This document shows positions 1 to 29,232 of a DNA stretch of 29,232 nucleotides, in pieces. Numbering within the stretch: the first letter of the stretch is position 1; every line of letters begins with the position of its first letter. The notes under the pieces were generated by a model that saw only the letters and a list, made by a program, of their open reading frames with translations, did not search any database and was not told where the DNA came from. Source of the DNA: a virus; the IMG/VR virus record IMGVR_UViG_3300042383_000727, positions 1 to 29,232 of that record; one strand, given 5' to 3'. The position numbers and the translations under genes were made by a program.

Positions 1-306
1 ATGACAGCGGAAGAACAAGCCGTCGTGCTGGTGAACGAAGTGCGAGCGGAACGCGAGCAGGAGCTTTGGAAAGGCGTCGGGGACCGAAGGGGTTACGGGA
101 TTGTTCTCGAAGCCCTATGCCGCGCCATCGAACGGCACGAAGACCTGCGCCAGCCCAAGGCTCTCACAGTCACCGTTGTGAGCGCAGCCGATGGCAACCC
201 GATGCACACGTTCAAGATTGACCCGACCAAGAAAACAATCGTGCGCCCACTGCATAGCATGCTTGGCTATGTGTTTGAGCCGGAGGGGAGCCACGCCGAT
301 GATTAA
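1..306 (+). CDS. Small hypothetical phage protein, possibly 5'-truncated
   Basis: I do not recognise this 101-residue protein. The N-terminal half is charged and helical in character (many E and R residues), and the C-terminal half looks like short beta strands ending in an acidic tail. The window opens exactly on an ATG followed by A, so this may be a true start overlapping an upstream stop in the ATGA style used throughout this operon. An upstream extension cannot be excluded. The stop overlaps the start of the next gene by 8 nt, so the two are probably translationally coupled. It is the first visible gene of the plus-strand early operon; no function can be assigned. Confidence 0.6.
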   Translation: MTAEEQAVVLVNEVRAEREQELWKGVGDRRGYGIVLEALCRAIERHEDLRQPKALTVTVVSAADGNPMHTFKIDPTKKTIVRPLHSMLGYVFEPEGSHADD

Positions 307-586
307 GACCCAACACTGCCCCAACTGCGAAGCCCAAGCGGCAGAGATTGAGCACCTGCGGGCCGAAGCAGAGGCGCATTACGACCGTGGCTATTACGAC
401 GGCAGCACACACCCGATTGTGCGGCACGATGCGCTGCGGGAGGCTCTGGCCGACCTGCTCCATGCCGTTTGCGGGGAGAAAGGTTTTGCCGAAGCTGTGC
501 GGCGGGATAGCGGACGGATATATCCGTGGCCTGCTCTTGAACTGGCCGAAGCGAAAGCCATAGCAGCATTGGAACAAAGCAAATGA
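299..586 (+). CDS. Small hypothetical protein with N-terminal CxxC and coiled coil
   Basis: This 95-residue protein begins MIKTQHCPNC, giving one CxxC pair (residues 7 and 10), followed by a charged helical stretch of coiled-coil type. A second cysteine pair for a full zinc ribbon is not seen; a single further Cys lies near residue 60. I chose the ATG at 299 because a strong purine-rich ribosome site (GGAGGGGAG, about 283-291) sits just upstream and because it overlaps the previous stop. A longer in-frame reading from 191 would be an antisense-like extension through the preceding gene and is not supported. Similar CPxC plus coiled-coil miniproteins are common in phage early regions, but their role is unknown. 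Confidence 0.65.
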   Translation: MIKTQHCPNCEAQAAEIEHLRAEAEAHYDRGYYDGSTHPIVRHDALREALADLLHAVCGEKGFAEAVRRDSGRIYPWPALELAEAKAIAALEQSK

Positions 587-714
587 GCGACGACAAGACG
601 GTAACGGTACGCACCGGGATGGATTTCTTTTGTGTCTGCTTCATCCTCTTCTTCAACTTTGGCGATAGCAAGTACGACCTGTACGACGCCATCATGATAT
701 GGTTGATGAGATGA
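583..714 (+). CDS. Membrane miniprotein
   Basis: A 43-residue reading frame starts at an ATG overlapping the previous stop (ATGA at 583-586) and ends at 714, where the next gene starts in the same overlapping way. Residues about 13-25 (MDFFCVCFILFFN) are strongly hydrophobic and could span or insert into a membrane. The C-terminal part is polar, then ends in another short hydrophobic run. Function is unknown. The exact fit between two ATGA junctions is the main reason to believe it is translated. It is the first of several tiny, possibly membrane-acting early proteins here. Confidence 0.5.
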   Translation: MSDDKTVTVRTGMDFFCVCFILFFNFGDSKYDLYDAIMIWLMR

Positions 715-1001
715 CCGGCAAGGCACTGGTTCAAACGCTGGTCGAAATCTACGGCCGCATTGGCGACTTCCACATCGTACCATGCGACGGCGCAATCCCC
801 ATATCCGAAGCCGATAGGCTCGCGGAGAAGGCCGTAGAGGACTACACCAACGCCATCCTCGGGAAGGCACAGGCAGAGATCGAAAAGCTGAAACGCGACC
901 ACGCGGCAGCGGTAAAGGAAGCCAACATCGCCAAGGCGCGGCTTAAAGGGGTTGAGAAACAATGGCACGCAGATCGCGCAGCACTAAAGGAACGCAAATG
1001 A
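711..1001 (+). CDS. Hypothetical coiled-coil protein
   Basis: This 96-residue protein (from ATG 711) has a mixed N-terminal half and a C-terminal alpha-helical half rich in A, E and K with heptad-like spacing, consistent with a coiled coil (about residues 45-95). I prefer the ATG at 711 because it makes an ATGA overlap with the preceding miniprotein; an in-frame ATG at 699 would add four residues (MVDE). The stop overlaps the next start at 998. I do not recognise a family. The context is the early accessory part of the plus-strand operon. Confidence 0.6.
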   Translation: MTGKALVQTLVEIYGRIGDFHIVPCDGAIPISEADRLAEKAVEDYTNAILGKAQAEIEKLKRDHAAAVKEANIAKARLKGVEKQWHADRAALKERK

Positions 1002-1126
1002 CCGCAGACAACTGGCTTTTCATAACAGTCATCGGGTTGGCGGCACTCACCGCCTACCTGATCGCGACAGCCCCAAAGACAACCGCGCAGGAGCGTAAAG
1101 AGATGGAAGAAGACTGGTGGGACTGA
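998..1126 (+). CDS. Single-pass membrane miniprotein
   Basis: A 42-residue frame starts at an ATG that overlaps the stop of the previous gene by 4 nt. Residues about 5-25 (WLFITVIGLAALTAYLIATA) form a clear transmembrane segment, followed by a charged tail (KTTAQERKEMEEDWWD). The short N-terminus with Asp and the positively charged first part of the tail leave topology ambiguous. Phage-encoded single-pass miniproteins of this size include lysis-related and superinfection-exclusion proteins. Nothing here decides between these, so the role is unassigned. Confidence 0.55.
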   Translation: MTADNWLFITVIGLAALTAYLIATAPKTTAQERKEMEEDWWD

Positions 1127-1191
1127 TCCGCTGCATCATCGACTGGCTCATAGAGCGCATGTTCAAAAACGATAAGGACTGGGACCAATGA
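1117..1191 (+). CDS. Possible 24-residue amphipathic miniprotein
   Basis: A GTG at 1117 opens a 24-codon frame (start GLIRCIIDWLIERMF, polar end KNDKDWDQ) that overlaps the previous gene by 10 nt and ends in an ATGA overlap with the next gene at 1188. A weak purine stretch (GGAAGAAGA) lies upstream. The peptide would be an amphipathic helix. It is supported only by the junction geometry, which fills the otherwise non-coding 61 bases between two genes. It may simply be spacer. Confidence 0.3.
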   Translation: MGLIRCIIDWLIERMFKNDKDWDQ

Positions 1192-1505
1192 CAAAGACAT
1201 TCCGCGTCAACGACGCCGACATCAAGCGAGCCTGCTCGTACATAACCGAGGACAAGGCGATCGCCGACTACTTCCACGTCGACATAGCCCGCGTGGCTGC
1301 GCTGCGTAAGAAGACGTCCCAGAGGGAGGCGCTGAAGGCCGAGCGTGCGCAGAGCCGCACGGCGATGCCTGCCACCGCCGAGGAGAACCGCCTGCGCGCA
1401 AACGCAAAGCAGGGATCGGATGCTTTGCTGCGCGCACTGATGAAATTCTTTGAAAATCGCGAACGTATGCAAAAGGCTATTGCGCAAACAAATGTTACTG
1501 CATAA
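1188..1505 (+). CDS. Small protein with probable helix-turn-helix
   Basis: This 105-residue protein has an N-terminal part (about residues 8-42) that looks like a helix-turn-helix. DADIKRACSYI is followed by a second unit, DKAIADYFHVDIARVAALRK, in which the pattern 'AIADYFHVDIARVAALR' matches the helix-turn-recognition-helix layout. The rest is highly charged and helical, ending in a KFFENRERMQKAIAQ helix. It could be a transcriptional regulator or a DNA-binding accessory protein; small terminase subunits also start with such HTHs, but no other packaging gene is nearby. The start overlaps the preceding short frame. Confidence 0.6.
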   Translation: MTKTFRVNDADIKRACSYITEDKAIADYFHVDIARVAALRKKTSQREALKAERAQSRTAMPATAEENRLRANAKQGSDALLRALMKFFENRERMQKAIAQTNVTA

Positions 1506-1531
1506 GGCTAGAGGCCGGAAGGAGAACCAAA

Positions 1532-1753
1532 ATGAACGTATGGCCTTGGAATAAGATCGAAGCTCTTGAGAAGAAAGTTTTAGGGCTTGACTGCCTTGTT
1601 TCCACATTGCTGCAGGAACTGGACTTGACCTCCGCAGAAAACCGAAAATTAAACACGAAGCTCGCGGCCAATAGGTCGCTGATTAAGCGGGCGCACTTCC
1701 GCGACCCGAAGACAGGCCGCATTGGCCGTAAAGGACAAATTTTTGATGTTTGA
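1532..1753 (+). CDS. Hypothetical coiled-coil protein
   Basis: This 73-residue protein starts at an ATG with a good ribosome site (GGAAGGAGAA, about 1516-1525). Residues about 8-45 form a leucine-rich heptad pattern (KIEALEKKVLGLDCLV, then LLQELDLTSAENRKLNTKL), so it is probably an oligomerising coiled coil. The C-terminus is basic (LIKRAHFRDPKTGRIGRK) and could contact nucleic acid. Its stop overlaps the start of the Cro-like gene by 8 nt. No family was recognised. Confidence 0.6.
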   Translation: MNVWPWNKIEALEKKVLGLDCLVSTLLQELDLTSAENRKLNTKLAANRSLIKRAHFRDPKTGRIGRKGQIFDV

Positions 1754-1961
1754 AGACACACTCAACCGGGCGATAGCGGCAGGCGGCGGCACGATGGCCT
1801 TCGCAAAGGCGATGGGCGTCACGCATCAGGCCGTCTATCACTGGAAGAAGCGCGGTTACGTGCCCTTTGATAAAGCTGCCAAGGTGCAGACCCTATTCGG
1901 AGAGCCAATGATGGATCTCGTCCGCGAGGACGTGGCCGCCGTACTGACCCTGAACGCGTAA
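1746..1961 (+). CDS. Cro/YdaS-like helix-turn-helix regulator
   Basis: This 71-residue protein has the layout of Cro or YdaS-type DNA-binding proteins. A short first helix (TLNRAIAAGGG) is followed by the helix-turn-helix at about residues 17-38, TMAFAKAMGVTHQAVYHWKK, then 'RGYVPFDKAAKV', where P and the following helix are typical of this fold. It is probably a small repressor or anti-repressor. I chose ATG 1746 because AAGGA lies at 1731-1735 with suitable spacing; a TTG at 1722 would give an 8-residue extension inside the upstream gene. The gene lies directly before the primase-helicase, separated from it by 2 nt, so it may regulate replication-operon expression. Lysogeny cannot be inferred from this alone. 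Confidence 0.75.
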   Translation: MFEDTLNRAIAAGGGTMAFAKAMGVTHQAVYHWKKRGYVPFDKAAKVQTLFGEPMMDLVREDVAAVLTLNA

Positions 1962-1963
1962 TC

Positions 1964-3973
1964 GTGCAGAACGTGCAACCCATCACACCATCAGTACGTA
2001 CCGTGCAAGTCCCACAGCCTTTGCACGATGTGCAGGGCTGGCTGCTCTGGCGCTTCGAGCCCTTCATAGGCGAGGCGAAGCCGCGCAAGGTTCCGTACTG
2101 GGTCGACGGCACACGCCGCCACGGCGAGCAGGGCGGTCCCGTCGATCGCGCACGCCTGTCGACCTTCTTCGCGGCGCGTGAGGCTGCCGCACGCATGGGC
2201 TATGACGGCGTCGGCTTTGCGCCGCTGCCGGACTTCGGCTACACGTTCCTCGACTTCGACAACTGCGTCGACGTCGCCGGTAACATGCCCGCCGAGATCG
2301 GATCTATCGTCAGCCGCACGTACGCCGAGTACAGCCCGAGCGGCAAGGGCATACGCGCCGCGCTGAAGGGGGATCTGGGCAACCACAAGTCCCCGACGAC
2401 ACCGGACGACTATGGCTTTGAGACGTTCAGCTCGTCCGGCTTTGTCACGTTCACCGGCAACATCCTGCCCGCGTGCGACGTACTGGGCCATCAAGACACG
2501 ATTGCCGACGTTGACGACGTCACGCGTGCCCTGTGCGATCGACGCTTCGGCGCGCGCAGTCAGGCCGTGTTCGACCCCGAGGACTTCATGGCCGGACGCG
2601 AGCCGCGCCTCGGCCTCACCCCCACCAAGATGCAGGCCCTACTGGCCGTGCTCGACCCGAGCATGGGCCGAGAGCCGTGGCTGCGCATTGGCTTTGCCCT
2701 GCACCACGAGACCGAGGGCGACGACACTGGCTTCGAGCTCTGGGACGAGTGGTCGAGCGACGGCGACACGTACCCCGGCACGGAAGGCCTGCGCCACCAG
2801 TGGGACAGCTTCAAGGGCGGGACAGGCAAGCACCTGACCACCATGCGCTCCGTCATCAAGATGGCCAAGGAGGCGGGCTACCGCGAGCCGGACAATCGCG
2901 AGGCCGTGATTGCCAAGGCCGAGGTGATGATGGCCGAGCTGCCGAGCAAGAGCGTCGGGCGCTTCGGCCCTGTGCCGATATACGACCTGTCACTCGCCCC
3001 GCCAATGCAGTGGCTGATAAAGGGCGTCCTGCCGAGGGCCGAGCTGGGCGTGCTGTTCGGCGCGTCGGGATCTGGCAAGACGTTCGTGGCTCTGGATCTG
3101 GCGTTCTCGGTCGCACGCGGCAACGCGTGGCGCGACCGGCGCACGGCGCGTGGGCGTGTTGTGATCATCGCCGCAGAGGGCGCAGGCGGCATCGGCAAGC
3201 GCGGTGAGGCGTACGCGCGTTACCATGAATTCGACCTGCGCGGCATCGACCTGCACGTCATCCCTGCCGCGCCGAACTTTCTGGACAATGACGACATCTC
3301 CGAGGTGATGGCCGAAATAGGCAACATCGGCCCCGTCGACTTGGTCATCATCGACACCTTCGCGCAGGTTACGCCGGGTGCGAACGAGAACACGTCCGAG
3401 GACATCGGCCGCGCACTGGCGAACCTGAAGCTCCTGTACGGGGTGACGAACGCCATGAACCTCGTCGTCGCCCACGCCGGTAAGGATCTTAGCAAGGGCG
3501 TACGCGGCTGGTCGGGCCTGAAGGCCGCAGCCGACGTCCAGATCGAGGTGCTGCGTCACGAGAACGGCGATCGCGAGATTATCATTGAGAAGATGAAGGA
3601 CGGCGAGGACGGCATCCGTTGGGGCTTTAAGCTTGAAGTCGTCGAGGTCGGCATCGACTATGACGGCGACATCATCACGAGTTGCGTCGCCGTGCCGACC
3701 GAACTGCAGGCCAAGGTCGAGCAGGAGCGCATCGGACTGAAGCGTCGCGGACGTGTAGAAAATCACGTGTTGGAGATCATGACGCTGTTCGGCGAGCAAA
3801 GCATTGTCGGCGCAGTGGAGCTAATCGACCGCGCCGTGGCCGCATTGCAGCCACCAGAGGACGGCAAGCGCGACACGCGCAGGCAGTCTGTAACCCGCGC
3901 AATTCAGGCGCTCAGCAAGGAGAAGGACGGCCCGCTGCGTCTGGAAGGTGGAAAAATTATCTTCTACGAGTAA
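1964..3973 (+). CDS. Fused primase-polymerase and RepA-like replicative helicase
   Basis: This 669-residue protein combines three parts. Residues about 20-190 resemble the archaeo-eukaryotic primase/prim-pol fold: WLLWRFE, the catalytic-type acidic pair in FLDFDN (D97, D99), SPSGKGIR (124-131) and the strand FETFSSSGFVTFTGN (152-166). Residues about 222-300 resemble the PriCT-2 helical domain (WLRIGFALHHET then FELWDEWS). Residues about 345-560 are a RecA-fold RepA/AAA_25 ATPase, with Walker A GASGSGKT at 366-373, Walker B DLVIIDT at 459-465 and the GVRGWSGLKAAAD region at 512-524. The C-terminal 80 residues may be a winged helix. It would prime and unwind DNA at the fork together with the polymerase at 7729. 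The start is GTG at 1964, 2 nt after the previous stop, with no clear ribosome site, so coupled translation is likely. Confidence 0.87.
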   Translation: MQNVQPITPSVRTVQVPQPLHDVQGWLLWRFEPFIGEAKPRKVPYWVDGTRRHGEQGGPVDRARLSTFFAAREAAARMGYDGVGFAPLPDFGYTFLDFDNCVDVAGNMPAEIGSIVSRTYAEYSPSGKGIRAALKGDLGNHKSPTTPDDYGFETFSSSGFVTFTGNILPACDVLGHQDTIADVDDVTRALCDRRFGARSQAVFDPEDFMAGREPRLGLTPTKMQALLAVLDPSMGREPWLRIGFALHHETEGDDTGFELWDEWSSDGDTYPGTEGLRHQWDSFKGGTGKHLTTMRSVIKMAKEAGYREPDNREAVIAKAEVMMAELPSKSVGRFGPVPIYDLSLAPPMQWLIKGVLPRAELGVLFGASGSGKTFVALDLAFSVARGNAWRDRRTARGRVVIIAAEGAGGIGKRGEAYARYHEFDLRGIDLHVIPAAPNFLDNDDISEVMAEIGNIGPVDLVIIDTFAQVTPGANENTSEDIGRALANLKLLYGVTNAMNLVVAHAGKDLSKGVRGWSGLKAAADVQIEVLRHENGDREIIIEKMKDGEDGIRWGFKLEVVEVGIDYDGDIITSCVAVPTELQAKVEQERIGLKRRGRVENHVLEIMTLFGEQSIVGAVELIDRAVAALQPPEDGKRDTRRQSVTRAIQALSKEKDGPLRLEGGKIIFYE

Positions 3974-3990
3974 AATAATGCAAATAGGGG

Positions 3991-4048
3991 TTGCAATACG
4001 CGTTTGCATGCTTATATAGGGTTCTATCAGCAACAAGGAGTACCCAAT
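3991..4048 (+). promoter_or_regulatory. Promoter/leader module, copy 1
   Basis: This 58-bp segment before the gene at 4049 recurs before the gene at 10534 with identical total length. Shared elements, in order, are TTGCAA-N7-TTGCATG (containing the dyad TGCAA-N7-TTGCA), TAGGGT 5 nt later, ATCAGCAAC, and the ribosome site AAGGAGTAC. In this copy TTGCAA (3991-3996) could act as a -35 box with TATATA/ATATAG (4013-4019) as -10. A further 7-bp inverted repeat (ATGCAAA at 3978-3984, TTTGCAT at 4003-4009) surrounds the -35 region and may be an operator. The ATCAGCAAC-AGGAGTACCC part (4025-4045) is complementary to the hairpin loop at 7373-7394. Confidence 0.65.
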
Positions 4049-4357
4049 ATGAGCACCGCACTTAAACTTATTTCCAACAACCCAATCGACGCTCTCGGCG
4101 ACATCAAGGCCGAGATCGCCAACCTGACGGCCATTGCCAAGATCTACGAAGCGCAGATCAAGGACTTGGGCGTCGGCGGGCACGACGGCGACCTGTTCCG
4201 CGCTTCGGTAAGCGAAGTGGCCGAGCGTTCGTCGCTCTGCCCCAAGGCTGCCGAAGACAAGCTTCGCGAGTTGGGCGTCGACGGCCGCTGGTTCAGCAAG
4301 AACCAGAAGGTAGCCAAGGGCTACACCGTCCTCAAGATCGTAGCGAGGAAGGCATGA
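4049..4357 (+). CDS. Hypothetical protein driven by duplicated leader module
   Basis: This 102-residue protein is not recognised. The N-terminal half contains a helical region (DIKAEIANLTAIAKIYEAQIKDL cut into heptads). The C-terminal half (SEVAERSSLCPKAAEDKLRELG, then WFSKNQKVAKGY) could be a small winged-helix or HTH-like unit. The start is ATG 4049, placed by AAGGAG at 4035-4040; an upstream in-frame ATG at 4004 would begin inside the promoter module and is rejected. Having its own promoter, in the middle of an otherwise tightly overlapped operon, suggests it is needed in a different amount or at a different time. Its ribosome site may be a target of the antisense loop at 7373-7394. The stop overlaps the next start. 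Confidence 0.7.
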   Translation: MSTALKLISNNPIDALGDIKAEIANLTAIAKIYEAQIKDLGVGGHDGDLFRASVSEVAERSSLCPKAAEDKLRELGVDGRWFSKNQKVAKGYTVLKIVARKA

Positions 4358-4524
4358 TTTTGGCCGCAGAATACACGTCGGGTACTAACAAGTACCCGCC
4401 GACCCTCTACATCAACCGGATCGCGGACGGACGCCGTTCGAACGTGGCCGCATTCACCGTGTCAGGCAAGCGCGAGGCGCGCAAGCTTGCAAAGCAACAA
4501 GGAGCAGAACCGTGGAACTTTTAG
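4354..4524 (+). CDS. Small hypothetical protein
   Basis: A 56-residue basic protein starts at an ATGA junction with the previous gene and overlaps the next gene (GTG start at 4512) by 13 nt. The sequence reads as a short beta-rich unit (TLYINRIADGRRSNVAAFTVSG) followed by a basic helix (KREARKLAKQQG), a pattern seen in small phage proteins of unknown role. The AAGGAG that serves the following gene lies inside its 3' end, so the two are probably coupled. No family was assigned. Confidence 0.55.
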   Translation: MILAAEYTSGTNKYPPTLYINRIADGRRSNVAAFTVSGKREARKLAKQQGAEPWNF

Positions 4525-4805
4525 ACCGCAACCATTACCGAATGCGGGAGGACAGCAACCTCCTCGAAGAGGCGAAGTACAACCCGACCCCAGAGCTGGC
4601 GCTTGTGCTGGCCGAGCGTCTGGTGGAAGTGCAGGCCGAGTTTGACGAACAGCTCGAAGAGGCGAAGGAGGCCGCTGAAGATGCGCGGCTCGACATGAAC
4701 CAACTCGACGACAAGATCTATCTGCTACAGCAGGAGATCGAAAAGCTCGAACTGATGCTGGGCGAGCGCGACCGTATTATTGACGAACTGAGAAAAGGAA
4801 ACTGA
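4512..4805 (+). CDS. Coiled-coil protein
   Basis: This 97-residue protein is almost entirely alpha-helical and acidic. From about residue 28 onward it is a long uninterrupted coiled coil with regular leucines (LALVLAERLVEVQAEFDEQL, then DDKIYLLQQEIEKLELML). The GTG start at 4512 is supported by AAGGAG at 4499-4504 with 7-nt spacing, inside the preceding gene. It may be a scaffold or oligomerisation partner of a replication protein. A structural scaffolding protein is less likely because late genes are on the other strand. No homologous family was recognised. Confidence 0.65.
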   Translation: MELLDRNHYRMREDSNLLEEAKYNPTPELALVLAERLVEVQAEFDEQLEEAKEAAEDARLDMNQLDDKIYLLQQEIEKLELMLGERDRIIDELRKGN

Positions 4806-4808
4806 TAG

Positions 4809-5243
4809 ATGATAAAGATCGAAGTAACAGGCAACAGCATCCCCGAAGTGGCCGACAAGCTGTTGGCCATCGGCGCGAGCTTGCAGGGCATTAAAAGCAC
4901 CATGCCGCATGCTTGGTCCGACATTAAGCCGGATGCCGACATCATACTGGAGGTCGCCGAAGCCGCACCCGTGGACCCTACTTCTTCCACGAGTGCTATT
5001 GCTGCGGATGTTCTCTCCAGCCAGCCAACGACGAGGGAACCATCTACTACCCCTGCTCCTGCGCCATCGGCCTCTGAACTGTCGTTTGAAACGGACGTGA
5101 CGCCGGTCGTACTGGCCGTGGTGCAGACGAAGGGCAAGCCCGTCGTCGAGGAGATCCTGTCGCAGTTCGGCGTTGCCCGCGCATCGCAGCTCGATCCTGC
5201 GCGTTGGCCAGAGCTGGTCGCCGCGTTGAAAGATCAACTATGA
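4809..5243 (+). CDS. Hypothetical early protein with Pro/Ser/Thr linker
   Basis: This 144-residue protein has three visible parts. A small N-terminal unit (residues 1-55) has the form 'MIKIEVTGNSIPEVADKLLA'. A low-complexity P/S/T/A linker spans about residues 58-90. A compact C-terminal helical unit (about 97-144) contains VVEEILSQFGVARASQLDP and RWPELVAALKDQL. The C-terminal pattern 'ILxxFGVxxxxxLxPxxWxxLxxAL' is familiar from small phage proteins that sit just before nuclease/ssDNA-binding protein pairs, but I cannot name a function. A flexible linker between two small domains suggests an adaptor. The stop overlaps the next start at 5240. Confidence 0.65.
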   Translation: MIKIEVTGNSIPEVADKLLAIGASLQGIKSTMPHAWSDIKPDADIILEVAEAAPVDPTSSTSAIAADVLSSQPTTREPSTTPAPAPSASELSFETDVTPVVLAVVQTKGKPVVEEILSQFGVARASQLDPARWPELVAALKDQL

Positions 5244-6430
5244 GCCTGCACGCAAAGCTATCACCGTCGGGGGCCCATCGTTGGATGGCGTGCCCCGGCA
5301 GCGTCACCCTAGAGGCGGACTTCCCCGACACTAGCAGTGCGTACGCCCGCGAGGGCACCGCAGCGCACGAGCTGGCGGCTATGGTGCTTGAAGATCCGAG
5401 CAGCACGGCCAACCACTATGTCGGCAAGAAGATTGCATTCGACGATCACGGCGAAGAGGTAGTGTGGCCGATCACGAAAGAGATGGCCGACTACGTCGAC
5501 GACTACGTCAATTTCGTACGCGAGCGCGCCGTAGGCAAGATCCTGCACGTCGAGTGTAAGCTGTCCATTGGGCATATCACCGGCGAGGATGGTGCCACCG
5601 GCACCAGCGACGTCGTGATCATCGATCGCGAGCAGGAGGCCATCGAGGTCATCGACCTGAAGTACGGCATGGGCGTGCGCGTCGACGCCGAGAACAACGA
5701 ACAGATGCAGTTCTATGCCCTCGGCGCGCTGTACGAGTACGAGCTGATTTCGGACTTCTCGTGGGTGACAATGGTGATACACCAGCCGCGCCTCAATCAC
5801 GTCAGCGAGTGGAATATCCCTGTCGACCAACTGCGCAGGTTCGAAGACGAGGCCCGCCATGCGGCCGACAAGGTCCGCTGGGAAGAGCCGACGTTCAACC
5901 CCAGCGAGAAGCAGTGCCGCTTCTGTAAGGCCAAGGCGACGTGCCCTGCCCTGCGTGCGGAAGTCACCGAGATCGTCGGCGGCGCGGCTACGCTTGACGA
6001 ATTTACGCCGCAGACGGTCGACAGCCAGAGCGGCGACAACTACCTGCCAATGGCTATGTCGAAAGTCGGCATGGTCGAGGATTGGTGCAAGGCAGTGCGC
6101 GCCGAAGTTGAGCGAAGACTGCTTGCGGGCCAGACCGTTGACGGGTACAAGCTTGTCGAGGGGCGCAAGGGCAACCGGGCGTGGTCCGACGAGGGTGCCG
6201 TTGAGCAGCTCTTCAAGAGCTTCCGACTGCGTCAGGAAGAAATGTACGACTTCAAGCTGATCAGCGCCACAAAGGCCGAGAAGCTGTTGAAGGCAAATCC
6301 GAAGCGGTGGGCGAAGGCTGAGCAGCTTATCACCCGCAGCGACGGCAAACCATCAGTGGCACCCGCCACCGATAAGCGTCCAGCAATGGACGTAAAACCT
6401 GTCTTGGACGATTTCCAAGGCTTAATCTAA
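5240..6430 (+). CDS. DUF2800 family Cas4/RecB-like PD-(D/E)XK nuclease
   Basis: This 396-residue protein matches the DUF2800 family of phage nucleases. Visible active-site features are EGTAAHELA (H43 in the helical motif), GATGTSDVVI (D124) and the core EVIDLKYG (E136, D139, K141), followed by NEQMQFYALGAL, the conserved Q/Y motif of RecB/Cas4 nucleases. Four cysteines, C18 plus C226, C229 and C235 (CRFCKAKATC), fit the Cas4/AddB-type iron-sulphur cluster that clamps the nuclease fold. It probably resects or trims DNA ends during phage recombination, alongside the ssDNA-binding protein encoded next. I chose ATG 5240, which overlaps the previous stop; the in-frame extension to 5204 has no support. 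The whole fold appears intact. Confidence 0.88.
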   Translation: MSLHAKLSPSGAHRWMACPGSVTLEADFPDTSSAYAREGTAAHELAAMVLEDPSSTANHYVGKKIAFDDHGEEVVWPITKEMADYVDDYVNFVRERAVGKILHVECKLSIGHITGEDGATGTSDVVIIDREQEAIEVIDLKYGMGVRVDAENNEQMQFYALGALYEYELISDFSWVTMVIHQPRLNHVSEWNIPVDQLRRFEDEARHAADKVRWEEPTFNPSEKQCRFCKAKATCPALRAEVTEIVGGAATLDEFTPQTVDSQSGDNYLPMAMSKVGMVEDWCKAVRAEVERRLLAGQTVDGYKLVEGRKGNRAWSDEGAVEQLFKSFRLRQEEMYDFKLISATKAEKLLKANPKRWAKAEQLITRSDGKPSVAPATDKRPAMDVKPVLDDFQGLI

Positions 6431-6458
6431 CTGCAAACTGAAGATTGGATAATGTAAA

Positions 6459-7043
6459 ATGGCTACTCAAGTACTGCTCAAGAACGTAACGCTTGCCTTC
6501 CCCGCACTGGGCGAACCGCAGGCATTCGGCGAAGGCGAACCGGCATACGGTGCCAAGTTCCCCATCGAGCCCAACTCCGAAAATGCTAAGCTTATCGAAG
6601 ACGCCATCAAGGCCGAGGCGAAAGAGGCGTGGAAGGACAAGGCAGACAGCGTGCTGGCTATGCTCGTCGAAGACGGCAAAGTCGCGTACTCGCGCCGCGA
6701 GTATCGCTCGAAGAAGACCGGCGAGCCTTACGCTGGCTTCGAAAAGACGTTCTACCTCGGCACCCGTAACGCGTCGGTTCAGCCGTCCGTATACGACCAG
6801 TACGGCGACCCTGTCGTCGGCAAGGCCGAAATCACCCGCAAGGCGTTCAGCGGCGCGGTTGTGAATGCGTCTGTCGAAGTGTGGGCGCAGGACAACAAGT
6901 GGGGTCGGCGCATCAACTGCTCGCTGCGCGGCATCATGCTGACCGGCGAAGGCCAAAGCTTCGGTGGCGGATCGAGCCCAGCATCTGCTGATGAGTTCGC
7001 GTCCTTCGCTAAGGCCAAGGCAGACGCAGACGACGTCCTGTGA
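6459..7043 (+). CDS. DUF2815 single-stranded DNA-binding protein
   Basis: This 194-residue protein matches the DUF2815 family, phage ssDNA-binding proteins of OB-fold type, usually encoded beside DUF2800 and polymerase genes as here. Seen in sequence: an N-terminal strand MATQVLLKNVTLAFPALGEP, a central basic/aromatic part (YSRREYRSKKTGEPY, FEKTFYLGTRNASVQP), an AEVW-like strand (ASVEVWAQDNKWGRRINCSL) and a Gly/Ser-rich linker leading to an acidic tail ending DADDVL. An acidic C-terminus with a final hydrophobic residue is the usual protein-interaction tip of SSBs. It would coat unwound DNA at the fork and during recombination. The upstream 28 bases contain no strong ribosome site. The stop forms a GTGA overlap with gapR. 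Confidence 0.85.
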   Translation: MATQVLLKNVTLAFPALGEPQAFGEGEPAYGAKFPIEPNSENAKLIEDAIKAEAKEAWKDKADSVLAMLVEDGKVAYSRREYRSKKTGEPYAGFEKTFYLGTRNASVQPSVYDQYGDPVVGKAEITRKAFSGAVVNASVEVWAQDNKWGRRINCSLRGIMLTGEGQSFGGGSSPASADEFASFAKAKADADDVL

Positions 7044-7294
7044 GCATAATCGGCCACAACTCCAGCGAAGAGCAACTGCGCCTCTTAATCGAGCGTGTTG
7101 AGCGTCTGGAGGAAGAAGAAAAGGGCATTCGCGATGACAAGAAGGATGTCTACAGCGAAGGCAAGGCCCTCGGCTTCGACGTGAAGATCATGCGACAAAT
7201 CGTCCGCCTGCGGAAGATGACTAAGGATGATCGGGCGGAGATGGAGGCCATACTGGAGACCTACAAAAAGGCTCTTGGCATGGATCTGCTCTAA
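7040..7294 (+). CDS. gapR: GapR/DUF2312 nucleoid-associated protein homologue
   Basis: This 84-residue protein closely follows the GapR (DUF2312) pattern of alphaproteobacteria: IGHNS near the start, QLRLLIERVERLEEEEKGI, the invariant-looking VYSEGKALGFDVKIMRQI, VRLRKM, and a final ILETYKKALGM. Established knowledge: Caulobacter GapR is a small helical protein that tetramerises around overtwisted DNA ahead of moving polymerases and assists type II topoisomerases. A phage copy within the replication operon, next to SSB, could handle positive supercoils at phage forks, or compete with host GapR. The start is GTG 7040 (GTGA overlap); its length is close to the host family (about 80-90 residues). 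The last codons contain a -35 box for the downstream promoter. Confidence 0.88.
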   Translation: MSIIGHNSSEEQLRLLIERVERLEEEEKGIRDDKKDVYSEGKALGFDVKIMRQIVRLRKMTKDDRAEMEAILETYKKALGMDLL

Positions 7295-7303
7295 CTGTAT
7301 AAG
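7275..7303 (+). promoter_or_regulatory. Sigma70-like promoter at the end of gapR
   Basis: TTGGCA (7275-7280), a 17-bp spacer and TATAAG (7298-7303) form a near-consensus housekeeping promoter. The predicted start site is about 7308-7311, at the first bases of the 7307-7345 hairpin. It would produce a structured leader ahead of the HTH gene at 7433 and the polymerase. Confidence 0.6.
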
Positions 7304-7306
7304 ATT

Positions 7307-7345
7307 GGTGCGTCGGTCTCTATCCACCCTTAAGACCGACGCACC
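7307..7345 (+). repeat. 13-bp perfect inverted repeat (5' hairpin)
   Basis: GGTGCGTCGGTCT (7307-7319) is the exact reverse complement of 7333-7345, with a 13-nt loop (7320-7332). No U-run follows, so it is not a classical intrinsic terminator of the gapR operon. Because the promoter at 7275-7303 would start transcription at its left arm, it would lie at the very 5' end of the new RNA, a position that commonly stabilises transcripts. Its right arm shares two bases with the next inverted repeat. Confidence 0.7.
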
Positions 7346-7432
7346 TCTATTCTGGCGAGCCGCGCGTGGTGCGGGTGCTCCTGCGTTGCTGATACACGAT
7401 CGCGCGGCTCACCAGAATAGAGGAGTATCAGC
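7308..7432 (+). ncRNA. Candidate structured regulatory RNA / leader with antisense loop
   Basis: A transcript from the promoter at 7275-7303 would carry two stacked hairpins before the start codon at 7433. Loop bases 7373-7382 (GGGTGCTCCT) can pair with 4036-4045 and loop bases 7385-7394 (GTTGCTGATA) with 4025-4034, ten pairs each including one G-U. This covers the ribosome site of the gene at 4049. The same loop pairs with 10510-10519 and 10521-10528 before the gene at 10534, with one internal mismatch. Loop bases 7387-7395 also pair with 7425-7433, masking the leader's own start codon. Complementarity is seen in sequence; a regulatory role is inferred. No terminator is visible, so a free small RNA would need processing. 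Confidence 0.4.
7344..7423 (+). repeat. 23-bp inverted repeat enclosing an antisense-like loop
   Basis: The left arm 7344-7366 (CCTCTATTCTGG, then GAGCCGCGCG after one mismatched base) pairs with the right arm 7401-7423, 22 of 23 positions matching. The 34-nt loop spans 7367-7400. The right arm ends inside the ribosome site (AGAGGAG, 7419-7425) of the gene at 7433, so forming the hairpin in RNA would partly hide that site. The same dyad in DNA could instead be an operator, for example for the HTH protein encoded next. Confidence 0.75.
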
Positions 7433-7732
7433 ATGACTAAACTAACAATCCCACAGATCCGCGACTTGATCTCTGAACTGACCGATGAAGGCACAAAGTT
7501 GGCCCGTCGGCAGTATGAGATAAACTTGCGCATAAACGCGTTGATGCAGGAGACGTATCGCCGCAGCTACAGCCGTGCGCCTACAAAGAGCAAACGCATC
7601 ACGGCAGACGTGCGCGCGTCCGTTCGGGCTATGGCGGAAGCCAACCCCGACATGTCTCACCAAGAAATCGGAACCGCGCACAACATCAATCAGGGTCGCG
7701 TCAGCGAGATCTTGCACGGACATCGGGGATGA
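7433..7732 (+). CDS. Helix-turn-helix DNA-binding protein
   Basis: This 99-residue protein has an N-terminal coiled-coil-like helix (residues 5-45, LTIPQIRDLISEL then EGTKLARRQYEINLRINALM), a basic linker, and a C-terminal homeodomain-like HTH (about 60-95): ADVRASVRAMAEANPDMSHQEIG, then the recognition-helix pattern INQGRVSEILHG. The latter is frequent in regulators of alphaproteobacteria and their phages. It is probably a dimeric regulator. It sits behind an unusual leader with a promoter, two hairpins and a ribosome site partly inside a stem, so its expression is likely controlled, perhaps by its own binding to the 23-bp dyad. Its stop overlaps the polymerase start (ATGA at 7729), so both genes share the leader's control. 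Confidence 0.75.
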   Translation: MTKLTIPQIRDLISELTDEGTKLARRQYEINLRINALMQETYRRSYSRAPTKSKRITADVRASVRAMAEANPDMSHQEIGTAHNINQGRVSEILHGHRG

Positions 7733-9699
7733 CTACACTTTGGCTTGACCTTGAAACCTACAGCACCGTGCCGATTAAGCACGGCGCGCACCGCTACGCC
7801 GAAGAGGCCGAGGTGCTGCTTGTGGCGGTCGCAGTAGACGGCGAGCCCACGCAGGTGTGGGACTGTACGCAGGGCCACGCTGATTGGCGCAAGCGCCTGC
7901 AGGCGCTGATCAACGCAGCCGACACCGTCGTCATCCACAACAGTGCGTTCGATCGCACCGTGCTGCGCCACTGCGGCGTGCACGTGCCGTTGGAGAAGGT
8001 CGAAGACACGATGGTTCTGGCGCTGGCGCACAGCCTGCCTGCGTCGCTTGGCACGCTCTGCGACATCCTCGGCGTGCCCGTCGATAAAGCTAAAGACAAG
8101 TCGGGTAAAAAGCTGATACAGTTGTTTACCAAGCCGTGCCCTCGGAACTGGAAGATACGGCGCGCAACGTCGGAGACGCACGCAGATGAGTGGACCAATT
8201 TCGTCGAATACGCCCGCCTCGATGTGGACGCGATGCGAAACATACACGGACGCATACCAAGATGGAATTATACACATGGTGAGCGCCACCTTTGGCAACT
8301 CGACCAAGGAGTTAATGACCGTGGTATCGCCGTCGATGTTGACCTCGCGCAGGCAGCAATCCGAGCTTTTCGACGAGCTTCTGGATCTCTGGCCACTCGT
8401 GCGTCAAGCCTGACTGGCGGCGCGGTTCCCAACACAACGCAGCGCGAGAAGCTCCTGCAGTACCTGCGCACGTCACGCGGGCTTGAGCTGGAAGACCTGA
8501 CGAAGGCGACCGTCGAGACCCTGTTGAAGGGCGAACTGGACCCGCTGACGCGCGAGCTGCTTGAGATCCGACAACAGGCCTCGGCCACGTCGCCTGCGAA
8601 GTACGGCGCACTGATGGACGCGGCCTCGGCCGACGGTCGCTTGCGCGGGACGATGCAGTTCTGCGGCGCAGCTCGCACAGGCCGTGACGCGGGGCGTATC
8701 TTTCAGCCGCAGAACCTACCCCGATCGCCCGACTGGTTCGACGGCGACGTGCAGGAGCAGACGATTATTGCCTTTAAGGCGGACTGCGAAGACATCCTGT
8801 ACGACAACGTCAGCGAGCGCTGCGCATTCGCCGTACGTGGCTGTCTGGTCGCCGCCAAGGGCAAGAAGTTTGCCATCGCCGACCTGTCCAACATCGAGGG
8901 GCGCGTGCTTGCGTGGATGGCGGGCGAGGAGTGGAAGATCGAGGCCTTCAAGGCGTACGATCGCGGCGAGGGCGCGGACCTGTACAAGGTCACCGCCGGT
9001 CGCATCCTGAACAAAGATCCGTTCGACGTGACGAAGGCCGAGCGCCAGACGCAGGGCAAGGTGCCTGAGCTGGCAGGAGGCTATGGCGGCGGCCTCGGTG
9101 CCTACCGCAAGATGGGCGGCGCAGTGTTCGACGCAATGGACGACGAGACCATCATGGAGATCGTGCACGCGTGGCGTAAGGCGCACCCTGCGACGAAGCG
9201 CTTTTGGTACGACATCGAGGGCGCGGCGCGCGCCGCCGTGCGTGCAGATGGCGAGAGCTTCGGCGTGCGCGGCGACATGGTGCGCTTCGACCGCATGCAG
9301 GGGCCCGACGGCGTCTGGTACGTGCGCTGCCGCCTGCCGTCTGGCCGGTACCTGTGCTACCGCAGCATGCACATCAACGAGGACAGCAAGCTCGTGTACG
9401 AGGGCATGAACCAGTTCACGCGCAAGTGGGAGCTGCAGGAGACGTACTACGGCAAGCTGGTCGAGAACATCGTGCAGGCCGTGGCGCGCGACGTCTTCAT
9501 GACGGGCATGCGCCGCGCCGAGGAGAATGACTATCCCGTCGTCCTGCGCGTGCACGACGAGCTCGTGTGCGAGGTGCCCGACCACAAGGGCTATGACGCC
9601 GACACGTTGGCGGCAATGATGTCGACGAACCCGAGCTGGTCGATAGGCCTGCCTTTGTCTGCTGCGGGCTTCGAGGGCCTGCGCTACCGTAAGGAGTGA
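7729..9699 (+). CDS. polA: Family A DNA polymerase with 3'-5' exonuclease domain
   Basis: This 656-residue replicative polymerase has the single-subunit phage layout: proofreading exonuclease then polymerase, without the 5'-3' nuclease of bacterial Pol I. Exonuclease motifs are DLE (D7, E9), NSAFD (N71-D75) and YARLD (Y161, D165). Polymerase motifs are A (FAIADLSNIEGR, D385), B (RQTQGKVPELAGGYG, 439-453, with R439 and K444) and C (HDE, 609-611). A conserved thumb segment with GAARTGR lies near 313-319. All catalytic residues are present. It would copy DNA primed and unwound by the 1964-3973 protein. The start at ATG 7729 overlaps the upstream HTH gene by 4 nt. No intron, intein or frameshift was seen. 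Confidence 0.95.
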   Translation: MTTLWLDLETYSTVPIKHGAHRYAEEAEVLLVAVAVDGEPTQVWDCTQGHADWRKRLQALINAADTVVIHNSAFDRTVLRHCGVHVPLEKVEDTMVLALAHSLPASLGTLCDILGVPVDKAKDKSGKKLIQLFTKPCPRNWKIRRATSETHADEWTNFVEYARLDVDAMRNIHGRIPRWNYTHGERHLWQLDQGVNDRGIAVDVDLAQAAIRAFRRASGSLATRASSLTGGAVPNTTQREKLLQYLRTSRGLELEDLTKATVETLLKGELDPLTRELLEIRQQASATSPAKYGALMDAASADGRLRGTMQFCGAARTGRDAGRIFQPQNLPRSPDWFDGDVQEQTIIAFKADCEDILYDNVSERCAFAVRGCLVAAKGKKFAIADLSNIEGRVLAWMAGEEWKIEAFKAYDRGEGADLYKVTAGRILNKDPFDVTKAERQTQGKVPELAGGYGGGLGAYRKMGGAVFDAMDDETIMEIVHAWRKAHPATKRFWYDIEGAARAAVRADGESFGVRGDMVRFDRMQGPDGVWYVRCRLPSGRYLCYRSMHINEDSKLVYEGMNQFTRKWELQETYYGKLVENIVQAVARDVFMTGMRRAEENDYPVVLRVHDELVCEVPDHKGYDADTLAAMMSTNPSWSIGLPLSAAGFEGLRYRKE

Positions 9700-9703
9700 G
9701 ATT

Positions 9704-9973
9704 ATGACAACCGAATACAACATAACATTTCTGTATGGATTTATGGAGCCGGACGGTGGCGCATCGTTCAGTTTCAACGCTGACACGCCCCGCAAGCTGA
9801 TCTTGACCAAGGAGCGGTGCTTCGAGGCCGCCAATGCCGACACGGCGACTGTGCTGGTCAAGGACGGAAAGCCCAAGGCTAAGTGCGATGCCGATCGCGC
9901 ATATCTACACTACATCATCGACTGTTGGCTTGACGGCAAGCCAGTCGACCTGCAGCCGAGTGAATTGGGATAG
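9704..9973 (+). CDS. Small hypothetical protein
   Basis: This 89-residue protein lies 4 nt after the polymerase gene, whose last codons (AAGGAGTGAG) supply the ribosome site. It seems to be a mixed alpha/beta miniprotein: YNITFLYGFMEPDGGASFSF, then LTKERCFEAANADTATVLV, then a tryptophan-containing helix YLHYIIDCWLDG. I recognise no family or catalytic motif. Its position between polymerase and nuclease suggests an accessory role in replication. Confidence 0.65.
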   Translation: MTTEYNITFLYGFMEPDGGASFSFNADTPRKLILTKERCFEAANADTATVLVKDGKPKAKCDADRAYLHYIIDCWLDGKPVDLQPSELG

Positions 9974-9974
9974 C

Positions 9975-10196
9975 ATGTTCACGCAACTAAACCCGTCGAT
10001 ACCGATGGACACGGCCAAGGGCGCGGGTCTGGCGCTGGCCGTCATAGACTACGGACTGGAGCACAGCCTGCTCTGGGTCGTCGCGCTGGACGCCACCGGC
10101 GAGATCTGGTGCGTGCCAAATGCCGACGTGCGTGCGCGGAAGAACTGGTCCGCAGGGCGGCACTTGGATCTGCGCCCCGGAGAGTGGGTGGAGTGA
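9975..10196 (+). CDS. Small conserved phage protein
   Basis: A 73-residue protein starts 1 nt after the previous stop. The wording NPSIPMDTAKGAGLALAVID, then LLWVVALDATGEIWCVPNADVRARKN, is a pattern I associate with small conserved phage proteins located near replication genes. It looks like a compact beta-barrel fold (alternating strands, GEIWCVPN turn), similar in feel to small SH3-like domains. The function is unknown. The ATG at 9975 was chosen; an upstream in-frame extension to 9834 would overlap the preceding gene over most of its length and is a shadow. It ends in a GTGA overlap with the VRR-NUC gene. Confidence 0.7.
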   Translation: MFTQLNPSIPMDTAKGAGLALAVIDYGLEHSLLWVVALDATGEIWCVPNADVRARKNWSAGRHLDLRPGEWVE

Positions 10197-10486
10197 CGCC
10201 CGCAGGCCGCCTGCAGGACCATCTCAAGCACGTCGTGCAGAAGAGTGGGGGCCAGTACCGCAAGGTGCGTTGGGAGGGCCGCAATGGCTGCCCTGACTGC
10301 TTTGTGTGGTGGACGTGGCCGCACGTCGCCTTCATCGAGATCAAGGCCGACAAGGACCGCGTCAGCAAGGTGCAGGATCAGGAGATCCAGCGCATGCGGA
10401 ACTACGGCGTGCCAGTGTACATTGCGCGTTCGAACGAAGAAATCGACGAGATTGTAGAAAAAGTGCGAAAGGGTATTGCAAGCTGA
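10193..10486 (+). CDS. VRR-NUC domain nuclease
   Basis: This 97-residue single-domain protein fits the VRR-NUC branch of the PD-(D/E)XK superfamily. GCPDCFVWW gives the catalytic aspartate (D35), FIEIKADKD gives E49 and K51, and the following VQDQEIQRMRNYGVPVYIARS is the typical Q-containing helix and last strand. Stand-alone phage VRR-NUC proteins are generally viewed as structure-specific or Holliday-junction-type nucleases, usually next to an SNF2-like helicase, as here. I selected the GTG start at 10193 (GTGA overlap), giving the normal family length of about 95-100 residues. Its 3' end contains the first bases of the second copy of the promoter module. Confidence 0.88.
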   Translation: MTPAGRLQDHLKHVVQKSGGQYRKVRWEGRNGCPDCFVWWTWPHVAFIEIKADKDRVSKVQDQEIQRMRNYGVPVYIARSNEEIDEIVEKVRKGIAS

Positions 10487-10533
10487 TGTTGCATGTGCCA
10501 CTAGGGTGCATCAGCAACGAAGGAGTACACGAC
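10476..10533 (+). promoter_or_regulatory. Promoter/leader module, copy 2
   Basis: This second copy of the 58-bp module has TTGCAA (10476-10481), 7 nt, TTGCATG (10489-10495), then TAGGGT (10502-10507), ATCAGCAAC (10510-10518) and the ribosome site GAAGGAGTAC before ATG 10534. All distances from TTGCAA to TAGGGT, and from TTGCAA to the ATG, equal those of copy 1. The -10 region (CACTAG) is poorer than in copy 1, so the conserved dyad TGCAA-N7-TTGCA may be a binding site for an activator or repressor. The leader is complementary to the loop at 7375-7393. Confidence 0.6.
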
Positions 10534-10686
10534 ATGGCAAAGAAACGCACCAAGGCAGAACTTAAGGCAATGGCATACGCCATAGCCGACGAAGTCGAGA
10601 CCCGCGCCGAGGCTATCTGGCAACGCGCACCGAAGCTCACGTACGAGCAATGCCAGAGTTTGGCGCTACTGCAGATGCTCAAATGA
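10534..10686 (+). CDS. Small hypothetical protein driven by leader module copy 2
   Basis: A 50-residue helical protein, basic at its N-terminus (MAKKRTKAELKAMAYAIADE) and otherwise amphipathic (RAEAIWQRAPKLTYEQCQSL, then ALLQMLK). ATG 10534 follows AAGGAG at a good distance. The stop overlaps the helicase start (ATGA, 10683-10686), so the duplicated leader would also drive the helicase by coupling. No family was recognised. It may act mainly to load ribosomes on the helicase gene, or as a helicase cofactor. Confidence 0.65.
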   Translation: MAKKRTKAELKAMAYAIADEVETRAEAIWQRAPKLTYEQCQSLALLQMLK

Positions 10687-12047
10687 CCTTCACCCCACAC
10701 GACTATCAGAAAGAGGCTATGGCGCACCTGTACAAGGTGCGCCGTTCCGCATTGTGGATGCCGATGGGCGGCGGGAAGACCGTGTCCACGTTGACCGCGC
10801 TCGACAATCTGTCGACGGTCGAGGACGTCTTCCCTGTTCTGGTGCTGGCACCGCTGCGCGTAGCGAAGTCGACGTGGCCTGACGAGGTGGCGAAGTGGCC
10901 GCATCTGGGCCACCTGCGCGTCAGTGTCATCACCGGCACGCCGAAGCAGCGTCAGGCTGCGCTCGACGCGCCAGCCGACATTTACTGCACGAATTACGAC
11001 AACCTCGTCTGGCTGCGCACCGCCCTCGGCGACGCGTGGCCGTTCAAGACGGTCGTGGCCGACGAATTCACGCGCCTGAAGTCCTACCGCATCCGTCAGG
11101 GTGGGTCGAGGGCACGGGCGCTGGGTCAGGTGGCGCACACGCACGTGACGCGCTTCATCGGGCTCACAGGGACGCCAGCGCCGAACGGCGTCAAAGACCT
11201 GTGGGGGCAGATCTGGTTCCTCGATCAGGGCGAGCGGCTGGGCAAGACGTTCAGTGCCTTCGAGAGCCGCTGGTTCCGCAAGGGATACGACGGCTACAGC
11301 CTCGTACCGCACGACCACACGCAGGCCGAGGTGGAGGAGAAGCTGAAGGACATCTGCCTCACGGTTCAGGGCCTGCAGGTCGACGAGCCAATAACGACGT
11401 CAATCTACGTCGACCTGCCTCCGAAGGCGCGCGTCGCGTACAACGAGATGGAGGCCGAGATGTTCGCGATCATAAACGAGGAGGGCGTCGAGGCACCGAA
11501 CGCCGCCGTGCGCACGCAGAAGTGTCTGCAAATAGCCAACGGGGCCATATACACGAATGACGTAGGAGAGTGGGAAGATGTACATGCCGCGAAGTTGGAC
11601 GCACTGGAGAGCATTATTGAGGAGGCCAATGGTGCGCCTGTTATCGTTGCCTATAACTTCAAGCACGATCTCGAACGTCTACAGGCTCGCTTCCGTCAAG
11701 GCAGGGTGCTGGACGCTGACCCTGATACGATCAGGCAGTGGAACGCCGGACGGGTGCCGCTATTATTCGCTCACCCTGCGTCGGCGGGGCACGGGCTTAA
11801 CCTCGCGGACGGGGGCAACATCCTCGCATTCTTCGGCGTCAACTGGAACTTAGAAGAGCACATGCAGATCATCGAGCGCATCGGCCCCATGCGGCAGAAG
11901 CAGGCGGGCTATGATCGACCGGTGCACATTTACCCGATCCTCGCGCGCAACACGGTCGACGACATGGTCATGGAGCGACTGTCGTCGAAGAAGAGCGTGC
12001 AAGAAATACTATTGGAAGCATTGAAGCGGAGAAAAGAACATGATTGA
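10683..12047 (+). CDS. SF2 helicase of the SNF2-like phage group
   Basis: This 454-residue DNA-dependent ATPase has a motif Q-like start (FTPHDYQKEAM), Walker A MGGGKT (28-33), motif Ia VLAPLRVAKSTWPDEV, motif II DEFT (127-130, where classical proteins have DEAH/DEAD), motif III TGTPAPN (162-168), and in the second RecA domain AHPASAGHGLNL and FFGVNWNLEEHMQ. Motif VI reads QIIERIGPMRQKQAG (395-409) rather than the common Q-x-x-x-R-x-x-RxGQ. This divergence is familiar from phage SNF2-like helicases. The protein probably remodels or unwinds DNA, possibly supplying branched substrates to the VRR-NUC nuclease encoded just upstream. The ATG at 10683 overlaps the previous gene. The stop overlaps the next start by 8 nt. 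Confidence 0.88.
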   Translation: MTFTPHDYQKEAMAHLYKVRRSALWMPMGGGKTVSTLTALDNLSTVEDVFPVLVLAPLRVAKSTWPDEVAKWPHLGHLRVSVITGTPKQRQAALDAPADIYCTNYDNLVWLRTALGDAWPFKTVVADEFTRLKSYRIRQGGSRARALGQVAHTHVTRFIGLTGTPAPNGVKDLWGQIWFLDQGERLGKTFSAFESRWFRKGYDGYSLVPHDHTQAEVEEKLKDICLTVQGLQVDEPITTSIYVDLPPKARVAYNEMEAEMFAIINEEGVEAPNAAVRTQKCLQIANGAIYTNDVGEWEDVHAAKLDALESIIEEANGAPVIVAYNFKHDLERLQARFRQGRVLDADPDTIRQWNAGRVPLLFAHPASAGHGLNLADGGNILAFFGVNWNLEEHMQIIERIGPMRQKQAGYDRPVHIYPILARNTVDDMVMERLSSKKSVQEILLEALKRRKEHD

Positions 12048-12222
12048 ATTATCGAGGTACCAGCGATGGGCCAAGCAAGAGCGGGAGCAAGGCCCAAACT
12101 TTGAGCCGACGTACACCCCAGCCGAGTTGAAGCAGATAGCTGGGGCCGCGCGGCAGTGGTCGAGGAAGGACTTCGAGCCTTACGGCCGATCGCCCTCCTC
12201 GGCCATAGCCGTCGACGAATAA
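12040..12222 (+). CDS. Small hypothetical protein at the convergent junction
   Basis: A 60-residue basic, helical protein starts inside the last codons of the helicase gene, with GGAGAAAAGA upstream as ribosome site. Residues 1-45 (MIELSRYQRWAKQEREQGPN, then YTPAELKQIAGAARQWSRKD) look like two short helices. The tail is low complexity. It is the last plus-strand gene, and its final 43 bases overlap the 3' end of the opposing structural gene. No function was recognised. Short length and overlap leave some doubt that the C-terminus is as drawn. Confidence 0.6.
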   Translation: MIELSRYQRWAKQEREQGPNFEPTYTPAELKQIAGAARQWSRKDFEPYGRSPSSAIAVDE

Positions 12223-14435
12223 CCCAAGGCAGCAAGGGCCGCCGCGAACGGAACGCCATTGCGTATCATTTCGACCGCTTTAGGCCAGTCGGCCTCGGCG
12301 AAGAACCGACGCGTGTTTTGGATGTCGCCACGGTACGACGCGCCCATATCGTTCTTACGGTTAAGGTCGCGCATGTACTTCTCGCGCAGGGCGTTGCGGA
12401 TGCCTTCGCTTTCGCTGATGTCCATCGCGACTGACTGCGGGTTCTGCGCGAACTCCTCAAGCAGGCCGCGTGTGGCCTCGCCGGAGTAAGGCGCAGTCGG
12501 TTCGATGCCCTCGTCGCCCCATTTACCGATGGCAGGCGTGTACAGGGCCGTGCCGCCAGCGGGTGTGGCTTTGCTTGGAAACGCAGCTTCGAGGCGCGCC
12601 AAGTCGAGGTCGCGCAAGGACGACGGGCTTTCCGCAGGATTGTACGGGAACACGTACGCCCCACGGTTTGTGGCCGTGACGCCGTACTTCGATGCGTTGT
12701 CGCCTAGACCTTCGATTAGTGCTTGCAACTGCTCCGATGTTGGCTGCACGCCAGCTTCCGCCGCGCGGGCACCGCTGTCCATCAAAATGGCGTTCTTGCC
12801 GGGTAACGATCGGCGGGTGTTTGGCAAGTTCGCCGCAGAGGCCTCTTGCGCGTCCGCTACGCCACGGAAACGCGCGGCCACCGACATCGCACCTTCGCTC
12901 AAGGGCGATATGCGCCCGCCACCGCCGCCGGTGGGGTAATCCATAAGCGGCCTTGCGATAGACAGCGGGTTGAATTCAAAGTCACCCTGCATGTTTTGGT
13001 ACGCGCCGGAGCTCTGCACAGTCGGCAGTTGGCGTAGGCCAAGGGCGGAGTATATAAGATCTCGGTCGCCTTCGCCGACACTTGCGGGCATATCACCCAT
13101 CATGCCAAGATCCATTGCGGCGCGTTCAGGCACTGGCTGCGACCACGAGCCTTGGTTGCCGTACGCTATCTTCTCTTCGGGTGTCATGCCGAGGACGTCG
13201 GACATGTGGCCGGTGGACGCGCCCGGCGTCATCTCGTACGTTTCGCTAAGGGCATGCTTGGGGAAATAATCCGCAGGGGTCATGTTGGCCTCGCGAATGG
13301 CGGCCGTCATACCTTCGATAGGCTCACCGCCGAAACGCCCTGTCGGGCTGCTCCCACGAGAGTAGAGATCCTGCGCCTTGCCGTAGACCCAAGGAATTTC
13401 TTGCATCTGCTCGCCGCGCCAGTCGGTTATCCCGCCCATAGCGCGCTGGTTTGCGCGCTGTGTCATTAGGCCGGTCTCCATGTCCATGACAGGGTGCATT
13501 GTGCCGCTAACGGCTGCCTTCCAAGGCTCGCCGCTTGGATCTGTGTAACCCATGCCCTGCGCCCAACGGAAGTCGTTAACGCCGAATAGCCTTTTGCCGG
13601 AGGCTTCAGGCGTCAGGCGAGGATCTTGCTTGTTCTTGTACTCGCCGGTTTTGTCGCCAAGTACCGCAAAGCGGTTTTCGGCAACGGCATTGTCGAGGGC
13701 GCGTTCGCCCGCGCCACGGTAGGCCATAGCGGGCTCGCCAAGGGCGCGGGAATTGAGGTGCTTAAGCACAAAACCGAGTTCGCTTTCTGGCGACACGCCA
13801 GCGCTGTACACGCCGTGCTGCTCCAACGAGCGGTCCAACTGATACGGCTCGTTGCTGACGGCCATGCCAGCGCGTGCGCGGTCGTACCAGTTTCCGAGGT
13901 TCTCGGGATCTGCAAGTGCGATGGCGTCGGACGCTTGCTGGACGTTGGCGTCCAAGTCGCCGCGCATTACACGTAAGTCTGCGGGGCCGCTCACGGTGCG
14001 AGGGAAGCCGATGTAGCCGCTTTCGGTCCGCTTCAAATGCTCACCGGCGTTACCGGCGCGCAGCACGGCCTCGGGCCCTTGCTCCGCTTCCATTTGGCGG
14101 TAAATTGTGGGCTCGACGCGACCACGTTTGCCGCTGATTTGTTTCTGGCTTTGGTTAGTGTCGGCCTTGGCCACTTTGGTGCGGCGCTTGGCTTCTTGCT
14201 TCTGCTTGGAGCCAAAGCGCTCGTACACAGCAAGCTCCTGCGGCGTGTACGCACGCGTCGGCTCGGCTTTTGCGGCGAGCGGTTTCTTCGCCGCCTTCTT
14301 CGCAACAGGCTTAGCGGCGAGATCCGGCGCGCCAACGGCACGACGCAATGGCTTCTCAATCGCGTCGGGGATGTAATCCGACGCGAGCTTCAGCGCCTCT
14401 TCTACTGCCAGCCGCTTTAAGCTCTTCTTCGCCAT
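12180..14435 (-). CDS. Large virion-associated protein, probable internal/ejected protein
   Basis: This 751-residue protein is not assigned to a named family. The N-terminus is basic and Lys/Ala rich (VAKKAAKKPLAAKAEPTRAY, about residues 43-62), a feature of proteins that bind packaged DNA or cross membranes. The middle is long, polar and rich in short motifs without recognisable catalytic signatures (for example GYTDPSGEPWKA and MTPADYFPKHALSETYEM). The last 35 residues carry a hydrophobic segment, NGVPFAAALAALGYSSTAMA, a pattern often found at the end of giant phage proteins. As the last gene of the late operon, after other internal proteins, it is likely a minor virion component delivered with DNA. 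The start is 2 nt after the upstream gene's stop. Confidence 0.7.
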   Translation of the reverse strand: MAKKSLKRLAVEEALKLASDYIPDAIEKPLRRAVGAPDLAAKPVAKKAAKKPLAAKAEPTRAYTPQELAVYERFGSKQKQEAKRRTKVAKADTNQSQKQISGKRGRVEPTIYRQMEAEQGPEAVLRAGNAGEHLKRTESGYIGFPRTVSGPADLRVMRGDLDANVQQASDAIALADPENLGNWYDRARAGMAVSNEPYQLDRSLEQHGVYSAGVSPESELGFVLKHLNSRALGEPAMAYRGAGERALDNAVAENRFAVLGDKTGEYKNKQDPRLTPEASGKRLFGVNDFRWAQGMGYTDPSGEPWKAAVSGTMHPVMDMETGLMTQRANQRAMGGITDWRGEQMQEIPWVYGKAQDLYSRGSSPTGRFGGEPIEGMTAAIREANMTPADYFPKHALSETYEMTPGASTGHMSDVLGMTPEEKIAYGNQGSWSQPVPERAAMDLGMMGDMPASVGEGDRDLIYSALGLRQLPTVQSSGAYQNMQGDFEFNPLSIARPLMDYPTGGGGGRISPLSEGAMSVAARFRGVADAQEASAANLPNTRRSLPGKNAILMDSGARAAEAGVQPTSEQLQALIEGLGDNASKYGVTATNRGAYVFPYNPAESPSSLRDLDLARLEAAFPSKATPAGGTALYTPAIGKWGDEGIEPTAPYSGEATRGLLEEFAQNPQSVAMDISESEGIRNALREKYMRDLNRKNDMGASYRGDIQNTRRFFAEADWPKAVEMIRNGVPFAAALAALGYSSTAMAEEGDRP

Positions 14436-14437
14436 GA

Positions 14438-17400
14438 TTACCGCCTTATTGCTGCTAGGGGTTTAGCGGCGGCTTTACGTACCGCCAGCCCCGCCTTAGT
14501 GTTTGCGAGCCGCCGACCAGCGGCACCCGCGCCTGACATGCCGCCGTAGAACGCGGCATTGATAGGAGCCTCCTCGCGGATTGTGCGGGGCACATCGCGC
14601 ATCGTCTTTGCCTGCCCTGCGGCATACAGCGCGCCTTGGCCCAAGTCGTCGGCCGCACCGGCAAGGAAGCGTGCCGCACGAGGTGCGCTGGCGAGGGCCC
14701 GCGCGCCGCCGAGGCTTGGCGCGGCCAGCGAGCCGCCAAGCATGCCCGCAGCCTCGAGGGCCATAGCAGTCTTTGGGTTAGCTTCGCCGTACCGCTCCTG
14801 CATCATGCGGATACGGTTGACTTCGTTACGGTATGCGTTTGGGTCTTTGGCCGCGAGTGTGCGCAAGCGCGCCTCGATCTCGTCGCCGAAGCCGAAGGTC
14901 AGGCCTTGCCCGAACGTGCGAGCTGCGTTGGCGTAGTCGTAGCCTGCTTTTGGCTGGCCGCCCTTCTTAAGCCGCTGCACGTGGCCGCCACGGTACATGC
15001 CGAGTTCGGGGTTGTCGTAATCCTCACCAGTGTCGGCGTAAAACATGCGGCCGGTGTCTGGCTCGAAGGTTACCTCACGGCCCGTAAGCTTGTCGACTAC
15101 AATGCCCTCTGGGGACGCGTTGATGGCGTCGATCGACACCTCGTCGACCACAGGCGCTTGCGGCGCAGCTTGTGGTGCAGCTTGCTGGTACCGCGCCAAA
15201 AGATCCTCTGCCGAGGTCTGCTGTGGGTAGCCGTTAACTGCGGTAACCTGCACCTCATCTGGCTGGGAAGCCTGCTCGATGGCGTTCGCCGCGCCCACGA
15301 CCCCGTATGCTGGCAGACGATATTTCGACGCAAGGTTTGTAACAGTGTCGGCGAACGGCGCGGTGCGGCCTGCCAAGTTTTGCGCAAAGTCGGAGACCCC
15401 ACCGGCAAAGCGCCCACCAGCGTACGCCGCCTCGCCGACAAGGCGCGGCGATGTCAAAGGCAACGCTATCAGTGACGTGCCGCCAGTCGGTATTGCGCCC
15501 ATAACACCGCCGCCTGCCGTTACAGCACCGAGGCCGCGTGGCGTGGTAGCGTTTAACTGTTGACCGGCAAGTGACGGGAACATTGTGTCTGCTCCGGCTT
15601 CCTCAATGGTGCGGCCGAGATCAGCGCGGCGTCCGTAATTGGTGTTTGCGTTGTTGCGCAAGATAGACTGTAACTTGCGGATGCTGGTATCGACGGGAGC
15701 GCCACTCTTCAACGAGAGCGAGCGCTCGATGTCGGCCAGCTTTTCGGCCGCAGTCTGGTACTCCTTCATGACCTTAAAATAGCCGGGTGCTTGCTTGCCT
15801 ATGACGTCGCGCACTTCGCCATAAATGCCAGTCGCGATCGAAGCTGCGCGTCGATTGTTGTCGGTGGCAAAATCGTTGGACAGATCCCCGAGGCGTTGCT
15901 TCAGCCCGTCCATACCTTCTGGCGTGTGGAACTGCGCAGGGTCGCCTGCGGCCCAATCGTCCACGATGCCCTTGGCCTTTTCGTACACGGCAGCTGCAGA
16001 CGGGTTCTTAACCTTGTCGCCCATGTACGCGCGGTCGCGCAACTTGCCCAGTCGGTCGTAGATGGGCTGGAATTCGAGAATAGTCTTGTCCTTGGCAACA
16101 TCGACCATGCCGTTGCGGTATGCCTCCGAGGCATCCTTGCGCATGTTGCCGACGGCCTCGCGCGCCTGCGCGAGAATGTCTTCCATGTCGCCGCCGCCAC
16201 GCATGTTTTCGACGAAGGCCTCGCCCTTAGTGCCGCCTGCCTTACCGGCGCGAACCGCCTCTTTGACGGCTTCGGTGCCAGCGCCAGTCGTGACGCCGAG
16301 GACGTTTGCGCCGACTTCGCCGGTCGCTTTTGAGACGATGTTGCCGAGTTGAACAGGCATTTTTGCGACGCGTGTGGCCAAGCGTACCGGGTCGAGTAGT
16401 TTGCTTAACTCGGTGGCCTTCGCAACCTTACCCACCGCGCCGAGGCCTCCAGCAACCGTGCTGGCGTCCATCAGGATCTCGGCGGGGCGTTCGGCAAGCG
16501 CCTCAAGGAAACCTTGCTCGGTGCCGTACTGATTGGCGTAATGCTCGCCGATGGCGGCGATGGTTTCGCCGTCCGTGACGCCGATAATATCGCCCGCCAC
16601 TTTGCCCATAAACTGCGCGGTCTCGGGCAGGTTGACGGTCAGGGCCTTGCCCGTCTCGGCGAAGGTCTCAAGCGCGCTGTATGGAAGGTTGACGAGGCCA
16701 CGCGCAGACGCGCCGAGTAGGCCCATGTCTTCCTTAACCTCTTTATCCACCAGATCATAGCTAAAGCCGCCCCAACCGACGTCCTTGTTCATGTTGTCGA
16801 CGGTGGTCTTGCCTTGGACAAGCGCGTCGGCCATGAAGGCCTCGTCCGTTGGCACGCCAGCCTTTATCGCGCCGTCCATAACAACGGCGGCGTAAGTTTC
16901 GGGGGTCAGTTTCTTTTGGTCGTACAGCGCTCGAATGCGGTCTTCCGTCTCCTGCGGGAGGCGATAGCCCTTGACTTCGTTTGGCGCTAGTTCGCGGCGG
17001 ATTGAAGCTTCTACCTCGTCCACGCCGCGCGGCTTAACACCGAGTGCTACGAGTTCTGAAGGCAATTTCCCCTCGGCCATGCCCGAAAGGAGCATGTCAA
17101 GCATCGCGTACTTGCCCTCGATAGCTATGTCACTGTCGCCAGCTTCAGGAATGTAGGCCTTGAAGACCTCCATTTCCTTGTCACTGTCGCCTTCTTTTGC
17201 GGACTGGGCTACGAGAGGACGGATAAGGGGCAAGATGGCTGCGTTGGTTTTAGTAAATCTTTCAAACTGCGGTATGGCAGGGATTATGCCGCCAAGGCTC
17301 GGCTTGTCAAAGTACTCCCCGTAACCGAAAGCGCGGGACGCTGGGTTGCCTTTAATGTCATTCTTGTACAACTGTATGCTGTTCAGCATCTGCGCGCGCA

Positions 17401-17683
17401 CGACGGCAGCGCGAGACTGCGCGCCTTTCGTTTTGGCTTCGAGTGCGACTTCAGTTGCGCTCTTGGGTGGGCCTTCCCTAGCTTCACGCTCCGCCTTGTC
17501 AGCATTAGCTTCCGCCGTTCGCGCGTCTGCTTTTGCTTTGCGGATGTCGTCTGCCATAGTCGCTCCGGTGAGAGCGATGTCCTGACCGCGCTTGATGCCT
17601 TCCTGCGACGTCTTGGTCCCTTCAGGGCTGCTGCTCTCGGCGGCCTTAGCCGCTTTGAGGTCTTTTGACCAAAAATCTGCCAT
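14438..17683 (-). CDS. Very large virion protein, probable internal/DNA-ejection protein
   Basis: This 1081-residue protein, the second longest in the window, has a charged N-terminal coiled coil (IRKAKADARTAEANADKAER), then a long helical region with weakly hydrophobic Gly/Ala stretches (for example VMGAIPTGGTSLIALPL). Its C-terminal region begins with YRGGHVQRLKKGG and FGQGLTFGFGDEIEARLRT (about residue 924), and a basic tail ends in KAAAKPLAAIRR. The FGQGLTFGFGDE motif recurs in large phage structural proteins. In podoviruses such proteins sit inside the capsid and extend the tail channel during infection. The ribosome site AGGAG lies in the 17-nt gap upstream. I see no lytic transglycosylase motif, which T7-type internal proteins may carry. 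Confidence 0.72.
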   Translation of the reverse strand: MADFWSKDLKAAKAAESSSPEGTKTSQEGIKRGQDIALTGATMADDIRKAKADARTAEANADKAEREAREGPPKSATEVALEAKTKGAQSRAAVVRAQMLNSIQLYKNDIKGNPASRAFGYGEYFDKPSLGGIIPAIPQFERFTKTNAAILPLIRPLVAQSAKEGDSDKEMEVFKAYIPEAGDSDIAIEGKYAMLDMLLSGMAEGKLPSELVALGVKPRGVDEVEASIRRELAPNEVKGYRLPQETEDRIRALYDQKKLTPETYAAVVMDGAIKAGVPTDEAFMADALVQGKTTVDNMNKDVGWGGFSYDLVDKEVKEDMGLLGASARGLVNLPYSALETFAETGKALTVNLPETAQFMGKVAGDIIGVTDGETIAAIGEHYANQYGTEQGFLEALAERPAEILMDASTVAGGLGAVGKVAKATELSKLLDPVRLATRVAKMPVQLGNIVSKATGEVGANVLGVTTGAGTEAVKEAVRAGKAGGTKGEAFVENMRGGGDMEDILAQAREAVGNMRKDASEAYRNGMVDVAKDKTILEFQPIYDRLGKLRDRAYMGDKVKNPSAAAVYEKAKGIVDDWAAGDPAQFHTPEGMDGLKQRLGDLSNDFATDNNRRAASIATGIYGEVRDVIGKQAPGYFKVMKEYQTAAEKLADIERSLSLKSGAPVDTSIRKLQSILRNNANTNYGRRADLGRTIEEAGADTMFPSLAGQQLNATTPRGLGAVTAGGGVMGAIPTGGTSLIALPLTSPRLVGEAAYAGGRFAGGVSDFAQNLAGRTAPFADTVTNLASKYRLPAYGVVGAANAIEQASQPDEVQVTAVNGYPQQTSAEDLLARYQQAAPQAAPQAPVVDEVSIDAINASPEGIVVDKLTGREVTFEPDTGRMFYADTGEDYDNPELGMYRGGHVQRLKKGGQPKAGYDYANAARTFGQGLTFGFGDEIEARLRTLAAKDPNAYRNEVNRIRMMQERYGEANPKTAMALEAAGMLGGSLAAPSLGGARALASAPRAARFLAGAADDLGQGALYAAGQAKTMRDVPRTIREEAPINAAFYGGMSGAGAAGRRLANTKAGLAVRKAAAKPLAAIRR

Positions 17684-17700
17684 TTTAATCTCCTGCGCCC

Positions 17701-18357
17701 TTATTGTTTCGGGATAACTTTACCGGCATCTGGGCCGGAAGGCACTACGTAATACTCACCAAGGGGGATCGCCTCGTATTCGGCCCTATTCTTCGGGCGG
17801 TGCACTTCGTTCGGTATTTCACGGACGGCCCCCTTTGCGTCGAGGTCGTATCTGAACGGCGCTTTAGTGCTTTTCTTAAACATCGGCGCTGCCGTCTTCA
17901 CGAGGTCCGCCGCAGTCTGCGCACGCTTGACGCCGTAGCCGCCAGTTGTCTCCATGTATTGGTCCTGTAGCGCAGCCAGTTGCGCGTCGCGCTGCTCGCG
18001 GGCCTTGCGCTCGGCCTCAGATATGTCGCTGAAAGCGCCGGAGATCTTGCCTACAGTGCCTGCAAAACCGCGATAGTCCCTCGGGGCCAGAAGCGCCTTG
18101 GACAGCATGAAGAGCTGCTCGGACTGCGTCGGGCCTTGGTTGCGCTCTTTGATGCGAGCCTCACCAGCCTCAAAACGCTTCTTGGCGCTATCTTCTTGCT
18201 GGGCCAGTGCGCGCATTTGCTGCCCGTACAGTGACTGCAAGAGGCCCGGCAGCTTCGCTTGGTCGCCAAGTTGCGCGAAGTCGATGTCGCCTTTAGCAGC
18301 CAAGTCGGCCATTGACTGTGCTCGGTCGTCGGCTTCCGTGTCGTCCTCGTACATCAT
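17701..18357 (-). CDS. Virion/internal protein, hypothetical
   Basis: This 218-residue protein starts with an acidic tail (MMYEDDTEADD), followed by a long predicted coiled coil (MRALAQQEDSAKKRFEAGEA and later FSDISEAERKAREQRDAQLA). The C-terminal part (NRAEYEAIPLGEYYVVPSGP) is of the 'spacer plus Tyr/Pro' type seen at the ends of phage virion assembly proteins. It is wedged between other late proteins with TAATG coupling to the upstream gene. It is likely a small internal or tail-chamber protein that partners with the 1081-residue protein. No enzymatic motif was seen. Confidence 0.65.
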   Translation of the reverse strand: MMYEDDTEADDRAQSMADLAAKGDIDFAQLGDQAKLPGLLQSLYGQQMRALAQQEDSAKKRFEAGEARIKERNQGPTQSEQLFMLSKALLAPRDYRGFAGTVGKISGAFSDISEAERKAREQRDAQLAALQDQYMETTGGYGVKRAQTAADLVKTAAPMFKKSTKAPFRYDLDAKGAVREIPNEVHRPKNRAEYEAIPLGEYYVVPSGPDAGKVIPKQ

Positions 18358-19427
18358 TAAACTCCCAACAGCTTGCTGAGCGCTGAGCCAGACTGCGCGT
18401 TACCCAATATGCCGCCAAGAGCCGCCAGCGCGCCGCCGACTGTCTCGGCTGTGCTTGGTGGTAGCTTCTCTTGGTAGCCGAGTGGCACGATGCCTTCTTC
18501 CTTGCTTGCCTTTGGTACGCCGCCTGCGACGCCACCGAACGTCTGCAGCATAGCATTGATCTGCTCTTGCGGATAGCCCTGCTGACGCAGGAAGTCGCTG
18601 TATGCGACGTCGAGGTTCTTCTGCGCCTGACCCTGCTGTGTCGCGCCGACTTGCTGCAGTGCGCCCGCGCCGGTGAGGCCGAGGTTCTGCGCCTGCGCGC
18701 CAAGTTCGCCAAGCTGTCCTGCGCCAGCAAGCTGACGCGACAGATCCTGCCCGCCGAGGCTGCCTGCCGTCGAGGCGAGTGCCGCTTGGCGCGACAGGTC
18801 TGTGCCCGCAAGGCCTGCGGCCTGCGTGTAGCCGGATTGGAGCGCTTCAGTCTGCTTGCCGAGGATGTCGGCGCTGGTGTCGCGAACGGCACGCGCGGTG
18901 TCGGTCAGCATCCCCGATGGAGTGCCGCTGCCGTTGCGGCCACCGAAGCCGAGCTGGCCCGCTTGGATGTAGCGGCCCTCGATCTGCGGCATGATGTTCT
19001 CGGTAAGGTTGCGTGTGCCCAACTCGCCGATGCGGTTGACGACAGCCTCATTGTACGGGTTCATGTACTGGTTGATGTTGGCGACGCTGGTCTGGCCTGC
19101 CGCGCCGAGGTACGGCTGCGCTACGTTAAGGCCGCCCGGCGCGTTGATCGCGCCCTGCGTGGCCTGCGTCGCGGCGTTCAGCGCGGGCTGGTAGGCCGTG
19201 GCCGCTTGGCCGGTCATGCCGAAGCCTTGCTGCATCGTTGGCGAGAACTCGGCTACGCGCGGCCCTTGGTACGTCGGCAATGGCTGCGCGGCGAGCGCCT
19301 GCTGATTGGACAGCAACTGCATGGCGTAGTTCGTGTACCAGTCGGGAAGCACAGTCTCGCTGGTGAGCGACTTAAACGTCGAGCCCGTGGGCAGCTGCCC
19401 GTTATTGAGAAAGTCGGTAAGCGCCAT
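18357..19427 (-). CDS. Gln/Ala-rich virion structural protein
   Basis: This 356-residue protein is rich in Q, A, G and L. It opens with MALTDFLNNGQLPTGS and has a DWYTNYAMQLL segment, long Ala/Gln helices (QALAAQPLPTYQGP; LAGTDLSRQAALASTAGSL), INQYMNPYNEAVVNRIGEL, and an end segment DFLRQQGYPQEQINAMLQTF. The latter wording is widespread in virion proteins of podovirus-like phages, usually next to other internal proteins. Function beyond virion structure is unknown. It is coupled on both sides by one-base TAATG overlaps (18357 and 19427). No signal peptide or metal-binding motif was seen. Confidence 0.68.
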   Translation of the reverse strand: MALTDFLNNGQLPTGSTFKSLTSETVLPDWYTNYAMQLLSNQQALAAQPLPTYQGPRVAEFSPTMQQGFGMTGQAATAYQPALNAATQATQGAINAPGGLNVAQPYLGAAGQTSVANINQYMNPYNEAVVNRIGELGTRNLTENIMPQIEGRYIQAGQLGFGGRNGSGTPSGMLTDTARAVRDTSADILGKQTEALQSGYTQAAGLAGTDLSRQAALASTAGSLGGQDLSRQLAGAGQLGELGAQAQNLGLTGAGALQQVGATQQGQAQKNLDVAYSDFLRQQGYPQEQINAMLQTFGGVAGGVPKASKEEGIVPLGYQEKLPPSTAETVGGALAALGGILGNAQSGSALSKLLGV

Positions 19428-22081
19428 TATGCTTTTCCTCCGGCCAAGTAATGCTCTGGCCTCTTTGCGTTATCACTGAATTTGCCGCGAGCAAGCTTCT
19501 TGCCCTTCTGCTTGCGGACTTTTACGCGGAAGCTGTCGAGCAGCTTCGCGCCTGCCTTGTTCGATCCGTTGCCGAGGAGGGCCACAGTCTCCGCGTCGAT
19601 GACGTACTCGCCGTCGGACAGGAGCGCGGGGATCTTGTCGTCGCGACCGTCACCGGCACCCTCGACGGCAAAGCCGCCACGCGCAAAGCGCATGTCGTCG
19701 ACTTCAGGGGCGTACATCGACGGGCCTCTAGGCTCCTCCGGTATTGGCGTCGTGATCGGCTGCGGCAACGCAACCGGCGGCGTGGCTACGCGCATTGGCT
19801 GCGGCGCAAATGCGTCCTCGGCGGTTGAGCCTTCATAGCCGGTGTACGCGCGGCTGGTGTTCGGCGCGCCTTGTGTGGCGTAATCGAAGAAGCTCTGCTC
19901 TGGGCCGTAGCCGTAGCGGTAGTAGTCTTGCGGGCTGCGCATGCCTTGGCTTGCGAGTGTGGACGCAGGGAGCGCACCGCCGCCGACGCCGCCCTGCAGG
20001 GTCGATGCGGGCAGTTGCTTGCTGAAGAGCGAGCTAAGGCCGCCCATGCCTGCGGGTATGGTGCCGGTAGAGCCGCCGCCCTTGCCGCCGCCGCCCAAAC
20101 CGCCAAGCAAGCTGGATGCAAGACCGGCGAGGCGCAGGTAGTCGGCGATGTCTTTGGCGGTGAGCTTTTTATCGGCCTCGGCGGGCTGCGTCATATCCGG
20201 CAAAGGCTTCTCAACGCCCCATAAAACTGGCGGTGTAGTAGTCTGCCGCCCAGTGACTTTAATAAGGGGCTCTTCGGCTGGCCCGTTAACCGCACGCAGT
20301 ACTTCCGGCGACAGCGCGCCGTCGGGGATGGTTACATTTGGCGAAAGTGGATTTCGGAAGCGATTGCCTTCCGCCACAATCTCACCGGTAGCGGTGTCCA
20401 CCCCGTCAATCACGGAGCTAAGTGGCCCGCGAACGTCGCTGGTTGGGATAGATATGTTTGGCGAAACCGCGTCGAGGCGCTCTCCCGTTACCTTGATGAT
20501 GTCTTCGGCGGGGGTTTCCGCTGCGGGAGGTTGCTCAACCGGCGGCTGAACGACCTCGTTAACAACCTCCGGCGGAAGACCGCTTGGGATGTTTACGAAT
20601 GGTGCAAGCGTAATTTCGCGGCCAGTCACCGTTGCTGCGGGGGGTTCTTCCTGTGCGACGGGTTCGGTTGCGGGCTGCTCCGCACGGAACATCTGGTCGA
20701 AGGCCGACACCGGTCCGGTAGGCGCGCCGAATACGTTTCCGACGTCCACGCCGGCCAGATTGCCGAACTTGCCGCCAATGACTTTGAGGCCGTCGTACGG
20801 ATCTTGCACTTTGGGTGGAGCTGGTTGCTGAGTGCCGCTTGGTGCGCCGCTGAACGGTACCGCTATAGAAGGCGCGGTGTACCCAGTCACAGTAGCCATG
20901 ACGTTAGGGTCAACGGCACCCCCGCCGCCGGTGCCTGTAGAAGGCGCGGCACCTTGGCCTATACCTAAACTTTCCTGAATGCCCGGCGCGGCATACGCAA
21001 GAGCGCCGGAGGCAGCGCCGCCAAGGAGCGAGTTCTTCAGGCTCTGTCCGGTGGCCAAGCCACCTACGGTCGCGCCGATGCCGGTGCCAAGTGGTTTAGC
21101 CAAATTGCCTAAATCACCTATTGCTGGTATCTTAGGTATTAGTGCGCCCCCAGCGGCAGTAAGGCCACCTAATGCGGCACCTTTAAGGACATTCTGGCCT
21201 TTAAGCGCAGAACTTGCCCCACCTGTGAGCGCCCCAAAAGCAAGCTGACCCCCAAGAGTTTTAGCAAAATTAGCGCCAAGCAAAGCTGCGTTAACACCCG
21301 GTATAGCCATCATCGCCAATGGCAGCACGGTACCCGCCACATTGGCGATTTGGCCCAGCGTGCTCTTGTTCTTCTTCTCGTACGCGACGGTCGAATAGTT
21401 GCCAGTCGGATCTGCGGTCTGGATGCTGTAGTTCGCCTTGCGACCAAACTGGTTCGTCAAGCCCTGACCCAATTCAGTTGCCTTGCGCGCGGCGTCGAAG
21501 CCGGTGCCTTCGAACACGATCTGGTTGGTGCGATGGTCCACAAGGCGCACCGGCTGATCAGCCCGCACCGCGAAGGTGTTGCCGCCCGTCTGCGACGTGG
21601 GGTTGCCTTTGTTAGATAACGGCGCGCCGATATACTGAAGATTAGGGTCGGGTTGATATATGCCGCCCATCGGGCCGCCACCGAAGTTCGAGGCGAAGTT
21701 TAACCCGCTCAAGTCCAAGCCAGCCAAGCCACTAAAGTCAAACGTGCTAGGGTCGAATGGCACCTCGGCAGGCGCGGCCTCTTGCGTCATCGGCTCCACG
21801 GCAGGCTCGTACTGCGGCTCGGCGGGCGGAAGCAGCATGCCGCCTGTGTCGTACGGCAGCTCGCCATAGTTGCCCATGTCGTACATCATAGGCTGCTCGA
21901 CAGGCATATACTGCTCGAGGGGTGGGGTATACTGGTACGGCTCGCTGTAGCCGCGCGTGTCACCGTCGCCGTAGCCGCCCATGTCGTACATCATAGGCTC
22001 GCCGTATTGCACACGTCCGCCTACGGCGTAGCGCGGCACAGACGTCCGCAGGTAGTTACTGAAGCCGGGGATGTAGTTCAT
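19427..22081 (-). CDS. Large virion protein with hydrophobic core region and YVIDAE C-terminal module
   Basis: This 884-residue protein begins MNYIPGFSNYL; the start at 22081 forms an ATGA overlap with the W-repeat gene, so an extension to 22123 is rejected. The N-terminus holds a twice-repeated YDMG unit (MMYDMGGYGD, MMYDMGNYGE). Residues about 243-366 are a long Gly/Ala-rich hydrophobic stretch (LPLAMMAIPGVNAALLGANF, then further GG-rich segments) of the kind found in membrane-active ejection proteins. Residues about 398-616 carry degenerate VTGR/NIxIP repeats. The last 87 residues (GAGDGRDDKIPALLSDGEYV, then IDAETVALLGNGSNKAGAKL) form a module I recognise from many phage virion proteins. 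It is probably an internal or channel-forming ejection protein; a tape-measure-like role is possible. Confidence 0.72.
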   Translation of the reverse strand: MNYIPGFSNYLRTSVPRYAVGGRVQYGEPMMYDMGGYGDGDTRGYSEPYQYTPPLEQYMPVEQPMMYDMGNYGELPYDTGGMLLPPAEPQYEPAVEPMTQEAAPAEVPFDPSTFDFSGLAGLDLSGLNFASNFGGGPMGGIYQPDPNLQYIGAPLSNKGNPTSQTGGNTFAVRADQPVRLVDHRTNQIVFEGTGFDAARKATELGQGLTNQFGRKANYSIQTADPTGNYSTVAYEKKNKSTLGQIANVAGTVLPLAMMAIPGVNAALLGANFAKTLGGQLAFGALTGGASSALKGQNVLKGAALGGLTAAGGALIPKIPAIGDLGNLAKPLGTGIGATVGGLATGQSLKNSLLGGAASGALAYAAPGIQESLGIGQGAAPSTGTGGGGAVDPNVMATVTGYTAPSIAVPFSGAPSGTQQPAPPKVQDPYDGLKVIGGKFGNLAGVDVGNVFGAPTGPVSAFDQMFRAEQPATEPVAQEEPPAATVTGREITLAPFVNIPSGLPPEVVNEVVQPPVEQPPAAETPAEDIIKVTGERLDAVSPNISIPTSDVRGPLSSVIDGVDTATGEIVAEGNRFRNPLSPNVTIPDGALSPEVLRAVNGPAEEPLIKVTGRQTTTPPVLWGVEKPLPDMTQPAEADKKLTAKDIADYLRLAGLASSLLGGLGGGGKGGGSTGTIPAGMGGLSSLFSKQLPASTLQGGVGGGALPASTLASQGMRSPQDYYRYGYGPEQSFFDYATQGAPNTSRAYTGYEGSTAEDAFAPQPMRVATPPVALPQPITTPIPEEPRGPSMYAPEVDDMRFARGGFAVEGAGDGRDDKIPALLSDGEYVIDAETVALLGNGSNKAGAKLLDSFRVKVRKQKGKKLARGKFSDNAKRPEHYLAGGKA
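20250..20895 (-). repeat. Degenerate VTGR...IP coding repeats
   Basis: Within the 884-residue protein, about five units of 25-60 residues share a 'VTG(R/E/Y)' start and an '(N)I(S/T)IP' core. Examples are VTGYTAPSIAVP, VTGREITLAPFVNIP, VTGERLDAVSPNISIP, GNRFRNPLSPNVTIP and VTGRQTTTPPV. Linkers between units are Pro/Glu rich. In DNA, the repeat is visible as the recurring GGGAT-TTTGGCGAAA pattern on the plus strand. Confidence 0.55.
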
Positions 22082-22314
22082 GAGCTTGTACCTTCGAGCA
22101 TCGGATATACACGCATTCCCCACTCACGCCAATCCGAGAACTGATATGGATCGGGAATAATTTGCTGCGTAAATGGCGAGGCACGCAACAGCCCTATAGC
22201 CCAGCCTTGCCACGCGGCCTCTTCGGGCGGTGACCCGAACGACCACGCGTCGTTGACGGACAATACGACCGAGGAGGCCCAGTCTTGCCAAGTCATGCCG
22301 CGAGGGTCGATCAT
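22078..22314 (-). CDS. Miniprotein with three WxxWA repeats
   Basis: This 78-residue protein is built from three short repeats of the form W-x-x-W-A/G-x-x-(V/L): WQDWASSVV (residues 9-17), WQGWAIGLL and WREWGMRVY. Each is followed by a turn and hydrophobic residues. Small tryptophan-repeat proteins of this kind occur beside tail genes in podovirus-like phages and may dock on tail or head proteins. It is coupled by ATGA overlaps to the upstream nozzle candidate (at 22314) and the downstream virion protein (at 22081). A second possible start (M7) would shorten it slightly. No enzymatic motif was seen. Confidence 0.68.
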   Translation of the reverse strand: MIDPRGMTWQDWASSVVLSVNDAWSFGSPPEEAAWQGWAIGLLRASPFTQQIIPDPYQFSDWREWGMRVYPMLEGTSS

Positions 22315-24086
22315 CCCAGTGTCGTCCCGTCGCCGGACTGGACGTGTGCAAGCACAAGGCCCATCTGATAGTCGCCGCCGAGAGTGTTGCTCTCGAAGCG
22401 GAAGCGCAGCTCGCGGCGCTGTGTCTTCAGGAAGACGACCTGCTCCTGCGGCGTCTGCGGGTTCTCAACGAATGTCATGATTATGCCGTTGACTTCAGGC
22501 GCACGAGCGTTGGCGCGGCCCATAACCTGCACCGTCATGTCGCCGCTCTGCACGAAGTCTGGCTCAAGCATTAGTACCTGCAGCGACTTGTTAATCTGCG
22601 ACGTGGCAGGCAGGGACAAGTCGGCAGTCTCGAAGAAGGACTGTATGGGGTTGAGCGTCAGGCCGTCAATCTCGTCGGTGCCGACCTCGTGAACCCAGAA
22701 CTTGTACGGATTGTCGAACGTCATGTCGAACGTGGCCGCGCTACCAGAGCCGCCAGTCACGCTGACAGGGTTGACTGGGATCTCCGTGTACTGGCCCGCG
22801 TTGGTGATGGTAACGCCGGTGATGGCCCCGCTGCCGCCGACAGTTGAGACCGTCAACTCCGTGCTAATTTGGCCCAGACCCCCAACGAGGGTGAGCGTGT
22901 CGCCGACAGTGTAGCCGGTGCCGCCCGCAAATACTCCAGCCCCAAAGGCCGCAGCCTCCTGCGGCTCAACGCCAGACAGGAGCGGCTTGCGGAAGACGGC
23001 GGGGAAGAGGCCCGCACCGCGTCCGCCATTGGGCAGCTCGGTGTCGTACCACGTATTCTCGCGCACGTTGTAGATGACGGCGTGGTTCGGCTCGATGCTG
23101 TCGCCGAACGGGAAGCACCACCAGATCTCGCCGAAGCGCGGAACCTTATACGCGAACACCTTCTGGCGCTGCGCGTAGTTTAGGTTGTCGAAGAAGAAGT
23201 TGATGTTCATGTTGTTTTCGACTTCGCGCACGACGCCGTTGAACGTCAGGAAGCGATCGGTGCCAATCCAGTAGAAAATGCCGTCGTACTCGATGACGGA
23301 CGCGGCCGACAGGATCGAGGACTGTGTGCTGATTGTGTCGAACTGGAACACCGCCGTGCCGCCGACATAGGTGCCGCGAATGAGGCTGTCGGCTGACCAG
23401 AAGAGGCCCGACGGGCTGTTGCCCGGTCCGCCGCGCAGCGGCATGCCTTTGACGACCTTCTGGCCGGTGATGTACGCATTGCCTGCGCCAGAGCTGGTAA
23501 AGTCTGCGGGGTCGTTCGGCACGGACCACGCCGCGTAGCCGTCGTTGCCGAAGGCAAACGTGTACGGCGGCAGCGTGACGACGCCGCCAGTGACGTTGAA
23601 GTTTGCGGGCACCGTGGTGACTTGCGTCAGGGCAGACGTACCGAGGAGGTCGCCAACGAAGAGCGCGCCGCCGTCGCTGTTGCATATGCAGTTCAGGTTC
23701 GGCGCGACTTGCGCGACGATCTGGTTGCCGTTCGTCGTGTCGTACGCCGTGGCGAACTGCCAAAGGTTCCCTGCGTCTGGGGTGAAGCCCGACGCCGGTG
23801 TGCGGTCGGTAATGACGCTCGTGTTGTACGTGCCGTCGATGAAGAAGCGTTCAAGGCGGTTGGCCGATCCGGCGTGGACGTAGGTCAACAGATCCTGCGT
23901 ATATTCTGCGAGCGTGCGCGGCAGGCCGCGCAGGAACTTGTTGATCGAGCGGTAGCCACCAATTTTACGCGGCAGGCCGCGCTGGAAACGGACCCACTGC
24001 CCGTCAACGTACTGGTCGCCCTCGAACTTCGTCCCATCCCGCTTGATGCCGGGCTTGGACATTATCTGTACGATCTGTTCAGCCAT
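22311..24086 (-). CDS. Probable tail nozzle / DNA-stabilisation-type protein
   Basis: This 591-residue beta-rich protein is compatible with a propeller-like tail protein of the P22 gp10/T7 gp12 kind. It has an N-terminal KRDGTKFEGDQYVDGQWVRF with RKIGGYR, then repeated strand-turn units such as VIEYDGIFYWIGTDRFLTFN (about 264-283), FGEIWWCFPFGD and HAVIYNVRENTWYDTELP. The match is by general pattern, so a nozzle role is inferred. Residues about 382-458 interrupt this fold with a Gly-rich unit (GTGYTVGDTLTLVGG, then ITNAGQYTEIPVNPV). The C-terminus (KTQRRELRFRFESNTLGGDY) resembles a domain found at the end of such proteins. It is one-base coupled to the upstream gene. In this position, next to the fibre, a distal tail role makes sense. 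Confidence 0.6.
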   Translation of the reverse strand: MAEQIVQIMSKPGIKRDGTKFEGDQYVDGQWVRFQRGLPRKIGGYRSINKFLRGLPRTLAEYTQDLLTYVHAGSANRLERFFIDGTYNTSVITDRTPASGFTPDAGNLWQFATAYDTTNGNQIVAQVAPNLNCICNSDGGALFVGDLLGTSALTQVTTVPANFNVTGGVVTLPPYTFAFGNDGYAAWSVPNDPADFTSSGAGNAYITGQKVVKGMPLRGGPGNSPSGLFWSADSLIRGTYVGGTAVFQFDTISTQSSILSAASVIEYDGIFYWIGTDRFLTFNGVVREVENNMNINFFFDNLNYAQRQKVFAYKVPRFGEIWWCFPFGDSIEPNHAVIYNVRENTWYDTELPNGGRGAGLFPAVFRKPLLSGVEPQEAAAFGAGVFAGGTGYTVGDTLTLVGGLGQISTELTVSTVGGSGAITGVTITNAGQYTEIPVNPVSVTGGSGSAATFDMTFDNPYKFWVHEVGTDEIDGLTLNPIQSFFETADLSLPATSQINKSLQVLMLEPDFVQSGDMTVQVMGRANARAPEVNGIIMTFVENPQTPQEQVVFLKTQRRELRFRFESNTLGGDYQMGLVLAHVQSGDGTTLG

Positions 24087-24649
24087 TACAGGGCGTCCGC
24101 GCTAAGGTCTACAGTCCACGTATCAAGCACCGTGGCAGTGCCGGTGCGGCGAACTTGGAATGTTAGTTGGGCATACACGGAGTTTCCTGATCCAGAAATA
24201 TCTACGAACCAAGCGGGGTTGCCGGATGTCGCTACCCAACTGCCAATCGTGCCAACAGGAGGGTTACCGGTGTAAGTAGCGTAAACTTCGTAGTTTCCAC
24301 CTTGGCTGGTGGGCGTGCACCACTGCTGTACGTACATGTAAGAGCCGCCGTTATACTGTTCGTATACCTGCCCGTTGGCAGCACCGGCACCAAAAATAGC
24401 ATATCCTGCTTCAGAATAACCCCCAGCACTGGCGTTTACCGAGTGGTCGTTAAAGTCCACGACCACACTGCTCTTACCGTAGAAGTTGGTCGGCACGATG
24501 ATAGCGCCAGACGCGACGCCCGCCAGTGTGCGGACATCGGTGTCGTTCAGCGAAACCGTGGCGGTAGCGGATTTACCCAACTCAAGGTTGATGGACTGCC
24601 CCGCAGTGCTGCCACCCAAGCTGATTGGGCCTGAAGAGTTGAGCGTCAT
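24086..24649 (-). CDS. Small tail/fibre-associated protein
   Basis: This 187-residue protein opens with SSGPISLGGSTAGQSINLEL and continues DTDVRTLAGVASGAIIVPTN then FYGKS. This N-terminal module is very common in phage tail and fibre-region proteins. The C-terminal 120 residues are beta-rich and Gly/Tyr/Ser/Thr rich with few charges (YVQQWCTPTSQGGNYEVYAT, VDLSADAL), typical of an exposed adhesive or decoration domain. It probably attaches to the fibre or tail hub, with a variable tip. It is coupled to both neighbours by one-base TAATG overlaps. Confidence 0.7.
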   Translation of the reverse strand: MTLNSSGPISLGGSTAGQSINLELGKSATATVSLNDTDVRTLAGVASGAIIVPTNFYGKSSVVVDFNDHSVNASAGGYSEAGYAIFGAGAANGQVYEQYNGGSYMYVQQWCTPTSQGGNYEVYATYTGNPPVGTIGSWVATSGNPAWFVDISGSGNSVYAQLTFQVRRTGTATVLDTWTVDLSADAL

Positions 24650-27600
24650 TATTTAGCTCCCCGTAGCTCGTCCAGTTCTGCCTTTAACTCTTTGATGGCC
24701 GCGAATGCCACGGCGACCAGTTTCTCGTAATCAACAGCCAGTGTGCCATCGTCGCGGGTGCGAACGGCCAATGGGAACATTGCCTCCACGTCCTGCGCGA
24801 TGACGCCGAAGTCGCTCTTGCGGACGAAGTAGTCGTCCTCGCCGCCATGCTCTGCGATGTAGGCATCGGTCCAGTCGAAGGTCTTGCCGCCAACTGTAGT
24901 CACGATGGTGAGGGCGTTCTCGATTGGACGCACGTTCTCTTTCAGGCGCGCATCGGACGAGTAGAACGCCGTGACGTTGTTGGTCGCACGGATCTCGCCC
25001 GCAGTGCCTGAACCAGCGGTGCCGACGCCGAGGCTGTTGACCTGATAGTTGTTGCTTGTGTTCAGCGCGTTGGCTGTGGTCGCCGTTGTGGCAGTCGTGG
25101 CTGACGTCGCGCTCGTGGCTGACGTTGCGCTGGTCGCCGATGTGGCCGTCGCCGCGTTGCCGCTGATGTTGATGCCCCAAGTGCCGCTTGCGCCCGAACC
25201 TCCACGCGATGGGACATCAAGCGCGGTTTGCGCACCGCTTGCGGTGCTGGAGCCTGTGCCGCCGTTGACGACGGCGACGGTGCCGGTAAGCTTAGAGGCC
25301 GCCAGCGACGCGATGAAAGACGGATCAGAATAGCTGGCCGTCGTCACGACGCCGTTGGGCACGCTCGCGGCGGTGCCGCTGATGCTAATGCCCCACGTGC
25401 CGCTTGCGCCCGAGCCTGTTGTGGATGGCACACCGAGTGCAGACTGCGCAGTGGCTTGTGTGGTTCCGCCGGTGCCGCCGTTGCCGATCGCAAGCGTGCC
25501 GCCAAGAGTAAGCGTGCCGGACGTTGTGATAGGACCGCCGGTCAGGGTCATTCCAGTCGTGCCGCCGGAGCCGCTGACACTGGTGACAGTACCCGCGCTG
25601 CCTGTGGCAGAGATAGTGATCGAACCAGCGCCGTTGGAGATGCTGATGCCAGAACCGGCAGTAAGCGTCGCCTTCGCGAGTGTATTGCCAGTGCTGTTCC
25701 CGATGAGCAGCTGCCCGTTGGTGTACGTCGTCTGGCCGGTGCCGCCGTTGGTGACGGCCACAGTGCCAGTGACGTTGGCTGCGTTGCCGCTAATGTCGCC
25801 AGTTATCTTCGTGCCAGCGAGTGCCGTGATCCACGTCGGGTTGGAGTAGGAGCCAGTCGTCACGACGCCGTTCGTCGCCGTCGCTGCGTTACCGCTGACG
25901 TTAATCGCCCACGTCCCGCTGGCGTCGCCGCCGGTGCGCGTCGGCACATCGAGTGCGGTGCGTGCGAGGGCTGCCGTAGTCGCGCCAGTACCGCCGTTGG
26001 CGATGGCGACCGTGCCGGTGACGTTGGCGGCGCTGCCGCCTATGTTACCCGTGATCTTTGAGCCCGCGAGTGATGTTATCCAAGCCGGATCTGCGTACGA
26101 GCCCGTTGTGACGACGCCATTCGTGGCGGTGCCCGCGTTTCCTGTGACGTTGATGCCCCACGTCCCACTTGCGCCAGATCCAGTGCTCGAGGGGACGTCG
26201 AGTGCAGAGCGTGCACCAGACGCAGTAGTGGACCCTGTACCGCCGTTGGCGATGGCGAGTGTGCCCGCGAGGGTGATGGTGCCCGCGCCGGTGACAGGTC
26301 CGCCGGAAGTGGTCAGGCCTGTCGTACCGCCGCTGACGTCTACTGACGTTACGGAGCCGCCGCCAGCTGTGGACGATATGGTGATACCGCCCGCGCTGTT
26401 CGTGACAACGATACCGGAACCGGCACTGAGGGTCGAGAGGTTGTAGCCTGTGCCGTTGCCGATCAGAAGCTGCCCGTTTGTGGGCGTGGTCGCAACACCG
26501 GTGCCGCCCTGTGCGACAGTGAGCGCGGTGGTCAAGCCCGTGAGAGAGGTGATGTCGGAGTTCGCACCTGCGGCTGCCGCGCCGAGCGTGAGGCGTGCGC
26601 CGGAGGCACTGGTCGCGCCAGTGCCCCCAGACGCTATCGCGAGCGTTCCGCCGAGTGTCAGCGTGCCCGAGGTTGTGACCGGCGAGCCGGTGAAGGATAG
26701 GCCGGTTGTGCCGCCCGATGCGGCCACCGACGTTACAGTACCAGCACCGGCGGTGGACGTGATGGTGATGCCGCCCGCGCTGTTCGTGATGCTGATGCCC
26801 GAGCCAGCCGTCAGGGTCGCCTTCGTGAGCGTGTTGCCTGTGCTGTTACCGATGAGCAACTGCCCGTCGGTGTATGTAGTTTGACCCGTTCCGCCGTTGG
26901 CGACAGGCAGAGCAGTGCCCGACAGCGACACGGCAAGCGTGCCGGACGTCGTGATCGGCGAGCCTGTTACGGACAGGAAGGACGGTACTGTCAGCGCGAC
27001 GCTGGTAACCGAGCCTGAGCCCGTGCCGACGCCCACGCCGTTGATGAAGAGGCCCGTGGCATTGATGGTGCCCGCGCCCTGCGCGCCAGCCGTAGGCGCG
27101 CCGATCTGGATGCCTGCCGCGTTGGTGAGCGCAGTGATGTCTGCGTTCGAGCCGCTTGCCGCAGCGCCGAGGTTCGTGCGTGCGCCGCCAGCGGTCGTGG
27201 AGCCGGTGCCGCCCTGCGCGACGGTCAATGCCGTCGTGAGGCCCGTGATTGACGTGATGTCGGAGTTCGCGCCTGCGGCTGCCGCCGAGATGGTTGAGCG
27301 CGCACTCGCGGCAGTCGCCGCAGTGAAGAGCGCAGCGCCGATGCCCGTCGCGCCCAAGTTGGTGCGCGCCGAGGTTGGGTTGTTTGCGCCGGTGCCGCCC
27401 TGCAATACAGGTAAGATGCCCGCGAAGGGCGCGGATGTAGTTGCCGAGATGATGTCCGTACCGTCGCAGTACAGGATCGCGGTCTCGCCCTGAGTAACCA
27501 GTGTGGCTGCGCCGCTGGCGGTCTTGATGCCGAGCGTGAACGCGCCGGTCGTGGCGTTGTTTACCCAATACTGTTGGACCGTTGCGGGCACGACGATGTT

Positions 27601-28449
27601 GGCGTTGGACGTCAGCGTGCCGTTGAACTTGTACGCGATGCGGTTCAGCTCAGATCCAGAGAGCGTGTACGTGCCGCCGGTGACGGCGATGGTCGTGTAG
27701 TCAAAGGCGAAGACGGCCTGCTGTCCGAGGCCGATGGTGTACCACTGGACGCCGTCGCTGACGACCACGGCGCTGTCGCCCGGCTGCAGGCGGAGTGTGG
27801 ACGACGCGTTGATAAGCTCCGTGCCGGACGGGTCGATGGTCAAGTCGCCTTGGCCGCCGTTGCGGACCTGCACGAACCAGCCGTCGCCAGCGCCGACGGC
27901 CGTAGGCAAGTTCAACGTGCCGAGGCCGCCGTTCCAGACAAAGACCTTAGCGCGGTCAGGGGCCGTGAGGCTGTAGGGCGTGATGGAGAAGTCAACGACT
28001 TCGTAATTCTGTGCGAGTTCCGAGCCGTCTGCGATCAGACCGGCACCGGCGAGGGCCGCAGCTTGTGCCTGCGCCACGGCAGCGCCGTAGCGGAATGTGC
28101 GCCAAATACCGCCGACGGTGGTGTTGTTGATGAGGTACGCCTGCCACTGCTCGCCTGCGCCAATGCTCAGAATTGCGTTGCCTGCGGCGTTGTCGATGGT
28201 GATGGTATCGGGGCCGAGGTTGTTGAACAGGATTGTCTGGCCGACGCTGACGGCAGTCGCGTCAGGAAGCGTGACGGTGAACGGCCCTGTCGGTGTGATG
28301 TCGATGATGCGCGCGACGACGCTGTCGCCCTCGCCTGCGCCAACTGGCCAGTTAAGCGCGATGTCGTCGGTGAGCGCCAGCGAGAGGTAGGAAACGTCTG
28401 CGGGGTATATCGTCGTGCCGCCGAAGACTTGAGTGAAACTGCCAGACAT
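24649..28449 (-). CDS. Tail fibre/spike with C-terminal S74 autoprocessing chaperone
   Basis: This 1266-residue receptor-binding fibre is the longest protein here. The N-terminal about 350 residues (begins MSGSFTQVFGGTTIYPADVS) likely attach it to the virion. The centre is a long series of GGTG-containing repeats (NGGTGQTTYTNGQLLIGNST; SGASGTWGINISGNAATA) giving a low-charge, Gly/Thr/Ser-rich trimeric beta shaft, followed by an ATS/ATT run. The final 102 residues form the S74 intramolecular chaperone: SSDARLKENV gives the Ser-Asp pair at which cleavage normally occurs (before S1165), then FDWTDAYIAEHG, FGVIAQDVEAMFP and a terminal coiled coil. A strong ribosome site (AGGAGG) precedes ATG 28449. 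The S74 domain is established to assist trimer folding then cut itself off. Confidence 0.92.
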   Translation of the reverse strand: MSGSFTQVFGGTTIYPADVSYLSLALTDDIALNWPVGAGEGDSVVARIIDITPTGPFTVTLPDATAVSVGQTILFNNLGPDTITIDNAAGNAILSIGAGEQWQAYLINNTTVGGIWRTFRYGAAVAQAQAAALAGAGLIADGSELAQNYEVVDFSITPYSLTAPDRAKVFVWNGGLGTLNLPTAVGAGDGWFVQVRNGGQGDLTIDPSGTELINASSTLRLQPGDSAVVVSDGVQWYTIGLGQQAVFAFDYTTIAVTGGTYTLSGSELNRIAYKFNGTLTSNANIVVPATVQQYWVNNATTGAFTLGIKTASGAATLVTQGETAILYCDGTDIISATTSAPFAGILPVLQGGTGANNPTSARTNLGATGIGAALFTAATAASARSTISAAAAGANSDITSITGLTTALTVAQGGTGSTTAGGARTNLGAAASGSNADITALTNAAGIQIGAPTAGAQGAGTINATGLFINGVGVGTGSGSVTSVALTVPSFLSVTGSPITTSGTLAVSLSGTALPVANGGTGQTTYTDGQLLIGNSTGNTLTKATLTAGSGISITNSAGGITITSTAGAGTVTSVAASGGTTGLSFTGSPVTTSGTLTLGGTLAIASGGTGATSASGARLTLGAAAAGANSDITSLTGLTTALTVAQGGTGVATTPTNGQLLIGNGTGYNLSTLSAGSGIVVTNSAGGITISSTAGGGSVTSVDVSGGTTGLTTSGGPVTGAGTITLAGTLAIANGGTGSTTASGARSALDVPSSTGSGASGTWGINVTGNAGTATNGVVTTGSYADPAWITSLAGSKITGNIGGSAANVTGTVAIANGGTGATTAALARTALDVPTRTGGDASGTWAINVSGNAATATNGVVTTGSYSNPTWITALAGTKITGDISGNAANVTGTVAVTNGGTGQTTYTNGQLLIGNSTGNTLAKATLTAGSGISISNGAGSITISATGSAGTVTSVSGSGGTTGMTLTGGPITTSGTLTLGGTLAIGNGGTGGTTQATAQSALGVPSTTGSGASGTWGISISGTAASVPNGVVTTASYSDPSFIASLAASKLTGTVAVVNGGTGSSTASGAQTALDVPSRGGSGASGTWGINISGNAATATSATSATSATSATSATTATTATTANALNTSNNYQVNSLGVGTAGSGTAGEIRATNNVTAFYSSDARLKENVRPIENALTIVTTVGGKTFDWTDAYIAEHGGEDDYFVRKSDFGVIAQDVEAMFPLAVRTRDDGTLAVDYEKLVAVAFAAIKELKAELDELRGAK
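25067..25150 (-). repeat. Simple Ala-Thr-Ser codon repeat
   Basis: About 25 codons encode a run of ATS then ATT triplets (on the plus strand seen as repeated GGC/CGT-GAC-GT patterns). It lies just before the S74 chaperone domain and probably forms a flexible or triple-beta-helix linker. It is compositionally simple and could expand or contract. Confidence 0.7.
25136..27430 (-). repeat. Tandem GGTG repeats in the fibre gene
   Basis: Amino-acid units built on '(A/V)xNGGTG...ALxVPS', 'SGTWGINxSGNA' and 'QLLIGNSTGNTL' recur many times. Two segments (around 25650-25760 and 26790-26900) show closely similar DNA encoding the same peptide block. Such repeats can recombine and change fibre length. 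Confidence 0.75.
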
Positions 28450-28451
28450 CT

Positions 28452-29105
28452 TTAAGCCTCCTTACGAGTGGCGCTGCGGTCGAGTATCTTGGCGAGGTCT
28501 TCGCCATTCAACATGCCAGCCGCACGGTCGTACATATTTTGCCATACAGGGATGCGCTCGTCGTTCTTCAGGAATGGCGTCGCCTCTAGGAGGGTGGCAT
28601 ACAGAAGGATTTCGGGTGCGTTTTCGGTGAGCCAGTTTGTCTGCGCCTCCTCGTCGAGGAGCGGCGGCAGTTGGTAGTACAGGATCTCGATTGGGTAATC
28701 TACGTCGGGTGTCGGCGCGACGAGCCAGTGATTATAGTCATAGTCGCTGTAGAATATCGGTTGCGCGGTTTCGGTGGCGTCGGGCCAATAGCTGCGCAAA
28801 TAATCGTAGCTGCGCGTGAACAGCGCCGTGCGGCTGTTGTTGTCTGCGCCGGTGCCGATAAACATCGACACGGTGTCGCGCCACCTGTCGGGCTTATCCA
28901 CTACGGGATTGCCCGCAGATAGTTGCGCAGTGACGACGTTGATGAAGCCTTGGATCTTCAGCTCGCGGGCGATGCGACGCTCGGCGAGGTTGATAAGGCG
29001 CGGGATCTGCTCGAAGACGATTGGGTCGGAGGCAAGCGTATCCCCACGCTCAAGGTAGCGCTGCACGTCCTGCTTTAGAGATGTAAACGTCATCGCAGTG
29101 GCCAT
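28452..29105 (-). CDS. Putative head-tail adaptor protein
   Basis: This 217-residue protein looks like a podovirus-type head-tail adaptor (SU10-type/gp11-like). The helical N-terminus contains LKQDVQRYLERGD and the characteristic FEQIPRLINLAERRIARELK (about residues 31-50) followed by 'IQGF'. Then come beta-rich parts such as TRSYDYLRSYWPDATETAQP and YNHWLVAPTPDVDYPIEILY, and a C-terminal helix in which PEILLYATLLEATPF lies. Such adaptors bind the portal ring and receive the tail. The assignment rests on pattern memory and position at the head-proximal end of the visible late operon. The start at 29105 has AGGGG upstream; an internal ATG (M5, 29093) is an alternative. The stop lies 2 nt from the fibre gene. 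Confidence 0.62.
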   Translation of the reverse strand: MATAMTFTSLKQDVQRYLERGDTLASDPIVFEQIPRLINLAERRIARELKIQGFINVVTAQLSAGNPVVDKPDRWRDTVSMFIGTGADNNSRTALFTRSYDYLRSYWPDATETAQPIFYSDYDYNHWLVAPTPDVDYPIEILYYQLPPLLDEEAQTNWLTENAPEILLYATLLEATPFLKNDERIPVWQNMYDRAAGMLNGEDLAKILDRSATRKEA

Positions 29106-29144
29106 AATACGCCCCTATAACAGATTTAAGTTAGAATAACAGCC

Positions 29145-29167
29145 TTCGCCGCGCCAGTCGCGGCGAA
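29145..29167 (-). terminator. Hairpin between late genes (weak terminator or stabiliser)
   Basis: A perfect 9-bp stem (TTCGCCGCG, 5-nt loop, CGCGGCGAA) lies 9 nt after the stop of the truncated gene and 39 nt before the adaptor start. The downstream side on the minus strand reads GGCTGTTATTC, with only scattered T residues, so it is at most a leaky terminator. It may instead protect the 3' end of the upstream (perhaps capsid) transcript. Confidence 0.5.
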
Positions 29168-29175
29168 TTTGTTGA

Positions 29176-29232
29176 TTACCCAGCAAGGTACTGTGAAAGC
29201 AGACCGGCGATCGTCGCAACGACCGCTAACCC
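29176..29232 (-). CDS. C-terminal fragment of an upstream late gene
   Basis: The minus strand from the window edge encodes 18 codons (GLAVVATIAGLLSQYLAG) before TAA at 29178-29176. The hydrophobic end and the following hairpin suggest the 3' end of a real gene, but no identity can be given. Its position before the adaptor would suit a capsid-region protein. Only the end is visible, so this is tentative. Confidence 0.4.
   Translation of the reverse strand, partial: GLAVVATIAGLLSQYLAG

Follow-up and report, generated by a model that had tools for sequence, protein, structure and literature searches.

Between the genes for a GapR-like protein and a DNA polymerase in an uncultured phage genome lies a long hairpin, the loop of which is complementary to the ribosome-binding leaders of two genes several kilobases away. 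We asked whether this complementarity reflects regulation by a trans-acting antisense RNA, as a preliminary description of the sequence had proposed, and if so, which genes such an RNA would control. The analysis started from a 29,232-nt stretch of DNA (IMG/VR record IMGVR_UViG_3300042383_000727; hereafter, the window) and was extended to related contigs.

Genomic context of the hairpin locus

The window represents part of the genome of an uncultured tailed phage, with early genes on the + strand and tail and other virion genes on the - strand. The early genes, all on the + strand as are the features discussed below, include those for a primase/helicase (1964-3973), a DUF2800 nuclease-like protein, an Enc34-like ssDNA-binding protein, a GapR-like DNA-binding protein (7040-7294; Pfam PF10073, 109 bits), a small HTH-like protein (7433-7732), a family A DNA polymerase (7729-9699; Pfam PF00476), and an SNF2-type helicase (from 10683). 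The GapR-like gene is the constant upstream neighbor of the hairpin locus, and the polymerase gene is its constant downstream neighbor. The small HTH-like protein has a weak match to a transcriptional repressor family (phrog_23243), and we found no relative of it in named phages or GTDB genomes; its gene follows the hairpin in some phages and is absent in others (contigs L001, L004, L008, and L011). Among named phages, Caulobacter phages have the closest polymerases (57% identity), and GapR proteins are a family of the alphaproteobacteria; the host of this phage clade is therefore probably an alphaproteobacterium.

Structure and conservation of the predicted hairpin RNA

Upstream of the hairpin, we identified a promoter-like element at 7275-7303 (TTGGCA at 7275-7280, a 17-nt spacer, and TATAAG at 7298-7303), the -35-like box of which lies inside the 3' end of the GapR-like gene. 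Based on this element, transcription of the RNA is expected to start near 7307-7311. A CTATAG/GTATAAG-like box occurs at a fixed distance 5' of the first hairpin in almost all relatives, and its spacing to TTGG is 17 nt in most of them. A generic sigma-70 scan did not detect the promoter of the RNA, so the element is defined solely by comparison.

The predicted RNA has two hairpins and a fold energy of approximately -72 to -74 kcal/mol (z -8.8). Hairpin 1 (7307-7343) is at the predicted 5' end. Hairpin 2 (7344-7423) has arms at 7344-7366 and 7401-7423, which form 22 bp with one conserved mismatch, and its apical loop carries the antisense segment (7373-7394), consisting of an anti-Shine-Dalgarno (anti-SD) part, GGGTGCTCCT (7373-7382), and a core, GTTGCTGATA (7385-7394).

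Relatives collected from IMG/VR via polymerase and small-ORF searches contain the same hairpin. In total, 63 distinct versions of the RNA were present in IMG/VR, and strict DNA patterns on the hairpin identified 61 class A and 24 class B stretches (classes refer to the loop sequence, as described below). In hairpin 1, pairing is kept and the sequence is free to vary, with two-sided changes in 10 of 11 pairs (alignment A5). In hairpin 2, 96.7% of cells are paired and 15 of 21 pairs have two-sided changes; none of 500 shuffles was comparable, and neither shuffles nor column slides came near this pairing. The loop tolerates insertions and deletions, which argues against a coding role. On every contig that includes the upstream gene, the RNA is directly 3' of the GapR-like gene. 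The gene 3' of the RNA varies among relatives, being the small HTH ORF, another ORF, or the polymerase gene itself; because this downstream gene changes while the RNA stays, conservation of the RNA does not depend on which gene comes next.

Two local details of the structure are also recorded here. In most relatives, the single mismatch in hairpin 2 (C7356 x A7411) is present as either C x A or U x U, and it is a possible protein or RNase site. The bases CC at 7344-7345 have alternative partners, either GG at 7307-7308 in hairpin 1 or the SD bases at 7422-7423 in hairpin 2, a possible small local switch for the downstream gene.

An Rfam 15 cmscan of the window identified no family at the gathering score, and a permissive Rfam scan of 7250-7450 returned only sub-threshold matches (generic long-hairpin miRNA models and ar7), with C4 absent. 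A DNA search of cultured phages with the hairpin found no match.

Pairing of the loop with two leaders in the window

All coordinates and pair counts in the preliminary description were exact when rechecked. The anti-SD part of the loop pairs with AGGAGTACCC (4036-4045), with one G-U pair, and the core pairs with TATCAGCAAC (4025-4034); the resulting 20 pairs across 4025-4045 are interrupted by a 1x2 internal loop (A4035 versus G7383-C7384) and lie over the SD of the gene at 4049. The second leader (10510-10528) pairs with the loop at 18 of its 19 positions, in runs of 10 and then 8 that are separated by a single mismatch, the run of 8 including one G-U. If each mRNA starts at the core, the total pairing energy after opening costs is -22.9 kcal/mol for the first leader and -20.5 kcal/mol for the second. 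Upstream of the first leader, a promoter-like block (TTGCAA ... TATATA; 3991-4018), similar to blocks before 86 distinct class A leaders, would put the mRNA 5' end close to the core. The gene behind the first leader (4049-4357) encodes 102 aa, is without a Pfam or PHROG match, and has no assigned function; the gene behind the second (10534-10686) encodes 50 aa, also of unassigned function.

The expectation that shuffled loops would not give equal energies was borne out, as among 3000 dinucleotide shuffles, one reached the energy of the leader of gene 4049, two reached that of gene 10534, and none reached both. With opening costs included, these leaders rank 1st and 3rd, respectively, among the 108 SD-bearing starts in the window. 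The start ranked 2nd, at 4512 (GCAACAAGGAG), was rejected as a third target: the match is in coding DNA and is unchanged in class B phages (L148), and we treated it as a coding coincidence. By raw duplex energy across the whole GC-rich window, the two leaders rank only 3rd and 7th, in a list that is headed by the loop's own complementary strand. Since raw duplex energy is not unique in the window, the decisive evidence is comparative.

Leaders complementary to the loop in related phages

Based on sequence complementarity, each phage has approximately 2-8 leaders that match its loop, located at the 5' leader and SD region of genes on the RNA's strand. Across 14 contigs (29-60 kb each), 47 of 64 exact 9-mers of a phage's own core sit 10-40 nt before an ATG, a zone comprising ~19% of positions; permuted 9-mers averaged 0.5, and none of 1000 scored as high. 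We counted 48 SD-bearing leaders with the phage's own core on the RNA's strand, four with the reversed core, and none on the opposite strand. In most relatives, leaders occur at about -3.3 kb and at +2.6 to +3.5 kb from the RNA.

The genes behind these leaders fall into 36 clusters, mostly unrelated to each other, mostly 50-250 aa in length, and nearly all without a family match. Gene 4049, the ORF behind the primase gene, is the most constant target, with homologs behind such a leader in 10 of the 14 contigs (cluster 0). Gene 10534 is swapped for unrelated genes in relatives while the leader stays. The target set is thus a changing group of mostly small, unrelated early ORFs that share a leader, and the replication genes themselves are not targets. 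The preliminary description had suggested a possible coordinator of the replication operon; this needs amending with respect to the targets, and the RNA itself lies in the predicted 5' UTR of the polymerase transcript.

A conserved block 5' of the leaders (TTGCAA, then TTGCAT, then TAGGGTGC) is common to many unrelated genes, and in the window it is found at 3991-4018 and 10476-10507. It looks like a family of early promoters or operators of the clade, and this resemblance to a promoter would set the mRNA start at the core. One target in phage G006 (L186/L187), located behind a leader ~10.4 kb 5' of the RNA, codes for a zinc-ribbon-like protein of 74 aa that matches the restriction alleviation protein Lar below the Pfam cut-off; the regulon may include anti-defense genes.

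Covariation between loops and leaders

Covariation of loop and leaders in relatives, which the preliminary description had put forward as a test, is present and strong. In class A, the loop GTTGCTGAT goes with leaders containing ATCAGCAAC. In class B, the loop GTTGTTGGT goes with ACCAACAAC, so that two base pairs are swapped in loop and leader alike, simultaneously in as many as four leaders. The class C loop, GCTTGCTTGAT, goes with the leader ATCAAGCAAGC, with one base inserted on both sides, and the class F loop (L132), GTTGCTGAC, goes with GTCAGCAAC. When leaders were identified by a finder independent of the loop sequence, phages with A loops had ATCAGCAAC in 94 of 114 leaders and ACCAACAAC in one, whereas those with B loops had ACCAACAAC in 16 of 17 leaders and ATCAGCAAC in none; ATCAAGCAA was found in 3/3 leaders with C loops, and GTCAGCAAC in 2/2 with the F loop. 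In a held-out set of contigs, fetched later by DNA pattern on the hairpin, new leaders fit the loop class in 20 of 20 cases (A, 9/9; B, 11/11).

Orthologous leaders gave the same result, as the leader behind the primase gene fits its own loop class across relatives. Mean duplex energies for class A versions of this leader were -30.5 kcal/mol with A loops versus -19.9 kcal/mol with B loops, and those for class B versions were -23.7 kcal/mol with B loops versus -14.7 kcal/mol with A loops; crossing loops and leaders between the classes therefore costs ~9-11 kcal/mol. Mismatches do occur in some leaders (L100, L003, and the post-primase leader of the C-type L153).

Inside class A, tuning extends beyond the core: the SD-side segments favor the loop of their own phage by a mean of 2.45 kcal/mol, and 14 of 17 do so (3/17 do not). 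None of 5000 permutations was as good, although this is not a probability, as the permutations ignore relatedness. For instance, the window has GGGTGCTCCT with AGGAGTACCC and L096 has GTTTGCTCCT with AGGAGCAAAC.

Mapping the loop classes onto a maximum-likelihood tree of the polymerases requires approximately six changes: B appears in two places, C forms one clade, and F, D, and G are single branches. The A-type L146 and L152, whose leaders are also A-type, are sisters of the main B clade. Phylogenetic independence is limited by the small number of loop-class changes, though each involves several leaders, and clearly matching trans leaders were found for only four of the changes (B, the A-type sisters L146/L152, C, and F). 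Overall, pairing between loop and leaders is strongly supported by comparison.

Proposed mechanism and alternative explanations

Considering all of these results, we estimate a probability of roughly 80% that positions 7307-7432 form a conserved antisense RNA within a 5' UTR, which base-pairs with the leaders of early mRNAs and prevents ribosomes from entering. The RNA would form the 5' end of the polymerase transcript, with hairpin 1 capping this end and hairpin 2 presenting a loop antisense to the leaders of several separately promoted early mRNAs. The loop core would bind the first bases of a target mRNA and the anti-SD part would bind the SD, giving a duplex of ~18-20 bp with a small internal loop that would block 30S binding. 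With the RNA at the head of the polymerase transcript, transcription of the replication operon would turn down the early gene set as the replication genes come on. A scan of the + strand from 3900 to 10600 found no terminator-like site, including behind hairpin 2; a discrete small RNA would therefore need processing, or else the 5' UTR would act while attached to the mRNA. The trans-acting antisense RNA of the preliminary description is supported by the covariation and shuffle tests; as for regulation itself, we infer that the RNA is made, that it acts in trans, either after release as a discrete small species or as part of the 5' UTR, that it represses rather than activates, and that it serves timing.

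We also lean toward a broader reading, in which the RNA is a master switch that silences a portable early-gene regulon defined only by an antisense-matching leader. Newly inserted genes would be captured by the leader, and co-rewritten loops and leaders would constitute a lineage-private code that relatives with another code do not read.

The same pairing might instead occur over a long range within one polycistronic transcript, or it might activate by opening or stabilizing the mRNAs. The leaders and the RNA are on one strand, mostly within ~15 kb, and a longer 4049 leader would fold onto its SD (opening cost 10.8 versus 2.8 kcal/mol). However, this fold-back requires bases upstream of the likely mRNA start, the leaders have promoter-like blocks of their own, and the duplex covers the SD; we consider this explanation unlikely.

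A shared DNA operator is somewhat harder to sustain. A phage DNA-binding protein could bind ATCAGCAAC in both leaders and loop, with shifts in its specificity explaining the co-change; since operators, too, would be expected to change together, the class changes by themselves do not discriminate between this explanation and RNA pairing. The core does lie directly behind the promoter-like block in leaders, and in some phages the hairpin is followed by a gene for an HTH-like protein, yet this gene is missing from many phages that keep the RNA and the leaders. The core is not palindromic. Furthermore, the copy in the loop is always inverted, sits at the apex of an RNA stem that covaries, and is ~75 nt behind its own promoter-like box. 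The match also extends into the SD with variable spacing, and the fact that this SD side is phage-specific too argues against an operator, which we regard as quite improbable.

The remaining structural question concerns the gene directly behind the RNA. Its SD (GAGGAG, 7420-7425) is partly within the base of hairpin 2, and its own leader, GTATCAGCA (7425-7433; 7420-7433 including the SD), is complementary to the 3' side of the loop. In many class A phages, the stretch between this SD and the start codon likewise matches the loop and keeps pace when the loop changes; pairs of own leader and loop include GTATCAGCA with TGCTGATAC, GTTATCAGC with GCTGATAAC, GGATCAGCA with TGCTGATCC, and GAAGGATCAGC with GCTGATCCTTC. 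The longest match with a phage's own leader exceeded that with swapped leaders, and none of 2000 swaps was as good. This match is absent in class B phages (except L133) and in class C phages. An intramolecular pseudoknot with the own leader was rejected as sterically unlikely given the intact 22-bp stem; since 2-3 nt cannot span that stem, the own leader would probably be bound by the loop of another copy. It is probably an additional, optional target, through which the RNA would regulate its own transcript too, and in many lineages the RNA would thus also act on the gene directly behind it.

These observations bear on the explanation that the hairpin controls translation of the gene behind it in cis only, with the distant matches as by-products of a common leader style. 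The position of the SD and the covariation of the own leader with the 3' side of the loop would suit control in cis, and the two hairpins that Caulobacter phage RW has at this place are not accompanied by antisense leaders. Nevertheless, class B (except L133) and class C phages keep the trans matches without the own-leader match, the order of the loop (anti-SD, then anti-core) suits distant leaders and not the own leader, and a pseudoknot would form only if the lower stem opened. We therefore find a cis-only role very improbable. Finally, the loop might match by chance, given the GC-rich genome and the purine-rich leaders, and raw duplex energies as low do occur elsewhere in the window, but shuffles, permuted 9-mers, class matching, and held-out contigs all make it a negligible explanation.

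Comparison with cultured phages and known antisense systems

Hairpins at or near the corresponding position in cultured Caulobacter phages were considered as members of the family and rejected. Phage RW (L197, 24324-24419) has two hairpins between its GapR-like gene and polymerase gene, the second with an SD in its base; it has no antisense loop and no leader repeats. Phage BL94 (L278, 7771-7877) and its kin SR18, Jess A, and RapA have a long hairpin, CCTTTGG-C-GAGCTGCTGGG...CCCAGCAGCTC-A-CCAAAGG, again with an SD in its base and with the GG-C-GAG/CTC-A-CC mismatch motif of hairpin 2; a second copy is found in BL94 and SR18. Here the leader match is to the stem arm and reflects a second copy of the hairpin, and no antisense loop was found. 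The BL94-type stem scored 21.4 bits (E 5e-4) against model R1, and it could be a cultured cousin of the hairpin 2 stem. Hairpins without the antisense loop, in RW and other Caulobacter phages, may represent an ancestral cis form.

The co-change of loop and leaders suggests that a set of early viral genes is governed by an RNA switch that has not been described before. A search of the open literature, which most subscription papers and preprints fall outside, found no description of this RNA, and none of the entries in a 2025 table of phage small RNAs has a whole set of phage leaders for its targets; known phage antisense RNAs target one gene or operon, or host RNAs. If the proposed mechanism is true, a phage can run early-gene shut-off through base pairing alone. 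The family is also a rare case in which evolutionary comparison, over dozens of phages, allows the pairing of RNAs from separate transcripts to be recognized. The leader tag finds early genes of unassigned function, and the distinct codes A, B, C, and F permit clean swap experiments.

Among known systems, the C4 RNA of P1 and P7 has loops complementary to the ribosome-binding region of a phage mRNA and blocks its translation (PMC12197685), and the loop of the window RNA is likewise complementary to such regions. However, C4 targets one mRNA (ant, with icd) and has a role in immunity (PMC12197685), whereas the family described here matches many separately promoted, unrelated genes, comprising dozens of small ORFs, and is without a match to the C4 Rfam model. 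The P4 CI RNA derives from an untranslated leader transcript and pairs with two sites, upstream and downstream (PMC4825925); in the window, one antisense segment similarly has complementary sites in both directions. The P4 RNA acts by ending transcription prematurely, at seqA and seqC in the same region (PMC4825925), whereas the sites here are ribosome-binding leaders of scattered genes, with no terminator evident. P22 sar and lambda OOP are phage antisense RNAs that lower translation or stability of a phage mRNA (PMC12197685); unlike the window RNA, each has one target gene and no shared leader family. With its covarying complementarity to several mRNA initiation regions, the window RNA fits, in this respect, the general class of trans-acting base-pairing sRNAs.

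In the breadth of its predicted targets, the RNA would resemble RegA of T4, a protein that is encoded in the replication gene cluster and competes with ribosomes at the initiation regions of ~30 mRNAs (PMC3014915). For the RNA, binding sites are predicted from sequence in ~2-8 leaders per phage; whereas RegA is a protein, the corresponding task here would be performed by an RNA through the specificity of base pairing.
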